Shown here piece after piece: positions 1 through 64,000 of a stretch of 64,000 nucleotides of DNA. The stretch's first letter is position 1. Each line of letters begins with the position of its first letter. The DNA is from Caminibacter pacificus. GTDB taxonomy: Bacteria > Campylobacterota > Campylobacteria > Campylobacterales > Nautiliaceae. A program made the position numbers and the translations under genes. Where the stretch lies: contig NZ_RJVK01000003.1 of assembly GCF_003752135.1 (NCBI RefSeq), forward strand, positions 62,001 to 126,000, written 5' to 3'. The notes under the pieces are model-generated. The model had not been told where the DNA came from and made no database searches. It saw only the letters and a list, made by a program, of their open reading frames with translations.

Positions 1-1046
1 TAGTATGCACTAAATGCAAGTTTTTTAGTCATTTGATAGCTTGCACCACCAATGTATTCAGCACTGTTTTCTTTTGCTGCGTTATGAATGTTAGTTGCAC
101 CTACGTATACGCTTGTTTTAGGATCAACTTTCATTCCAACTTTTGCATATACTGCTGTAGCGTCAGTCATATTAGCAATTGAATATCTCAATGCTGTAGG
201 AGCGATTGCTGCGATTGGTGAATCAACACTTAGTTCTACAACACCAGGTTTGTCGTTTGTTTGAGCGAAACCGATTTTTCCGCAGAATTGATCCATTTGA
301 CCTTTTACGCTTACATGGTAGTAATTATGTGCATCACTAGCACCGTCAAGTTTACCAGTTGCAGCATCTACATGTAATGCTAAACCGTAATCTTTAAGAA
401 CATTGAAGTCTCCAACGAATACCCAGTCATAATCTAATAGGCTAGTAGCGTTGAAGTACCATACTTGTGCAGTTCCAAATGCATCGTTGCTATAAATAGC
501 AGCTGCAGTATAGATATCATTAGAAATAGTTTTTCCAAGTGGAGTATCATCAACGTTTGTTAATGCATCAACATATCCAGCAGCTACAGTTAACCCGTTA
601 CCTACATTGTAAGTAGCGATTGCACCAGCACCGTGAGCTGTTGTTTGAGGATCAGCACTTGTAATTGGTGTTAATACAGGAATTTTACCAACGATAGCGT
701 TTAATCCGTTGTTGCTATATTTTAAGAAGAATAAGTTATCAAGTAATGTAACATCTACATCAGCTTTAATGTTTGAAGTTGATCTATCTCTTACGTCAGT
801 TTGATCACTTACTCTCCATACGAAGCTTAAGTTTTCAGCAACAGGAATATTGAATACGAATTTAGCATTCGTTCTCCATCTGTTGTAGTCTTGATTTCCG
901 CTATGGAAATGTTCATTATAGAATCTTAATCTTAAATATCCGCTTACGCTTACGTTTTTAATAGCTTGTTCAAGTGGAGTAGCTGCGCTTGCAATACTCA
1001 TTGAACCCATAGCTACTAATGCTGCTAAAGATAGTTTTTTTAGCAT
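1..1046 (-). CDS. major outer-membrane porin, 3'-truncated by window edge
   Basis: The reading frame opens at an ATG at 1046 behind an AAGGAGAGAG ribosome site and stays open to base 1, giving about 348 codons. The product starts with a clear Sec signal peptide (MLKKLSLAALVAMGSMSIASA, cleaved after ASA). The mature part has alternating hydrophobic and polar stretches rich in Gly, Asn, Tyr and Asp, as in a beta-barrel. Segments such as VSGYLRLRFYNEHF and NAIVGKIPVLTPIT resemble the N-terminal half of Campylobacter/Arcobacter major outer-membrane porins (MOMP family). It probably forms a general diffusion channel. The last strands, which would end in an aromatic residue, lie outside the window. 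It is transcribed alone from a promoter at about 1078-1083. The porin role is secure; the exact family is inferred. Confidence 0.8.
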   Translation of the reverse strand, partial: MLKKLSLAALVAMGSMSIASAATPLEQAIKNVSVSGYLRLRFYNEHFHSGNQDYNRWRTNAKFVFNIPVAENLSFVWRVSDQTDVRDRSTSNIKADVDVTLLDNLFFLKYSNNGLNAIVGKIPVLTPITSADPQTTAHGAGAIATYNVGNGLTVAAGYVDALTNVDDTPLGKTISNDIYTAAAIYSNDAFGTAQVWYFNATSLLDYDWVFVGDFNVLKDYGLALHVDAATGKLDGASDAHNYYHVSVKGQMDQFCGKIGFAQTNDKPGVVELSVDSPIAAIAPTALRYSIANMTDATAVYAKVGMKVDPKTSVYVGATNIHNAAKENSAEYIGGASYQMTKKLAFSAY

Positions 1047-1077
1047 TCTCTCTCCTTTTTTTTAATTTTGTCTCATT

Positions 1078-1083
1078 ATTATA
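1078..1083 (-). promoter_or_regulatory. -10 box of the porin gene
   Basis: On the minus strand TATAAT lies about 32 bp before the porin ATG, in a very AT-rich leader. No good -35 is visible. This is common in Campylobacterota, where the extended AT-rich region often replaces a -35 box. Confidence 0.5.
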
Positions 1084-1156
1084 ACTACAAATTTTTTAAA
1101 AATCAAATATTTTGTGCTATTTTTGTGTTTTTTTATAGTTTTTTGTTAATTTTTGA

Positions 1157-2618
<1,462 letters not shown>

Positions 2619-2622
<4 letters not shown>

Positions 2623-3833
2623 TGACAACTCACTTCATCCGGAATCTCAAGAGCAGCAACTCCTGGAAGTTTTTTACCTTCAAGCAGTTCAAGAGACGCT
2701 CCGCCTCCCGTTGAAATAAACGTCATCTCTTCATCATCTCCGGCTCTTTGTACGGCATCGGCAGTATCACCTCCGCCCACCACTTTGATTCCATGACTTC
2801 TTGCAATTTCATGAGAAATCTTAAACGTACCCCTGCTGAATTTATCCATCTCATAAACACCCATAGGTCCGTTCCAAAGAATAGTTTGTGCATCCCATAA
2901 CACTTCTCCGAACAATCTTACAGTCGCAGGTCCGATATCAAGCCCCATCCATCCGTCTGGAATTTCTTGATAAGTTACGTATTTAACCATCGCATCTTCT
3001 GCGAATTTATCGGCAATTACGATATCTACAGGAAGATAAAATTTAACCCCGAGTCTCTTTGCTTCCGCCATAATTTTTAACGCTTCATCGATCAAATCGT
3101 CTTCAACAAGCGAATTTCCGACGTTATATCCCATTGCTTTTAAAAACGTAAACGCCATACCACCGCCGATAATCATTTTATCGACTTTCGGTAAAAGATT
3201 CACAAGAGCTTGAAGCTTACCGCTAACTTTGCTACCACCTACCACAGCTACAAACGGTCTTACCGGTTTTTCAAGGAGTTTATGGAAAAAGTTTATTTCT
3301 TTAAGTAGCAAAAATCCGCCAGCTTTATGACAATCATCATAAAATCTCGTAATAGCCTCGACACTCGCATGAGCTCTGTGTGAAACACCGAATGCGTCGT
3401 TAATATAAAAATCTCCAAATTCGCTTAATTCTTTTGCAAATCCTTCGTCGTTTTTCGTTTCTCTGCTATCGAATCTTACGTTTTCAAGGAGTAAAACCTC
3501 TCCCTCTTTTAAATTAGCCGCTTTTTCTTTAGCATCAGGACCCACTACGTCTTTTGCCATAATAACGTCTTGTTTTAATAAATGAGAAAGTCTTTTTGCT
3601 ACCGGTTTTAATGAAAATTTTTCGTTAAACTCACCTTTTGGTCTTCCGAGGTGGCTTGCGATTACGATTTTGCAGTCGTTGTCAAGAAGATATTTAATAG
3701 TAGGAAGAGCCATTCTGATTCTTCTGTCATCAGTAATATTTCCGAATTCATCCAAAGGCACGTTAAAATCACATCTTACAAAAACCCTATCACCTCTTTT
3801 TATAGGCAAATCTTTTGGCGAATTAATTTTCAT
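2619..3833 (-). CDS. pgk: phosphoglycerate kinase
   Basis: Transfers phosphate between 1,3-bisphosphoglycerate and ADP. About 404 residues with the two-domain PGK layout. Visible motifs are [12 protein letters not shown] (substrate-binding N-domain), [40 protein letters not shown] (nucleotide site) and [10 protein letters not shown] plus [14 protein letters not shown] at the C-domain. The ATG at 3833 follows GGAGAGGT at good spacing; an in-frame start 48 bases upstream has no ribosome site and I reject it. A promoter is visible just upstream (TATAAT at 3852-3857), so pgk-tpiA-fabI can be transcribed apart from gap. Confidence 0.96.
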
Positions 3834-3851
3834 ACCTCTCCTTTTTTCAAA

Positions 3852-3881
3852 ATTATATCCAATCCGCTTGAGTTTTAACAA
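3852..3881 (-). promoter_or_regulatory. probable pgk promoter
   Basis: On the minus strand TTGTTA, an 18-bp spacer and a perfect TATAAT are followed about 20 bp later by the pgk ATG. The 185-bp gap between gap and pgk also holds two copies of GTTGAGGTT about 35 bp apart, of unknown meaning. Called from consensus match only. Confidence 0.5.
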
Positions 3882-4018
3882 ATCAAACCCGACTCTCCAA
3901 CCCTTTTTTTAACCTCAACTTTACAAATTTTTTTAGAATCTTATATTTACAACCTCAACACCCATACCATTTAATCTATCAAACTAATCTTTTCCAACAA
4001 TTTCACAAACTTACTATT

Positions 4019-5008
4019 TCACTCTCCCCACTTATACACATACTCCGCCATATCAAGAAGCCTATTTGAATATCCCCATTCGTTATCATACCAGGCAAAA
4101 AGTTTTAATAGTTTTCCGTTTGCCTGAGTTAAATCGGGTACAAAAACACTACTTTCTTTTCTTCCGTTAATATCGCTACTTACGGCATACTCGTAATCTA
4201 TTCCGATTATTCCTTTAAAATCCGTCTTAGCGTGAAATTCTATCAGCTCGTTTATCTCATCGGCTTTAACTTCTTTTTCAAGTTGCAAGGTCAAATCCAT
4301 AAGCGATACGTTATTTACAGGCACTCTCACACTCCTTCCGTCAAGTTTTCCTTTTAAATTCGGTAAAACTTTATAAATAGCCTTTGCCGCTCCCGTAAAA
4401 GTGGGGATAATGTTACTCGCAGCAGCACGCGAGCGTCTTATGTCTCTAAGATTTGGAGCGTCAAGGAGTTTTTGATCCATCGTATAGCTGTGGATGGTTG
4501 TCATAAATCCTGAAACTATCGAATATTTCTCATCAATTATTTTAGCTATAGGAGCTAAGCAGTTCGTAGTACAAGAAGCGTTTGAAATTACGCTTTGGCC
4601 GTTATATTCTTTATGATTCACTCCGTAAACGAAAGTCGGAGTATCATCGTTTGCGGGTGCTGAAATAATCACTTTTTTCACATTACCTTTCAAATGCTCT
4701 TTTACTTCATCAAAACTTAAAAATTTCCCGGTAGATTCTATAACTACATCAGCTTCACTAAAATCACACTCTTTAGGAGTCGTTTTTTGAGAATAATTGA
4801 CAAAATGAGGTCCGATTTTTAATGTCTGAGAGTCCAAAACTTCGATATCTTCCAAATTTCCTCTGATAGTGTCGTGTTTTAATAAATAAGCGGCAATTTC
4901 GATAGGCATAATATCGTTAATAGCTACAAGTTCGAATTCATCTCTTTTCAAAAGTGCTCTTATAACGTTTCTGCCTATTCTGCCAATTCCGTTAATTGCT
5001 ATTTTCAT
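4019..5008 (-). CDS. gap: glyceraldehyde-3-phosphate dehydrogenase (type I)
   Basis: Oxidises glyceraldehyde 3-phosphate to 1,3-bisphosphoglycerate, or runs in reverse in autotrophic gluconeogenesis. The product has 329 residues. The NAD-binding Rossmann start is MKIAINGIGRIGRNVIRAL; the catalytic Cys146 sits in ISNASCTTNCLAP; the matching His is in TTIHSYT; the substrate arginine region is GRSVRVPV; and the C-terminus has the usual WYDNEWGYS. It faces away from nadD across only 38 bp. That spacer holds a TATAAT for this strand and a TATAGT for the other, so the two genes probably share a compact divergent promoter. Confidence 0.97.
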   Translation of the reverse strand: MKIAINGIGRIGRNVIRALLKRDEFELVAINDIMPIEIAAYLLKHDTIRGNLEDIEVLDSQTLKIGPHFVNYSQKTTPKECDFSEADVVIESTGKFLSFDEVKEHLKGNVKKVIISAPANDDTPTFVYGVNHKEYNGQSVISNASCTTNCLAPIAKIIDEKYSIVSGFMTTIHSYTMDQKLLDAPNLRDIRRSRAAASNIIPTFTGAAKAIYKVLPNLKGKLDGRSVRVPVNNVSLMDLTLQLEKEVKADEINELIEFHAKTDFKGIIGIDYEYAVSSDINGRKESSVFVPDLTQANGKLLKLFAWYDNEWGYSNRLLDMAEYVYKWGE

Positions 5009-5046
5009 TAACCGCCTTTTTGATGAAATTATAGTAAAATTCCGTT

Positions 5047-5598
5047 ATGAAAACAGCAATTTTCGGCGGAAGTTTTGACCCCGTACATTTAGGACATATC
5101 GAAATTGTTAAAAAAGCTCTTGAAAATTTGGACATTGATAAGGTAATAATAGTACCCAATTATCTCAATCCGTTAAAAAAAAGCTTCTCGGCACCGCCGG
5201 AACTTAGGCTAAAATGGCTAAAAGAGGTTTTTAGTGATTTTGAAAAAGTGGAAGTGAGCGATTATGAAATTTCAAAAAATCGCCCCGTCTATTCGATAGA
5301 AACAGTAAAACATTTCAATCCGACTTATTTTATAATAGGAAGCGACAACCTAAAAACGCTTGATAAATGGAAAAATATTCAAGAGCTTAAAAATATGGTA
5401 GAATTTGTAGTAGCCACAAGAGGAGAACTCGACGAAAATCTCCTAAAAAAGCACAATATAAAAAAAATTATAAATATTGACGTTCCGATAAGTTCTACGG
5501 AAATAAGAAATTGTAATTTTAAATTTTTACCTAAAAAAATCGAAAAAGAAATAAAGGAGTTTTATGGACAGAATTGCAAAAATAAAAGAGCTACTTGA
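5047..5598 (+). CDS. nadD: nicotinate-nucleotide adenylyltransferase
   Basis: Adenylates nicotinate mononucleotide to deamido-NAD in NAD synthesis. The product has 183 residues. The nucleotidyltransferase T/HxGH motif is at the N-terminus (AIFGGSFDPVHLGHIEIV), and the second signature ISSTEIR lies near the C-terminus (PISSTEIRN). It overlaps rsfS by 35 bp, a pairing that is widely conserved. The start follows a compact TATAGT promoter shared with gap. The C-terminal residues after KKIEKEIKEFYG come from the region that also encodes the rsfS start, so the tail may be of little functional weight. Confidence 0.93.
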   Translation: MKTAIFGGSFDPVHLGHIEIVKKALENLDIDKVIIVPNYLNPLKKSFSAPPELRLKWLKEVFSDFEKVEVSDYEISKNRPVYSIETVKHFNPTYFIIGSDNLKTLDKWKNIQELKNMVEFVVATRGELDENLLKKHNIKKIINIDVPISSTEIRNCNFKFLPKKIEKEIKEFYGQNCKNKRAT

Positions 5599-5890
5599 CG
5601 AAAAAAAAGCACTTGATATTATGGATTACGACTTAAGAGATACGGATTATTTCGTAGATTACGTAGTAGTTGCTACAACAATGGCGGACAAACACGCAAA
5701 AGCGCTACTCGATCATCTCAAAAAAACCTTAAAACCTCTTGGTGAAGAGTTTTTGGGTGTTGATGAGAGTGACGATTGGACCGTTATCGACTTAGGTGAT
5801 ATTTTAATTCATCTAATGAGTGAAGAATACAGAGCAAAATATCAAATGGACGAATTTTTAAAAGAGATAAAAGAAAAATTAAGAGGTTAA
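5564..5890 (+). CDS. rsfS: ribosome silencing factor RsfS
   Basis: RsfS binds ribosomal protein L14 and blocks subunit joining when nutrients are short. The product has 108 residues, the usual size. The conserved family pattern is visible: ALDIMDYDLRDTDYFVDYVVVATT, then LGVDESDDWTVIDLGDILIHLMSEEYRAKYQMDEFL (the W-x-x-x-D-x-G-D and H-x-x-x-x-x-R-x-x-Y parts). The ATG at 5564 lies inside the end of nadD behind AAAGGAG. Its end overlaps the convergent DUF523 gene by 12 bp. Confidence 0.93.
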   Translation: MDRIAKIKELLDEKKALDIMDYDLRDTDYFVDYVVVATTMADKHAKALLDHLKKTLKPLGEEFLGVDESDDWTVIDLGDILIHLMSEEYRAKYQMDEFLKEIKEKLRG

Positions 5891-6310
5891 ATCCCACTCG
5901 CTAATAAGCTCGATTCCCTCTTCTTTTAGTATTTTACTCGTAAGCCCGGGTGCGTCGCATTTGCATTCGCATCCGTTAATATAAGCACTTGTTTTTTTAA
6001 CACCACAACTTGGAGATTTCTCTTTTCCAATAAAAACCTTAATATTATTTTCTTTGCAAATTCTAAGGGCTTCTTTCGCACCTTTTAAAAACGCATCCGT
6101 TTTATCAACTCCGTTTATATCGATAATCTTATCTCCTATGAATCTCGCAGGAGGACGAGGAGTCGGAAGCGCAAAAGCTTCCGGACAAAAAGGAATAAGC
6201 TCGTACTTTTCTTTTAGTTTTTCTATGATTTCCAAAGGCAAAGGCTTTGATTTGCCGTCGTACCTACATGGAACCCCAAGCATACACTCGCTAATCATAG
6301 CCTTTTGCAC
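5879..6310 (-). CDS. DUF523 family protein
   Basis: A 143-residue cytosolic protein of the DUF523 family, whose biochemical role is not established. It shows the family pattern: SECMLGVPCRYDGKSK at the N-terminus, FCPEAFALPTPRPPAR in the middle, then KEKSPSCGVKKTSAYING and CECKCDAPGLTSKIL. The conserved cysteines suggest metal or Fe-S binding (inference). The start is a GTG at 6310 behind AAGGAG at 8 nt; it touches the argS stop, so translation is coupled to argS. An ATG at 6298 is the alternative. It ends inside the tail of rsfS on the other strand. Confidence 0.85.
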   Translation of the reverse strand: MQKAMISECMLGVPCRYDGKSKPLPLEIIEKLKEKYELIPFCPEAFALPTPRPPARFIGDKIIDINGVDKTDAFLKGAKEALRICKENNIKVFIGKEKSPSCGVKKTSAYINGCECKCDAPGLTSKILKEEGIELISEWDLTS

Positions 6311-7932
6311 TACATTTTCTCCTTAGCCGTAATTCCAAGTAATGAAAGCCCGAGTTTAATTATACTTCCGACAACCGCTAAGATTTTAAGTCTAATATCT
6401 TCTCTTTCACTTCCGATAACTTTGTTTTTATTATAAAAACTATGAAACTCACTTGCCAAATCGATAAGATAGTTTGTTAGTCTATGAGGCTCTCTTGCAC
6501 TAAACGCATCTTCCAAAACATAAGGAATTTGAAGAGCTAAAAAGAGCAAATCTTTTTCGTCTTCGCTCAAATCTTTAAGCTCCACATTTTTTACGTCATC
6601 GTAATCAATGCCTTTGTTTCTGAAAATACTTCTAACCCTTGCATGAGCGTAATTAACGTAATAACTCGGGTTGCTTGCGTCTTGTTTGTTTAAATCGTCA
6701 ACGTCAAATTCCAGATGAGTATCGGCTTTTTTGGTTAAAAATACGAATCTAAGAGCATCCGCCCCAACATCTTCCACAACATCTCTTACTAAGATGAAAT
6801 TTCCGGCCCTTTTACTCATCTTGTAAGGCTCTCCGCCTTTTAGAAGTTTTACCATTTGAGACAAAAGTATTTCAAGTTTTTCCGGCTCAAATCCCAAGAA
6901 CTTGATAGCCGCTTTTACCCTTGCAATATATCCGTGGTGGTCCGCTCCCCAGATATTGATGTATCTATCAAATCCTCTTTTGAATTTATCCCAGTGATAG
7001 ATAATATCACCGGCCAAATATGTAGGTCTTCCGTCTTCTCTTACTACCACTCTATCTTTTTCATCTTTATATTCGCTACTTTTAAGCCAAATTTTTCCGT
7101 CTTTTTCATACAAAGCGCCGTGTTCTTCTAAGATTTTTCTAACCTCATCCCAGTATTTATAAAGACTTCTCTCACTAACCCAATTATCAAAAGGCGTCAC
7201 GTTTAGGGCTTTTATATCGCTTTTTATCTCTTCAAGCATTTTATCTTTAGCCCAAAGACTTAACCTCTCATCTTCGAATTTCGCTTCTTTTTTGCCTTCA
7301 TTTTCTACAATTTCCACAGGATTTTTAAAATAATCTTCTCCAAATTCCTCTATTGCTTCTTTTGCCAAATCTTTAATATATTCGCCTCTGTAGTATTCAT
7401 CCGGCCACTCGACTTCAAGTCCCAAAATCTCACGCGCCGCAAGATAAACCGAAAGCCCAAGAAGCGTTATCTGACGTCCCGCATCGTTTACGTAGTATTC
7501 TGTCACTACGTCATACCCTACATGACGCCCGATTCTTGTAAGAGCATCCCCAAAAATCGCACCCCTTGCATGTCCGATATGCAATGGTCCGGTAGGGTTT
7601 GCTGAGATGTATTCAAGCAAGATTTTTTCTTTTCCTTCGCCTTTTGCAAAATTTTCTTTTTCTTCCAATACCCTATTTGCGAATTCGTCCAAAAATTTAT
7701 CACTAAGTTTTATATTCACAAATCCGCTTAGAGGCTCTACACTTTCGAATTCTTCGCACTTCCCAAGTTTTTCACATAGATTTTTTGCAAATTCCACAGG
7801 ATTTTGTTTGTTCATTTTGGCATATTTAAATACAGGCACCGCATAATGCCCGAACTCTTTTTGTTTGGGTTTGTTAATCGGAGGATGTTCTCCTAAATGG
7901 TCTTTAAAAATATCGGCAACTCTTTTTTTCAT
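6310..7932 (-). CDS. argS: arginine-tRNA ligase
   Basis: Charges tRNA-Arg. The product has 540 residues. Class I synthetase signatures are clear: [19 protein letters not shown] (HIGH) and KMSKRAG (KMSKS-like). The N-terminal ArgS-specific domain and a C-terminal DALR anticodon-binding domain flank the Rossmann core; the tail includes [17 protein letters not shown]. Its ATG overlaps the gmk stop as ATGA. In Campylobacter jejuni, as I recall, tatA lies between gmk and argS; here it is absent and the two genes join directly. Confidence 0.97.
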
Positions 7933-8561
7933 TCACTCCCTTTCCAATGATTTATAAATTTATCAAGTTCGTATTTGCTCGTTTTGATTAAAGATGAAAT
8001 AGCCACACTTCTTAAAAATTCTTTCGCCACTTCAAAATCGTCGTTTATCAAAAGATAGTCGTATTCCGGAATTTTTTTCATTTCATGAAGTGCGTTTATC
8101 ATTCTGACTTTCAGAGTCTCTTCAGTTTCCGTTCCTCTGTTTTTGAGTCTTTCAATCAACGTATGCTTATCTTTTGTAGTTACAAATACGCTCGTTACTA
8201 CATCCGGATACGCTTTTCTAACCGCTTCGTGTCCTTGAACGTCAATATCCAAAAATACGATTTTACCTTCATCCAAGGCTTTATTTATCTGAATTTTGCT
8301 CGTTCCGTAAAAATTTCCGTGCACTTCGGCCCATTCAAGAAAATAACCTTTTTCCACATCTTCTAAAAATTCGTCTTTAGTTACGAAAAAATAATCAACT
8401 CCGTCTTTTTCTCCGTCTCTAATCGGACGAGTTGTCGTAGAGATACTAAAATAAGCCTTATCCCCAAGCTCTTCGCAAACCGCTCTTGCTAAAGAAGTCT
8501 TCCCACTACCGCTCGGACCCGATACGACTAAAATACTTCCCTTTACTTTCAGATAATCCAT
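7929..8561 (-). CDS. gmk: guanylate kinase
   Basis: Phosphorylates GMP to GDP. The product has 210 residues. The P-loop is [17 protein letters not shown]; the GMP-binding region is [21 protein letters not shown], followed by [15 protein letters not shown] and VFLDIDVQG. It lies one base after the acidic-protein gene and overlaps argS by ATGA, so these three genes form one unit. Confidence 0.97.
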
Positions 8562-8562
8562 C

Positions 8563-9801
8563 TTAGCCTCCGAAATCTATTGTTATGGTAACTTTTGCTT
8601 TTGCTTTTTTAAGCTCTTCCCAATTGATATTTAAGATATTTCCAAGAGTTTTTTCTTCAAGACTCGGCTCGTCTTTAGCGAATTCTTCGATTTTCGGCTC
8701 GTTTTCTATTGCCGCAGACTCTTCTATTTCAGGAGTTTCTTCACTCTCAGGCGTCTCTTCTATATCTTCTCCAAGAGCTTTTGCAAGTTCGCTTTCATCC
8801 AAATTCTCAAGCTCGTCGAATTCTTCCGCGCTTTCTTGAGACTCGTTAGTTTCAGGCTCTTCGATAGGCTCGTCATCCATTACCGTCTCGTCAATCGCTT
8901 CGAATTCTTCAATTTTTTCTTCAATTTCTTCGTCTTCATTCGCTAAATTTTCATCCTCAAGCAAATCGTCTATATTTTCGCTCTCTTGTGTAGTTGATTC
9001 TTCTTCAATTTCATCCAAAGAGACCATAACGTCATCAACATCTTCGTTATCTTTATCCAGCTCACTATCTTCTTGAAGCTCTTCTAAGTCTTCCACATCA
9101 AAATTTTCATCTACAAAATCTTCATCAACCTCTTCTTTTACTTCCATTTCCTCTTCAAGAGCTTTTTCTTCGACTTTATCCAAAGTTTCCTCCTCATTTT
9201 CGATTTTTTCTATATCTTCGACAAGTTCGTCTTCGTTAATCAAAAATTCCTCTTCTTCGTCTTTCTCCTCGACTTCGTTATCCAAGTCGTTTTCTTCGAC
9301 CAAAAAGTCATTATCCTCTTCCAAATCGTCAAGCCCCTCTACTTCCTCAAGTCCTCCAAGCTCATCCAAATCCTCAAGCGAATCCAAATCGTCCAAATCC
9401 CCGATATCTTCCAAATTTTCATCAAAGCTTTCAATATCCATATCGTCACTTAAATCGTCGATATTAATCTCTTCCGAATCACTTGAAGTCTCATCTTTTT
9501 GAAGATTGTCGATAAAATCGATCAAATCCGTAGGCAAAAACGGCTTAAAAAGATAGCTATCAAACCCGGGAACTTTCTCGTCATTTTTACTCAAAATCAA
9601 AACGTATTTCGCTTGATAAATCTCTTTTAACTCTTTTAAAAACTCATCCGTTAAGATATCTTTGTCGATAAAAACGATATCGAATTTACCCTCGGGCATA
9701 TAATCGCTGGTACCTATTTCTACTTCGTCGCCTTTTTTTTCGGCACTAAGGGTGAAAAGTTTTTGGATGGTTGGATTATTGGAAAATAGAAGAATTTTCA
9801 T
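8563..9801 (-). CDS. highly acidic protein with N-terminal pseudo-receiver domain
   Basis: The product has about 412 residues from the ATG at 9801; an upstream in-frame start lacks a ribosome site. Residues 1-100 look like a response-regulator receiver fold: KILLFSNN first strand, FDIVFIDKDIL at the acceptor position, and a late YLFKPFLPTDLIDFI like the conserved K-P motif. The first-strand acidic pair is missing (SNN), so it is probably not phosphorylated normally. Residues 115-385 are very acidic low-complexity sequence with repeated DDL/EDL/EEE units. The last 25 residues (TLGNILNINWEELKKAK) are compact again. C. jejuni has a 'highly acidic protein' at the same place between gmk and fliR. 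No function is known; scaffold or polar landmark roles are guesses. Confidence 0.75.
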   Translation of the reverse strand: MKILLFSNNPTIQKLFTLSAEKKGDEVEIGTSDYMPEGKFDIVFIDKDILTDEFLKELKEIYQAKYVLILSKNDEKVPGFDSYLFKPFLPTDLIDFIDNLQKDETSSDSEEINIDDLSDDMDIESFDENLEDIGDLDDLDSLEDLDELGGLEEVEGLDDLEEDNDFLVEENDLDNEVEEKDEEEEFLINEDELVEDIEKIENEEETLDKVEEKALEEEMEVKEEVDEDFVDENFDVEDLEELQEDSELDKDNEDVDDVMVSLDEIEEESTTQESENIDDLLEDENLANEDEEIEEKIEEFEAIDETVMDDEPIEEPETNESQESAEEFDELENLDESELAKALGEDIEETPESEETPEIEESAAIENEPKIEEFAKDEPSLEEKTLGNILNINWEELKKAKAKVTITIDFGG

Positions 9802-9844
9802 AGACCGGCCTTTTTTAATATAATTATAGTAAAAAAGGGCGAAT

Positions 9845-10363
9845 TTGAAAAAGATTATCCTACTTATTGCCACTATTCTCTTTGCAAAAGAGGTATATTT
9901 TATGCCAATGGACGGAGAAATCGCTCAAAAAAGATTAAGCGAGTTATTTTCTCACGCTCACCAAAACATAAAAATCACAATCTACACGTTCACAAACAAA
10001 AAATTGGCAAGAGCTTTAAAAATCGCGGCAAAAAAAGGTGTGAAAATTACTATTATCGCCGATAAAAAAGAAGCCAAATTCAGAAGAAGCGTCATTCCCA
10101 ATCTCGCAGCAATAAAAAATATAAAAGTACTGCTTTTAAGCGGTAAAAGATACAAAAACGGAGATAGAGCGAAGATGCACGTCAAGATGAGTATAATCGA
10201 CGATAAATATCTCGTAATCGGAAGTGCGAACTATTCTTATTCGGCTTTTTTTAAAAATTACGAATATATCTTGATAGAAACAGACAAAACATTAATCTCC
10301 GAATTCGAAAATTTCTTTAAAAAACTAAAAGTTATCTCAACTCCCTACAGACTCAGCCGATAA
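9845..10363 (+). CDS. exported phospholipase-D family nuclease
   Basis: The product has 172 residues and starts with a signal peptide (MKKIILLIATILFA). The single HKD motif is MHVKMSIIDDKYLVIGSANYS (His-x-Lys-x4-Asp followed by GSxN), as in small Nuc/NucT-type endonucleases that act as dimers. An upstream segment KITIYTFTNKKLARAL is also typical. It most likely cuts DNA or RNA outside the cytoplasm; Helicobacter NucT is a related nuclease with a role in DNA uptake, but orthology is inferred. The start is a TTG with AAAAAAGGGCG before it. It sits divergent to the acidic-protein gene across 43 bp and converges on fliR, overlapping it by 11 bp, so it looks inserted into an otherwise conserved block. 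Confidence 0.85.
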   Translation: MKKIILLIATILFAKEVYFMPMDGEIAQKRLSELFSHAHQNIKITIYTFTNKKLARALKIAAKKGVKITIIADKKEAKFRRSVIPNLAAIKNIKVLLLSGKRYKNGDRAKMHVKMSIIDDKYLVIGSANYSYSAFFKNYEYILIETDKTLISEFENFFKKLKVISTPYRLSR

Positions 10364-11120
10364 AATGCATAATAGCCCTAAAAGCTTGGGCTATTTCGTT
10401 CGAAAATACGTTCATCATACTTGATAAAATAACAATCAAAACGATAAAAGAGATACCGATTTTGATAGGAAACCCTACAACCAACAAGTTAAATTGCGGC
10501 ATAGTTTTCATAATCATTCCGAAAATTATGTCACTCATCAAAGAAATAGCCAAAATCGGAAAAGCAAGCCCGATTCCAATCATAAAATATTTTCCCATAT
10601 AAACGACAAAATATTCATAAACGTTGTGATAATTAAAAAAAGCCCCGAAAGGCAAAGACTCGAATGTTTTTGACATAAACAAAATCTCAAGATGATCCCC
10701 TCCCAAACTTAAAAAAACAAGAATAGCAACCCATGTGAAAAATTGAGAAAGGATTGTGGATTGGGTACCGAAATTCGGGTCTATTACGTTTGCCATAGTA
10801 AAACCCATGACAAAACTTATCTGCTCGGCCGCGTATTTTAAGATATCAAAAATAAGCTGAAGCGCCATCCCCACAAAAAAAGCAAAAGCCACCTCATTAA
10901 AAATCGCCAGCATTAAATTCAAAAGATTAATCTCAAAAGTAATTTTCGGCACGATTGGGAAAAATAGCACGCTAAGCCAAATACTAAGAGCCGCTTTAGC
11001 GCTCATCGGAATATTTACGTAGTTAAAAAAGGGCATAAAAGACAAAAAAGAGCTGATTCTAATAAAAAGCAGCAAAAAAGTTACGACATTGACAGGAGTT
11101 AGCCAATTGATTATTTCCAA
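10353..11120 (-). CDS. fliR: flagellar type III export protein FliR
   Basis: Integral membrane component of the flagellar export gate, working with FliP and FliQ. The product has 255 residues with several hydrophobic segments, starting INWLTPVNVVTFLLLFIRISSFLSFMP and containing the FliR-like VGMALQLIFDILKYAAEQISFVMGFTMANVIDPNFG. The start is a TTG at 11120 that overlaps the upstream ABC gene by 10 bp, behind AAAAGG at 7 nt. The order fliR next to an ABC ATPase, tsf and rpsB matches Campylobacter. Confidence 0.93.
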   Translation of the reverse strand: MEIINWLTPVNVVTFLLLFIRISSFLSFMPFFNYVNIPMSAKAALSIWLSVLFFPIVPKITFEINLLNLMLAIFNEVAFAFFVGMALQLIFDILKYAAEQISFVMGFTMANVIDPNFGTQSTILSQFFTWVAILVFLSLGGDHLEILFMSKTFESLPFGAFFNYHNVYEYFVVYMGKYFMIGIGLAFPILAISLMSDIIFGMIMKTMPQFNLLVVGFPIKIGISFIVLIVILSSMMNVFSNEIAQAFRAIMHFIG

Positions 11121-11749
11121 ATATTAAGCCTTTTATCTTTTAATTCATAAACTCTTTCAAATCTTTTCGCAATCTCATAATCGTGAGTAACGGTCAAAAG
11201 TGCCGCATTATTTTCGTCGCAATATTCAAACAATACGTCAATTACTTCGTTTGCGTTTTCTTTATCGAGATTTCCGGTAGGTTCGTCGGCAAAAATTATT
11301 TTCGGATGTTTTGTAAGCACCCTTGCTATACTTACCCTTTGCTGCTGTCCACCGCTTAAGGTTTGGATGTTTTGGTTGATAACATCTTTGATTTTCAGTC
11401 TCTCAAGCAGTTTCATATCAACTTCTCTTTGTGCTAAAATCGCCGCAGCTTGAAGATTTTCAAGAGCGGTAAAAGTATTAAAAAGATAATGAAACTGAAA
11501 AATTATCCCGAACTCTTTTTTTCTTATTTCTATAAGCTCTTTTTCACTTATCGAATAGATATCTTTTCCTTCATACTCCACTATGCCGTTTTGAGGTTTT
11601 AAAAGCGCCGATAAAATATGAAGAAGTGTGGATTTTCCGCTACCGCTACTACCGATTATTGCAATTTTATCTTTTGGATTTATTTGAAGATTTACGTTTT
11701 CAAAAAGAAGATAGTCAAAAGAATGAGATAAGTTTTTTGCTATTAACAT
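11111..11749 (-). CDS. ABC transporter ATP-binding protein, LolD-like
   Basis: The product has 212 residues and is a single nucleotide-binding domain. Walker A is IGSSGSGKSTLLHIL, the Q-loop FGIIFQFHYLFNTFTALEN, the signature LSGGQQQRVSIARVL, Walker B IIFADEPTGNLD, and the H-loop LTVTHD. The Q-loop and the EPTGNLD Walker B place it with the LolD/FtsE/MacB group. No permease is adjacent, so its membrane partner is elsewhere. A TATAAT lies about 20 bp before its ATG, just after the tsf terminator, so it probably starts its own transcript with fliR. Confidence 0.85.
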   Translation of the reverse strand: MLIAKNLSHSFDYLLFENVNLQINPKDKIAIIGSSGSGKSTLLHILSALLKPQNGIVEYEGKDIYSISEKELIEIRKKEFGIIFQFHYLFNTFTALENLQAAAILAQREVDMKLLERLKIKDVINQNIQTLSGGQQQRVSIARVLTKHPKIIFADEPTGNLDKENANEVIDVLFEYCDENNAALLTVTHDYEIAKRFERVYELKDKRLNIWK

Positions 11750-11773
11750 ATTTGCCTTTTTGCAAAATTATAG

Positions 11774-11798
11774 CAAAAAAAGGAGAGATTACTCTCCT
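11774..11798 (-). terminator. rho-independent terminator of rpsB-tsf
   Basis: On the minus strand AGGAGAG, a 4-nt loop TAAT and CTCTCCT form a perfect 7-bp stem, followed by seven T. The tsf stop codon TAA lies in the loop. The same geometry recurs at other genes in this window. Confidence 0.85.
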
Positions 11799-12715
11799 AA
11801 AGCTTTTGCAACTTCATCAGCCATGTTGCATGCGTTTTTAACAAGACCTTCACCAACTTCGAATCTGATGAAATCAACAAGTTTAGCCTCTCCTCCGGCA
11901 GCTTTTGCAGCTTTGCTTAGAGCTTCCGCTACGCTTTCTTTTTTCTCAGCTTTTACGTATTCTTGTTCAGTCAAACATACTTCTTGGAAGTATTTTTTGA
12001 TTTTACCTGGGATAATTTTATCGATAACTTGCTCAGGTTTACCTTCTTTTAGAAGTTGTTCTTTTGCGATTTCTTTTTCTTTTTCGATAACGTCAGCCGG
12101 TACGCTCTCAGGGTTTAAATATAGAGGTTTCATAGCTGCGATATGCATTGCGATATCTTTTAAAGTATCTTTAATAGCTTCGCAAGTTTCAGGTTTGTCG
12201 CATGCTGCCGCTACAAGTACACCTACTCTACCGCCAGCGTGGATGTATCCGTTTACGATTCCGTTTTCAGGAGCTTTGATAGTCGCCATTCTTCTAACAA
12301 CGATATTTTCACCGATTTTAGCGATTTTTACTTTTAATTCTTCTTCAAAAGTTCCGCTTCCGAATGATGTACCCATTAAAGCATTTACATCGTCGATATC
12401 GTTTACGTTGATAGTTTTAACGATTTCTTTTGTAAATTCAACGAATTCGTCAGTTTTAGCAACGAAGTCGGTTTCACAGTTAACTTCTACGATGCTTCCT
12501 TTTTTGTAATCAGGAGTCAAATAAATCTCAACTCTACCCTCAGCCGCGTTTCTGTCAGCTTTTTTAGCTGCTTTTGCAAGACCTTTTTTTCTTAGGATTT
12601 CTACCGCTTTTTCTTCGTCTCCGTTTGCTTCTACAAGAGCTTTTTTACAATCCATCATACCAGCGCCGGTTTTATCTCTTAGCGCTTTTACCATTGCTGC
12701 TGTAATATTCGCCAT
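11789..12715 (-). CDS. tsf: elongation factor Ts
   Basis: Nucleotide exchange factor for EF-Tu. The product has 308 residues. The N-terminal UBA-like domain is MANITAAMVKALRDKTGAGMMDCKKAL, and the core signature is EVNCETDFVAKTDEFV. It has the extended core with a long insert (KVKIAKIGENIVVRRM onward). It follows rpsB by one base, the usual pairing, and ends at a strong terminator whose loop contains its stop codon. Confidence 0.96.
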   Translation of the reverse strand: MANITAAMVKALRDKTGAGMMDCKKALVEANGDEEKAVEILRKKGLAKAAKKADRNAAEGRVEIYLTPDYKKGSIVEVNCETDFVAKTDEFVEFTKEIVKTINVNDIDDVNALMGTSFGSGTFEEELKVKIAKIGENIVVRRMATIKAPENGIVNGYIHAGGRVGVLVAAACDKPETCEAIKDTLKDIAMHIAAMKPLYLNPESVPADVIEKEKEIAKEQLLKEGKPEQVIDKIIPGKIKKYFQEVCLTEQEYVKAEKKESVAEALSKAAKAAGGEAKLVDFIRFEVGEGLVKNACNMADEVAKALGE

Positions 12716-12716
12716 A

Positions 12717-13547
12717 TTACGCCTCCTCTTTTTTGATTTCTTCGATTTCTTCTTTGATTTCTTCTTCAGTTTTGCTTTCAGCCGCAGCTTCTTCTTTGAT
12801 TTCTTTTACTTCGTTTGCGATTTCTTCTTCGCTTACAGGCGCTTCTTCAGCAGCACTTTCAGCCATTTCTTTACCTTCGATAATCGCATCCGCAATAGTT
12901 TTACAGAATAGATTTACACTTCTGATAGCGTCGTCATTTCCTGGAATCGGATAATCGATTACGTCAGGGTCGCAGTTTGTATCAACAGGTGCTACGATAG
13001 GAATACCGAGTTTGTTTGCTTCCGCAACTGCGATTTTTTCTTTTACAGTATCGATAATGAATAACATATCAGGAAGTTTTTTCATATTTCTGATACCACC
13101 AAGTACTTTTTCAAGTTTCGCTCTTCTTCTTTCAAGAATAAGTCTCTCTTTTTTAGTTAAAAGATTAACTTGTCCGCTTTCTTGCATTTTTTCGATGATT
13201 TCAAGTTTTCTGATTGATTTTTGAATTGTTGGGAAGTTTGTAAGCATACCACCGAGCCATCTGTGGTTTACATACGGCATTCCGGCTCTTTCCGCATGTT
13301 CTTTAATAGCATCTACAGCTTGTTTTTTTGTACCTACGAATAGGATAGTTTTACCTTCAGCTGCAGCGTCTCTTACTACGTTGCAAGCATATTTGATATG
13401 TCTAAGAGTTTTTTGAAGGTCGATAATATAAATGTTTTTTCTCACACCGAAAATATATTTTTTCATTTTCGGATTCCATCTTCTCTTTTGATGTCCGAAA
13501 TGTACACCACACTCTAATAAATCTTTCATTGTTACGTTACACGCCAT
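12717..13547 (-). CDS. rpsB: 30S ribosomal protein S2
   Basis: Structural protein of the small ribosomal subunit. About 276 residues from the ATG at 13547 behind AAGGAG; 20 extra codons upstream in frame have no ribosome site. The S2 signatures are [22 protein letters not shown] and [25 protein letters not shown]. The last 50 residues form a strongly charged Glu/Lys tail ([15 protein letters not shown]) beyond the usual S2 end. It leads the rpsB-tsf operon, which faces luxS across 189 bp. Confidence 0.96.
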
Positions 13548-13661
13548 TTGTTCTCCTTGAATTATTTTTTTCTTGGTTTCGGGTTTAGCCTCCCTCCCCG
13601 TTAACAAGCTACGCTTGCAACCCTACCAAGGATTGAGAGGTGAGGATTTGAACTGAAATTT
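13548..13661 (-). promoter_or_regulatory. rpsB leader region
   Basis: About 115 bp between the rpsB ATG and its promoter. It contains a small stem-loop (CAAGC-TAC-GCTTG, 13605-13617) and G-rich runs on the minus strand. Ribosomal S2 leaders are often autoregulated, but I cannot match a known rpsB leader motif here. Confidence 0.25.
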
Positions 13662-13688
13662 TACTATATTTTATGATAAAATACAGTA
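13662..13688. promoter_or_regulatory. 27-bp palindrome between rpsB and luxS
   Basis: TACTATATTTTAT-G-ATAAAATACAGTA is an inverted repeat with 12 of 13 base pairs matching around a central G. It lies between two divergent genes and contains TATAGT pointing to rpsB and TACAGT pointing to luxS. It may be a double -10 region, an operator, or both. Confidence 0.45.
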
Positions 13689-13736
13689 GAAAAAAGATTT
13701 TTTTTCACAATATTTACTTTAAAAAAGGAAAAGACC

Positions 13737-14267
13737 ATGCCAATGCTTGATAGCTTTTTAGTAGACCACGTAAAAATGCCAGCACCAGGAGTGAGAGTAG
13801 CAAAAAAAGTAAAAACTCCAAAAGGAGACGTTATAACGGTATATGACCTTAGATTTGCAAAACCGAACGAAGAAATCATCAGCGAAAAAGCGATGCATAC
13901 CTTAGAACATCTCTTTGCCGGATATATGAGAGACAATCTACCAAACTACGAAATCATCGATATCTCTCCTATGGGATGCCGTACGGGATTTTATATGAGC
14001 GTAATAGGTGAGCCTAAAACCCAAGAAATCATAGACGCTTTTAAAAAATCAATGCAAGACATCCTAAATACAAACGATATCCCCGAAGCCAATATTTATC
14101 AATGCGGCAGCTGCTATATGCACTCTCTAAACGCCGCAAAAGAGGTCGCAAAACATATATTAAACAAAAACATCGTAGAAATCGACAACGAATCTTTAAA
14201 ATTAGACCCTACAAAAATCCCGAACGTTTGTGACGTGGATAGAGATAAAGTAACGGTATTAGGATGA
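13737..14267 (+). CDS. luxS: S-ribosylhomocysteine lyase
   Basis: Cleaves S-ribosylhomocysteine to homocysteine and the autoinducer-2 precursor in the activated methyl cycle. The product has 176 residues. The metal site HTLEH gives His54 and His58 with catalytic Glu57; the third ligand is Cys126 in CGSCYMHS; the active-site Cys81 is in [11 protein letters not shown]. The ATG follows AAAAAAGGA. Its stop overlaps the next gene as ATGA, so the permease that follows is probably co-translated. Confidence 0.97.
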
Positions 14268-15358
14268 AATTATTAAAAAAAGAGTGGCTTTTTTTTATTT
14301 TCTTAGCCCTCTTTTTTCCTCTTTATTTTAAGCTAAAGCCCACTCTTAACGAAATAATATCCTCGATAGATTTTGCAACACTCAGAGCTTTAATAGCGCT
14401 TTTATTAATAACTACGGCACTTAGAATTTCAAAATTTTTCGATTTTCTTGCTATCAAAACCATAGATAAATTCAAAAACGAAAGAAGACTTGCGATTGCT
14501 TTTATCTCTCTTGCTTTGGTTTTATCCATGTTTTTGACCAACGACATTACTCTTTTTATTTTAGTACCTCTAACTATCGCTTTTTCATCTCAAATAAAAA
14601 ACGACCTCACAAAACTCATAATTTTCGAAGCCATAGCGGTAAATGTCGGAAGCGCACTAACACCTTTTGGCAATCCTCAAAATCTTTTTTTATTCAGACA
14701 AATGGATATCGGAGTTTTGGATTTCATAAAAACTATGAGCTTTATCGTTGTGCCGGAATTGGTGTTACTTTTTATTTTCGTTTTTTTACTTTTCAAACCT
14801 AAAACATTAGAAATAGAACTAAAAGAAAAAGTAAAAGTGGATAAATTTCTGTTTTTTTCATCAATCATACTATTTTTGATATTTATTTTCGCACTTGAAA
14901 ATTCATTAGTAAGATACGCTTTGATTATTATAATTTCGTTTTATCTTTTCAGCAAACAAAATGAAGTTTTTTTAAAATTCGATTATTTTTTAATTTTTAC
15001 GTTTATTATAATGTTTATTGATTTTTCTCTCTTAGCAAAACTCCAAAGCATCCAAGATATTATGCACTCGTTTAAAACCGACTTTATAAACGTATTCAAT
15101 ATAAGCGTGGTATTATCTCAATTCATCTCAAACGTCCCGGCGGCGATTTTTATGACACATTTTTCAAACGATTACGTAGCAATTGCTTACGGAGTGAACG
15201 TCGCAGGAAACGGACTTTTGATAAGTTCTCTTGCAAACGTTATAGCGCTTAGATTTCTTAATAACTCCAAAGTTTATCTGAGCTTTCATAAATATTCTAT
15301 TCCTTTTTTCATCTTATCATATCTATTAGTTTTTCTTATTATTCAAAAATTTATTTGA
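14264..15358 (+). CDS. ArsB/NhaD-superfamily membrane permease
   Basis: A 364-residue inner-membrane protein with about ten hydrophobic segments. Two features place it in the ion-transporter (ArsB/NhaD/CitMHS) superfamily: [15 protein letters not shown] in the first half, and a matching repeat late in the protein ([12 protein letters not shown]), plus [18 protein letters not shown]. Members move anions or Na+/H+; the substrate cannot be told from sequence. The start overlaps luxS as ATGA. Coupling to luxS could mean export of a product of the methyl cycle, but that is speculation. Confidence 0.75.
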
Positions 15359-15412
15359 CTTAATAATATTTTTCCACTATAATAAGACAAAAATAATCTT
15401 AAAAGGACTATT

Positions 15413-15877
15413 ATGGATAGAAGAAAAGCACTAAAAATCGGAGCATTAGGAGCATTGGCAGCAGCTACAACTCTAAGTGCAAGCGAATACAAAGAAGAAA
15501 AAACTGATGTTTACGGAAAATATAGAGAAGGCATCAAAAACAGAGAAAAATATAAAAAAGACTCAAAAAACCCTACAAAAGGTCAGCTTAAACATACTCC
15601 TGACATCAAAATCGGACCGAAAGACACTAACGGATATACTCTTGTAGAAATTACTCTCGGGCAAGAAGGGATTATTCATCCGAGTACCGATAATCACTGG
15701 ATAGATTTTATCGAATTAAACGCAGACGGAAAACTTGTAGCAAGAACTCTCTTCGAACCGGGAAAAGCAATGGGTTATGCGGCATATAAAGTAAAACTTG
15801 ACGGAGTTAAAAAACTAACTGCCGTTGCGGGATGTAACATTCACGGAATTTGGGAAAATACGATTACGTTAAAATAA
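15413..15877 (+). CDS. Tat-exported superoxide reductase (neelaredoxin type)
   Basis: The product has 154 residues. The N-terminus is a Tat-like signal (DRRKALKIGALGALAAATT), so the enzyme is predicted to fold in the cytosol and act in the periplasm. The iron site of superoxide reductases is complete: His61 in LKHTPDI, His89 in IIHP, His95 in DNHWIDF, then Cys141 and His144 in GCNIHGIW. The catalytic Lys (Lys60) is kept, but the Glu that usually precedes it is Leu59. There is no N-terminal desulforedoxin domain, so this is the one-iron type. It reduces superoxide to peroxide without making O2, which suits an anaerobe. It is transcribed alone and converges on the NifX operon. Confidence 0.85.
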   Translation: MDRRKALKIGALGALAAATTLSASEYKEEKTDVYGKYREGIKNREKYKKDSKNPTKGQLKHTPDIKIGPKDTNGYTLVEITLGQEGIIHPSTDNHWIDFIELNADGKLVARTLFEPGKAMGYAAYKVKLDGVKKLTAVAGCNIHGIWENTITLK

Positions 15878-15896
15878 AAAGGGGTTAATGAACCCC
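15870..15896 (-). terminator. rho-independent terminator of the RAMP/NifX operon
   Basis: On the minus strand GGGGTT, a 4-nt loop and AACCCC are followed by TTTTTATTTT. The stop codon of the last gene (15885-15887) lies within the hairpin. Confidence 0.8.
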
Positions 15897-16250
15897 GCAA
15901 GCGTTCTCAGGTCTTATCTCCTGAGTCTCTCCGCTTAAAAGTCTGTTGATAGCTTCTTCGACAGTAGGAGATACGTCGTCATAATACACTTTTATACCGG
16001 CTTGTTTAAAACCTTCAAGAGGTCTGTGACCGATACCCACAACTATTAAAGTATCAGCTCCCAAATTTTTGATATTCATTACGGCATTACCGCATGCTCC
16101 GCCGGCGTGACCGGGATTTTGAGTGAAATTTACGTCTTTTATTTCTCCGTTTTCGATATCTACGATAACATAAAAAGGAGCTTTCCCGAAATGCGCACCC
16201 CTTTTTGCAAGAAGTCCGTCGGGAGTGGATGTAGGAATTACAACTCTCAT
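15885..16250 (-). CDS. NifX/NifB-C (MTH1175-like) family protein
   Basis: A 121-residue single-domain protein of the dinitrogenase iron-molybdenum cofactor biosynthesis superfamily. Visible family traits: MRVVIPTSTPDGL at the start, GAHFGKAPFYVIVDIENGEI, GGACGNAVMNIKNLGADTLIVVGIGHRPLEGFKQAGIKVYY, and a Cys near the end (ACGVH). Family members bind metal clusters or cluster precursors. No nif structural genes are nearby, so a general Fe-S or metal carrier role is more likely than nitrogen fixation. Its ATG overlaps the previous gene as ATGA. It ends a four-gene operon. Confidence 0.85.
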   Translation of the reverse strand: MRVVIPTSTPDGLLAKRGAHFGKAPFYVIVDIENGEIKDVNFTQNPGHAGGACGNAVMNIKNLGADTLIVVGIGHRPLEGFKQAGIKVYYDDVSPTVEEAINRLLSGETQEIRPENACGVH

Positions 16251-16627
16251 TTCAACTGCTCCTTAACTTTTTCCAAAACTTCCGGCGCTTTTTCGCCGTC
16301 TTTTTTACTAACTTTTATAATCTTCACACCCGCAAGTTTCAAAGCGTCTTCCATATTAGGACCAAGAGCCCTTACAACGATATAATCACAGTCATCAACT
16401 TTGCTCGCTTTTACGTGTTTGTGATGATGTTCTACCTCATCTGCCGTATGTTCTTCTTGATGTCCGTGTTCGTGCTCATGCTCTCCTGCATGAGTATTTT
16501 CATTCAATCCTAAAAGTTTGAATTCATTTCCGTCAAATTCGAAAATTGCAAAAAACGGAGCTCTTCCCGTTCTTGTTACAATCTCCAAACTTTCATCTTT
16601 TACAGGTACCGCAACTTTTATTGACAT
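16247..16627 (-). CDS. NifX/NifB-C family protein with His-rich insert
   Basis: The product has 126 residues and the same fold as its neighbour: MSIKVAVPVKDESL, RTGRAPFFAIFEFDGNEF, CDYIVVRALGPNMEDALKLAGVKII. Between these parts sits an insert of about 30 residues very rich in His and Glu (HEHEHGHQEEH, VEHHHKH), which replaces the Gly/Cys-rich loop of the partner. The insert should bind Zn, Ni or Fe. It starts one base after the RAMP-like gene, behind AAAGGAT. It likely forms a pair, perhaps a heterodimer, with the next gene. Confidence 0.82.
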   Translation of the reverse strand: MSIKVAVPVKDESLEIVTRTGRAPFFAIFEFDGNEFKLLGLNENTHAGEHEHEHGHQEEHTADEVEHHHKHVKASKVDDCDYIVVRALGPNMEDALKLAGVKIIKVSKKDGEKAPEVLEKVKEQLK

Positions 16628-16628
16628 T

Positions 16629-17342
16629 TTAATCCTTTATTTCTCCCCATCCGAGGAATTCATTTGTACGCGGTAAATATAGCACATCTTTTGGACGAAT
16701 GTCAATATGTAAATGTTTCAAAAGATAATCTCTCACCTCTTTAACTCTCCAGAAAAACAATAAATCACCTTTATAAGGCGTATTTGTCCAATGCCCTACA
16801 CGAATAGGAATTTCCCACTCGTTTGCAATATTATTTTGAATCTCAACCATCAAATCTTCAAACTCAGTATCTTTAAGAGCTTTGTGCTCATATTCAGCAA
16901 GTGCTCTTGCGTAAGATTTACAAGCGTTTTTGATTTTTTCCAAATTTTGAGATTTTATTTTCACATCTTCAAGCACGCCTTTGAAAACATCCATATGAAA
17001 ACTTTTCGTAAACTCTTTTTTCTCCAAATCGAATACTTTTACAAGCTCGTTTGAAATATTCTCTTCAGGTAAATAGATTTTTTCGGGAATTTCGATTCCA
17101 TCAAGCACCGGATATTTTTCAAAAACTCTTTTTTTAACTTCTTTGCTGATTTCTTTTAGTTTCGGTTTTTCCATCAAATATTTTGTGACAAGTCTCTCAA
17201 GTTCTTTGTCTTTTTTGATGTAATAAAACACAACAGCACTCTCAAGCGCTTCCAAAATAGCGTTTCTCGGGATAAATTTTCCGTTTTCGTCTTCTAAAAA
17301 TCCGTTCTTTTCAAAAGAAGTCCCGCTCCAAAATATAAGCAT
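16629..17342 (-). CDS. conserved hypothetical protein, RAMP (Csm5)-like by eye
   Basis: The product has 237 residues from the ATG at 17342 (AAGGAG at 5 nt); a GTG six bases upstream lies in the ribosome site. I do not recognise it as a known housekeeping protein. Three stretches resemble CRISPR type III RAMP proteins of the Csm5 kind: an early GKFIPRNAILEAL (residues 22-34) like the IPGSSIKGAL of RAMPs, a late IRVGHWTNTPYKG (180-192) like the RLGWGSGW loop, and a C-terminal LPRTNEFLGWGEI (223-235) like PKTRRLV..PLGWVEL. There is no CRISPR array or other cas gene in the window. It is second in an operon with an unknown protein and two NifX-family proteins. The assignment is tentative. Confidence 0.5.
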   Translation of the reverse strand: MLIFWSGTSFEKNGFLEDENGKFIPRNAILEALESAVVFYYIKKDKELERLVTKYLMEKPKLKEISKEVKKRVFEKYPVLDGIEIPEKIYLPEENISNELVKVFDLEKKEFTKSFHMDVFKGVLEDVKIKSQNLEKIKNACKSYARALAEYEHKALKDTEFEDLMVEIQNNIANEWEIPIRVGHWTNTPYKGDLLFFWRVKEVRDYLLKHLHIDIRPKDVLYLPRTNEFLGWGEIKD

Positions 17343-17351
17343 ACTCACTCC

Positions 17352-18035
17352 TTACTTGAATTCAGCCAGGGCTTTATCTATTTTTTGGGAAATTTTTTCA
17401 TCGAAAAGTGCGATTGTAGGCACCATCCACTCCATCCAATATCTCGCCTCACCGCTTTTATTTTCTCCGAAATATGCAAGTGCGATTCTCCCGAATCCCA
17501 TCTCTTTTTCTATTTTTTTTGCATCTCTTAAAAATCTTCTCGGTACCGGCGGCAACTCTTCAAAAGGCAGTGGTTTTCCTTCGTCTCCGTGTTTTTTTAC
17601 AAGATTTGCGGCACTCCCTATATTTCTTAGGGCTTCAATGATATGAATGAATTTGTGTTTTTTCAAAAACGCAAGCAATATCTCACCCGCCGGAATATGA
17701 AGTATCGGCGTATCGATATCATCTTCTCTTAGATAAACGTATAAGTGTGCTTTTCCTTCAATCATTTCTATTTTTGCAAACATTTTTTTATTTTTAGGCA
17801 GTTCGCTTAATACTTCCACCACCTCGTGTTCTACGTCGTTTTCGGTATATTTATCTCCCGCTTTCTTATCAGCTGCGGCAAAATACGTCTCTTCTCCGTC
17901 TTTTTTACCAAAAACCAAATCAAATCCCCACTTTTTAAGAGATTTAATCTTAAATTCTCTCTCTTTTTCAGGTTGTCCCAATGTCTCGAATACCAAAGTA
18001 TTGAGAAGTTGTGCGCGTCTTAGCTCAGTAATCAT
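17352..18035 (-). CDS. hypothetical protein, first gene of RAMP-like/NifX operon
   Basis: A 227-residue soluble protein that I do not recognise. The ATG at 18035 has AAGGAG at 5 nt. It is rich in Lys and Glu, has no signal peptide or membrane segment, and includes [27 protein letters not shown] and [32 protein letters not shown]. It leads a four-gene operon with spacings of 9, 1 and -4 bp, so it very probably works with the RAMP-like protein that follows. The 213 bp upstream are shared with the carbonic anhydrase gene on the other strand. Confidence 0.6.
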
Positions 18036-18187
18036 AATGTCTCCTTATTTAGTTTTTTATAATTATATATTTTGAGTATTTATTTGTCAAGTTTTTTAAA
18101 ATTTTTAGTTCATTTATATTGTTATAACTTTTTCTATCGAAAAAATTTATTTCTTATTATTTTTTCTTATATTATAAATTGTTTACA

Positions 18188-18203
18188 TTACGTTTACACG
18201 TAA
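18188..18203. promoter_or_regulatory. inverted repeat upstream of carbonic anhydrase
   Basis: TTACGT-TTAC-ACGTAA is a perfect 6-bp inverted repeat 46 bp before the carbonic anhydrase ATG, just before TTAATAT (possible -10). The same intergenic region carries two copies of CTAYCGAAAAAATTT at 18134-18148 and 18219-18233. These are candidate binding sites; the protein is unknown. Confidence 0.35.
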
Positions 18204-18248
18204 CTTAATATCATTTCCCTACCGAAAAAATTTTTAAAAGGAGTTTCT

Positions 18249-18992
18249 ATGAAGAAATTATTAGCATCACTTGCGATATCTGCAATGACGGCAGGTACGC
18301 TTATGGCAAGCAACTACGCACACGGTACTTGGAGTTACAGCGGAAAAACCGGACCTGAATATTGGGGAGATTTGAAAAAAGAATACATTATGTGTAAAAT
18401 CGGAAAAAACCAATCTCCAATCGACGTTAGCGGTGCCGTTAGCGCAACACTTACACCTCTAAACATCTATTACGACGTAAAAGCCAAAACATTCCTAAAT
18501 AACGGCCATACGGTAAAAGCCGAAATGAAAGACGGAGCGAAACTTTATATCGACGGAAAAGAATTTAAATTATTACAATTCCACTTCCACACACCAAGCG
18601 AAAACACTATCAACAGAGAATACTTCCCTATGGAAGCGCATTTCGTTCACTCTACAAAAGACGGAGAACTTGCGGTAGTGGCGGTTATGTTCAAAATAGG
18701 AAAATACAACCCGGCACTTCAAAAATTAGTAGATAATATGCCTAAAAAACCGGGAGTAAAAAACAACCTATGCCCGGCAAACCTAAAAGCAAAAGACCTA
18801 TTACCGAAAAGTCTTGAATACTACAGATTCAACGGGTCTCTTACGACACCTCCTTGTAGTGAGGGAGTGAGATGGTTCGTTCTTAAACAACCTGTAGAAG
18901 TTAGCGAAAAGCAAATTAAAGCTTTCGAAAAAGTTATGGGTAAAAACAACAGACCTCTTCAACCTATAAACGCAAGAGTTATCCTAAAATAA
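18249..18992 (+). CDS. alpha-class carbonic anhydrase, exported
   Basis: Interconverts CO2 and bicarbonate in the periplasm. The product has 247 residues with a signal peptide (MKKLLASLAISAMTAGTLMA). The zinc ligands are His112 and His114 in LLQFHFHTPSEN and His131 in MEAHFVH. The proton-shuttle His is in NNGHTVK, the gatekeeper Glu in HTPSEN and the Thr in LTTPPCSEG. Cys49 and the Cys of PPCSEG can form the disulfide known from thermostable bacterial alpha-CAs. Highly heat-stable alpha-CAs have been described from Caminibacter and from Sulfurihydrogenibium, and this protein has that compact layout. Single-gene unit, AAAAGGAG ribosome site. Confidence 0.96.
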   Translation: MKKLLASLAISAMTAGTLMASNYAHGTWSYSGKTGPEYWGDLKKEYIMCKIGKNQSPIDVSGAVSATLTPLNIYYDVKAKTFLNNGHTVKAEMKDGAKLYIDGKEFKLLQFHFHTPSENTINREYFPMEAHFVHSTKDGELAVVAVMFKIGKYNPALQKLVDNMPKKPGVKNNLCPANLKAKDLLPKSLEYYRFNGSLTTPPCSEGVRWFVLKQPVEVSEKQIKAFEKVMGKNNRPLQPINARVILK

Positions 18993-19044
18993 TTCTCTTT
19001 TTCTCCTCTTTTTTTATATAATACCCGATAAAAAAGGGTGAAAA

Positions 19045-20637
19045 ATCAGAGCGCTTATAATTTTTTTACTCTCAACCATACTTTTTGCCTCAACACTTTT
19101 TCTAAATAAACAAGAACGCTCATGGCTAAACAACAAAAAAATAATCACCATAGGTATCACCCAAATCCCGAATCAAATTCTAAAAACAAAAAACGGATAT
19201 CAAGGTTTTTTTATCGATCTTTTCAAAACTTTGGAAAACAAACTTCACGTTAAATTCAAATACGTCTATTATCACACCTGGTGCGACCTTATCAATTCCG
19301 CAAAAAAAGGAGAAATCGATATAGTATTTGCCGCACAAAAGACACCTTCGAGATTAAATTATCTCCATTTTACCGATACCGTACTTATCCAACAAAATAT
19401 GGTCTTAGAAAACATAAACGCCAAAAAAATAAATTCAATAAAAGAGCTTTTCGGCAAAAAAGTCGCCGTTACAAAAGGAAGCGCCATTAGCGAATATCTC
19501 CAAGCAAAATACCCTCAAATACGTCTCATACAAACACACAGCGAGCTTGAAGCTTTAAAACTTCTCAATTCAAAAAAAGTCTCGGCCGCTATAGCAGAAA
19601 CCGTAAGAGCGAATTACTACATCCAAAAACACAACCTAAACGACATTTTCCCGGCTTTTAATCTAAACTACAACTACTACCTAAAAATCGCAACGAACAT
19701 AAAAGAGCCCGTTTTGAATATCATAATATCAAAAGCCCTAAACTCAATCCCGCAAGATAAAATGAAAGCCCTAAAACTAAAATGGGGTTACATAAAAGAA
19801 AAAATAGTAATTTTCGATAAAAAAACTATGATTTTTATTGCTTTGCTGTTTACTATCATCATCGCTTTTTTAATCTATCTGCATACAATCAATAGAAAAC
19901 TAAAAAGAGAAATCCTCAAAAAAGAACAAGCCCTAAAAAGACTAAAACGCCTAAGAGATTCGAAACTAAATCAAATCAACCAAGCGATAAGCATAATAGC
20001 TCACCAATGGAAACAACCCCTAAGCACCCTAAAAGCCCTAAACGAACTACTTATAAAAGAGTACAAACTTGGAAAATTGGACGAAAAAGCACTAAAACAA
20101 TACGAAACCAACTCCAAAAAACAAATCGAGTATATGATAAATACGATAAACGACTTCAAAGAGATATTCAAAATAAAAGAAAACAAAAAAACATTCAACC
20201 TAAAAGAGATAATCGACTTGGCAATAGACGAATGCCAAGCCGAGCTTCAAAAATCAAACATAAAAATTAAACTAAACACCCGAAACATCACCCTAAAAGG
20301 CTACCCAAACACCCTAAAACAGCTACTAATCAACCTAATCTCAAACGCAAAAGACGCCCTAAACCAAAAAAATCCGAAAAACAAAGAGATAAAAATCTCA
20401 CTAAAACAAGACGACTTTATAACAATAGAAATAGAAGACAACGCAGGAGGAATTCCGATAGAGATAATAGACAAAATTTTCGAGCCATATTTCACCACCA
20501 AAAAAGAAGGCACGGGTCTTGGGCTTTATATGACTAAAATCATCTTAGAAGAGAAAATGAACGCAACCATAGACGTAGAAAATACAAAAAAAGGCGCAAA
20601 ATTTACAATAAAAATCAAACCTCGCTCGGAGGAGTGA
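19045..20637 (+). CDS. sensor histidine kinase with periplasmic solute-binding domain
   Basis: The frame is open from just after a TGA at 19039-19041, but no ATG, GTG or TTG occurs until 19231, deep inside the binding domain. The natural N-terminus, a signal-anchor-like RALIIFLLSTILFASTLF, begins at ATC (19045-19047), 7 nt after AAAAAGG. So the start is AUC, or an ATG changed by one base. Layout of the 530-residue product: signal segment, SBP_bac_3-type domain (about 30-250), membrane helix 262-280, H-box IIAHQWKQPLSTL (His320), N-box LLINLISNAKDAL, and G-boxes EDNAGGIP and GTGLGLYMTK. It should sense an amino-acid-like solute. No regulator is adjacent. Its end overlaps queD by 23 bp on the other strand. 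Confidence 0.8.
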   Translation: MRALIIFLLSTILFASTLFLNKQERSWLNNKKIITIGITQIPNQILKTKNGYQGFFIDLFKTLENKLHVKFKYVYYHTWCDLINSAKKGEIDIVFAAQKTPSRLNYLHFTDTVLIQQNMVLENINAKKINSIKELFGKKVAVTKGSAISEYLQAKYPQIRLIQTHSELEALKLLNSKKVSAAIAETVRANYYIQKHNLNDIFPAFNLNYNYYLKIATNIKEPVLNIIISKALNSIPQDKMKALKLKWGYIKEKIVIFDKKTMIFIALLFTIIIAFLIYLHTINRKLKREILKKEQALKRLKRLRDSKLNQINQAISIIAHQWKQPLSTLKALNELLIKEYKLGKLDEKALKQYETNSKKQIEYMINTINDFKEIFKIKENKKTFNLKEIIDLAIDECQAELQKSNIKIKLNTRNITLKGYPNTLKQLLINLISNAKDALNQKNPKNKEIKISLKQDDFITIEIEDNAGGIPIEIIDKIFEPYFTTKKEGTGLGLYMTKIILEEKMNATIDVENTKKGAKFTIKIKPRSEE

Positions 20638-21199
20638 GCTTCTCTTTTTTCAAAAGTTTATCCCAAAGATTCTTATCACTCCATTCCTCTTTTATTCTAT
20701 CGCTAAAAACGATATCCTCAAGCCTAATCTCACCCATATTTTTAAAATTATAAGCATCCTCCCTAAAACACTCGGCATACCCCGTATCCGTTTCGTGCAC
20801 CACTACCGAATGGACTTTTACCTCTTTTTCTTCGTTTCTGAATTCCATACACTCAAGCACTCTATCCACTATCAAAAAAAAGACCCTACTAAACTGCTCG
20901 GCACTCGGATTTACAGGCAGCTCAATCCACCTCTCGCTAAATTTTTTAGCGAAATTTTTATACTCTTCATTATCCTCGCTCCAAATAGTAATAGCATGAT
21001 CGAAACTATCGATAAGCTCTTTGATACTAAGCTTCATAAGTCCGAAATCATAAACCATTTGACCTTTATCCAAAAAATTACTGCTTAATTTCACTTCGAC
21101 TTTATAACTATGCCCGTGAATCGAGCGACTACAACGCCTACTCGTGCAGTTTCTGACTATATGAGCGTTTTCGAATTTGTAAAGTTTTCTGATTATCAC
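20615..21199 (-). CDS. queD: 6-carboxy-tetrahydropterin synthase family (QueD)
   Basis: Converts dihydroneopterin triphosphate to 6-carboxytetrahydropterin in queuosine/7-deazaguanine synthesis. The product has 194 residues, longer than E. coli QueD (about 120). Zinc His residues are in YKFENAHIVRN and SIHGHSYKVEV, with the catalytic Cys in CTSRRCSRSIHGH. An FDHAITIW segment gives another active-site His, and VHETDTGYAEC holds the substrate Glu. The extra 60 C-terminal residues (from the FREDAYNF region on) are typical for Campylobacterota versions. The start is a GTG behind AAAAAAGG at 6 nt. It lies just upstream of queE, separated by 110 bp. Confidence 0.88.
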   Translation of the reverse strand: MIIRKLYKFENAHIVRNCTSRRCSRSIHGHSYKVEVKLSSNFLDKGQMVYDFGLMKLSIKELIDSFDHAITIWSEDNEEYKNFAKKFSERWIELPVNPSAEQFSRVFFLIVDRVLECMEFRNEEKEVKVHSVVVHETDTGYAECFREDAYNFKNMGEIRLEDIVFSDRIKEEWSDKNLWDKLLKKEKLTPPSEV

Positions 21200-21309
21200 A
21201 AAATGCCTTTTTTATGTGATTTTAGCAAAAATGTGAAATTTTAAGCAAAGAGTTACTCCAATGTATCGAAGTTACTTTTCAAAAAATAGAAGAAAATAAG
21301 CGGACAAAA

Positions 21310-22017
21310 TCAAACCCCTTTTTTCTTCCCAAAAAGCCTTATGTGGATTCTATCGCTATATCTGTAGCCGTTTTTGAGGCAAAATTCAAAAACGAAAGGT
21401 GCGTTTTTTTCAAGCTCCTCTTTTGTAGCGCCAAGAGGCATACAATAGATAGAAAGGTTGATATTTTTTGTAATATCTTCGATTTCTTTTTTCAAGTCTT
21501 TGTCGATTACGAATTTAAAAAAGCTTTTTTTTGCGTTTTTAGCGTATGATTTTATGACGTTTTTTTTGACTCTTTTATTATACTCTTCGCCGCTATTGGA
21601 TAGTTTTACGCTCATGGCAAAAGCGACTTTTTTATAAGCCGGAAATTTTTCAAAATCTATATCGATAGTCGCGTTTGTTTCTATCGTTATTTGCCCCTCA
21701 AACCACTCGATTAAAGGATAAAGCTCTTTAAAATAAAGAGTAGGCTCCCCACCCGTAATCACAAGATGAGGGTCGAATTTCAGGTATTTTTTTATTTCAG
21801 TTTTTATATCTTCGATACTTTTTAATTCCCACTCTTTTTGATACCTTTTATCCACAGCATAATAACTATCACACCCCTTATCTCCAAACCCGGGACATCT
21901 CAGATTGCACCCGCCGACTCTTACAAAAACACTCGGCGTTCCGCAGTATTTGCCCTCACCCTGAATCGAATAAAAAATCTCGCTTATCGGTATTTTTTTC
22001 ACTTTTTGACTTTCCAT
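21310..22017 (-). CDS. queE: 7-carboxy-7-deazaguanine synthase (radical SAM)
   Basis: Radical-SAM ring contraction of 6-carboxytetrahydropterin, the step after QueD. The product has 235 residues. The N-terminus reads EIFYSIQGEGKYCGTPSVFVR, a QueE signature. The cluster region is GGCNLRCPGFGDKGC, that is Cys-x3-Cys-x7-Cys instead of the usual x3/x2 spacing, as is normal for this subgroup. The motif ITGGEPTLY follows. The ATG overlaps the upstream FAH gene by 19 bp, so the two are coupled. Confidence 0.9.
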   Translation of the reverse strand: MESQKVKKIPISEIFYSIQGEGKYCGTPSVFVRVGGCNLRCPGFGDKGCDSYYAVDKRYQKEWELKSIEDIKTEIKKYLKFDPHLVITGGEPTLYFKELYPLIEWFEGQITIETNATIDIDFEKFPAYKKVAFAMSVKLSNSGEEYNKRVKKNVIKSYAKNAKKSFFKFVIDKDLKKEIEDITKNINLSIYCMPLGATKEELEKNAPFVFEFCLKNGYRYSDRIHIRLFGKKKGV

Positions 22018-22574
22018 TTTTTAGAGACTATCACCCTGCCTTTTTCCAAAATCCTACCCTCGAATTCATCACCCTCTTCCACAAGCCCGACACCTTTAGG
22101 AGTGCCGGTCATTACGATATCTCCTGTGTTTAAACCGAAAATCTTATCGATATCTTCGAACAACTCCCAAGGTTTAAACATCATCAAAGAAACGTCTGCT
22201 TTTTGAATAAGCTCATCGTTTTTATAAACTTCAAGTCCCAAATCTTCTATATTTTCAAATTCCACAAAATCGCTAAAAACAGCAGCTCCCTTAAAAGCTT
22301 TTGCCCTCTCCCAAGGAAGTCCTTTTTTCTTTAGCTCGCTTTGTATTTCACGAAGCGTAAAATCAAACCCGAAACCGACTTTTAACCTATCCCCTATCAA
22401 AAAACAAATCTCACCCTCATAATGCATAGGAGAATACCCAGGAAGTACGATATCCTCACTCACACTGCTAAAAGGCTTCATAAAATATACCGGCTCGCTT
22501 GGCATTTCGTTGTTTAATTCTTTAATATGCTCTACGTAATTTCTTCCGACACAGACTATTTTATTCGCATTCAT
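21999..22574 (-). CDS. fumarylacetoacetate hydrolase (FAH) family protein
   Basis: The product has 191 residues, the compact FAH fold. Seen: KIVCVGRNYVEHIKEL (family start), YFMKPFSSV, the metal-binding HYEGEICFLIG, then FSDFVEF and GDIVMTGTPKGVG. Small single-domain members include oxaloacetate tautomerases/decarboxylases and acylpyruvate hydrolases. With a reductive TCA cycle expected here, handling of oxaloacetate enol is a sensible guess but not proven. Coupled to queE downstream and to a flavoprotein upstream (ATGA overlap). Confidence 0.85.
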   Translation of the reverse strand: MNANKIVCVGRNYVEHIKELNNEMPSEPVYFMKPFSSVSEDIVLPGYSPMHYEGEICFLIGDRLKVGFGFDFTLREIQSELKKKGLPWERAKAFKGAAVFSDFVEFENIEDLGLEVYKNDELIQKADVSLMMFKPWELFEDIDKIFGLNTGDIVMTGTPKGVGLVEEGDEFEGRILEKGRVIVSKKWKVKK

Positions 22575-23131
22575 TTTTTATCCTCAATATCGCAAAGCCT
22601 TGCGTATCCTTTGCCGACTCTCGCAACAGGCTCGAAATCCCCGTCAATTATCATTTTTTCTATTTTCAAAAAGAAAGGAATCGTCGCCATCTCTTCATTT
22701 TCAAACGTTCCGTAAAGTTCGCACAAAAAAGCTCTTTTACAGCCCTTTACGATAGGCGGGAAATTTTCGTCGATTCTCTCAAGCTCGATACCGAATTTTT
22801 CCGCTTCGCTGATGTTTGAAGGCAATACTTCTCCCGTTTTATCCATAGTCTCATACATCTCGATAGGTACAAGACAAACGCTTGCTTTTTTTGTCTCTTT
22901 TATGTTTTTAAAAGTATCTTTTGGCTCGTCGATCGTAGGTTTTTTGCGCCCTATGCTTACCATTAAAAGAGGAGGTTTTGAAGACACTCCCGTAAAATAA
23001 CTAAAAGGCGCAACGTTAATAATTCCATTATTCTCAGTCACAATCCAAGCAACCGGGCGCGGGATTATATTGCCGGCCATAAGTTTATAGCGTTCTTTGC
23101 TTTCAATTTCGTTAAAGTCGATAATTTGCAC
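22571..23131 (-). CDS. flavin reductase-like, FMN-binding protein
   Basis: The product has about 186 residues and the flavin reductase-like split-barrel. Typical segments are LMAGNIIPRPVAWIVT, VAPFSYFTGVSSKPPLLMVSIGRK, and DTFKNIKETKKASVCLV. I chose GTG at 23131 with AAAGGA at 6 nt over a TTG at 23137 that abuts the ribosome site. Members bind FMN and reduce it or take part in ferric reduction; the substrate is unknown. It leads the unit flavoprotein, FAH, queE. Confidence 0.82.
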   Translation of the reverse strand: MQIIDFNEIESKERYKLMAGNIIPRPVAWIVTENNGIINVAPFSYFTGVSSKPPLLMVSIGRKKPTIDEPKDTFKNIKETKKASVCLVPIEMYETMDKTGEVLPSNISEAEKFGIELERIDENFPPIVKGCKRAFLCELYGTFENEEMATIPFFLKIEKMIIDGDFEPVARVGKGYARLCDIEDKK

Positions 23132-23187
23132 TATCAATCCTTTTTTTATATAATTTTTTCGTTATTATATTATAAAAGGGAGAAGGG

Positions 23188-23793
23188 ATGAAAAAGTTAA
23201 TCGTTATGGGGTTGTCTACTTTGACACTTTTTGCACTTGAAATCAAAGATAAAGTTGTTATCACAAAAGAAGCAAATCCGTCTTCTATAAAAGTTATCCT
23301 AAATATCGATAATTCTCAAAAGAAAATGCAAAACGCAATCGATTCGGCGGCAAATAACATAAAAGTTTTGAGACCTTATTGTCAAAAAGTGACGTACAGT
23401 ATTAATCCGGTATATAAATACAAAGGAGACGTTAGAATTTTTGAGGGGTATAATTCTCATATTCACGCACAATGCACTTTTCCACGTACTCAAACCAAAA
23501 AATTCTCGGATGTTTTTCCTAAAATCAAAGGAATTATTACAATCCAAAATCTAAGATTCGCACTTACTCCAAAAGAGCAAGAGCAAATGGATAAAAACCT
23601 AAAACTACAAGCTTACTTACAAATTCAAAACAAACAAAACGAACTCTCAAAAAAACTGAAACTTCACTGCTTTGCAAAAAACATTCAAATAAAAAAACAC
23701 TATCCTCAAATGACAATTATGAAATCACTACCTATGCCTATAGAGAAACTAAAACAAAGCATAGAAGCGGATTATACGATAGAGTGCTTCTAA
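23188..23793 (+). CDS. periplasmic protein, possible SIMPL (DUF541) domain
   Basis: A 201-residue protein with a short signal peptide (MKKLIVMGLSTLTLFA). The body contains ANPSSIKVILNIDNS, a helix of about 20 residues ending NIKVLRPYC, and a long C-terminal helix-rich half (KLQAYLQIQNKQNELSKKLKL). This order resembles SIMPL/DUF541 proteins such as Campylobacter periplasmic DUF541 members, but the match is by eye. It has four Cys in the mature part, which could form two disulfides. It overlaps the convergent YjbQ gene by 4 bp. Function unknown. Confidence 0.6.
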   Translation: MKKLIVMGLSTLTLFALEIKDKVVITKEANPSSIKVILNIDNSQKKMQNAIDSAANNIKVLRPYCQKVTYSINPVYKYKGDVRIFEGYNSHIHAQCTFPRTQTKKFSDVFPKIKGIITIQNLRFALTPKEQEQMDKNLKLQAYLQIQNKQNELSKKLKLHCFAKNIQIKKHYPQMTIMKSLPMPIEKLKQSIEADYTIECF

Positions 23794-24206
23794 ACTCCCC
23801 AAACGGAAATTACAATTTTTCTGTTTGTGGGATAATCTCTGTGCTCGTTTAGATATATCCCCTGCCATGTTCCTAAATTCAACATTCCGTTTGTAATAGG
23901 AATATTAAGACTAACTCCGAACATCGAAGACTTAAAGTGTGCGGGCATATCGTCAGGACCTTCTAAGGAGTGATTATAGTCATACCCGTCGGGTACCAAT
24001 TTACTCGAAATCATTTCCATATCCACTCTAACATCAGGAGAAGCGTTTTCGTTTATCGTTAAAGATGCCGAAGTGTGTTTTAAAAAAAGATTCATCATTC
24101 CCGTATTGATATCGCTAATATCAATTGAGCTTAAAATTTTATCGGTAATCAAAAAAAAGCCCCTTTTGGGAGCTTTTACAATAATCTCTTTTTGTCTGAA
24201 AATCAT
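23790..24206 (-). CDS. YjbQ/UPF0047 family protein
   Basis: A 138-residue single-domain protein of the UPF0047 family (secondary thiamine-phosphate synthase-like). Family marks: FLKHTSASLTINENASPDVR, a following HSLEGPDDMPAHFKSSMFG, and C-terminal LGTWQGIYLNEHRD. The His residues (HTSAS, HSLEG, MPAHFK, EHRD) line a metal or phosphate pocket in known structures. The exact reaction is debated. It follows nrdB by 9 bp, so it is probably in the nrd operon. Confidence 0.9.
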   Translation of the reverse strand: MIFRQKEIIVKAPKRGFFLITDKILSSIDISDINTGMMNLFLKHTSASLTINENASPDVRVDMEMISSKLVPDGYDYNHSLEGPDDMPAHFKSSMFGVSLNIPITNGMLNLGTWQGIYLNEHRDYPTNRKIVISVWGV

Positions 24207-24215
24207 ACGAAACCC

Positions 24216-25256
24216 TTAAAAATCGTCAAAACTTAAGCTACCTTTGCTGTAATTAACTACATTTCCTTCAAAAAAGTTTGTTTTTTGGTCGTTAAACGAG
24301 CTAAAACTATCAAACCAGCTAATAGGATTTTTAAGACCGACATCAGGAAATAAAAGCTCAAGCCCCATAGCTTGAGCTCTTTTATTTGCAAGATATTTTG
24401 TAAATCTATCGATAAGTTCCTTACTCATTCCCAAAATCTGGTCTTGAGTAATATACCATCCCCAATCTCTTTCAAGCTCATATGCAGCATAAAGCATATC
24501 TTTTATGTTTCTGATAACTTCAGGAGTGAAAAGGTCAGGATACTCTTTTTTAATCTCTTTAAAAATATTTGCGAATAATAGCGTATGAGTTACCTCGTCT
24601 CTTTGGATAAATCTAATCATCTGAGCGCTACCTATCATTTTCCCGGCACGAGCAAGAACGTAAAATGCCGCAAATCCATTATAAAAATAGATTCCCTCAA
24701 GCGCTTGATTCGCCACTATCATATAAATTTTCGCTTCGTCATCTCCGTTTAAAGCTTTAGCACCCCACTCTTCATATACATTTCCGATGAATTCGTTTTT
24801 CTTTCTTAGGTTTTCATCAGCTCTCCACATTTCGTAAATTTCATCGGTATTTAAAGAAATACTATCTACCATAACCGCATAACTTTGACTATGAAGAGCT
24901 TCTTCAAACGCTTGTCTTACCAAACACATATTAACCTCAGGCGCAGTAATCCAAGGGTTTACATGGTCGGGAGTGTTGTTTGTTTGGATAGAATCCATAA
25001 AAATAAGCTGAGAGAGCGCTTTATCGTACATTCTTTTTTCAGCAGGCAATAGATTTCTATATTGTCTTGCATCCTCCGTTAAATCCACTTCTCTTGGAAA
25101 CCAAGTATTCGCAAGCATCATCTCCCATAGATTATAAGCCCACGGATAACTTAGTTTGTTTAGGTTAATAATCCCTTCGGTACATCCGTTAATAATAGAA
25201 GTCGTACTTCCTTTATGCACGGGACAATTGTAATTGAAAAGTTTTTTTATTTGCAT
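24216..25256 (-). CDS. nrdB: ribonucleoside-diphosphate reductase beta subunit (class I)
   Basis: Holds the di-iron/tyrosyl radical cofactor for ribonucleotide reduction. The product has 346 residues. Metal ligands are visible in the expected order: DKALSQLIFMDS, EVNMCLVRQAFEEALHSQSY (Glu/Glu/His), then EGIYFYNGFAAFYV and IQRDEVTHTLLF (Glu and His). The C-terminal tail (YSKGSLSFDDF) is the piece that docks to NrdA. It lies one base after a small membrane ORF that separates it from nrdA. Confidence 0.95.
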   Translation of the reverse strand: MQIKKLFNYNCPVHKGSTTSIINGCTEGIINLNKLSYPWAYNLWEMMLANTWFPREVDLTEDARQYRNLLPAEKRMYDKALSQLIFMDSIQTNNTPDHVNPWITAPEVNMCLVRQAFEEALHSQSYAVMVDSISLNTDEIYEMWRADENLRKKNEFIGNVYEEWGAKALNGDDEAKIYMIVANQALEGIYFYNGFAAFYVLARAGKMIGSAQMIRFIQRDEVTHTLLFANIFKEIKKEYPDLFTPEVIRNIKDMLYAAYELERDWGWYITQDQILGMSKELIDRFTKYLANKRAQAMGLELLFPDVGLKNPISWFDSFSSFNDQKTNFFEGNVVNYSKGSLSFDDF

Positions 25257-25257
25257 C

Positions 25258-25689
25258 TCACTCCTCCGTTTTTAAATATTTTTTTATTTCTCTATAACAA
25301 TCGAAATTATCAATCTGTTTAATTTCAGTTTTATAACATACGCACATTATATCAATTATTTTCTTCAATTTATCATAATCTTCACCAAAAATTTTTCTCA
25401 ATTTTCTTTTGCATAAGAACTTCAAAAAATCTTTAATAAAAATCCATAAAAAATTAGCAATCCACAAAGCTATTAAAAAATCTACAATAATCCACAATAC
25501 GACAAAATAAGACTTATGATATCTAAACAAATCAAGATAATAATTTTCATATAAAAAAATAAAAAGGAAAAAAAGAACCCCCGAAAATATACGGGAAATT
25601 GTTAGATAAGTTTTACATTTGACAACTTCTGCTTTGATAATATCGCAAATTTTTCTTAATTCACCCTTACTGACATCCGAAACACTCAA
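25258..25689 (-). CDS. small membrane protein between nrdA and nrdB, unknown
   Basis: The frame encodes about 143 residues with two hydrophobic helices (ISRIFSGVLFFLFIFLYENY and VVLWIIVDFLIALWIANFLW), then a Lys/Arg-rich cytosolic tail with five Cys. The start is unclear: the only candidate is a TTG inside the end of nrdA (23-bp overlap), with a poor ribosome site. Codon use is more AT-rich than in the flanking nrd genes. I know no such gene between nrdA and nrdB in relatives. It ends one base before nrdB, so it is transcribed with it. It may be a late insertion or an orphan gene. Confidence 0.5.
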   Translation of the reverse strand: MSVSDVSKGELRKICDIIKAEVVKCKTYLTISRIFSGVLFFLFIFLYENYYLDLFRYHKSYFVVLWIIVDFLIALWIANFLWIFIKDFLKFLCKRKLRKIFGEDYDKLKKIIDIMCVCYKTEIKQIDNFDCYREIKKYLKTEE

Positions 25690-28108
25690 CCGATCTATCC
25701 ATTACTTCTTCATTTACTTCCGGAGATTGACTTCTTAGATAATAAAAACTTTTTAGTCCCAATTTCCATCCGAGAGTATAGATTTCATGCAGATATTTTC
25801 CGCTCGCTTTGTCGGTAGTAATGAAAATATTCAAACTTTGCCCTTGGTCTATCCATTTTTGTCTGATAGCCGCCGCTTTTACAAGAACTCTTTGGTCAAG
25901 CTCGTACGCAGGAGTATAGAACATATACGTATCGGCACTAAGATTCGGAACCACCACAGGAATAAGACCGCTAAGATTTTCTTCGAACCATTTTCTTTTA
26001 TAAACCGGCTCGATAGTTTGAGTGGTACCCGTTAAAATAGAAATGGAACTTGTCGGCGCGATTGCCATTAAATATCCGTTTCTTATACCTTCTTTTACTT
26101 TTTTTCTTAGACCTTCCCAATCATATTGCATTGCGCTAAAGAGGTCTCTTTCGACGAGTTTTTTAGCTTCTTCATTCGCCGTATCGATAGGTAAAATACC
26201 TTTACTCCATCTACTACCCTCAAATTCAGGATAAACGCCTTTTTCTTTAGCCAAATCGCAGCTTGCGTTGATAGCATGATAGCTGATACCCTCAAAAATT
26301 TCGTCAATCACTCTTAAATGCTCTTCACTTCCCCAAAAAATCTGTTTTTCCGCAAGCATTTGAGCTTCACCCATAGCACCAAGCCCGATCGCTCTATTTC
26401 TTAAGTTGGTATCTTTCGTTTTTCTAACCGGATAGTAGTTCAAATCGATTACGTTATCAAGCATTCTAATAGCGATAGGCACAACCTTAGCAATTTTCTC
26501 AGGAGTATTTACTTTGCTAAGATTAATACTCGCAAGGTTACAAACAGCCGTTTTACCGCCGACCGATACTTTTTCTACGATATATACTTTTTTGCCGTCA
26601 ATTTCGTCAAGAGAAGTGATTTTTTTAGCTTTTTTAGTTACTTTAACACCGCCGCTTATAACTTCCACATCCTCTTCTTCTTCGTATGTTACGAAGCTTT
26701 CGTCTTCAAAAGTCACTTTTACTTTATAGTGATTCGGCTCCGTATTTTGAAAAATCTCCGTACATAAGTTACTGCTTCTGATAATTCCGGCATGGTCGTT
26801 TTGGTTTCTTTTGTTTGCGTTATCTTTAAAACAAAGAAAAGGATTTCCCGTTTCGTAATATTCAAGCAGGATTTTTTTCCAAAGCTCTTTTGCTCTAATC
26901 GTCTCTTTAGAGATATTCGGGTCGTTTTCGTATTCGATATATCTTTTTTCGAACTCTTCTCCGTAAAGGTCGGTCAAATCTTTCGTTTCGTACGGGTCAA
27001 AAAGAGTCCAAAGCCCGTCTTCCATTACTCTTTTCATAAACAAATCCGGAATCCAGAGCGCCGGGAAAAGGTCGTGCGCTCTTCTTCTCTCTTCACCGCT
27101 GTTTTTTTTCAAATCCAAAAAGTCCAAAATATCCATATGCCAAGGCTCTAAATATACCGCAATAGCACCTTTTCTCGTACCGAGCTGGTCTACGGCAATA
27201 GCAATGTCGTTTGTGATTTTAAGCCAAGGAATAACCCCTCCGGCCGCGTTTTTGTGATTGTCGATAAAACTACCGAGCGCTCTTATTTTTGAAAAGTCCC
27301 AACCGATTCCTCCTCCGAATTTGGATAAAAGAGCCATCTCTTTATAATCGTCAAAAATCCCTTCGATATTGTCGTTCATACTTCCGACATAACAGCTGCT
27401 TAATTGATGGCGTGTGGTTCTTGCGTTGCTAAGAGTAGGAGTTGCCACCATAACTTCGAATTTAGAAATAACGTCGTAAAATTTCTTAGCCCAATATCCT
27501 CTAATCGATTTCGGGTCGTTCAAATCGACTTTGTCTTTGTCTTCTTGAGGAATACTCTCGGGATTCGTTTCATTCTGAGCCAAAAACATAGCAACACCCA
27601 TAAAAAGCTGCTGCGGAAGCTCTATAGGATGTCCTTGTTTGTCTTTGATTATATATCTGTCATAAAGCGTTTTTATTCCGAGATATGTAAATTGAAGGTC
27701 TCTTTCGGGTTTTAGGTAATCGTTTAAATCGTCAAGGTCGTATTTTTCTTTCAATCCGGGTAAAATTCTGCCTGCCTCTTCACCCTTTTTGAAATAGTCT
27801 CTTAGATGATTATATCCCGTAAATCCGGTTACTCTATGGTACAAATCGTATAAAAACAGCCTTGCTGCTACGTAGTTCCAATTCGGTCTGTCGATATCTA
27901 TTTTATCTACGGCGGTTTTGATTAAGGTTTGTTGAATCTCCTCAGTAGTGATTCCGTCTCTGAATTGTAGCTTGGCATCGAGCTCTAACTCTGCAAAATC
28001 GACCCCCTCAAGTCCTTCACAAGCCGCTTGAGTGTATTTTCTGATTTTTGAAATATCAAGCGGTTCGCGTCTTCCGTTTCTTTTTATAACTGTAATACCC
28101 GGATACAT
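25667..28108 (-). CDS. nrdA: ribonucleoside-diphosphate reductase alpha subunit (class I)
   Basis: Catalytic subunit for reduction of ribonucleotides. The product has 813 residues. An ATP-cone lies at the N-terminus (VIKRNGRREPLDISKIRKYTQAA). The active-site cysteines are in SSCYVGSMNDN and SSNLCTEIFQNT, with the radical-path LAPTSS-like IAPTSSISILTGTTQ and the C-terminal redox pair in CFGCQ. A region around residues 470-510 (YEEEEDVEVISGGVKVTKKAKK) is an acidic/basic insert. The ATG follows AAAGGAG. A 6-bp inverted repeat lies 42-56 bp upstream. Confidence 0.96.
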   Translation of the reverse strand: MYPGITVIKRNGRREPLDISKIRKYTQAACEGLEGVDFAELELDAKLQFRDGITTEEIQQTLIKTAVDKIDIDRPNWNYVAARLFLYDLYHRVTGFTGYNHLRDYFKKGEEAGRILPGLKEKYDLDDLNDYLKPERDLQFTYLGIKTLYDRYIIKDKQGHPIELPQQLFMGVAMFLAQNETNPESIPQEDKDKVDLNDPKSIRGYWAKKFYDVISKFEVMVATPTLSNARTTRHQLSSCYVGSMNDNIEGIFDDYKEMALLSKFGGGIGWDFSKIRALGSFIDNHKNAAGGVIPWLKITNDIAIAVDQLGTRKGAIAVYLEPWHMDILDFLDLKKNSGEERRRAHDLFPALWIPDLFMKRVMEDGLWTLFDPYETKDLTDLYGEEFEKRYIEYENDPNISKETIRAKELWKKILLEYYETGNPFLCFKDNANKRNQNDHAGIIRSSNLCTEIFQNTEPNHYKVKVTFEDESFVTYEEEEDVEVISGGVKVTKKAKKITSLDEIDGKKVYIVEKVSVGGKTAVCNLASINLSKVNTPEKIAKVVPIAIRMLDNVIDLNYYPVRKTKDTNLRNRAIGLGAMGEAQMLAEKQIFWGSEEHLRVIDEIFEGISYHAINASCDLAKEKGVYPEFEGSRWSKGILPIDTANEEAKKLVERDLFSAMQYDWEGLRKKVKEGIRNGYLMAIAPTSSISILTGTTQTIEPVYKRKWFEENLSGLIPVVVPNLSADTYMFYTPAYELDQRVLVKAAAIRQKWIDQGQSLNIFITTDKASGKYLHEIYTLGWKLGLKSFYYLRSQSPEVNEEVMDRSVECFGCQ

Positions 28109-28149
28109 ATATCTCCTTTTTTTATGAAAAATGATTAACTAATGATAAC

Positions 28150-28164
28150 TTGTCAATCTGACAA
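28150..28164. promoter_or_regulatory. inverted repeat upstream of nrdA
   Basis: TTGTCA-ATC-TGACAA, a perfect 6-bp inverted repeat with 3-bp centre, lies 42-56 bp before the nrdA ATG. It does not match the NrdR box that I know. It may be an operator, and on the minus strand it also contains a TTGACA -35-like hexamer. Confidence 0.35.
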
Positions 28165-28273
28165 TGAAGTGATTTTATCTATTTCGTAATCTTATCAACT
28201 AAACCTTAAAGTCTCCCTTAAACTTAACACAAAAATAATTTTTTTTGAAGAAAAAGAAGAAAAAGCCCGAAAT

Positions 28274-30322
28274 TTAGGCACCGAATAATTTTATTAAACT
28301 CACAGCCAAAAGCGCTGCAAAATATGCGAATACGTTAGGATAGACCGTATAAAAAAGTCTCCAAGCCCACTGAGGCACCTCAGCCCAAAACGTACTCATA
28401 GCCGCAAGACACGGAGAATAAAACATAATCACGATAATCATAGCCACAGCAGCCGTAAACGGAAGCGATTTTTTTATGTTTTCTATTAATGTTTTTGAAT
28501 TGCTGCTTCCGTTGCCGTAAAGTACCGCCATAGTCGATACGATATTCTCTTTTGCTGCAAGCCCCGCCATTAAAGATACGTCTTCTCTCCAGCCCAAATC
28601 AAGCGGTTTTGTTATCGGCTCCATAAGTTTTCCGATTCTCGCAAGATACGAATTTTCAAGTATCTCTTTATGCATTTTGGCCTGCAACTGCGGGGTTTGC
28701 GGCATATTTTCGTATTTTTTGATAATTTCCGCTCTTGGAAACGAACTCAAAACCCAAATAAGCAACGATGCAACCGCTATAAAAGTACCCGCTTTTTGTA
28801 AATAAAGTTTCGTTTTTATCCATAAATCGAAAAGCAGGGATTTTAGCTTCGGAAATCTGTATTTCGGAAGCTCCATAACAAAAGGTTCCGGCTCTCCTTT
28901 AAAGAGTACCGCTCTTAATACTTTAGCCACGACAAGACCGGTGAGCGCTCCTCCTATATAAATGGCAAACATTACGTTACCTTGAATCTCTTTTGGGAAA
29001 AACGCACTCACCAACAACACATAAACAGGCAGTCTCGCCCCACAACTCATAAAGCCTATTACAAGCATAGTTATTAATCTGTCTTTCGGGTTTTTTAGCG
29101 TTCTTGCGGCCATATACGCCGGTACGCTACACCCAAATCCCGTCACCAAAGGTATGAAAGCCCTTCCTTGAAGCCCGAATCTTTTGAGCACTCCGTCCAT
29201 TACATACGCGGCTCTTGCCATATATCCGGTTTGTTCTAAAAGATTGATTCCCAAAAACAAAATAAGAATATTCGGTAAAAACATCACCACGGCACCCACC
29301 GCCGGTATAACCCCTTGGGTAATTGCGTCTTTTACGATACCGCTCGGGAGCAAAGAGCCTATATAATTCGCAAACGACTCGAAACCTTTTCCTATATAAT
29401 CCATAGGTATCGCACCAAGACTAAAAGTCGCCTGAAAAATCGCCCACATAATTAATAAAAACAGAGGAAGTCCCAAAATAGGATGAATCAAAATCTTATC
29501 TATTTTTTCGGTCAAAGTCTCTTTTTTAGGGCGTTTTGCGATTTGTGTCACCATTCCTTTGCTTAGAGCATATCTCTCTTCAAAAAGTATCGTTTTTGTG
29601 TCTTCTTCGTCATATTCGCCTCTTAAAATGTCTTTTGCTTTTTTCAAAACAGGCAAAAGATCGCTAAACCACACCTTTTCATGCACTATTTTATAGACGT
29701 CTTCGTCGTCTTCAAGGAGTCTTATTGCTATAAATCTTTTCGAAAATCTACACTCCTTAACGACCTTTTTCAAATTCTCCACTTGCTCTTCGACAAGTTC
29801 GCTGTAATAAACTTTCGGAGTGTTTTTCAATTCGTATGTTTTTATTACTTTTTCAAAAAGCTCTTCAAGCCCGAAATTCTCTTTTGCCGAGACATTTTGA
29901 GCCATTATATTCGTAAGTTTATAAAATCTATCGGTATCTATCTCTCCGCCGCCTCTTGCAAATTCGTCATACATATTAAAAGCGACAACCATCGGTTTTT
30001 GCAAATCGGCAAGCTGCCACGTAAAAGTGAGGTTTTTTTCGAGCTGATTCGAATCCACTACGTTTAAAATCAAGTCATATTCTTCATTTAACAAAAATTT
30101 CTTCGTCACCTCTTCTTCGGGAGTATAAGCATGAAAAGAGTATGTCCCCGGTAGGTCTATCAGTTTTAGCTTAACGCCTCCCCTTTCGAATTCCACTTCT
30201 TTTTTCTCGACGGTCACGCCGCTGAAATTCCCGACATGCAAAGTCGCACCCGAAATGGAGTTTATCAAATGAGATTTTCCCACATTCGGCTGACCGACAA
30301 GCGCTATTTTTATCTCTTTCAT
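28274..30322 (-). CDS. feoB: ferrous iron transporter FeoB
   Basis: Inner-membrane Fe(II) importer with a cytosolic G domain. About 682 residues. The G1 motif is ALVGQPNVGKSHLINSISG, G2 region NFSGVTVEKK, G3 DLPGTYS, and G4-like FNMYDE. The membrane part has the two Gate segments with conserved Cys: GFGCSVPAYMAARTL and FMSCGARLPVYVLL. I chose the ATG at 30322, 4 nt after GGAGG; a GTG three bases upstream abuts the ribosome site. It follows feoA by about 12 bp. Confidence 0.96.
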   Translation of the reverse strand: MKEIKIALVGQPNVGKSHLINSISGATLHVGNFSGVTVEKKEVEFERGGVKLKLIDLPGTYSFHAYTPEEEVTKKFLLNEEYDLILNVVDSNQLEKNLTFTWQLADLQKPMVVAFNMYDEFARGGGEIDTDRFYKLTNIMAQNVSAKENFGLEELFEKVIKTYELKNTPKVYYSELVEEQVENLKKVVKECRFSKRFIAIRLLEDDEDVYKIVHEKVWFSDLLPVLKKAKDILRGEYDEEDTKTILFEERYALSKGMVTQIAKRPKKETLTEKIDKILIHPILGLPLFLLIMWAIFQATFSLGAIPMDYIGKGFESFANYIGSLLPSGIVKDAITQGVIPAVGAVVMFLPNILILFLGINLLEQTGYMARAAYVMDGVLKRFGLQGRAFIPLVTGFGCSVPAYMAARTLKNPKDRLITMLVIGFMSCGARLPVYVLLVSAFFPKEIQGNVMFAIYIGGALTGLVVAKVLRAVLFKGEPEPFVMELPKYRFPKLKSLLFDLWIKTKLYLQKAGTFIAVASLLIWVLSSFPRAEIIKKYENMPQTPQLQAKMHKEILENSYLARIGKLMEPITKPLDLGWREDVSLMAGLAAKENIVSTMAVLYGNGSSNSKTLIENIKKSLPFTAAVAMIIVIMFYSPCLAAMSTFWAEVPQWAWRLFYTVYPNVFAYFAALLAVSLIKLFGA

Positions 30323-30334
30323 CACACCTCCAAA

Positions 30335-30559
30335 TTATATTTTCTCAACTTCAACAAGCGCCGCTTCTTCGCTTCTAAGAGCAATCGGCACTCTATTCAC
30401 TTCCACTTCGAAAGTATTTTTTGCAAGAGTATGTTTTAAAACTTTTATTTTTTCGCCTTTTGTAATACCCATAGATAAAAGTCTGCTTTTTAAAGGCTCG
30501 CTTGCGAACACCTTTCTTACAATAGCTTCATCTCCGATATTCAGCTCGTTTAGTTTCAC
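30335..30559 (-). CDS. feoA: ferrous iron transport protein FeoA
   Basis: A small SH3-like cytosolic partner of FeoB, 74 residues from the GTG at 30559 (AAGGAG at 5 nt). A GTG at 30565 lies inside the ribosome site. Seen: LNIGDEAIVRKVFASEPLKSRLLSMGI and VEVNRVPIALRSEEA, both typical. The short upstream region contains TTATTGATATTATACC, which is AT-rich and could hold a Fur site, but I cannot align it convincingly to a Fur consensus. Confidence 0.92.
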   Translation of the reverse strand: MKLNELNIGDEAIVRKVFASEPLKSRLLSMGITKGEKIKVLKHTLAKNTFEVEVNRVPIALRSEEAALVEVEKI

Positions 30560-30640
30560 TCCCACTCCTTAATACTTTGTTTGGTATAATATCAATAACT
30601 AAAAAAATTTTTTTTGACAAATATCAAGAAAAGGCAAAAA

Positions 30641-31180
30641 ATGTGCTTGGTCGAATATTATACCTACGACGATTATAAAAAATGGGAAGGCGATTGGGAG
30701 CTGATTCGCGGCTGTCCCGTAGCTATGGCTCCGAGTCCCGTAATATCTCATCAATATTTAACAACTATGTTTGTAGTGGAACTGAATAAAATATATCAAG
30801 AGTGCGAAGAGTGTATGGTTTTAGCGGAAGAAGATTGGATTGTAGAAGAGGATACGGTACTTAGACCGGATGTAAGCGTAGTATGCAACGAACAAAACGA
30901 ATACATAACAAAAGCACCCGAAATCGTCGTAGAAGTAGTTAGTAAATCGACCGCAAAAAGAGATGAAAAAATCAAATTCGACATTTATGAAAAAGAGATG
31001 GTGAAATATTATATTTTGGCATATCCTGAATTTTTAAAAGCGAAAGTATATAAAAATGAAAACGGAAAATTCATAAAAATAGGCGACTTTTCAAATGAAA
31101 AGTTAAAAATTTCCGACACTTCATGCGAAGGTGAAATAGATTTTGATACGATTTTCAAAAAATTAAGGAGTAAAAAATGA
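30641..31180 (+). CDS. Uma2 (DUF820) family putative endonuclease
   Basis: The product has 179 residues from the ATG at 30641 (GAAAAGG at 7 nt). Uma2 proteins have a PD-(D/E)xK restriction-like core. Here: [20 protein letters not shown] (early Glu and the MAPSP motif), LRPDVSVVC (catalytic Asp), and [26 protein letters not shown] (E-x-x-S, R/K-rich helix), then KYYILAYP. The family is abundant in cyanobacteria and rare and scattered elsewhere, and its role is unclear. Its end overlaps purT as ATGA, an odd partner, so a read-through link is likely. Confidence 0.82.
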
Positions 31181-32346
31181 TTCTTTCAACCCCTCTAAAA
31201 TCAAAATCAATAAAAATTATGCTTTTAGGCTCGGGTGAGCTTGGAAAAGAAGTGGCTATCGAAGCAAACCGCTTAGGATGTGAAGTAATAGCTGTGGATA
31301 GATATCCGAATGCTCCTGCTATGCTTGTGGCTCAAAAATCATACGTCATAGATATGAAAAACAAAGCTCAAGTACTTGATGTCATAAGACGCGAAAAGCC
31401 CGATTTCGTACTGCCTGAAATTGAAGCTATAAATATCGAAGCTCTTTTTGAAGCCGAAAAAGAAGGAATTCACGTAATACCGAATGCCGAAGCCGTAAAT
31501 AAAACTATGAATAGAAAAAATATACGCGTATTCGCAGCCGAAGTTTTGGGACTTAAAACTTCAAAATACGAATTCGTCTCAACATACGAAGACTTAAAAG
31601 CGGCATGCGACAAACTCGGGTATCCCGTAGTCGTAAAACCTATTATGAGCTCTTCAGGACACGGACAAAGTATCGTAAAAAACCCCGAAGAAGTAATTAC
31701 CGCTTGGGAATTCGCAAAAGCGGACGCCAGAGGAAGTGCGGATGAATTAATTGTAGAAGAGTTTATCGATTTTGATTATGAAATCACGATGCTAACGGCA
31801 AAAAACGATAATGAAATCGTATTTTGTCCGCCTATCGGACATATTCAAAGCGGAGGAGATTATATTTTCTCATGGCAAGAGATGGAAATGAGCGAAATCG
31901 CTTTAAAAAAATCTCAAGAAATCGCTAAAAAAATCGTCGAAGGTCTTGGAGGTAGAGGAATTTTCGGAGTCGAGCTGTTCGTAAAAGGAGATGAAGTTTA
32001 TTTTAGTGAAGTATCCCCTCGTCCTCACGATACCGGACTTGTTACCTTAATCACTCAAAGCCAAAGCGAATTTGCTCTTCATATAAGAGCGGTACTAAAC
32101 CTGCCTCTTGGATTTGAATTTTTAACTCCGGGAGCATCTGCTGCGTTTAAAGCCGACAAAGATTCTTATATCCCTCAATTCGAAATAGACCCTGAAGTTT
32201 TCAGTGATAAAAGCCGCTTTATAGTATTTGGAAAACCTGAAGCTCATCCGGGACGTAGAATGGGAGTGCTTTTGGTAAGTGACAAAACATCAAAAGAAGC
32301 TTTAAAAAGAGCAAAAGAGCTTATAGGAAAAATAAAACTTTTCTAA
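31177..32346 (+). CDS. purT: formate-dependent phosphoribosylglycinamide formyltransferase
   Basis: ATP-grasp enzyme that makes formyl-GAR from GAR, formate and ATP, without folate. The product has 389 residues. It begins [30 protein letters not shown], then has [14 protein letters not shown] (ATP-binding loop), [17 protein letters not shown], and the metal/phosphate site [25 protein letters not shown]. It overlaps the Uma2 gene as ATGA. PurT use fits an organism with formate available. Confidence 0.95.
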
Positions 32347-32406
32347 TTTTTCCTTCTTTATCTACTTTTTATACAAAAAATTAACTCTAAATTAAAAAAA
32401 CTTCTT

Positions 32407-32431
32407 TAATTGATTAAAAATTAATCAATTA
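32407..32431. promoter_or_regulatory. perfect 11-bp palindrome upstream of glnK-amtB
   Basis: TAATTGATTAA-AAA-TTAATCAATTA is a perfect inverted repeat with 3-bp centre. It ends just before a sigma70-type promoter (TTACAC, 17 bp, TAATAT at 32457-32462). The position suits an activator or repressor of the nitrogen genes. It does not match a site I can name. Confidence 0.6.
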
Positions 32432-32433
32432 TG

Positions 32434-32462
32434 TTACACAATTACCTAAAACATTTTAATAT
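32434..32462 (+). promoter_or_regulatory. probable glnK-amtB promoter
   Basis: TTACAC, a 17-bp spacer and TAATAT lie 35 bp before the glnK ATG, next to the palindrome. No GG-N10-GC sigma54 pattern is visible, so this seems a sigma70 promoter. Confidence 0.5.
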
Positions 32463-32475
32463 GATTAAGTTGTAA

Positions 32476-32835
<360 letters not shown>

Positions 32836-32859
32836 AAATAACAAACTAAAGGAGATATT

Positions 32860-34032
32860 ATGGATTTAGCATGGGCTCTTGATACCTTTTTTGCGTTATT
32901 TGCCTTTACGCTAATTATCCTTATGGTTCCCGGCTTTGCAATGCTTGAAGCCGGACTTGTAAGAACGAAAAACGTAACTGCGGTACTTACAGTAAATACG
33001 ATGATTTATCTTGTAGCGAGTCTCGTATTTTTCTTATGGGGATATGTATTGGCATTCGGCGGATGGGACGGAAGCAGTATGAGTATGTATGCGGCATTTC
33101 TTTTCCAACTTGCATTCGTCGGTAAAACAGTGAATATTATGAGCGGAGGTGTGAGCGAAAGAACAAGAATTATTCCTCTTGCGATTTTTACTATTTTTAT
33201 GGCGGGGCTTATTTATCCTCTTGTAGTGAATTGGACTTGGGGTGCAAATATGCTAAAAGGTACGTTCCTTGATATTTCGGCAATGCACGACCTTGCCGGT
33301 TCTACAGTCATCCACTCGACAGGTGCTTGGGCACTACTTGCGGCTATCTTAATTATCGGACCGAGAAAAGGAAGATACACAAAAGACGGAAAAGTTAGAG
33401 TAATTCCGGCAAGTAATATTCCTCTTGTAGTTTTAGGAGCGTTTTTACTCTGGATCGGTTGGTTCGGATTCAACGGCGGAAGTGTAGGAAGTATTTCGAG
33501 CAAAGAAGCGGCAAATACGGTAGCTCTTGTTGTTATGAATACAAACAACGCAGGATTAATAGGCGGACTTGCAGTAATGGTGCTAAGCTACTTAACATAC
33601 AAAAAATTCGATATTACTATGATTTTAAACGGAGCGTTGGGTGGTCTTGTAGCAATTACGGCTGGAGCCGATGTTGTTAGCCCGTATGCAGCTTTACTAA
33701 TAGGTCTTATCGGTGGTATTTTGGTATTTTATGCGGTACCATTCTTTGATAAATTAAGACTTGACGACCCTGTCGGTGCTCTATCAGTTCACCTTGTAAA
33801 CGGAATTTGGGGAACTATCGCTACCGGAATTTGGGGTAAAGGCGTTAGTCTTGCAGCTCAAATCAAAGGTGTTGTAGTTGTAGGAATTTTTGCGTTTGTG
33901 GCGTCTTATATTATCATTTGGGCAATTAATAAAATCGTTCCGTTTAGAGCGAATGAAGAAGATGAAATCGAAGGGCTCGACGTTAGCGAATGCGGGATTG
34001 AAAGCTATCCTGAATTCAAAAGAGCTATCTGA
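32860..34032 (+). CDS. amtB: ammonium transporter AmtB
   Basis: Trimeric inner-membrane NH4+/NH3 channel. The product has 390 residues with eleven hydrophobic segments. The twin pore histidines are in MHDLAGSTVIHSTGAW and LSVHLVNGIWGT, with the family signature DLAGSTVIHSTGAWALLAA. The C-terminal cytosolic tail (ANEEDEIEGLDVSECGIESYP) has the conserved GLD..E.G..AY-type end used for GlnK contact. There is no signal peptide, the usual alternative for non-enteric AmtB. Confidence 0.96.
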   Translation: MDLAWALDTFFALFAFTLIILMVPGFAMLEAGLVRTKNVTAVLTVNTMIYLVASLVFFLWGYVLAFGGWDGSSMSMYAAFLFQLAFVGKTVNIMSGGVSERTRIIPLAIFTIFMAGLIYPLVVNWTWGANMLKGTFLDISAMHDLAGSTVIHSTGAWALLAAILIIGPRKGRYTKDGKVRVIPASNIPLVVLGAFLLWIGWFGFNGGSVGSISSKEAANTVALVVMNTNNAGLIGGLAVMVLSYLTYKKFDITMILNGALGGLVAITAGADVVSPYAALLIGLIGGILVFYAVPFFDKLRLDDPVGALSVHLVNGIWGTIATGIWGKGVSLAAQIKGVVVVGIFAFVASYIIIWAINKIVPFRANEEDEIEGLDVSECGIESYPEFKRAI

Positions 34033-34105
34033 TTTCCTCCTTCTTTTTTCTTTTTTATATCCGTAAAATACTCAGACACTGAATTTTACATTTAAAAAAA
34101 GAAAC

Positions 34106-34145
34106 AAAGAGATTTCGATTAAATTTTGAATTGTGAAATCTCTTT
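34106..34145 (-). terminator. terminator of the NIT chemoreceptor gene
   Basis: A perfect 11-bp stem, AAAGAGATTTC with GAAATCTCTTT, encloses an 18-nt loop that contains the stop codon. On the minus strand it is followed by GTTTCTTTTTTT. Confidence 0.75.
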
Positions 34146-36101
34146 TAAAAGTTCGTCCGCAAGAGTTGCGATTCTGTGGATGTAAGATTGATTTGATAAT
34201 ACTTTTTCTTTGTTTTCGGAAGAGAGTTTTTGAATTTCGTTCATTTTTTTGATGAAATCTTCCATAATTTTTACAACTTTTTCCACTTCTTCTACGTTTT
34301 GGTCCACTTTTACGACCACTTCTTCCATTTTTGTAGATACTTCTTGGATTCTACCTTGTACTTCGCCTGTTTTTTCCGTTACTCTATTTACGTTTTCGAT
34401 ATTTTTATTCATATCCGTACTTGCCGAATTAATCGCTTGAACGATTACGTTAATAGTAGCGTCTATTTCGCCAAGAGATTTTTGAGTACGCTCAGCTAAT
34501 TTTCTAACCTCATCGGCAACTACCGCAAACCCTCTTCCGTGCTCTCCTGCTCTTGCTGCTTCAATTGCGGCGTTTAGAGCAAGAAGATTCGTTTGATCGG
34601 CAATTTCTCTAATAACTGTCAATACGTTTTTAACTTGCTCCGCATCTTGAGATAGTTGTTGTAATCTCATAGCAAGTTCGTTTTCGTTTTCAGCATTTAG
34701 TTGAATATTACTCATTGTATCTTCAATAAGCTTAATTGCTTCTTGCAATGATTCGTTTGCATCCACGATAGCGTTTTTGACTTCGTTTGAGTTTTCCGCT
34801 TCTTCGTTTAATTTTTCTCTAAGCTCGTTTGTAGTTTCCGAAGCGTTTGTTACGATATTCGCTTCTTTTTGTATATTTTCGGTGATTGAACCGAATGATT
34901 TTTCAAGATTTGTCGCAACTTGTTTATTTTCGATAGAGCTTGTATGAGCGCTCATCATAACTTCATGAAGCGAAGCCAAGAACGTTCTTAATGCCTTTCT
35001 AATATCACCGAATTCGTCATCTTCGTAAATGTATACTTCAATAGATAAGTCTTTATTTTCTGCAATCATTAAAATCAGATTTTTAAGACTGTTTAATTGT
35101 AATGTAAACGATCTGATAATGAAATATGATAAGAATAGTACTATTAAAATTGAAATCGCTCCGATAATCGCTTCCATAATCGCATGGTCTTTAATCGAAT
35201 TCAAATCTTGCATAATAATTTTTGCAATATTATCGTCAATTCTTTTTAGAGCGTTGATTTTTTTAGTAATTGTCTTAAACCAATATTCAGGATCGATATT
35301 AAATCCACCCGTTTTATGATGAGAAATAGCAATATCTCTCATTCTTTGTACTTCCGCAAACTCAGGTTCTTTTATTGTTTTGAAATAAAGATCTTTCATT
35401 TCTTTGTTTGCAAAAGTTAAAAAGTCGTCAATATATGCATCTTGTTCTGATATTAATCTTATAAGCTTAGTATACATTCCCGGAGCAAATTTATCCGCAC
35501 CGAATGTTGCACTAAGCACCGCCCTTTCAATCCCCGCTCTTTCTTTTGCTTTCAAAAACGAAGTATAAGCGGCAAGGTCCATACCGATTTTTTCATTAGG
35601 CGCAAATCTTGCAGCATAACCGATGATTTTTAAAATAGTGGCATTCATTTGAGAGTACCACTTAACTTCATCTTGTAAAGAAATTTGAAAATTATCCACT
35701 TTATTTCTAATCTCCGGGAGCATTTTTAAATATTGGTTTAATTTTTCAATCTCTTGTTTAAATTCTGGAGAATATTTAGCCAAATCGAGTTTTTTTAGAA
35801 CTTGAAGATATTCTTTAATACGCTCATCCGTTAGCGCTCTTTGTTTAGGAAGCATTTCTGCAAATTTTTTTCCGTGACTTCCTAAATATCCGGCACTCAT
35901 ACCTCTTTCTTTTTGGGTTTCGTGAATTAGTTTGCTTAATGACTCACTAAGTACGATAAGTTCAGTCAACTGTGCTTTTTTCTTTTCAAAATCAAAATGT
36001 CTTACCAACTCTTTGCCGGTAAAATAGACAATCATGATAATAGAAAGCAATACTACCGTAATTACTTTGGTTTTTAGCGAGAGCTTGTGAATGAAATTCA
36101 T
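34119..36101 (-). CDS. methyl-accepting chemotaxis protein with NIT sensor domain
   Basis: The product has 660 residues. One membrane helix at residues 12-32, a periplasmic NIT (nitrate/nitrite-sensing type) domain of about 250 residues with [19 protein letters not shown] near its start, a second helix ([21 protein letters not shown]), a HAMP-like linker, and the cytosolic signalling hairpin [31 protein letters not shown] with heavily coiled flanks. It should steer swimming by a nitrogen oxyanion or similar ligand; the ligand is inferred from the domain. It lies next to glnK-amtB, on the opposite strand. Confidence 0.9.
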
Positions 36102-36176
36102 ACTTCCTCCTTAAAATTTAGCTATTATTTATATCGGCACTCTTTTGATATAATTGAGCCCAAAAAGGAGATTTTT

Positions 36177-36629
36177 ATGAAAGCACCTGAGTTTTGCCTG
36201 CCTAATCAAGACGGCGTTGAAATTTGCCTTAGAGATTTAAAAGGAAAATGGATTGTTTTATATTTTTATCCCAAAGACAATACTCCCGGATGTACCACTG
36301 AAGCTAAAGAATTCAGCGAACTGCTTGATGAGTTCGAAAAACTCGGAGCGATTGTTATAGGAGTGAGTCCCGACAGTCCTAAAAGACATTGTAATTTTAT
36401 AGAAAAACACGGACTTAAAATAACTCTTCTTAGCGACGAAAACAAAGATGTTTTAAAAGCTTACGGAGCATGGGGCAAAAAGAAAATGTACGGAAAAGAG
36501 TACGAAGGAGTAATTCGCTCGACATTTATTATAAACCCTGAAGGTGAAATCGTAAAAGAGTACAAAAAAGTAAAAGCCAAAGGTCACGCGGCAAAAGTAT
36601 TGGAGGATTTAAAAGAGCTAATCTCTTAA
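36177..36629 (+). CDS. bcp: thioredoxin-dependent peroxiredoxin, Bcp type
   Basis: Reduces H2O2 and organic peroxides. The product has 150 residues from the ATG at 36177 behind AAAAAGGAG; 30 extra upstream codons have no ribosome site. The peroxidatic Cys39 is in YFYPKDNTPGCTTEAKEF. The resolving Cys that E. coli Bcp has five residues later is Lys here, so it is a one-Cys form or uses another Cys (Cys7 or Cys17). Other marks: VIGVSPDSPKRHCNFIEKHGL and GVIRSTFIINPEGEI. Its end overlaps livF by 4 bp on the other strand. Confidence 0.92.
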   Translation: MKAPEFCLPNQDGVEICLRDLKGKWIVLYFYPKDNTPGCTTEAKEFSELLDEFEKLGAIVIGVSPDSPKRHCNFIEKHGLKITLLSDENKDVLKAYGAWGKKKMYGKEYEGVIRSTFIINPEGEIVKEYKKVKAKGHAAKVLEDLKELIS

Positions 36630-37324
36630 CCTCCGAGATATTTTTTCTTAATCTCTTCACTTTGAAGAAGAGCTTTTGCATCGTCTTCTAAGACGATACT
36701 TCCGTTTTCCATTACATATCCTCTATTGGCAATTCTTAGAGCGGCACCCGCATTTTGCTCTACTAAAAGAATAGTCACGTCTTTTTCTTTGTTTAGATTC
36801 ACAAGAATTTGAAAAACATCTTTTACGATTTTAGGTGCAAGCCCCAAAGACGGCTCGTCAAGCACAAGCATTTTAGGCTCACTCATAAGAGCCCTTGCAA
36901 TAGCCAACATCTGCTGCTCACCACCACTCAAACTTCCTCCGTAGTTATCTTTTTTGTCTTTGAGTCTTGGAAAGAGTTCATACATTTCATCTCTTAATCT
37001 CTCATAGTTTTCATCATTAAGATACGCCCCGATTCTTAAGTTTTCCTCAACGGTTAAGTTAATAAAAATTTTCCTTCCCTCGGGTACTAAAGCAAGACCT
37101 CTTTTTACTATCAAATGAGTAGGAATTTTCGAGATATCGGCTTCTACGAACTCTACATATCCTTCTTTTTTTACGACATTAAAAATAGCGTTCAAAGTAG
37201 ATGTTTTTCCGGCACCGTTCGCACCGATAATAGTTACGATTTCTCCTGCTTTTACTTCAAAATCAATCCCTCTTACAGCCTCGATTACTCCATATTTTAC
37301 TTTTAAATCCTTAACCCTCAACAT
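36626..37324 (-). CDS. livF: branched-chain amino-acid type ABC ATPase LivF
   Basis: The product has 232 residues. Walker A TIIGANGAGKTSTLNAI, signature LSGGEQQMLAIARAL, Walker B LVLDEPSLGLAP, H-loop LLVEQNAGAALRIANRGYVMENG: all typical LivF. The ATG overlaps livG by 14 bp. No permease (livH, livM) or binding protein is next to it, so the ATPases either serve transporters elsewhere or a urea- or amide-type relative. Confidence 0.92.
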   Translation of the reverse strand: MLRVKDLKVKYGVIEAVRGIDFEVKAGEIVTIIGANGAGKTSTLNAIFNVVKKEGYVEFVEADISKIPTHLIVKRGLALVPEGRKIFINLTVEENLRIGAYLNDENYERLRDEMYELFPRLKDKKDNYGGSLSGGEQQMLAIARALMSEPKMLVLDEPSLGLAPKIVKDVFQILVNLNKEKDVTILLVEQNAGAALRIANRGYVMENGSIVLEDDAKALLQSEEIKKKYLGG

Positions 37325-38078
37325 CGATATCTCCTAAATAAGCTTTTATTACCGTTTCATCTTTCATCATATCGGCCGGTTTACCTTCAAAAATAGTTTT
37401 TCCGTAATCAAGTACCATTACTCTATCAGCGATTTTTTGAACGAATTTCATATCATGTTCGATAAAAAGAATTGTTTTTTCCATTTCGCTTCTTAATTTA
37501 AAAACCGTATCCGCAAGCTCGTCAGTTTCTTTGGGGTTCATCCCCGCAGCCGGCTCGTCAAGAAGTAACAAATCTGGCTCCGTAGCAAGAGCTCTTGCAA
37601 TTTCCACTTTTCTTTGATTACCGTAGCTTAAAGCTTTTGCGTTATAATCCGCATATTGCTCTATCCCTAAAAATTTCAAAATTTCCATAGCTTTTTCTTT
37701 ATGGATTTTTTCTTGTTTAAAAAATCTCGGAAGTCTGAAAAGTGATTCGAAAAAATTATATTCGATATGATTATGAAAACCGATAAGTACGTTTTCAAGT
37801 ACTGTTAAAGAGCTGAAAAGTCTTATGTTTTGAAACGTTCTTGCTATTCCTTTTTCAACGATTTTTACAGGTGAAAGACCTGTAATATCTTCATCCTTAA
37901 AATAAACTTTTCCGCTTGTAGGCTCTAAAACACCCGTAATAATATTAAAAAGAGTGGTTTTTCCGGCTCCGTTAGGCCCTACAAGAGCGAAAATCTCCAG
38001 AGGTTTCACTTCAAAACTAACATCTTTAATCGCAACAACCCCACCAAACTGCTTAGTAACCTTATCAACTTTTAACAT
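37311..38078 (-). CDS. livG: branched-chain amino-acid type ABC ATPase LivG
   Basis: The product has 255 residues. Walker A LVGPNGAGKTTLFNIITG, the LivG-specific VEKGIARTFQNIRLFSSLTVLENV, signature LSYGNQRKVEIARAL, Walker B LLLLDEPAAGMNPKET, and FIEHDMKFV. It shares one base with the stop of the FAD oxidase gene (TAATG), so the two are coupled. It pairs with LivF. Confidence 0.92.
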   Translation of the reverse strand: MLKVDKVTKQFGGVVAIKDVSFEVKPLEIFALVGPNGAGKTTLFNIITGVLEPTSGKVYFKDEDITGLSPVKIVEKGIARTFQNIRLFSSLTVLENVLIGFHNHIEYNFFESLFRLPRFFKQEKIHKEKAMEILKFLGIEQYADYNAKALSYGNQRKVEIARALATEPDLLLLDEPAAGMNPKETDELADTVFKLRSEMEKTILFIEHDMKFVQKIADRVMVLDYGKTIFEGKPADMMKDETVIKAYLGDIDVEG

Positions 38079-39145
38079 TATTTACTCCTTAAATATGCTT
38101 CTCCGCTTTTTCTCGCCCATTTTATAAAAAGTCTTTTCGTATCCACCCAACCCAAATCAGCGCCGTTTTCGATAAAGTCTTTTAACATTTTAGCGCAAAC
38201 ATAGGCATTTGAAAAGCCTCTACCTCCCATTCCGTTTATAATATAAAGACCTTCGATATAAAATATCTCTTTTGGCATATCACCCTTTATGATATGCTTG
38301 TCGTTTAGTAGAGTTTTATCAACGTCTATTACCTGCCCTACAACCGGAAAATAATCCGTACTTGCGGCTCTAAAACCACCTTTAATGTCTTTTATTTGAT
38401 ACTCTTTTATATCAATTATCTCTCTTGCTTTTTTAATAAGTTCTATAGCTTCTTGCTCGTTTTCTTTACACTCAAGACAATTTCTTTTATGAGTCGCTCC
38501 TATTTTCATAACCCCGTTACATCCAACCGAGCAGTTTTTGTGATAATAGATATCGCATTTACTTTTATCCCAAATACCCTCTATCTCTATTCTCTCGCCC
38601 CAAATCGGTCTTATTTGAATATATGGTATATCAACAATACTCTCATATCCACTTGCAAGAATGACGTTTTTTGCTTTTATTTCATCGTTTATTACCCAAT
38701 ATTCCTCTTTTTTAAGAGTTTTAACTTCCAATTTTTCAAAAGGAAAATCGAGTTTTTCTTTAACTTCCTCAGGGTCTATTACGCTCCCTATCTCAAAAAA
38801 GAATCCCTCTCCTCTTTTTTTAAAGGGGAGTTTTATCTCTTTTTCATATTTTTTAAATTTTTCTATATCTCTTTCATCTCTTGGGAGTATTAAAACGCCT
38901 TTTGTGTGAGTATCGACTCCTATTCTTTTATAAAACTCAATAGAACTTACAATCCCTTCGTTTATAAATCTCGTATATGCCGTATCGTATCCTACTTTAG
39001 GAAACAAAAAAGCTCCCGCAGCGCCGCTGGCAGCCTCAAGCTTTCCTTTTTTATCAACAACCAAAACGTTCTTATCCCTTAGAAAATAGCCTGCCAAACT
39101 ACCGGCAATACCGGCACCTATTATTACATAATCAAAAACTTTCAT
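38078..39145 (-). CDS. FAD-dependent oxidoreductase, DAO family, MnmC-like
   Basis: About 355 residues from the ATG at 39145; starts 15 or 30 bases upstream are possible, none with a clear ribosome site. The FAD fold begins FDYVIIGAGIAGSLAGYFL. Later segments AASGAAGAFLFPKVGYDT, IRPIWGERIEIEG, IKGGFRAASTDYFPVVGQVI and GLYIINGMGGRGFSNAYVCAKML match the order seen in the oxidase half of MnmC, which trims the cmnm5U34 side chain in tRNA. The region with CNG..HKRNCLEC holds extra Cys. A tRNA role is inferred; glycine or sarcosine-type oxidase is the alternative. It is coupled to livG. Confidence 0.65.
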   Translation of the reverse strand: MKVFDYVIIGAGIAGSLAGYFLRDKNVLVVDKKGKLEAASGAAGAFLFPKVGYDTAYTRFINEGIVSSIEFYKRIGVDTHTKGVLILPRDERDIEKFKKYEKEIKLPFKKRGEGFFFEIGSVIDPEEVKEKLDFPFEKLEVKTLKKEEYWVINDEIKAKNVILASGYESIVDIPYIQIRPIWGERIEIEGIWDKSKCDIYYHKNCSVGCNGVMKIGATHKRNCLECKENEQEAIELIKKAREIIDIKEYQIKDIKGGFRAASTDYFPVVGQVIDVDKTLLNDKHIIKGDMPKEIFYIEGLYIINGMGGRGFSNAYVCAKMLKDFIENGADLGWVDTKRLFIKWARKSGEAYLRSK

Positions 39146-39617
39146 TAAACGCAATTTCATATTTATTTTTATCAATATTACCGAGCTGTCTTAATAAAAA
39201 ATCTTTAAAATCCTTGTCGTTTATTTTTACTTCTACATATAACATTTTATCTTTTTTTGAATACCAACTGCTACCTTGAATCGCATTGACTATTACATAA
39301 CTTTTCACGGCATCCAAAATCTGCTTCACACGTTTTTCGTCATTTATATCAAGTTTGTTTAAAAGAATTTTCGTTTTGTTTTGAAGTTTATTTATAAGCT
39401 GAGCAACGCCGTTTGAAAAAGCCTCTTCTTGCTTCAATCTTGAAACTTTATCGGTAAAAACTTTACCAACAGCTAAAAACGAAGATTGATAACATACCCA
39501 AAAAGGTGCAGGAAGTTGATGAATATAACATTTTGTGAAGTTTTTTACTTTAGTAGTCGTATTCGAAACGCTACATCCCAAAAATGCAAGAGGTAATAAC
39601 AAAAGGTATTTGCGCAT
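39132..39617 (-). CDS. LPP20-family lipoprotein
   Basis: The product has 161 residues. The lipobox LAFLGC puts the lipidated Cys at residue 15, followed by Ser-Val, so outer-membrane retention is likely. The body resembles the LPP20 family: FWVCYQSSFLAVGK, DKVSRLKQEEAFSNGVAQLINKLQNK, and a central helix QILDAVKSYVIVNAIQGSSWYSK. Function of the family is unknown; Helicobacter Lpp20 is surface-exposed. The end overlaps the next gene by 14 bp. Confidence 0.75.
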   Translation of the reverse strand: MRKYLLLLPLAFLGCSVSNTTTKVKNFTKCYIHQLPAPFWVCYQSSFLAVGKVFTDKVSRLKQEEAFSNGVAQLINKLQNKTKILLNKLDINDEKRVKQILDAVKSYVIVNAIQGSSWYSKKDKMLYVEVKINDKDFKDFLLRQLGNIDKNKYEIAFNESF

Positions 39618-39701
39618 AAGTGTACCTTTTTTACAAAATTATAACATCAATTAATATAAATTAAACGAATTTGAAAAGATTTTTTTTGAAAAATAAGAGG
39701 A

Positions 39702-39725
39702 AAAAAGATAAAAAATTATCTTTTT
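39702..39725 (-). terminator. hairpin at the end of rpsI
   Basis: AAAAAGATAA-AAAA-TTATCTTTTT forms a 10-bp AT-rich stem; on the minus strand it ends in T6. The rpsI stop codon (39716-39718) lies in the stem. Confidence 0.6.
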
Positions 39726-40114
39726 GAGAATTGTGGAGATTTTCTCGCTTTTTTCTTTCCGTATTTTTTTCTTTCTACTCTTCTTGCGTCTCTTGTTAGA
39801 AGTCCCGCAGGTTTTAGAATACTTCTGAATTCAGGTGCGTATTCTACAAGAGCTTTAGAAATTCCGTGTTTAATTGCGTCCGCTTGAGCCGCAAAACCAC
39901 CGCCTAATACTTTAACTTCGATATCGAAGTTTCCTTCTTGTTTAGTAAGCATTAAAGGCCATCTAACTCTTAATTTTAGAGCCTCTCTACCACCAAGAAA
40001 TTCATCAAGAGGTTTTCCGTTTACAGTAATGCTACCGCTACCGTTTTTAAGCCAAACTTTCGCTACCGCTTCTTTTCTTTTTCCAGTTGCGTAAATTCTT
40101 CCGTGCATTTTCAT
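39716..40114 (-). CDS. rpsI: 30S ribosomal protein S9
   Basis: Small-subunit protein whose basic tail reaches the P-site. The product has 132 residues: [50 protein letters not shown], and the C-terminal [18 protein letters not shown] ending in the conserved KR. The ATG at 40114 shares one base with the rplM stop (TAATG) and has AAAGGG before it. Confidence 0.96.
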
Positions 40115-40536
40115 TAGTTACCCTTTACTTGAGCTGTATGTGGATGATTTTCACCTGCATAAACTTTTAATTTTTTAAGCATTTTTCTTCCAAGTTTTGT
40201 TTTTGGAAGCATACCTCTTGTCGCAAGTTTGAAAAGTTTTTCAGGATTTGTTTTAAGAAGTTTTTCTACAGTTTCTTCTTTTACGTGTCCGAAATAACCT
40301 GTGTGTTTATAGTATTTGTCAGATAATTTTTTAGATGTTGAAAATCTAACTTTATCAGCATTAATAACTACAACATAATCACCACAATCAACATGCGGAG
40401 TATAGTAAGGTTTGTGTTTACCTCTAAGAATAGTTGCGATTTCAGTTATTAATCTACCGAAAGTTTTATCTTTTGCATCTATTAAAATCCAATCTCTTTT
40501 AACTTCTTCAGGTTTTATTGATTTAGTAAATTTCAT
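40114..40536 (-). CDS. rplM: 50S ribosomal protein L13
   Basis: Large-subunit protein. About 140 residues from the ATG at 40536 with AAAGG at 7 nt; a GTG six bases upstream is too close to the ribosome site. Marks: [50 protein letters not shown], and [27 protein letters not shown]. It forms the usual rplM-rpsI pair. Confidence 0.96.
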
Positions 40537-40619
40537 TATCACACCTTTTGTGAATTTTTTAGGTATGGAATTGTATGTTAGAAACCTTAAAAGAAACTTA
40601 AATTAAGGAAAGTTTAAGG

Positions 40620-41045
40620 TTAGACTATGTTCGCAAACTTCAAAATAAGCTCGATTTCACCGGCGGGAATTCGGAGTTCTCGGCTTATTTCTTCAACTTT
40701 GTATCCCGATTTGTACATATTGATAATTTTTTCTTCTTCGTGTCTGCTTATATTGGTGTATTCGGGAATTTTATTTTTTTTGAGTTCGTTTGAGAGTTCG
40801 GCTATCTCTTCTTTTAGACTTTCGTACATATCTTTGTTGGTCTCTTCAATAGTTTTTATATCGTCCACTATCGTTTCGATAATTTTTTCAATCTCTTCAA
40901 GAGTATTTAGAGTGTCGTTTCTTTTTAGCTCTTTTTTTATCAAATAGACCTCTTTATTAAGCTCTTCTACGGTAAGCTCGAAAGCCGCAAATTTTCTTTC
41001 TATCATTTTTTCGACTTTCAATACGTAAAAAAACAAAAAAAACAT
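40620..41045 (-). CDS. membrane-anchored coiled-coil protein with HTH-like tail, frame-split
   Basis: The main frame gives about 141 residues: a short hydrophobic start (MFFLFFYVLKVEK), a charged coiled coil of about 80 residues (ELNKEVYLIKKELKR onward), and a C-terminal helix-turn-helix-like end (EEEKIINMYKSGYKVEEISRELRIP). The hydrophobic start is too short for a membrane helix. A better N-terminus, MGDMIVYIMFGVLAF, starts at the ATG at 41092 in the frame that is offset by one base; it overlaps the stop of the upstream gene. The two frames meet at T-TTT-TTA (41045-41051), a classical -1 slippery heptamer. So the full protein may need a -1 shift, or there is an indel. Function unknown. Confidence 0.65.
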   Translation of the reverse strand: MFFLFFYVLKVEKMIERKFAAFELTVEELNKEVYLIKKELKRNDTLNTLEEIEKIIETIVDDIKTIEETNKDMYESLKEEIAELSNELKKNKIPEYTNISRHEEEKIINMYKSGYKVEEISRELRIPAGEIELILKFANIV

Positions 41046-41084
41046 AAAAAAGCTAACACCCCGAACATTATATAAACAATCATA

Positions 41085-41588
41085 TCACCCATTTTTCTTC
41101 ATCTCCCTGATAATCGCTCTTTCTCTTGCCGTAATATAGGCATTGTAATCTTTTTCGTCTTTTTCGTGCATAAAAAGAATTTTTCCTATATCGTTATCAT
41201 ACCCTTCGAAAATGACAGGAACCTTTCTTTCGGGAAAAACCGGCAAATCAAAACGCCCGTAATATTTTTTGCCTTTTTCAAGCATAGGCTCTTTTATTTT
41301 GAAATATTCAAATCCCAAACCTTCTGTTTCCGTTTTGTATTTTAAAGGCAAAAGCTCTTTTTTTTCGTTTTTAACAAGAGCCGTCAGTTCGTCCACTTTT
41401 CTATGTAATGCAATCAAAAGCTCAAGCAATACCGGGTCGGTATCTCTCGTTTCGCCTCTTGCTTTTGCAAGTTTGATATATTGGCCTATCGGGTCTTCGC
41501 TCTCACTTCCCAATTTATCGTATTCTTCTTTGAATTTTTCGTTATATTCGTCAAACTCAAGGGTAATATATGCCGGTACGAATCTCAT
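41085..41588 (-). CDS. conserved hypothetical protein, possible atypical PilZ
   Basis: The product has 167 residues from the ATG at 41588 (AGGA at 7 nt); a TTG at 41594 is closer to the upstream stop. It opens RFVPAYITLEFDEYNEKFKEEYDKL, has a central helix DTDPVLLELLIALHRKVDELTALVK, and a C-terminal beta-rich part with GKKYYGRFDLPVFPERKVPVIFEGYDND. The central helix with K-D-L-like spacing followed by a beta barrel recalls atypical PilZ proteins, but the usual RxxxR/DxSxxG residues are not evident. No enzymatic motif. It follows ubiA by an overlap and precedes the frame-split gene. Confidence 0.5.
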   Translation of the reverse strand: MRFVPAYITLEFDEYNEKFKEEYDKLGSESEDPIGQYIKLAKARGETRDTDPVLLELLIALHRKVDELTALVKNEKKELLPLKYKTETEGLGFEYFKIKEPMLEKGKKYYGRFDLPVFPERKVPVIFEGYDNDIGKILFMHEKDEKDYNAYITARERAIIREMKKNG

Positions 41589-41590
41589 TT

Positions 41591-42427
41591 TCAAATCCTA
41601 TCAAGTATTATTAAAACCAAAAAGATAATCCCCAAAAAACCGTTTACGTCAAAAAAGGCTTTAGGGATATTTTTAAAATCTTTTTTTACGAGTTTGTGCT
41701 CGTAATAAAGCATTACCGCCCCGACGACCACCGCAAGCCACGCAAAAAATCCGAGATTTGCGTATGCAACAAACAGCGCCCAAAAAATTACGGCAAAAAC
41801 ATGAAACATCTCGGATATAAAAAGCGCTCCTTTTTCACCGGTTAATGCCGGGATAGAATGAAGTCCCTCTTTTTTATCGAATTCCATATCTTGAAGAGAA
41901 TACAATATATCAAACCCGGCCACCCAAAACATAACGCCAAGAGCCAAAAATACACTCCAGCAAGGAATCGTACCCGTAACGGCAATAGCCCCTGCAATCG
42001 GCGCAAGGCCAAGTGCCACTCCGAGTACCAAATGAGCGTACTCGCTAAATCTTTTAAAATAACTATACCCCCCAAGAACCGCTAAAATAGGAATCGAAAG
42101 TTTAAAAGCCAAATCGTTAATCATATAAGCCACACCTATAAAAATCAAAGCGTTCGCCGCTATAAAAATAAGCATTTCGCTTTCATTAACTTCACCCGTA
42201 ACCGAAGGTCTGTCTGCGGTGCGCGGGTTTTTGGCGTCTATATCTCTATCTAAATATCTATTTACCGCCATAGCGAAATTTCTGGCACTTACCGCCGCTA
42301 AAATCCCCAAAACGAATAATTTCCAACCGAACCACCCGTTTGCGGCGACAACCATTGCTATCAATATAAAAGGAATACTGAATATCGTATGAGAAAACTT
42401 CACAAGTTCCATATATTTTTTAATCAT
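41591..42427 (-). CDS. UbiA-type polyprenyltransferase, probably menaquinone MqnP
   Basis: Integral membrane enzyme that attaches a polyprenyl chain to an aromatic acid. The product has 278 residues and about eight hydrophobic segments. The first Mg-binding motif is AMAVNRYLDRDIDAKNPRT (N-x3-D-x3-D) and the second LYSLQDMEFDKKEGLHSIP. Campylobacterota make menaquinone by the futalosine route, in which this prenyltransferase is MqnP; ubiquinone synthesis is not expected. The name is inferred from taxonomy. It starts at ATG 42427, facing miaA across 54 bp. Confidence 0.82.
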   Translation of the reverse strand: MIKKYMELVKFSHTIFSIPFILIAMVVAANGWFGWKLFVLGILAAVSARNFAMAVNRYLDRDIDAKNPRTADRPSVTGEVNESEMLIFIAANALIFIGVAYMINDLAFKLSIPILAVLGGYSYFKRFSEYAHLVLGVALGLAPIAGAIAVTGTIPCWSVFLALGVMFWVAGFDILYSLQDMEFDKKEGLHSIPALTGEKGALFISEMFHVFAVIFWALFVAYANLGFFAWLAVVVGAVMLYYEHKLVKKDFKNIPKAFFDVNGFLGIIFLVLIILDRI

Positions 42428-42481
42428 ACGCCGCCTTTAATACTCTATTAATTTTGTATAATTGTAACAAAAAAGGCGTAT

Positions 42482-43333
42482 ATGTTTGCAATAATAGGTC
42501 CTACGGCAAGCGGCAAAAGCGATTTGGCTATCAAACTTGCTAAAAAATTGGGATATGAGATACTTTCACTCGATAGTTTAAGCATTTATAAAGAAGTGGA
42601 TATCGCTTCTGCAAAACCCTCAAAAGAAGAACTAAAAGAAGTCAAACATTACGGAATAAACGAAATATATCCCGATGAAAAATTCGACGTTTCCAAATTT
42701 ATAGAGATATATAAAAAAATCCCTCACAAAAATATAATTATAGTAGGCGGGACCGGATTTTATTTAAAAGCTATGATTGACGGAATATCAAAAATGCCTC
42801 AAATCACTGAAGAAATTAGAAAAAAAGCAAAAAGAGGAGATTACGAACTTCTAAAAAAAATAGACCCGCTTTTCGCTTCTAAGATTTCACCGAGCGATAC
42901 TTATAGAATTCAAAAAGGACTCGAAATATATTTTGCAACCGATATGCCGCCGAGCGAATATTTCAAAAAAAATCCTCCTCTTCCGGTATTACCGGATATT
43001 AAAATATTCGAAATAGCAGTCGATAGAGAAACTCTTAGAAAAAGAATAGAAAAAAGAACGGGGAAAATGTTTGATTCGGGGCTTATTGACGAAGTCGCAT
43101 ATCTTGAAGCGAAATACAAAGACAGAAGACTTCCCGCTTTAAAAGCTATAGGAGTAAAAGAAGTGCTCGATTATTTTAACGGCGTATATGACAAACAACA
43201 ACTAAAACAAAAAATAATCACGAATACCGCAAGACTCGCAAAAAGACAACAAACTTTTAATAAAACCCAATTCCCTCAAAAAATCTCAGCGCCTCTTGAA
43301 AAATTGGAGGATATAATCTTAAAAGAGATTTAA
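42482..43333 (+). CDS. miaA: tRNA dimethylallyltransferase
   Basis: Adds the dimethylallyl group to A37 of tRNAs that read UNN codons. The product has 283 residues. The P-loop is IIGPTASGKSDLA, then LSLDSLSIYKEVDIASAKPS (DSxQ-like), VVGGTGFYLKAMIDG, and late LPALKAIGVKEVLDYF with RLAKRQQTFNKTQF at the tRNA-binding end. It is slightly shorter than E. coli MiaA. Its 3' end overlaps pflA by 15 bp on the other strand. Confidence 0.95.
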   Translation: MFAIIGPTASGKSDLAIKLAKKLGYEILSLDSLSIYKEVDIASAKPSKEELKEVKHYGINEIYPDEKFDVSKFIEIYKKIPHKNIIIVGGTGFYLKAMIDGISKMPQITEEIRKKAKRGDYELLKKIDPLFASKISPSDTYRIQKGLEIYFATDMPPSEYFKKNPPLPVLPDIKIFEIAVDRETLRKRIEKRTGKMFDSGLIDEVAYLEAKYKDRRLPALKAIGVKEVLDYFNGVYDKQQLKQKIITNTARLAKRQQTFNKTQFPQKISAPLEKLEDIILKEI

Positions 43334-45559
43334 AGCGTCCTTACATAATCCTTTCCAAAGTTTGGAATCTTTTACGTTTAGACATTTTTGTAAATAATCT
43401 TTTTTCCCCGTTAGGTTCGCAAGCATAAAATATGCCCTCGCCAAATCTTCACCTTTAACTTTCGGTATCAGTTTTTCAAGGACTTTTATAGCTTCATTTT
43501 TATTTTTCGTATATTTTGCAAAAACAAAATCTACAAAAGGCGAATAAGGATAGGCATTGAATCTGTTTTGTAAATCTATTATTTTTTTAGCGTATGTAGC
43601 GGCTAAGAGATAATCTTTGTTTTGCATAGCCCAATTAACGATTTTTATATAAGCGTCGGCATTTTGAATAGTTTGGTATTTTTCAAGTTTTTGTGCGGTT
43701 TTTAGAGCTTGTTTATATTTTCCTAAATTCCAAAGAGCAAAAAACTTATACATCAGATATTTATGACAATTTCTCTCAATCTGACACAAATCATCAACAG
43801 CAGTCACTACGTTTTTATAATCCCTCATACACCAAAGAGCCTCGATTTTTCTTTTCATCCACTTCACAAACACTTCATCACTCGGATTATCCAAGTATTT
43901 ATTGCATATTGCCGATGCCAATTTACAATCTTTCACTTTCATAGCGCAGCTATAAACTTTTTCATCTTCTTTTAAATTAAGTTTATATTTTTTAATAAGC
44001 TCTATTGCTTTTTGGCAATATCCTTTTTCTAAAAGCTCTTTTGCATATTCCGAAGCTACCTTTTTAATAAAAGTATCTTTTTGCGGGAATAGTTTTTTCG
44101 GAATATTTTTAATCTCTTTTTGAAGTTTTAAAATTTCGTCGTATTTTTTTAATTTATAAAGAATTTTAATTTTTTCGACCAAAGCTTTTTTAGCAATATC
44201 TGTATTTTTGTATTCGTTTAACACTTTATCTATATATTGAAGTTTTTTAGTAAGATTTTGTTCCGGTACTTCAAAAAGAACTTTATCTCTTAAAGCCTTG
44301 ATATTATCGCTATAATCTCCGTATGGAAACTCTTTTAAGTATTTATTGATAAATTTTAAAGATTTTTGATAATCACCAGCTTCATAACTCCAAAGCGCTA
44401 AATTATAAAGCAAAGGCTCATACAAATCATCCAATTTTTTGAGTCTTTTTAACAAATCTTCACCGATATTTATCGCTAAATTATAAACCTTTTCACTTGC
44501 AAGTCTTTTTGCGAGTTCGTAAGCTTTTCTTTTGTCTTTTAACAAAAACTCTTTATTGGCTTTATAAATTTTTTCATAATATTCAATCGCTTTTTTTACT
44601 TGTCCTTTATCCATATATCTTTGTGCAAGCCTTAATGCCGCAAGAGAAGCTACGTTTATATCTTTTGTAGAATAAAGGGCTTTTTCATATAGTTTGAAAG
44701 CTTTTTTTTCATCTCCCATAGTATAGAGTTGGTCTGCGAGATATATCATGGCTTTATAGGCGTATTTGGTATTCGGATACTCCGTAATAATTCTATTAAA
44801 AAAATAACTCGCATCACTAATAAGTCCCATTTTCGAATAATTTTCGCCTATCAAAAGCAAAACTTCAGGAAGTTTAGGAGAGTATGCAAATTTTTTAATC
44901 CACTCTTTTCCGAGCTGTACGACATCTTCGGATTGATTTTCTCTATCTAAAATTTTAAGTTTTAAATACAAAACGTCGGATAAAAATATGGAATTCGGAT
45001 ATTCTTTTACAAACTGGTCTATCTCGTCAAGAACGTCGCGCCCTTTTTTGTAGGCTTTTAAAATCTCGAAATATTTTGCTATATCCATTGCGTTTTCGCC
45101 TCTTATCGGGCGCAAATTTTCATCAATAGCGCCTATATAAGGATAAACGGCGTGTTTATAATAAAAATCAAGACCTTTATTTGTATTTTCCAAATACTGC
45201 TCGTTTGCAACAATAACCCATTTTTTAGCTTTTTTTAATCTAAAAGGAGTAATTAGAGGTTTTTTATAAAGATTATCTTTAAACGCAAAAACTTTAAAGT
45301 TGTCCGATTTTATTTTGATCGTAATAGTAAATTTTTTTGAAAATTTAGGAATCACTTGAAAAAATCTGCTCTCTTCTTTAAAAACGGGAGTTTTCGGAGT
45401 TTTGTCAAAAACACAAATAAAAGTCTTTTCTTTCAAAGAACATTTAAAAGGAAATTTATTGTAAATAGTAAGTACTTCGTAAGGTTTCTTTGCATTTCCG
45501 TAATCGATGTTTAGTTGTAATGCAAAAAGAAATACGGGGAAAAAGAGAAAAAATCTCAA
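43319..45559 (-). CDS. pflA: paralysed flagella protein PflA (TPR, periplasmic)
   Basis: The product has 746 residues, with a signal peptide (MRFFLFFPVFLFA), a beta-rich N-terminal 120 residues, then a long array of TPR-like helical repeats (for example YAYKAMIYLADQLYTMGDEKKAF and ALRLAQRYMDKGQVKKAIEYYEKIY). In Campylobacter PflA forms periplasmic spokes around the flagellar motor and is needed for rotation; there too, pflA sits directly after nuoN, which is why I call it so. The start is TTG with AAAAAGG at 6 nt. The ribosome site lies in the 3' arm of a 11-bp hairpin whose 5' arm holds the nuoN stop, so translation is probably coupled. Confidence 0.82.
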   Translation of the reverse strand: MRFFLFFPVFLFALQLNIDYGNAKKPYEVLTIYNKFPFKCSLKEKTFICVFDKTPKTPVFKEESRFFQVIPKFSKKFTITIKIKSDNFKVFAFKDNLYKKPLITPFRLKKAKKWVIVANEQYLENTNKGLDFYYKHAVYPYIGAIDENLRPIRGENAMDIAKYFEILKAYKKGRDVLDEIDQFVKEYPNSIFLSDVLYLKLKILDRENQSEDVVQLGKEWIKKFAYSPKLPEVLLLIGENYSKMGLISDASYFFNRIITEYPNTKYAYKAMIYLADQLYTMGDEKKAFKLYEKALYSTKDINVASLAALRLAQRYMDKGQVKKAIEYYEKIYKANKEFLLKDKRKAYELAKRLASEKVYNLAINIGEDLLKRLKKLDDLYEPLLYNLALWSYEAGDYQKSLKFINKYLKEFPYGDYSDNIKALRDKVLFEVPEQNLTKKLQYIDKVLNEYKNTDIAKKALVEKIKILYKLKKYDEILKLQKEIKNIPKKLFPQKDTFIKKVASEYAKELLEKGYCQKAIELIKKYKLNLKEDEKVYSCAMKVKDCKLASAICNKYLDNPSDEVFVKWMKRKIEALWCMRDYKNVVTAVDDLCQIERNCHKYLMYKFFALWNLGKYKQALKTAQKLEKYQTIQNADAYIKIVNWAMQNKDYLLAATYAKKIIDLQNRFNAYPYSPFVDFVFAKYTKNKNEAIKVLEKLIPKVKGEDLARAYFMLANLTGKKDYLQKCLNVKDSKLWKGLCKDALNLF

Positions 45560-45560
45560 C

Positions 45561-45595
45561 TCTAACCTTTTTGCTAATTATATCAAAAGGTTAGA
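45561..45595 (-). promoter_or_regulatory. hairpin covering the pflA ribosome site and nuoN stop
   Basis: TCTAACCTTTT and AAAAGGTTAGA form a perfect 11-bp stem around a 13-nt loop. On the minus strand the nuoN stop is in the 5' arm and the AAAAAGG of pflA in the 3' arm. Ribosomes ending nuoN would open it. There is no T-run directly after it, so it is less likely a terminator. Confidence 0.6.
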
Positions 45596-46922
45596 ATGCA
45601 ACCGTTGCGTTAATGATATTTCCTGCAACGATACCGAAATATACCGTTCCCGCAAGTAAAATCAATTGCCCGATTAAACTTCCAGGCGTCATTGTAATTG
45701 TTGTAGTTGATTTTGTATCGTCAAAATAGATATGTTTAATAATCCATACATAGTATCCTACCGCAAGAGCCGAATTTAATAATGCGATTAAAACAATAAC
45801 CCATAATCCGGCATCAACCCCGGCATAAAACGCCACTGCTTTACTTAAAAATCCTGCAAGTAACGGAATACCTGCAAGTGAGAACAATTGAATAGTAAAG
45901 AATAGCGAATGTAAAGGCGCCACTTTGTATAAACCTTTGATATCTTGAAGATATTTCACTCCAAGCTCTCTTCTTAAATCGTTTAGAATCAAAAATACGC
46001 TTGTTTGCATGAAAATATACGCTACTGCATAATATAAAACCCCTGCATATGAATATGCACTTGCTGCCGCCGCAAACGGAATTAACGCATAACCGCTGTG
46101 CGCGATTGATGAAAATGCCAAGATTTTAGAAATTCTCTTTTGCCATAGAGCCATAAAGTTTGCAAGTGTCATTGTAACTATCGCAAAGAAACTGAAAATA
46201 AGTACTGTAGCTACAGGATATGCGATAAGAAATTTATAAAACGCTTTGAACGTAGCAACTAAAACTACGGATTTAATAACCCCACTCAAAATCGCAGCTG
46301 CTGCGTGGTTTACTTGTGCGTAAGCATCAGCAGCCCATCCGTGCATAGGAACAACAGTGAGTTTATAAAAGATACCCGCAAGCATAATAGCTACGGCAAT
46401 TAAAGTAAATTTACCGCTAACGTTCATTTCCGCATAGTTGAAACTATCAGTCGTAAAACTAAATAGTGCAAACCCGAGTAAAATAATACCGCTTGCAACC
46501 GCACCGGCGATAAATGCTTTAATAGCACCTTCCGCGTTGAAGAAGTTTCTGATATTCGCAACTAAAATATAAGAAATAATTGCAATAACTTCAAATAACA
46601 CGATATACATAAAGAAGTTATCCGTTTCCAAAAACGCCAAAGAGGCACCCGCTAAGAAAAGCATTTGAGAAATCAAAGGTCTCTCAAACCCTGTAAGCGC
46701 TAATGAAACCGCAGCTAACGTCGCAAGTAATACGTACTCCATAAGCTGAGTTGCAGTATCAGTCGTAAAATACGGGAATATAGCATGTAAGCTGTTGCCC
46801 GCATAAATAAAATACGCCGCTAAAATAAACGCTACTACCGCTATCATTTTAGCGATAAAAATGTTGTTTCTGTAAAACAGAGGTACCAATAATCCCGCTG
46901 CTATTAATATTATAAAACTCAT
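45591..46922 (-). CDS. nuoN: NADH-quinone oxidoreductase-like subunit N
   Basis: Antiporter-like membrane subunit, 443 residues, about fourteen hydrophobic segments. Marks: the conserved Lys helices AIKAFIAGAVASGIILLG, YKLTVVPMHGWAADAYAQVNHAAAA, and ISKILAFSSIAHSGYALI. I chose the ATG at 46922, 6 nt after GGAGG; a GTG three bases upstream is too close. It overlaps nuoM by one base (TGATG). Last nuo gene, followed by pflA. Confidence 0.94.
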   Translation of the reverse strand: MSFIILIAAGLLVPLFYRNNIFIAKMIAVVAFILAAYFIYAGNSLHAIFPYFTTDTATQLMEYVLLATLAAVSLALTGFERPLISQMLFLAGASLAFLETDNFFMYIVLFEVIAIISYILVANIRNFFNAEGAIKAFIAGAVASGIILLGFALFSFTTDSFNYAEMNVSGKFTLIAVAIMLAGIFYKLTVVPMHGWAADAYAQVNHAAAAILSGVIKSVVLVATFKAFYKFLIAYPVATVLIFSFFAIVTMTLANFMALWQKRISKILAFSSIAHSGYALIPFAAAASAYSYAGVLYYAVAYIFMQTSVFLILNDLRRELGVKYLQDIKGLYKVAPLHSLFFTIQLFSLAGIPLLAGFLSKAVAFYAGVDAGLWVIVLIALLNSALAVGYYVWIIKHIYFDDTKSTTTITMTPGSLIGQLILLAGTVYFGIVAGNIINATVAF

Positions 46923-48352
46923 CACATCCCTCCAAAGAAGCTAAATGCTTGATTTGCTAAATCGAAAATTGGTTGAGGATTGATACCAAAGTAAACAATC
47001 AAAAACGCGTAAATCGCTAATGCGAATTTTTCAGGAAAACTCATAGTAAAGTTTGCTTTTTCCACAATCGGACTCATAGGACCGTGAATTGCACGTCTTA
47101 CAGACCAGATAATGTAACCCGCACTGATTAGACCTGCAAGTGCGATAATAGCAATCCACCAACCGAATGACTTAACAGCCGAGATGATAATTGTAAGCTC
47201 ACCTACAAATCCCATCGTTCCAGGTAGCCCTAACGCCGCCATACCTGCTAAGATGAATATCGCAGCAGCATAAGGCGCTTTTTTCATAATTCCGCCCATC
47301 TCATCCATATACCACGTATGAGTTTTGTGGTGGAACCACCCTGCAAGTAAGAACAGTGGTGAAATTACAAGTGCGTGTCCGATCATTTCGTATAATGCCG
47401 CACTTAAACCATCGTATGTCATAGTAGCTACAGCTACAACAACAAGCCCCATATGCGAAATTGAAGAGTATGCAACCATTTTTTTGATGTGTCTTTCATA
47501 AATAGCAAGCATACCCGCAAATAACGTCGTCGCAAGACCGAGTACCAACATCCACATCGAAAATTGAATCGTAGTTGCCGGCATTAACTCTACCGTAAAT
47601 CTGATAAGCCCGTAAGCACCCATTTTCAAAAGTACACCCGCAAGCAATACCGAAATGCTGCTTGGTGCTTGAACGTGCGCATCAGGTAGCCATGTATGGA
47701 ATGGAAATAGTGGCAATTTAGCCGCAAAACCGATAAACATCAACCACCAAATTAAAGCAGGAGTTGCAATCGCCGCTTCTTTTATCAACGTAAAATCCCA
47801 ATATCCAGTTTGTTTAAAGAGTAAGAAAAACCCGACAAACATAAACATCGCAAAAACGTGCGTATAGATAAAGAACTTAATAGCCGCATAAATTCTTTCT
47901 TCCGCACCCCAAATACCGATTAAGAAAAGCATAGGTACAAGAGTTAATTCCCAGAAAATAAAAAACCATAAAACGTTTGTCGTCATAAATACACCGAAAA
48001 TCGGTCCGCTAAATAGTATCAGCAAACTAAAATAAGCCGCTTGATTTTTTTCTTCCCAAGACGTAAACACTACCAATATAAGTAATGCCGCCGTTAATAA
48101 AAGCATAGCGACACTTAACGCATCTATTTGCAAAGTAAGTTCAAACCCGAACGCAGGAACGCTTAAAAAGTTCCCAAGAAACAAAAACCCGCCGTCAGCC
48201 GGTAATTGATGATACCAATTGAATGCAATAAAGAAAAGTATAATAAACCAACCAAGCGCAATATACTTAGCCAAATGCTGTGCCCCACGTGTTAAAAAAT
48301 ACACAAGGGCCGAGAAAAATATCGGTGCAAAAATAATATCTACCGCTACCAT
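46922..48352 (-). CDS. nuoM: NADH-quinone oxidoreductase-like subunit M
   Basis: Antiporter-like proton-pumping subunit with 476 residues. Marks: FFIFWELTLVPMLFLIGIWG (conserved Glu), AAKLPLFPFHTWLPDAHVQAPSSISVLLAGVLLKMGAYGLIRF, and HIKKMVAYSSISHMGLVV. These carry the conserved Lys and His residues of the proton channel. Adjacent to nuoL with no gap. Confidence 0.95.
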   Translation of the reverse strand: MVAVDIIFAPIFFSALVYFLTRGAQHLAKYIALGWFIILFFIAFNWYHQLPADGGFLFLGNFLSVPAFGFELTLQIDALSVAMLLLTAALLILVVFTSWEEKNQAAYFSLLILFSGPIFGVFMTTNVLWFFIFWELTLVPMLFLIGIWGAEERIYAAIKFFIYTHVFAMFMFVGFFLLFKQTGYWDFTLIKEAAIATPALIWWLMFIGFAAKLPLFPFHTWLPDAHVQAPSSISVLLAGVLLKMGAYGLIRFTVELMPATTIQFSMWMLVLGLATTLFAGMLAIYERHIKKMVAYSSISHMGLVVVAVATMTYDGLSAALYEMIGHALVISPLFLLAGWFHHKTHTWYMDEMGGIMKKAPYAAAIFILAGMAALGLPGTMGFVGELTIIISAVKSFGWWIAIIALAGLISAGYIIWSVRRAIHGPMSPIVEKANFTMSFPEKFALAIYAFLIVYFGINPQPIFDLANQAFSFFGGM

Positions 48353-50203
48353 TTACAGCCCCTTTACAATTATTAAGATAGCAATTACGATAATTGCAAC
48401 ACCAAGGACGAATTGCCCCATATACGTTCCGATTTTACCGCTGTGCCCTGTTTTAAACGCTTTATAAATACCATATGAAGCAGGCACGGTTGCATTAACA
48501 AGCCAGTCGATAACATACGTATCAAACCATCTTGCCGCTTTTGCAATGGCATTAACGATAATGTTTTTAGAAATCCAAGTAATCATAGCTTCAACATAAT
48601 ATCCGTTAAATAGTACTTGATGAATTGTTTGTACGAAATGATGTGATGCGATTTTGTATAGTAGGTTCAATCCTTTTACATACAGACCTACAACGATTAA
48701 GAAAATCACTAACATTCCTGTTAACATAAACGCAGTAAGTCCCGCTACATGCGGCTCTACTACTTCTTTTCCTACGATATAGTGAATAATATCGCTTTGC
48801 CAAATAGCGATGAATAACGTAACAAAAGCTAAGATACCAAGCGGTAATCTAATCCATAAGTTGCTCGGTTTGTGTACGCTTCCAGCAATCTCTTCGTTTC
48901 TCGGCTCACCCAAGAAGATAAGAATCCATAGTCTCGTAATATAACCGATTGATAGCAATGCCGCAATCGTTACGAATGTTTTTGTAAATCCGTTACCCCA
49001 TTCCCAAGCACTTGCAACTACAAGCTCTTTTGAGAAGAAACCACTAAACGGAGGTACACCCGCAAGGCTCAGTGAACCCATAGCCATAAAGAGTGCTACA
49101 AGAGGAGCAGTTTTGATAAGACCTCCGAGTTTCCATGCGTCTTTTGTATGGTGTGCGATGTAAATAACAGCACCAGCACTTAAGAATAATAACGCTTTAA
49201 AGATTGCGTGGTTTACAAGGTGTAGCATACCGGCAGCCAAGCTTCCAACACCAAGACCCACAAACGCAATCGATAAGTGTGACATTGTAGAATAAGCCAA
49301 GATTTTTTTGATCTCTTTTTGTACAAGTGCCGATGTAGCACCGATAAACGCCGAAAGCGCCGCAACGTTTGCAACAATGAAAAGAGCGTCAGTATATGCA
49401 AAGAAATCAAATAGTCTCGCTACGATATAAATACCCGAGTTAACCATTGTCGCACCGTGGATTAACGCAGATACCGTAGTAGGACCTTCCATCGCGTTCA
49501 TTAACCAAGGATACAATGGAAACTGACCTGATTTACCGATAGCACCCATAAAGATAAATAGTGCCGCTACGAGAGCTACCGTTTTATTAAGCTCTCCTGA
49601 TAGAGCCATTTCGTTTAGTTTTACTAAATCTACCGTTCCCGCAAAGAAGAATAGCAATGCAATAGCCGCTAAGATGAAAATATCACCGAATCTCGTATAA
49701 AGAAACGCTTGCATACCTGCATCAGCCGCTGAATTTTTGTAATACCAGAAACTAATCAATAGGTAACTTGCAAGCCCCATGAATTCCCAACCTACAAATG
49801 CACCGATTAAATCTTTTGTAATAACAAGAATAATCATACCGCCGATAAAGAATAGTACTTTTGCATAGTATCTCGGCTGATCTGGGTCTTCACCCATATA
49901 ATCGTGCGCAAAGTGGATATCTAAAAATCCAAGACCTGTCGCTACTAAAAGCATTACAATAGATAAGTGGTCAATATAAATTCCGAACGGTACTTTTAAA
50001 TCTCCGTATGCAATCCATGTATAATCGATATCGATTACCGTATGCGAATAATTAAAAAACAACACCAAACTTGCTAAAAATAGAATAGCTCCCGTTACTT
50101 CAGCTACCCAGAAACTAAGCTCTCTTTTAGCCTTACCTAAAACATACGCCAAAACCGCCCCTAAAAACGGCGCCGTTAGTAAAATCAATACTGCATTATT
50201 CAT
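48353..50203 (-). CDS. nuoL: NADH-quinone oxidoreductase-like subunit L
   Basis: The distal antiporter-like subunit, 616 residues, with the extra C-terminal lateral helix. Marks: LIGAFVGWEFMGLASYLLISFWY, GKSGQFPLYPWLMNAMEGPTTVSALIHGATMV and EIKKILAYSTMSHLSIAFVGLG. The C-terminal part (after 480) is long and amphipathic, as expected for helix HL that braces NuoM and NuoN. Overlaps nuoK by 8 bp. Confidence 0.95.
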   Translation of the reverse strand: MNNAVLILLTAPFLGAVLAYVLGKAKRELSFWVAEVTGAILFLASLVLFFNYSHTVIDIDYTWIAYGDLKVPFGIYIDHLSIVMLLVATGLGFLDIHFAHDYMGEDPDQPRYYAKVLFFIGGMIILVITKDLIGAFVGWEFMGLASYLLISFWYYKNSAADAGMQAFLYTRFGDIFILAAIALLFFFAGTVDLVKLNEMALSGELNKTVALVAALFIFMGAIGKSGQFPLYPWLMNAMEGPTTVSALIHGATMVNSGIYIVARLFDFFAYTDALFIVANVAALSAFIGATSALVQKEIKKILAYSTMSHLSIAFVGLGVGSLAAGMLHLVNHAIFKALLFLSAGAVIYIAHHTKDAWKLGGLIKTAPLVALFMAMGSLSLAGVPPFSGFFSKELVVASAWEWGNGFTKTFVTIAALLSIGYITRLWILIFLGEPRNEEIAGSVHKPSNLWIRLPLGILAFVTLFIAIWQSDIIHYIVGKEVVEPHVAGLTAFMLTGMLVIFLIVVGLYVKGLNLLYKIASHHFVQTIHQVLFNGYYVEAMITWISKNIIVNAIAKAARWFDTYVIDWLVNATVPASYGIYKAFKTGHSGKIGTYMGQFVLGVAIIVIAILIIVKGL

Positions 50204-50504
50204 CGCTCACCGCCTTATCTAATTTGTCAGGAATTACCTCACCGGTAATTCTATTAGATAAAATGAAAATAAGTACACCTGCCGCCGCTTCAAGAGTTGC
50301 AATTACGATAATTACGTACGCAACGGCCAAACCTCTTGTAAATCCGAAATGATATGCCGCACTTGCAAGAAGTAAAATAACGGCGTTTAATAACATTTCG
50401 AGTGAAAAGAAGATTTTCAAAAAGTCACTCTTACTCGTAACCCCGTAAAGCCCCACTCCAAAAAGGATAATGGCAGCTATCGCGTCTATATAAAACCCTA
50501 CCAT
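50196..50504 (-). CDS. nuoK: NADH-quinone oxidoreductase-like subunit K
   Basis: MrpC-like membrane subunit, 102 residues, three helices. Marks: FFSLEMLLNAVILLLAS (the conserved Glu in helix 2) and VIVIATLEAAAGVLIFIL (Glu in helix 3), both needed for proton transfer. Two bases after nuoJ. Confidence 0.94.
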   Translation of the reverse strand: MVGFYIDAIAAIILFGVGLYGVTSKSDFLKIFFSLEMLLNAVILLLASAAYHFGFTRGLAVAYVIIVIATLEAAAGVLIFILSNRITGEVIPDKLDKAVSDE

Positions 50505-50506
50505 TT

Positions 50507-50974
50507 TTATTCCTTTCCATGTTTTAGAGTGTGTAGCATTCTGATACTTCCGTAAAGAACGCTTGCCGCAACCACACCCATAAAGATTGCAATTTGAGCA
50601 TAAAAATCAGTAAATATCTTCACTTGGTCTTTTAGAGGAATCGCTTTCCCTTCGTATGGAATATCCGGAATTAAAAACGGTACGATTAAAAGACCGATAA
50701 TTACGATTGTTACAACACTAACAGCCCAAGGTCTGATTTCGTATTTAGGGAATTTAGAACCGATAACCGTAACCCCGAAAAGTGTTAATACAACGATACC
50801 ACCCGTATATACGAAAATTTGGAAAAGTCCTAATAATTTTTCATCCATAAGAATGTAATAGATTCCTAATAAAAACATCATCAAAACGAATGACAATACC
50901 GCAGGTACGGTATTTTTTTGAGTAAGACTCATTATTGCCAAGATAATAGCAACAGCAAGAATCAATACGCTCAT
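50507..50974 (-). CDS. nuoJ: NADH-quinone oxidoreductase-like subunit J
   Basis: Membrane subunit with five helices, 155 residues, slightly short. Marks: LFQIFVYTGGIVVLTLFGVTVIG, the NuoJ signature with the pi-bulge Tyr-Thr-Gly-Gly. Overlaps nuoI by ATGA. Confidence 0.93.
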   Translation of the reverse strand: MSVLILAVAIILAIMSLTQKNTVPAVLSFVLMMFLLGIYYILMDEKLLGLFQIFVYTGGIVVLTLFGVTVIGSKFPKYEIRPWAVSVVTIVIIGLLIVPFLIPDIPYEGKAIPLKDQVKIFTDFYAQIAIFMGVVAASVLYGSIRMLHTLKHGKE

Positions 50975-51558
50975 TTCTCCTCTCCTTTTTCAGCAGAAGC
51001 GTTTTTTTGCTCTGCACTCTCCTCTTTTTTAGCTTCAGTAGCTTCCGCTTTAGCTTTTTCTTCAGCCTTTTTCTTAGCTTCAGCCTCGGCTTTTTTCTTA
51101 GCCATCATCTCTTTTTTCTTTCTCGCTTTTTCTTCTTCTTCACGTTTTTTCTGCTCAATCCACTCTTCAGGTACGTCAACTCTTACCCAGAAGTTATCAA
51201 GGTCTTTATGAGTACCTCCGGTAATCATTTCAATATCACCGCCGCTAAGCTTAATAGCTTTTTCAGGTTTTGTAGGACAAACGTCCTCACACAAACCACA
51301 GAAAATACATATAGCCAAATTAACTTCCGGAATAATTTTAGGCTTTTTAATCGGAAGCGGCTTCATAACGATCGCATCAACAGGACAAATTTTATTACAA
51401 GCGTCACACCCGATACAAAGTTCGTATTTAATTTCGTGTCTTCCTCTAAAGATAGGAGACTTGTGAGCCGGTTCTTTTACGATATCTTTCGTTGCTATTC
51501 TCGGCTCCGTAAAAGCTTTCATAACTCTTACGATTTTTTCACTGATTTGAAATAACAT
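50971..51558 (-). CDS. nuoI: NADH-quinone oxidoreductase-like subunit I with charged tail
   Basis: Carries the two [4Fe-4S] clusters N6a and N6b: CIGCDACNKICPVDAI and CIFCGLCEDVCPTKPEKAI. The product has 195 residues. From residue 135 on it has a long Lys/Glu/Ala-rich helix (EEEEKARKKKEMMAKKK, AEAEAKKKAEEKAKAE) of about 60 residues that normal NuoI lacks. As the complex has no NuoEFG, this exposed tail could help a soluble donor or partner dock, but that is a guess. Confidence 0.94.
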   Translation of the reverse strand: MLFQISEKIVRVMKAFTEPRIATKDIVKEPAHKSPIFRGRHEIKYELCIGCDACNKICPVDAIVMKPLPIKKPKIIPEVNLAICIFCGLCEDVCPTKPEKAIKLSGGDIEMITGGTHKDLDNFWVRVDVPEEWIEQKKREEEEKARKKKEMMAKKKAEAEAKKKAEEKAKAEATEAKKEESAEQKNASAEKGEEK

Positions 51559-51559
51559 C

Positions 51560-52531
51560 TTATGCTCCTAAAATGTAAAGTTTTGCAAAAATTACCCACA
51601 CTAAGTTAAGTACCGCAAGCGGTGTTAACCAGCTCCAACAGAATTTAAGCATTTGATCAAGTCTAAGTCTCGGGTTAGAAGCCCTAATAGCAACCATTAC
51701 AACCGCAAGAAGTGCGATTTTTAAGAATAACCACCAGAAACTATCAAAGAAAATTCCTCTGTATCCTCCGAAAAACAATGTAATTGCAGCAGCTGATACC
51801 ACTAAAATTTCAGTAAATTCCGCGAATTTTAAAAGCGTATAGTTAGTACCTGCATATTCCGTATAAAACCCGTAAACGATTTCTTGTTCCGCATCAGGAA
51901 TATGGAATGGAGGTTGTTCTAAAATACCGAGCATCGTAATAATGAAAATAATGGCTCCAGGTAAAAGAATTAGAGTCGTAAGCCAAGTATTGCTATACAT
52001 AATCTCATATAGATTCATAGTACCAAAAAGCAAAGCAGGACTTAATGCCGCTAAGAAAAACGGCGCTTCCATAGAAAGCATTTGAGCCAAAATTCTCATA
52101 CCACCTAAAAACGAATATTTATTGTTTGAACCGAATCCCGTTAAGAATAGCAAGAAAGGTTCAACTCCGATTAAAACTACAAGCCCTAAAACTCCGTATT
52201 GAGTATCCAAAATTCCATGTCCGTTATTAATTAAAGGCGTCCAAGGAATTAAAATTACAGGCAATGCCGCAACAAGCGGTGTAATAATCGGAATAATATT
52301 AAATAAATACGGGTCCGCACTTTTTGGCGTAATAGATTCTTTTGTCAAAAGCTTAAATACGTCATAAACCGTTTGCAAAGACCCTGCCGGTCCGTTATAG
52401 TGAGGTCCAACCCTTTTATGCAAATATGCAAGAACTTTTCTTGAAAAATAAAACACGAAAAACGTCCATGCAAGCAAGAAAACAAGTCCAGGGAAAACTA
52501 AAATGTAAAATAAAATTTCTCCAACGCTCAT
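51560..52531 (-). CDS. nuoH: NADH-quinone oxidoreductase-like subunit H
   Basis: Membrane subunit that forms part of the quinone site and joins the arms. The product has 323 residues with eight helices. Marks: KRVGPHYNGPAGSLQTVYDVFKLLTKE, LGILEQPPFHIPDAEQEIVYGFYTEYAGTNYTLLKFAEF and the end RLRLDQMLKFCWSWLTPLAVLN. All are standard NuoH, with the glutamates of the E-channel visible. Confidence 0.95.
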   Translation of the reverse strand: MSVGEILFYILVFPGLVFLLAWTFFVFYFSRKVLAYLHKRVGPHYNGPAGSLQTVYDVFKLLTKESITPKSADPYLFNIIPIITPLVAALPVILIPWTPLINNGHGILDTQYGVLGLVVLIGVEPFLLFLTGFGSNNKYSFLGGMRILAQMLSMEAPFFLAALSPALLFGTMNLYEIMYSNTWLTTLILLPGAIIFIITMLGILEQPPFHIPDAEQEIVYGFYTEYAGTNYTLLKFAEFTEILVVSAAAITLFFGGYRGIFFDSFWWLFLKIALLAVVMVAIRASNPRLRLDQMLKFCWSWLTPLAVLNLVWVIFAKLYILGA

Positions 52532-52540
52532 ACCCTCTCC

Positions 52541-54190
52541 TTATCTATCCAGGTCACCCTGACAGATATGCATACTACCGTAAAGTAGAGGAATATCTGA
52601 TAGGGTATGCCCTGGAAGTAATCTTTCAAGAATCATAGTGTGATTTACACTCGGTGCTTTTATTTTTAGTCTATAAGGCGTAGTTGCTTTCTCGCCGGTT
52701 ACGAGATGCATTAACATCTCACCTCTTGCCCATTCAACTCTACTAACCGCTTCACCCGCAGGCAGTCTTTTTGGCATTTTAACCAAATGGTCTTTTTTAG
52801 GGTCCATTTCTCCGGCTTCAACACCTTCTTCTATTTTTTTCATCGCTTGTTGGATTAAATCAACAGCTTGATTGATTTCTTTATAAATAATATAAAGTCT
52901 ATCTCTCGCATCACCGCTGTCGCATGTTACGTAATCCATTTCAAGTTCATCGTAAGCAGCGTAAGGTTCGTCGATTCTTACGTCTATTTTAGCTCCGCTT
53001 GCTCTTGCAATAGGTCCTGCTAAATAGAACTCTTCGACATCATCAAGAGTAAATACTCCCGTACCTTTAGCCCTTACGGTCATAAGAGGGTTTTTAAGGA
53101 AAATATCTTCAATATCAGGTTTTGTTTTTTCCCATTTTGCAATAGCTTTATTAATTTCCGCAAACCACGCTTTATAATCGTTTAGAGGATATCTAACACC
53201 TCCCGGTTCTATACACGCAGTCGCAATTCTCGCTCCGCTGTAATCTTCAAGAACGTCAAGGAAATATTCTCTAACATCCAAACACCACATTAAAAACGTT
53301 TGAAGTCCCATTGTTCCGAAAAATCCGCCAAGTGAAATTAAGTGAGACGCAATTCTTCCCGTTTCACCCAAAATAACTCTCATATATTTAGCAAAAGGTG
53401 TAATCTCTTTTCCGGCAATTTCTTCTACCGCTTGAGAATAACAAATCATCGGATTAGGATTATCCATAAAACAGATTCTCTCAACCGCTACGATAGTACC
53501 GATAAAATCTTTTCTTTCCGCTAAATTTTCAAGAGCACGCCAAACGTATCCAATATCAGGCTCCACTTTTTCAATATTTTCACCGTTAACGAAAACTTTT
53601 AGTCTGATAGGTCCGCTTGCAGGGTGTGTCGGTCCCCAGTGAAGTACCGTTCTACTTCCCTCATGTCCTAACGTTCTTTCGTGTTCTTCATATTCTTCAT
53701 GAAACTCTTCGGTAATAGCATTTACGTTTTCAATTAAATGTTTTTCATGTTCTTTCCAATCGAAATCTTTTCTAAACGGAAACTTACCGTAATAATCTCT
53801 ACTGATTAGGAAAAATCTTAAATCAGGATGACCTTTAAATTTAACACCGAAAGTCGAATATGCTTCAAGCTCGTGATAATTCGCACTCGGCATCAAAGGA
53901 GTAATCGAATCTATTTCGCACTTCTCAAGGTCTCTATCAACGTCCACTTTCAACCATACGTTTCTTTTATTTGTCAAATCTTCAAGAAAATAGTTAACTT
54001 CAATCCTATTTTCGTCGATAAAATCAGTAGGAGAAACGGTAGAACAAGTTTTTACTCCCGCTTCTTTCAGAGCTTTTACTACATCAAGTAAATCCTCTTT
54101 GTTTTTAAGTTTTGCTTTTACCCAACTCTTTTTATAATCCTCAACGTATTCCGTATCGAATTTATTAAGTATCTCTTTAATTCTCTCCAT
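52541..54190 (-). CDS. nuoCD: NuoCD fusion, atypical at the quinone site
   Basis: The product has 549 residues: a NuoC-like part (1-145) joined to a NuoD/hydrogenase-large-subunit part. Start: ATG at 54190 with AAGG at 6 nt; the ATG at 54196 abuts it. NuoD usually begins GPxHPSTHG with a His that contacts quinone; here it is GPTHPASG (186-193), one residue shorter and without that His. The usual R-x-D-Y (Tyr contacting quinone) is R-I-C-F (238-241). NiFe-hydrogenase CxxC pairs are absent, though single Cys are at 240 and 543 near those places. The end QGDLDR resembles the Complex I GEVDR. It therefore lies between Complex I and Ehr/hydrogenase forms. nuoH follows directly. Confidence 0.9.
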   Translation of the reverse strand: MERIKEILNKFDTEYVEDYKKSWVKAKLKNKEDLLDVVKALKEAGVKTCSTVSPTDFIDENRIEVNYFLEDLTNKRNVWLKVDVDRDLEKCEIDSITPLMPSANYHELEAYSTFGVKFKGHPDLRFFLISRDYYGKFPFRKDFDWKEHEKHLIENVNAITEEFHEEYEEHERTLGHEGSRTVLHWGPTHPASGPIRLKVFVNGENIEKVEPDIGYVWRALENLAERKDFIGTIVAVERICFMDNPNPMICYSQAVEEIAGKEITPFAKYMRVILGETGRIASHLISLGGFFGTMGLQTFLMWCLDVREYFLDVLEDYSGARIATACIEPGGVRYPLNDYKAWFAEINKAIAKWEKTKPDIEDIFLKNPLMTVRAKGTGVFTLDDVEEFYLAGPIARASGAKIDVRIDEPYAAYDELEMDYVTCDSGDARDRLYIIYKEINQAVDLIQQAMKKIEEGVEAGEMDPKKDHLVKMPKRLPAGEAVSRVEWARGEMLMHLVTGEKATTPYRLKIKAPSVNHTMILERLLPGHTLSDIPLLYGSMHICQGDLDR

Positions 54191-54199
54191 CGCCATCCC

Positions 54200-54673
54200 T
54201 TAAAATTTCATTTGTTTCCAAAGACCGCCTTGGCTTGAAGCACTCGGCTCACCTCTTTTGATTTTCTCTTTCAACTCTTCAAGCCCGGCAACAATCGCTT
54301 CAGGTTTTGGAGGACATCCCGCAACGAAAACGTCAGCCGGTAAAATTTCGGTCATATTTTTAATTACCGACGGAGAATCGTTATAAGGTCCGCCGTCATA
54401 AGCGCAAGCACCGATAGCCACAACATATCTCGGCTCAGGCATTTGCTCATACGTTCTTAAAAGTGCAGGTAAGATTTTTTTACTTACAAGCCCCGTAATA
54501 AAAATAATATCAGCTTGTCTCGGAGTCGGAGTCATGATATATCCGTATCTCTCCCAATCGTATCTCGGTCCCATAGCAGCAAGCATTTCAAGGGAACAAC
54601 ACCCGCTACAAAAATGCACTATCCATGGAGACTTACTTCTTGCATAATTAAAAAAATCAAGCACTTTTAGCAT
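54200..54673 (-). CDS. nuoB: NADH-quinone oxidoreductase-like subunit B
   Basis: Holds the terminal cluster N2. The product has 157 residues. The four cluster Cys are present: the tandem pair in FCSGCCSLEML, the third in VVAIGACAYDGG, the fourth in VFVAGCPPKPEAIV. The tandem CC is the Complex I form, not the hydrogenase form. An additional Cys lies three residues before the pair. Overlaps nuoA by 17 bp. Confidence 0.95.
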   Translation of the reverse strand: MLKVLDFFNYARSKSPWIVHFCSGCCSLEMLAAMGPRYDWERYGYIMTPTPRQADIIFITGLVSKKILPALLRTYEQMPEPRYVVAIGACAYDGGPYNDSPSVIKNMTEILPADVFVAGCPPKPEAIVAGLEELKEKIKRGEPSASSQGGLWKQMKF

Positions 54674-54995
54674 TTCTATACTCCTTCATACTAACTGTAA
54701 TAGCCGCAAACAATAAAATCCCGAAAACCATAGCCCATTTTAAAGCTTCAGGATTGTCGGCAAATACGAACAAACTAAAAAATAATCCCGCCATATCGAA
54801 TACGATAAAAGCGATTGCAAAAATGAAATAGCCGAAATTAGCCTTCATAGGCACTTCACTACTCGGCGGCAAACCACATTCGAAGTGATCGTTTTTAATC
54901 TCTCCGGGATTAAAAGGCGCAACTGCAATACCTAAAAAGTAAAGCAAAAGCACGCCCGCAAGTATTCCCGTACCATAAATGATAATGGTTTCCAT
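54657..54995 (-). CDS. nuoA: NADH-quinone oxidoreductase-like subunit A
   Basis: Membrane subunit with three helices, about 112 residues from the ATG at 54995 behind AAAGGAGAC; an upstream in-frame start has no ribosome site. The conserved loop is FECGLPPSSEVPMKANFGYFIFAIAFIVFDMAGLFF, with the loop Cys and the Glu/Asp pair. First gene of the nuo operon. NuoA is absent from hydrogenases, which supports a Complex I-type assembly. Confidence 0.95.
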   Translation of the reverse strand: METIIIYGTGILAGVLLLYFLGIAVAPFNPGEIKNDHFECGLPPSSEVPMKANFGYFIFAIAFIVFDMAGLFFSLFVFADNPEALKWAMVFGILLFAAITVSMKEYRNAKSA

Positions 54996-55056
54996 TGCGT
55001 CTCCTTTTTCGTTGTATATTATCAAACTCTAAAGAGAGTTTTCATATTATTTTCAT

Positions 55057-55085
55057 ATTATAAGTAAAATTTATATTTAAGACAA
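55057..55085 (-). promoter_or_regulatory. probable nuo operon promoter
   Basis: TTGTCT, a 17-bp spacer and TATAAT lie about 60 bp before the nuoA ATG. The leader holds a 7-bp hairpin (AAACTCT-AAAG-AGAGTTT, 55024-55041) just upstream of the ribosome site. Confidence 0.55.
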
Positions 55086-55145
55086 TTTTATTCTTATTTA
55101 AATGACATGAAAGTTACATATAGTAATAAATGATTATTCACTCAA

Positions 55146-56849
55146 CTATACGAATCCTACCTCTTTTTCACTGTCAAAAGCACTTTTTTTCTCACTTTTT
55201 ATCTCTTCTATAAAATCTTTAAGTTTAAAAATCGGTTTTTTCTTCATAGCTACTTTTAACGCGGTATTTTTAATAATAAGTTCTATTTGAGCCCCTGTCA
55301 AATCGTATTTCGCAAGCTCATTTACATCGAAATCTTCTTCGAAATCCGCATTTTTAGGAAGTTTTTTTTGCCAAAGTTTCACTCTTTCTTTAAACGTAGG
55401 CTTTTCAAATTTGATTTTATAATCGAACCTTCTTGAAAACGCGCTGTCAATAGTTTCCAAAAGATTCGTCGTGGCAATCAATACGCCTTCAAACTTTTCG
55501 AGTTGTTCTAAAAAGATATTTTGCATTTGATTATGCATTTTATCGGCACTGCTAAAAGCAGCAGTCGTTCTTGTCGATAAAAATTGGTCAGCTTCGTTTA
55601 ACAATAAAACCGGCTTTGTTTTTAATTTTTCGCTAATTTCATAATATTCGTCAAACAATCTTCTTACGTTTTTTTCGCTCTCTCCTACATACATGGAAAG
55701 AATTTTGCTCGAATCAAGTGAAAGTACCGGTTTATTAAGCTCTTTTGCAATAGCGTGAGCGGTAAGAGTTTTTCCGGTACCCGGATGTCCGTAAAATATG
55801 ATTTTAGCATCCAAATCGTTATTTTGTTTTATTCCCCATTTTTTAAGTAAATTAACTACTCTTTTATCGATTTGTTTAAGCACTCTTTTTACCATTTCCA
55901 TTGTAGGTTTAGGCAATACTACGTCTTCAAGGGAATTTTTAGGCTCCACCAAATCGAAAATCGTATCTTTTACCAAATGTTCCAATTTATGTTTTCTTCT
56001 TGGGTGAATGAGTTCGTTTAAAATATCTTCGCTTATAAAATATATTTTCGTATATCCGCCAAACGCTCCGAAAAGCTCGTCATAATCGATAATACCTTCA
56101 CTAACTAATTTCGAATTTTCATCAAGCAAACTTCTATTTTTTATCCTCTCAATCTCATCGGCACTTATTAAATCAAGCAGTCTGTTAAGCTCTCTTGCGT
56201 TTTCGCTGCCTCCTGTATACTCTTCTTTTAAAAGCGCTAAGAAAATTATTTCCTCTTTTTCGTTAAAATCGTTTTCTATCATAAAATTAAGTACCGGTAA
56301 ATCTATTTGAGTTTTTTTAACTCTCTCTTTTATCGTACTTTCTATCAATTTAAGTTTGCTTTGAAGTCTTTTTATAGAAGCCGTTTCGTTTGAGAAGCTA
56401 TTTTTTAAATTTGCAAGCTGTTCGTAAATGTCTATTCTTAAAAATTGATCGTGCAAATATTCCAAATGGTCTTTATAAGGAGTTTTTTGAGGAATAACAA
56501 GCTCCAAATCCCCGTTTTCAAGAAGTTTTAAAAACGCTACCGATAACGATACGTTTGCGTTAAAAAGTTCAAGAGCGCTAAGTTCAGGACTTTTTGCACC
56601 GAAAAAGCTTACTACAACCCACCCTTCTTCTATTAAATTTTTAATAGTTCCGATATGCTCGAAAGCTTCAAGTTTATCATCCGAATATATTTTTTGTAAA
56701 ATATTTCTGACTTTTACGTCCTCTTGCCCTTCGATATACATTTCAAGCATATGTTTTAAAACTTCAACTTCTTCTTTTGAAATGTTTAATATTTTATAAA
56801 CTTTGCTTTTTTTGGGATTTTTCAAAAATTCTTTAATATTTTCTACCAA
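55146..56849 (-). CDS. AAA+ ATPase of unknown role
   Basis: The product has 567 residues. The AAA+ core: Walker A YGHPGTGKT (residues 353-361), Walker B PVLLLNEADQFL with Asn in place of the usual Asp before Glu, sensor-1 IATTN, and the arginine finger SRRFD. The N-terminal 330 residues are helical, with no known domain that I can name. The C-terminal lid is YDLTGAQIELIIKNTALKVA. The layout resembles Campylobacter AAA-family ATPases of uncertain function (Cdc48/SpoVK-like). The start is TTG with AAGGAG at 5 nt. Single gene, downstream of the nuo promoter region. Confidence 0.85.
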   Translation of the reverse strand: MVENIKEFLKNPKKSKVYKILNISKEEVEVLKHMLEMYIEGQEDVKVRNILQKIYSDDKLEAFEHIGTIKNLIEEGWVVVSFFGAKSPELSALELFNANVSLSVAFLKLLENGDLELVIPQKTPYKDHLEYLHDQFLRIDIYEQLANLKNSFSNETASIKRLQSKLKLIESTIKERVKKTQIDLPVLNFMIENDFNEKEEIIFLALLKEEYTGGSENARELNRLLDLISADEIERIKNRSLLDENSKLVSEGIIDYDELFGAFGGYTKIYFISEDILNELIHPRRKHKLEHLVKDTIFDLVEPKNSLEDVVLPKPTMEMVKRVLKQIDKRVVNLLKKWGIKQNNDLDAKIIFYGHPGTGKTLTAHAIAKELNKPVLSLDSSKILSMYVGESEKNVRRLFDEYYEISEKLKTKPVLLLNEADQFLSTRTTAAFSSADKMHNQMQNIFLEQLEKFEGVLIATTNLLETIDSAFSRRFDYKIKFEKPTFKERVKLWQKKLPKNADFEEDFDVNELAKYDLTGAQIELIIKNTALKVAMKKKPIFKLKDFIEEIKSEKKSAFDSEKEVGFV

Positions 56850-56901
56850 AAAAACTCCTTTAACATTATATTTATTATAATTTTATCAAAAAGGGAGTAA
56901 A

Positions 56902-57561
56902 ATGCAGTTTTTATACTATGAAAATCCCAAAAACAATATTATAATTACAGGAGAGAATCATAAATACCTATTCAGAGTCAGAAGAATAAAAAAAGATGAA
57001 ACCGTAAAAATCCGAAATTTAAAAGACGATAATCTTTATATTTACAAAATCGACTCCATAAACAAAAAAGAAGCTCTGCTCTCTCTAATAAACACCGAAT
57101 ACTCTCCCAACAAACCGAAAAAATTTATGCATTTAGCCTGGTGTGTAATCGATCCGAAAAACATCGAAAAAACATTACCGGCTTTAAATGAAATGGGAGT
57201 AAGTAAAATAAGTTTCGTTTATTGTGATTTTTCCCAAAAAAACTTTAAATTAAAACTTGAGAGATTAACCAAAATTTTAATAAATTCTTCTCAACAATGC
57301 GGCAGAAGCGATATGATGGAAATCGAAATAATCGACTCAAGCGATAAATTTTTTGAAAAATATCCCGATTTTATTGCAATTGATTTTAACGGAGAAAAAT
57401 TTCCTTGTGAAATTGAAACAAAAAATCCTTTTTTAATAGGTCCTGAGGGAGGTTTTTCTCAAAAAGAAAAAGAAAAGTTTAAAAAAATATTGAAATTTCA
57501 AGGGTTTATATTACGAAGTGAAACAGCGGCTTGTGCGCTAAGCGCTAAATATTTGCTATAA
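56902..57561 (+). CDS. rsmE: 16S rRNA m3U1498 methyltransferase
   Basis: SPOUT-class methyltransferase acting on 16S rRNA U1498. The product has 219 residues: MQFLYYENPK, HKYLFRVRRIKKDE, SSQQCGRSDM, LIGPEGGFSQKEKEKF and LRSETAACALSAKYL, all in the family order. Faces the AAA ATPase gene across 52 bp. Confidence 0.92.
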   Translation: MQFLYYENPKNNIIITGENHKYLFRVRRIKKDETVKIRNLKDDNLYIYKIDSINKKEALLSLINTEYSPNKPKKFMHLAWCVIDPKNIEKTLPALNEMGVSKISFVYCDFSQKNFKLKLERLTKILINSSQQCGRSDMMEIEIIDSSDKFFEKYPDFIAIDFNGEKFPCEIETKNPFLIGPEGGFSQKEKEKFKKILKFQGFILRSETAACALSAKYLL

Positions 57562-57604
57562 AAAATTATTTTTTGTTACAATTGATACGTCAAAAAGGAG
57601 TCAG

Positions 57605-58237
57605 ATGAAAATAGCCTTAATTGAAGACGAATTACATTTAAATGAAGCTATAAAATTACTTTTAGAGCTTGAAAATTTCAATGTTGAGTCATTTAAAAAC
57701 ATTAGAGAGTTTTTAAGAGAATCGGATAACGATTACGACATTATAATCGCTGATATATCTCTTCCTGACGGAAACTTTCTTCAAGAGCTGTCAAAACACA
57801 AAAAAATCGGAGAAGAGACGAAAATCATCATAATGTCCGCACACGGAGAACTTGACAACATTAAAAAAGCCTTCGATTTAGGTGCTGAAGATTTTATAAA
57901 AAAGCCTTTTGAACCGGAAGAAATAATTCTGAGAGTAAAAAAACTATTTAAAACAAAAAAGACAAAATTGAGTGAAAACATCTTTTATGACCCTGAATCA
58001 AAAACTATTATAACTCCAAACTCAAAAGAGATATTAACCAAAAAAGAAGCAATGCTTCTCGAACTTTTAATAAAACATCGAGGAAGATTCGTATCGTTCG
58101 ACACTATCGCCGCGACTATATGGGACGAGCCCGTTTCAAGTAATACTATAGCAGCATTAATCAAAAGACTAAGACAAAAAATAAAAAATAAAGACCTTAT
58201 TACTTCGAAAAGAGAAATCGGATATATGTTGATATAA
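57605..58237 (+). CDS. OmpR-family response regulator
   Basis: The product has 210 residues. Receiver domain with acidic pair Glu7-Asp8, phospho-acceptor Asp50 in DIIIADISLPDG, Ser78 and Lys100 in EDFIKKPFEPEE. The C-terminal winged helix is TKKEAMLLELLIKHRGRFVSFDTIAATIW and ISNTIAALIKRLRQKI-like. It starts behind AAAAGGAG and is followed 98 bp later by a histidine kinase, a likely partner. Expected to bind promoters of its cluster. Confidence 0.9.
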   Translation: MKIALIEDELHLNEAIKLLLELENFNVESFKNIREFLRESDNDYDIIIADISLPDGNFLQELSKHKKIGEETKIIIMSAHGELDNIKKAFDLGAEDFIKKPFEPEEIILRVKKLFKTKKTKLSENIFYDPESKTIITPNSKEILTKKEAMLLELLIKHRGRFVSFDTIAATIWDEPVSSNTIAALIKRLRQKIKNKDLITSKREIGYMLI

Positions 58238-58291
58238 ATAAATTATTTTTATAATATTTTATATATTCTTATCATTTTAATATCATCAAAA

Positions 58292-58321
58292 AACCTTAAG
58301 ATATCACTACATAATAAGGTT
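58292..58321. promoter_or_regulatory. inverted repeat upstream of the FecR kinase gene
   Basis: AACCTTA (58292-58298) and TAAGGTT (58315-58321) are perfect 7-bp inverted arms separated by 16 bp, ending 15 bp before the kinase ATG. It could be a leader hairpin near the ribosome site or a regulator site. Confidence 0.3.
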
Positions 58322-58335
58322 AATAAAAGGCTGAT

Positions 58336-60168
58336 ATGTTTAAGTTATTCAAAAAAGACAACTTCGCTAAAATTTTTTTTCATGATATAAAAAATAAACT
58401 ATTAACAATAAAGTTTAACTTATACATCATCTTAAATAAAAAACTCCCTGAAGAAAAAAAAGAAGACCTCCTAGAAAAAGTAGCAATTACCACAGACCAA
58501 GCCATAGATATGATTCAAGACTTTTTGGATTTCGAAAAATATAAAGCTTCAAAATTCTTAAAACATGAAACCTTCGATTTAGCCCAATTAGTAGGAGAAA
58601 TCGTAGAAGAGCTAGAACTTGACGCACAAAGAGCAAATGTAAAAATTCTTTATGTCAAACCCAAAGAAAAATTAATGATAAAAGCAAATAGAGAGTGGAT
58701 TAAAAAAGCTCTTTTAAACATTATCCACAATAGCATAAAATACAACAAAGAAAACGGAAGAGTTTTTATTAGTTTTCACGTAGAAAAAAAAGGTTATATG
58801 CTTATAATTAAAGATACGGGTGTAGGAATTCCTCAAGAACAAAAAGAAAAAATATTTAAAAAATACTTCTCATCCGATAATAAAACCGGAACGGGGCTCG
58901 GACTTAATATGGCAAAAGTGGTAATAGAAAGCCACGGAGGTACTATAGTATTTGAAAGTGAAGAAAACAAAGGAAGCGTTTTTTATATATTTTTACCGAA
59001 GATTTCAAAAAAAATAAAAATAAAATACCTCTCTTTAGCTTTTGCTGTCTTTACAATGACGGGTTTTTTTTTGTTTGATTACTTCTATTGCTTAATACCT
59101 CAACAAGTAAAATACGCATATTCAGGCGATTTACAAATAATTAAACTTGAAAACGGCGTTATAGCTAAAGCAAAAATAGAAGATAAATTTAAACTAAAAG
59201 CATATAAAAATATTTGGGGCACAAGAACAAGAACTGCATTTTATCTGCAAAAAAGCGATATGACTATAGATACCAATCATCAACCGGTAAAAGTTTACAC
59301 ACCAAAAACTTCTTTTAGCAATATCGGTACGCAATTCGAAACTATCTCAAAAACAAAAGAAACGGCGGTAAGCGTATATAAAGGGGCCATTAAAAACAAC
59401 AAATTCAAAGTTGCTAAAAATGAAGGATTAATAGTAGCAAAAACAGCTAAAAAAGAACCTTTACCTCTAAAAATAGAAATTGTAAAAACGATACAAAAAC
59501 CTTTTGAAATTATCGTTATGTGGCAAAGTCAATATAAAAACTTCAAATTAACGGCTTCAATGGATAAAGACTTTAAAAATCCTCCTATATACGAATACAC
59601 TACCAAAACAAAAAAATTTATTTTCAAAAATATAAACGACGGAATATGGTATTTAAGTATTCAAGCGGAAAAAGACAATTTATATTCACTTCCTAAAATA
59701 GTCAAGTTTTTATCTTTAATAAACTATCATAAAGCATTAAAAGCATATAAAAACAGTGATTACGACAACGCAATCAAATATTTAGAAATTTCTATTTCAA
59801 CAATTAACAAAGCGGACTTTAGACCTTATTATCTTCTTGGAAAGATTTTATCAACTTCAAATTTGAAAAAAGCTTTAAAAATGGCAAAAACAGCATTTGA
59901 AATAACACCGAACGAACAAACAGCCGCTTTATACGCAAAACTTCTATATAATTCTCAAAATTATCTACTCGTAACAAAATTATTTTCAAAAGGATTTAAA
60001 AATCCGAATATTTACAGATATGTGGCTTTAAGTTATTATAAATTAAACGATTATAAAAAAGCGAAACAATATATTTATAAAACACTCGAAGAAAATCCAA
60101 ACGATAACGAATTAAAAACGATTTTGCAAAAAATGCAGAACAATCCGTTAATAAAACAATTTTTGTAA
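58336..60168 (+). CDS. histidine kinase fused to periplasmic FecR-like and TPR domains
   Basis: The product has 610 residues and an unusual order. Residues 1-220 are a cytosolic kinase: H-box FFHDIKNKLLT (His16), N-box LLNIIHNSIKYN, and G-boxes IKDTGVGIP and GTGLGLNMAKVVIESHGG. A single membrane helix follows (231-254). Residues 258-370 resemble FecR (for example SNIGTQFETISKTKETAVSVYKGAI). Residues 465-600 form TPR-like repeats (YDNAIKYLEISISTI, YKKAKQYIYKTLEENPND). So the likely sensor part is C-terminal and outside, inverse to normal kinases. It is 98 bp after an OmpR-type regulator and 19 bp before a BcsE-like gene. Confidence 0.82.
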   Translation: MFKLFKKDNFAKIFFHDIKNKLLTIKFNLYIILNKKLPEEKKEDLLEKVAITTDQAIDMIQDFLDFEKYKASKFLKHETFDLAQLVGEIVEELELDAQRANVKILYVKPKEKLMIKANREWIKKALLNIIHNSIKYNKENGRVFISFHVEKKGYMLIIKDTGVGIPQEQKEKIFKKYFSSDNKTGTGLGLNMAKVVIESHGGTIVFESEENKGSVFYIFLPKISKKIKIKYLSLAFAVFTMTGFFLFDYFYCLIPQQVKYAYSGDLQIIKLENGVIAKAKIEDKFKLKAYKNIWGTRTRTAFYLQKSDMTIDTNHQPVKVYTPKTSFSNIGTQFETISKTKETAVSVYKGAIKNNKFKVAKNEGLIVAKTAKKEPLPLKIEIVKTIQKPFEIIVMWQSQYKNFKLTASMDKDFKNPPIYEYTTKTKKFIFKNINDGIWYLSIQAEKDNLYSLPKIVKFLSLINYHKALKAYKNSDYDNAIKYLEISISTINKADFRPYYLLGKILSTSNLKKALKMAKTAFEITPNEQTAALYAKLLYNSQNYLLVTKLFSKGFKNPNIYRYVALSYYKLNDYKKAKQYIYKTLEENPNDNELKTILQKMQNNPLIKQFL

Positions 60169-60187
60169 TCAAACCCAAAGGCAAAAT

Positions 60188-61516
60188 ATGGAATTAATAA
60201 ACGCAATAAAGAAAAGTGAAATTGTTTTAACTCAAGGTGAAAATAAAAGCGGTAAATTAACATTTTCCTTATTTTTATTAAGCAATATAGACCTAAACTC
60301 GAAAACTTTGATTTTATCGACTATTCCTAAATCATTAATGAATAAAAGAATAAAAACGATAGAAGATTTAAACGATCAAAAAATCAACACCCTTTTACAA
60401 AACACAGAATATTTATGCCTAAAAGAAAACTGGGAAGAGATAAAAGCTAAATACGGGTTTGATTTCCTAATCGAAGACATTAAACATATTATTTTTGACA
60501 CGAAACCTGATAGCATCATTTTTCACAGAGCCGATTTGATGTTTAGCGAAGAAGAATACGAATACGCAAAATGGTTTATCGATTCTTTAATAGAGTTAAA
60601 AGAAGAGATAAACTTTAAATTACTAATAACTTCAAAAAAAGATACCATTATTCAAAAAGTTATTGAAAATTACTGCGATATCGACTTTGAAATAGAAAAA
60701 AAAGAAAAAAGAATCGTCAACATTATAAGCTCTCTATTCCCTATAACACCGTTATCTTATATTTTTGAAAAACAAAAAGAACTGGTCTTAATTCCACACG
60801 AAAAAGAAAATGTTCCTTCATCACAATACAACAACAAAACTATAGATAATAAAATGCTAATAATGTCTCAAAACGAATATTTAATAAAACTAAACAAATA
60901 TCTTTTCGAAAAAATATTCAATATAGAAATCGCCACATCAATAACTCAAAGTATTTCAAAACTTTTAGAAAATCCTGAAATCGTAATATATAATCCTCCT
61001 GAAAAAGACCTTAATTTTGAAATGTGTCATATTGTAAAAGACAAAGGTATAAATTCGAATATAATCTATATTTTAAACAAAGACTACGTAAGAGTCGATG
61101 ATAAAATGCAAGCGGTATATGCCGGATGTTACGATGTAATGCCTAAAAATTTCAACATAGAAGAATATATTTTTACGATTGAAAAACTTACGAAAAACTT
61201 TTTTTATACCGAAAAAATAAATCATCTTCCAAAACAAAGAGAAATTAAAAACTTCGAACATTTTTGCAAAATTTTAGAAACTTTTTATAACGAAAGAATT
61301 TACTTCACGTTATTTATAGGTGAAACGGAAGAAGTTAATATTTTACAAAAAGTAAGAAATCACGATATAGTATTTAAAGACGGACAAAAAACTTACATCT
61401 GTTTTATAAATTCCAATAAAGAAGTTTTTGAAAAAGGTATAAAAAACAAAATAAAAGCGAAAAATTATACCTTGATAGAAGCCATAGAATGGAAAGAAAA
61501 AGGGATTTGCAAATGA
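60188..61516 (+). CDS. BcsE-like protein: degenerate NTPase, receiver and GGDEF with I-site
   Basis: The product has 442 residues that I do not match to a named gene, but the order of domains is readable. Residues 1-190: a RecA/KaiC-like domain with a weakened P-loop (QGENKSGKLTFS). Residues 220-340: a receiver-like fold with KMLIMSQNEYL and a late AGCYDVMPKNF, no acceptor Asp. Residues 345-425: a degenerate GGDEF domain. There the I-site RxxD is intact as VRNHDIVFK (Arg390, Asp393), while GGDEF itself is DGQKT. NTPase*-REC*-GGDEF* is the layout of the c-di-GMP-binding cellulose factor BcsE. I infer c-di-GMP binding. Overlaps the next gene by ATGA. Confidence 0.65.
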   Translation: MELINAIKKSEIVLTQGENKSGKLTFSLFLLSNIDLNSKTLILSTIPKSLMNKRIKTIEDLNDQKINTLLQNTEYLCLKENWEEIKAKYGFDFLIEDIKHIIFDTKPDSIIFHRADLMFSEEEYEYAKWFIDSLIELKEEINFKLLITSKKDTIIQKVIENYCDIDFEIEKKEKRIVNIISSLFPITPLSYIFEKQKELVLIPHEKENVPSSQYNNKTIDNKMLIMSQNEYLIKLNKYLFEKIFNIEIATSITQSISKLLENPEIVIYNPPEKDLNFEMCHIVKDKGINSNIIYILNKDYVRVDDKMQAVYAGCYDVMPKNFNIEEYIFTIEKLTKNFFYTEKINHLPKQREIKNFEHFCKILETFYNERIYFTLFIGETEEVNILQKVRNHDIVFKDGQKTYICFINSNKEVFEKGIKNKIKAKNYTLIEAIEWKEKGICK

Positions 61517-64000
61517 AAAAATCGATTTTAATATTACTGGCATGTTCTTTACTGTTTTCTCAAGAACTACAAATCGATGTGACATCTTTACAACAATATA
61601 TCAAACAACATCCGCAAGATATAAAAAACAGACTTATTTTAGCCAGCTATTACACAAAAAAATTAGAGCTTCAAAAAGCAAAAAAAATCATTGAAGAAAT
61701 TTTAAAACTTGATCCTAAAAATAAAAAAGCAAAAGAGTTACTACACAATATAGAAATATTAAAAAATGCACAAGAATATAAAAAATATTTCTCAGCTCCA
61801 AACGAATATATTTCTTCACTTTACGAAAAAAACGATTATAAAAACTTAATGAATTTTTTCGAATACTATACTAAACTAAACGGATATGAAAACTTAAATG
61901 ACGACTCGATTTTTAAAGTCGCAAGAGTATATATGTGGGAGGGCAAATACGACAAATCCCTAAATGTTCTAAAACACGCCAAAAATAAAAAAACAATAGA
62001 TTATTATGAAATTACTGCTTATGATCTTTATTATTTAGGAGACCCAAAAGCGGAAAAATATCTCAAAACACTATACAACTCGACAGGAAACATAGAATAT
62101 GCAAAAAAACTCTTAGATTTTTATTTGATAAATAGAGACATTCAAAACGCAAAAAAACTACTGCTTAGCTTATCTCACACAACAAAAAATAAAAAATTAA
62201 TAAAAGAATATCAACAAAAAATTGCAAAAATTCAAAAAGAGTATATCGATTCTCTTTATCAAAAATATAAAGACAACCCGACTTTTGATAACCTAAAACC
62301 ACTTATATTAGCCATTTATAACACCGATAAACAAAAAGCTTATAAACTTCTTCAAGAATATATTAAAAACAATCCTGCGGACAATAAAGCAAAAATTTTC
62401 TTCGCTCAAATCCTAACATGGGACGGAGATACCGTAAAAGCTCTGAAATATTTAAAGGAATTTCAAAACAATATAAAAGCCAAACTTTTAATTGGAAAAA
62501 TACTTGCATGGCAAGGAGATTATGAAAAAGCAATAATCTATCTCAGTGACGTATACGACCACGGAAATCCGGAAGAAAAATATGAAGCGTTAAAAATGCT
62601 CGGATTTATTGCAATGTGGAAAAACGAAAACCAAAAAGCAAAAGAAATTTTCCAAAAACTTCTAAAACAAAACCCAAATGACGAAGAAGTAAAAGAAGCT
62701 TTAATGATTCTAAACGGGAACATAAAACCCGTTATTGCAAAATACGAAAAACTCTTAAAAAAAGACCCTGGTAACGAACAATATATTTTAAAACTCGCCG
62801 ACCTTTACTATATGGATAAAAACTACCAAAAAGCTGCTTACTATTACGAAAAATATCTCCAACTTCATCCTGAAAAAATAGAAATTTATAAAACACTTGG
62901 GGATATTTATTTGGAATTGAAAAATTATTATAAAGGTTTTGGAGATTGGGAATATTATGCAAACTATAAAAATACAAAAGAGGCATATTTAGAACTAGCT
63001 CAAAGATATTATTGGAACGGCTTTAATAAAGAAGCTTTAAAAGTACTTGACGAACTTTTAAAGCGATATCCTAATTTCAAAAAAGCTGCTATTTTAAAAG
63101 CTAAAATTTTAAAAATCAACCCTCGTTTTGTCGATTCTTCTAGTGCGGCTACTATAGACGAGTATTTTAACAATAGAGCGAAAAAACTTCTGGTTTACGG
63201 AGATAGGGCTTATTTCAATAATCTTTATGCAACTGCTAAAGATTATTATCATGAATATTTATCTCTAAATCCTGATGATTATGACGTAAGAGAAAAGTAT
63301 GCTTATACTTTAGAAAAAACGGGAGATTATGCCAACGCAGCAGGTGAGTTTTTCTTACTTATGTGGGCTAAAAAAACTCCGTTAATAGAATATCATTATG
63401 CTTACAATCTTCAAAAAAGCGGAAAAATCCAAGAGGCTAAAAAAATTTATGAAAAACTTCTAAGTTCTCTACCTAAACCTCTTCCTCCAAAACTAAAAGC
63501 GTTTATAGAAGATTGGAAAAAAGCTTGGGAGGGTATGAACTTTGAAAAATATGCGAAATTTTACGACAAAAAAATTTCAAATAACACCTATTGGAGATTA
63601 AGAAAACAAAACATTTTTAAAAATGCAGGATTTATAAGTGTGGGTATTTATAATCCGCTTCTAATCAAAAAAGAAGGCGACGTTTACGTCGTAAGATTTT
63701 ATCAGGTTTATGCTTCTCAAAAAAGAAAAGACAAAGGTTATAAAACTTTATGGATTAAATGCAAAAACGGAGTTTGTAAAATTATCAAAGAAAAATGGGA
63801 AGCAGGAGAATATACTCCCTATAATCCGAATAATTCACTTGAGAAATATATAAAAGAAAACCTGAATAAAATCAAAAAGAAACAAACTCCTAAACTGGAA
63901 GTCGTACCGACAATAAACAAAACCAAAGAAAACACTACCAAAGAAACAAAAAAATATACAAAAAACACTGAAAAAATAGCACTTGCCCCTGGGCTTAAAA
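61513..64000 (+). CDS. large exported TPR protein with NTF2-like domain, 3'-truncated by window
   Basis: The ATG overlaps the previous stop (ATGA), and the frame is open to the window edge (829 codons). Signal peptide MKKSILILLACSLLFS. Residues 20-660 contain many TPR units, such as KAKKIIEEILKLDPKNKKAK and KAAYYYEKYLQLHPEKIEIYK. Then an NTF2-like domain (about 680-770): FIEDWKKAWEGMNFEKYAKFYDK, WRLRKQNIF, and FYQVYASQKRKDKGYKTLWIK, as seen after peptidoglycan or envelope proteins of Campylobacterota (Cds6/Csd6 type). A Lys/Thr-rich linker ends the visible part. Large TPR proteins are used in polysaccharide export (BcsC, PelB). The C-terminal part is unseen, so a barrel or enzyme domain is open. 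Confidence 0.75.
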   Translation, partial: MKKSILILLACSLLFSQELQIDVTSLQQYIKQHPQDIKNRLILASYYTKKLELQKAKKIIEEILKLDPKNKKAKELLHNIEILKNAQEYKKYFSAPNEYISSLYEKNDYKNLMNFFEYYTKLNGYENLNDDSIFKVARVYMWEGKYDKSLNVLKHAKNKKTIDYYEITAYDLYYLGDPKAEKYLKTLYNSTGNIEYAKKLLDFYLINRDIQNAKKLLLSLSHTTKNKKLIKEYQQKIAKIQKEYIDSLYQKYKDNPTFDNLKPLILAIYNTDKQKAYKLLQEYIKNNPADNKAKIFFAQILTWDGDTVKALKYLKEFQNNIKAKLLIGKILAWQGDYEKAIIYLSDVYDHGNPEEKYEALKMLGFIAMWKNENQKAKEIFQKLLKQNPNDEEVKEALMILNGNIKPVIAKYEKLLKKDPGNEQYILKLADLYYMDKNYQKAAYYYEKYLQLHPEKIEIYKTLGDIYLELKNYYKGFGDWEYYANYKNTKEAYLELAQRYYWNGFNKEALKVLDELLKRYPNFKKAAILKAKILKINPRFVDSSSAATIDEYFNNRAKKLLVYGDRAYFNNLYATAKDYYHEYLSLNPDDYDVREKYAYTLEKTGDYANAAGEFFLLMWAKKTPLIEYHYAYNLQKSGKIQEAKKIYEKLLSSLPKPLPPKLKAFIEDWKKAWEGMNFEKYAKFYDKKISNNTYWRLRKQNIFKNAGFISVGIYNPLLIKKEGDVYVVRFYQVYASQKRKDKGYKTLWIKCKNGVCKIIKEKWEAGEYTPYNPNNSLEKYIKENLNKIKKKQTPKLEVVPTINKTKENTTKETKKYTKNTEKIALAPGLK

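Follow-up and report, generated by a model that had tools for sequence, protein, structure and literature searches.

Introduction

Yu et al. (2020) derive complex I from hydrogenase through a stepwise loss of four nickel cysteines, in which MBS represents the two-cysteine step. MBS reduces polysulfide with electrons from ferredoxin at a [4Fe-4S] cluster held by three Cys ligands, and C85 and C385 of its large subunit MbsL, two of the four NiFe cysteines, are dispensable for its activity (PMC7684303). In complex I, a Tyr and a His have an established role in holding and protonating quinone (PMC8119997), and for hydrogenases the residues of a proton path and canopy have been described (PMC9474812). 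The 11-subunit complex I-like enzymes (Nuo-like, Fpo, NDH-1) comprise subunits A, B, C, D and H-N, with the pump residues present and NuoE/F/G absent. For Nautilia profundicola, a 'partial NUO' without nuoK was described and its coupling to quinone was assumed (Campbell 2009; PMC2628731).

Here, we analyse an operon, evidently of the same family as the Nautilia one, in a 64,000-nucleotide stretch of the Caminibacter pacificus genome (the window; contig NZ_RJVK01000003.1, positions 62,001 to 126,000). Its products represent a lineage of their own within the complex I superfamily, one in which the usual quinone-site residues are missing. The reading we prefer, with a probability of about 45%, is a ferredoxin-linked pump whose redox partner would be a sulfur couple (polysulfide, disulfide or thiol), proton-coupled and maybe reversible. 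In the open-licence literature, no paper was found that describes the missing quinone residues or an MBS-like state of this enzyme, and the Nautilia NUO appears only as a 'partial complex I'.

Operon organization and host genome

The operon comprises ten genes in the order nuoA-B-CD-H-I-J-K-L-M-N, is intact on the minus strand (window 45591-55025) and is without the NADH module:

54657..55025, minus strand: nuoA
54200..54673, minus strand: nuoB, carries the terminal [4Fe-4S] cluster
52541..54196, minus strand: nuoCD, fused 30 kDa and 49 kDa subunits, 551 aa, variant large subunit
51560..52531, minus strand: nuoH, E. coli E36 replaced by S30 and PFD213 by PFH (His or Asn in the clade)
50971..51558, minus strand: nuoI, two 4Fe-4S clusters, eight Cys kept in 53/53
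50507..50974, minus strand: nuoJ
50196..50504, minus strand: nuoK, E36 and E72 conserved
48353..50203, minus strand: nuoL, pump residues E144, K229 and K399 conserved
46922..48352, minus strand: nuoM, pump residues E144, K234 and E407 conserved in the window
45591..46925, minus strand: nuoN, pump residues K217, K247 and K395 conserved

Apart from the fusion of C and D, this set matches the 11-subunit complex I-like enzymes, including the absence of NuoE/F/G from the operon, and a NuoF-type 51 kDa family protein is encoded nowhere in the host genome (99.99% complete). Sequence predicts three [4Fe-4S] cluster sites, two in NuoI and one in NuoB. In contrast to the description by Campbell (2009), nuoK is present both in the window and in the Nautiliaceae genome G062 (1,676,444 bases), which carries the operon. 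No other complex I-like enzyme turned up in the Nautiliaceae genomes that were examined. Its conserved neighbours in this family, and only there, are an AAA ATPase gene upstream of nuoA (window 55146-56849, minus strand) and a DUF7494/TPR gene downstream of nuoN (window 43319-45559, minus strand).

Two menaquinone (futalosine) genes, both of family PF02621, also lie in the host genome, which encodes a PsrC-type protein as well. A second odd large subunit, of group 4 type and in its own gene cluster, lies elsewhere in the genome (G000:C2, about 124451-125815; L109:8452-9816, plus strand); it has lost both CxxC motifs (ERISGNES, FDLSYAGNDL) and is possibly Ehr-like.

Quinone-site residues of the large subunit

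NuoCD was aligned with Thermus Nqo4, E. coli NuoCD, the fly 49 kDa subunit and Aquifex NuoCD2, and the clade of variant sequences (61 rows) was compared with 28 complex I rows covering Thermus, E. coli, fly, Aquifex and two Campylobacterota types. The altered positions of the quinone site are:

53612..53626, minus strand: HPASG, NuoCD residues 191-195, without Nqo4 H38, in a loop one residue shorter than in complex I
53462..53479, minus strand: RICFMD, residues 240-245, with C242 as the first NiFe Cys, Y87 replaced by F243 and the second Cys by D245
53312..53314, minus strand: T295, equivalent of Nqo4 D139, which is Asp in 28/28 complex I rows

The initial annotation had pointed to HPASG in place of HPSTHG and to RICF in place of R-x-D-Y, and the alignment bears out both, with H38 replaced by Ser and Y87 by Phe throughout the clade. 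A third altered residue, which it did not name, is D139, the partner Asp of the quinone-site His, which is mostly Thr, Asn or Ala in the clade. This triad is kept in all 28 complex I rows and in none of the 61 variant rows. In NuoH, both E36 and the Asp of PFD are lost, so that the altered chamber reaches from NuoD into the NuoH tunnel.

The suggestion that the enzyme uses another acceptor or has an altered quinone site therefore stands, since the triad is absent clade-wide and kept in the normal NuoD of hosts that carry both proteins. Together with the two cysteines described below, these losses indicate that the electron partner is probably something other than quinone in its usual site. A host without quinone as the cause can be rejected: menaquinone-synthesis genes are present in the host and several hosts have a normal complex I, so the change is not due to a missing quinone.

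Two further deviations were observed. At NuoCD residue 330 (Nqo4 R174), complex I has an Arg in 28/28 rows and the variant clade a Glu without exception, so that IRPGGV reads IEPGGV. Separately, a second common Campylobacterota type of NuoCD fusion (L022-L035) combines HPASHG or HPATHG with RLNYCS; it keeps both His and Tyr, with the Asp before the Tyr changed to Asn and a Cys after it.

Retained hydrogenase cysteines and proton path

The C-terminus of NuoCD, HICQGDLDR, contains the second of the two former NiFe motifs:

52553..52570, minus strand: HICQGD, residues 543-548, with H543 at the place of the canopy Asp (His or Tyr across the clade), C545 kept and D548 as the second residue of the pair

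Both NiFe CxxC pairs, noted earlier as missing, indeed read CxxD (C242/D245 and C545/D548), and the single cysteine seen at each place is in both cases the first of its pair. As the second Cys is an Asp, no NiFe site is expected, even though the four residues, by alignment, occupy the four nickel-ligand positions of hydrogenases. When the residue pattern was checked across relatives, C242 proved invariant in 61/61 homologues (55-91% identity) and C545 was present in 59/59 rows reaching that position, which cannot be put down to chance or sequencing error. Decay of a complex I, or an error of sequencing or assembly, is accordingly of negligible probability: nothing was found in its favour, and it is rejected by the strict conservation of the odd residues in open reading frames from about 60 genomes, at identities down to 55%, by the shared order of the genes and by pump and cluster residues that have stayed intact.

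With the group 4 [NiFe] hydrogenases the variant shares C242/C545, R491, S284 and H285; it differs from them in the Asp at each second Cys, where both of their CxxC pairs are complete, and in a shorter Cys loop in NuoB. The clade conserves a proton path and canopy of hydrogenase type (S284, H285, R398, E440, R491), with E440 being Asp in 5/61. From all 28 complex I rows, conversely, the variant differs in possessing two NiFe cysteines as well as in lacking the triad.

The C-x-x-D motif, occurring twice at hydrogenase nickel-ligand positions, raises the question of whether C242, D245, C545 and D548 still bind a metal, or whether the enzyme serves some other acceptor, such as protons, a metal ion or a flavoprotein partner. 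We consider this improbable, given that MbsL has a near-identical C-x-x-E / C-x-x-D arrangement for which no metal is mentioned in the MBS text consulted, and that complex I proteins generally carry an acid at the position of D548.

In the clade, residue 543, which precedes C545 by two positions, is without exception either His (24) or Tyr (36). Although the alignment places no His or Tyr equivalents of H38 and Y87 at shifted positions, this residue could serve a remodelled quinone site. On such an arrangement, the enzyme would be a menaquinone-linked, ferredoxin-type complex in which His/Tyr543, Arg491 and the kept proton path (H285/R398/E440/R491) replace H38 and Y87. The menaquinone genes of the host agree with this, as does the quinone coupling assumed for Nautilia (PMC2628731), whereas the invariance of H38, Y87 and D139 in all 28 complex I rows, including the normal NuoD of dual hosts, and the additional loss of the NuoH tunnel residues speak against it. 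Moreover, C242 and C545 are invariant, and we know of no quinone role for two such cysteines.

Terminal cluster and membrane arm

Evidence from the remaining subunits bears on both readings, beginning with the NuoB cluster:

54596..54610, minus strand: CSGCC, NuoB residues 22-26, combining the tandem CC of complex I with an extra Cys aligned with MbsJ C25, 58/58

The motif reads FCSGCCSLEM; the tandem CC ligands of cluster N2 are present, and all five NuoB cysteines are conserved, in 58/58 sequences. With four complex I-type cysteines and one extra, the MBS-like open iron is not predicted. The membrane arm is, as judged from its sequence, of the full three-pump complex I type: NuoL E144/K229/K399, NuoM E144/E407, NuoN K217/K247/K395, NuoK E36/E72 and NuoA D79 are invariant in the clade, and NuoM K234 is Lys in 45/47. 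Because the purely complex I-like membrane arm and the NuoB cluster, whose tandem CC is a complex I trait, both fit a menaquinone-linked enzyme, we regard that alternative as nearly as likely as the preferred pump acting on a sulfur couple.

The resemblance to MBS of Pyrococcus furiosus (PDB 6u8y) nevertheless extends over several features of the large subunit. Equivalents of H38 and Y87 are absent from both; in the alignment, MbsL shows the same one-residue deletion in the beta1-beta2 loop relative to complex I; each NiFe pair has retained its first Cys and has an acid in place of the other; and both systems have a ferredoxin-type cluster relay. In a phmmer search against the PDB, MBS was the first match for NuoB (MbsJ) and the second for NuoCD (MbsL), the lead of MbsJ over mitochondrial homologues being small. 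That a polysulfide reducer fed by ferredoxin shares the two-Cys state, the missing His and Tyr and the loop deletion is among the arguments for a sulfur partner here, to which these sequence matches add. On the other hand, MBS is encoded by 13 genes with Mrp-type membrane subunits (mbsABCDEGHH'), its terminal cluster has three Cys, and MbsL has lost the proton-path His and Ser that variant NuoD retains. Membership in MBS is thus ruled out by the NuoB ligands, the membrane arm and the tree. The MBS mechanism also needs the three-Cys cluster with open iron, and the dispensability of MbsL C85/C385 (PMC7684303) weakens any argument from the shared cysteines.

Structure prediction for NuoCD gave a pLDDT of 69 from 14 close homologues, which is poor, and of 90 with a deeper alignment. 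A fold search ranked HycE (7z0s) best, followed by Aquifex and E. coli NuoCD, an order that does not separate the competing readings.

Phylogeny and distribution

With the diagnostic columns removed, the variant clade (100/100) falls outside MbsL plus complex I (100/97), next to the hydrogenases; the full-column tree also places it between group 4 hydrogenases and MBS plus complex I. AU tests reject placing the clade with MbsL (p 0.008) and also uniting it with complex I while leaving MbsL outside (p 0.009), both on a single MbsL row and with long branches. The proposed position intermediate between complex I and Ehr/group 4 hydrogenases is thus supported by the branching with respect to group 4 hydrogenases, but among the group 4 hydrogenases, MBS and complex I compared, the closest residue state is that of MBS.

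Two peptide patterns specific to the clade, which reach close relatives only, were run against 84,980 species genomes and returned 51 loci, all with the variant signature where the sequence reaches. Their hosts are Nautiliaceae, Sulfurovum, Sulfurimonas, Nitratifractor, Thiovulum, other vent Campylobacterota and two MAGs with gamma-proteobacterial labels. In the latter (L071 and L084, labelled Thiomicrospira cyclica and Thiotrichales), the operon reflects either transfer or mis-binning from a Thiovulum-like organism. The named close homologues are Nautiliaceae MAGs, and a plasmid search yielded only ordinary NuoC/D at < 60% identity.

In the phylum panel, 14/397 genomes carry the variant, including 9/9 members of the window's family among the genomes listed. 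The five carriers outside Nautiliales, which are Sulfurovum/Sulfurimonas-type hosts, encode in addition an ordinary NuoD that reads HPSAHG and RxDY; there, the variant is therefore an addition and not a replacement.

Operon partners and proposed function

Further hints come from genes inserted into the operon elsewhere in the clade. In two loci, nuoJ and nuoK are separated by a complete pyruvate:ferredoxin oxidoreductase (TIGR02176, about 1,800 bits against a cut-off of 911) and a dihydroorotate-dehydrogenase-like gene, all tightly packed:

L089:13631-19443: nuoJ-nuoK insert, which also holds a 415 aa membrane-protein-like ORF
L098:9536-14093: nuoJ-nuoK insert

A pyruvate:ferredoxin oxidoreductase inside the operon ties the complex to ferredoxin or flavodoxin, as the preferred reading of a ferredoxin-linked sulfur enzyme supposes; the missing NuoF-type protein and the conserved pump residues agree with it as well.

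At five Sulfurimonas-type loci, the operon additionally includes a gene for a CoA-disulfide-reductase-like flavoprotein. In L080, L086 and L098 this gene and nuoA share 4 nt; in L097 it sits 46 bp upstream of nuoA, and in L067 it comes 10 bp after nuoN. Its scores are below the NCBIfam equivalog cut-off; the Cys aligned with the active-site Cys known for the family is invariant. Among 91 non-Nautiliales panel genomes, the gene occurs in every carrier (5/5) and in 10/86 of the others (p 6e-5, uncorrected for relatedness), and within the families that hold carriers the figures for carriers and non-carriers are 2/2 vs 0/5, 2/2 vs 0/3 and 1/1 vs 2/6. This association favours a sulfur partner. However, it forms part of the operon in Sulfurimonas-type loci alone, and flavoproteins of this kind also serve other functions; no close homologue was found in most Nautiliaceae, and the neighbours of its stand-alone copies gave no further functional hint. 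A sulfur partner is also made less compelling by the Psr-type polysulfide reductase that Nautiliaceae already own (PMC2628731).

If the preferred reading is right, ferredoxin (or flavodoxin) would dock at NuoI and its electrons would travel by way of the NuoI clusters to that of NuoB, which would exchange them with a small sulfur couple inside the chamber, an exchange coupled to proton movement through NuoN, NuoM and NuoL. In sulfide- or H2-driven autotrophs, the enzyme may run backwards, the proton gradient then yielding low-potential ferredoxin for the reductive TCA cycle. In redox terms, the sulfide/polysulfide couple is much closer to ferredoxin than menaquinol is, so that a reversed three-pump machine could make ferredoxin for this purpose. 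A more specific version, in which C242 and C545 form a dithiol/disulfide next to the NuoB cluster, H/Y543 and R491 act as proton donors, and a proton-gradient-driven ferredoxin:sulfur oxidoreductase supports reverse ferredoxin synthesis without quinone in sulfide-using autotrophs, is speculative and, taken as a whole, unlikely.

Implications

Set against the stepwise scheme of nickel-cysteine loss, the variant is a second two-cysteine lineage, bacterial and already equipped with a complex I-type membrane arm and NuoB cluster, which makes it a natural intermediate for testing which part changed first. Campbell (2009) assumed quinone for an enzyme evidently of this family, whose NuoD lacks the quinone residues. 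Since no second complex I-like enzyme was found in the examined genomes of Nautiliaceae, energy schemes for this family that are drawn around a quinone-linked NUO would need revision if it is true that the variant skips quinone.
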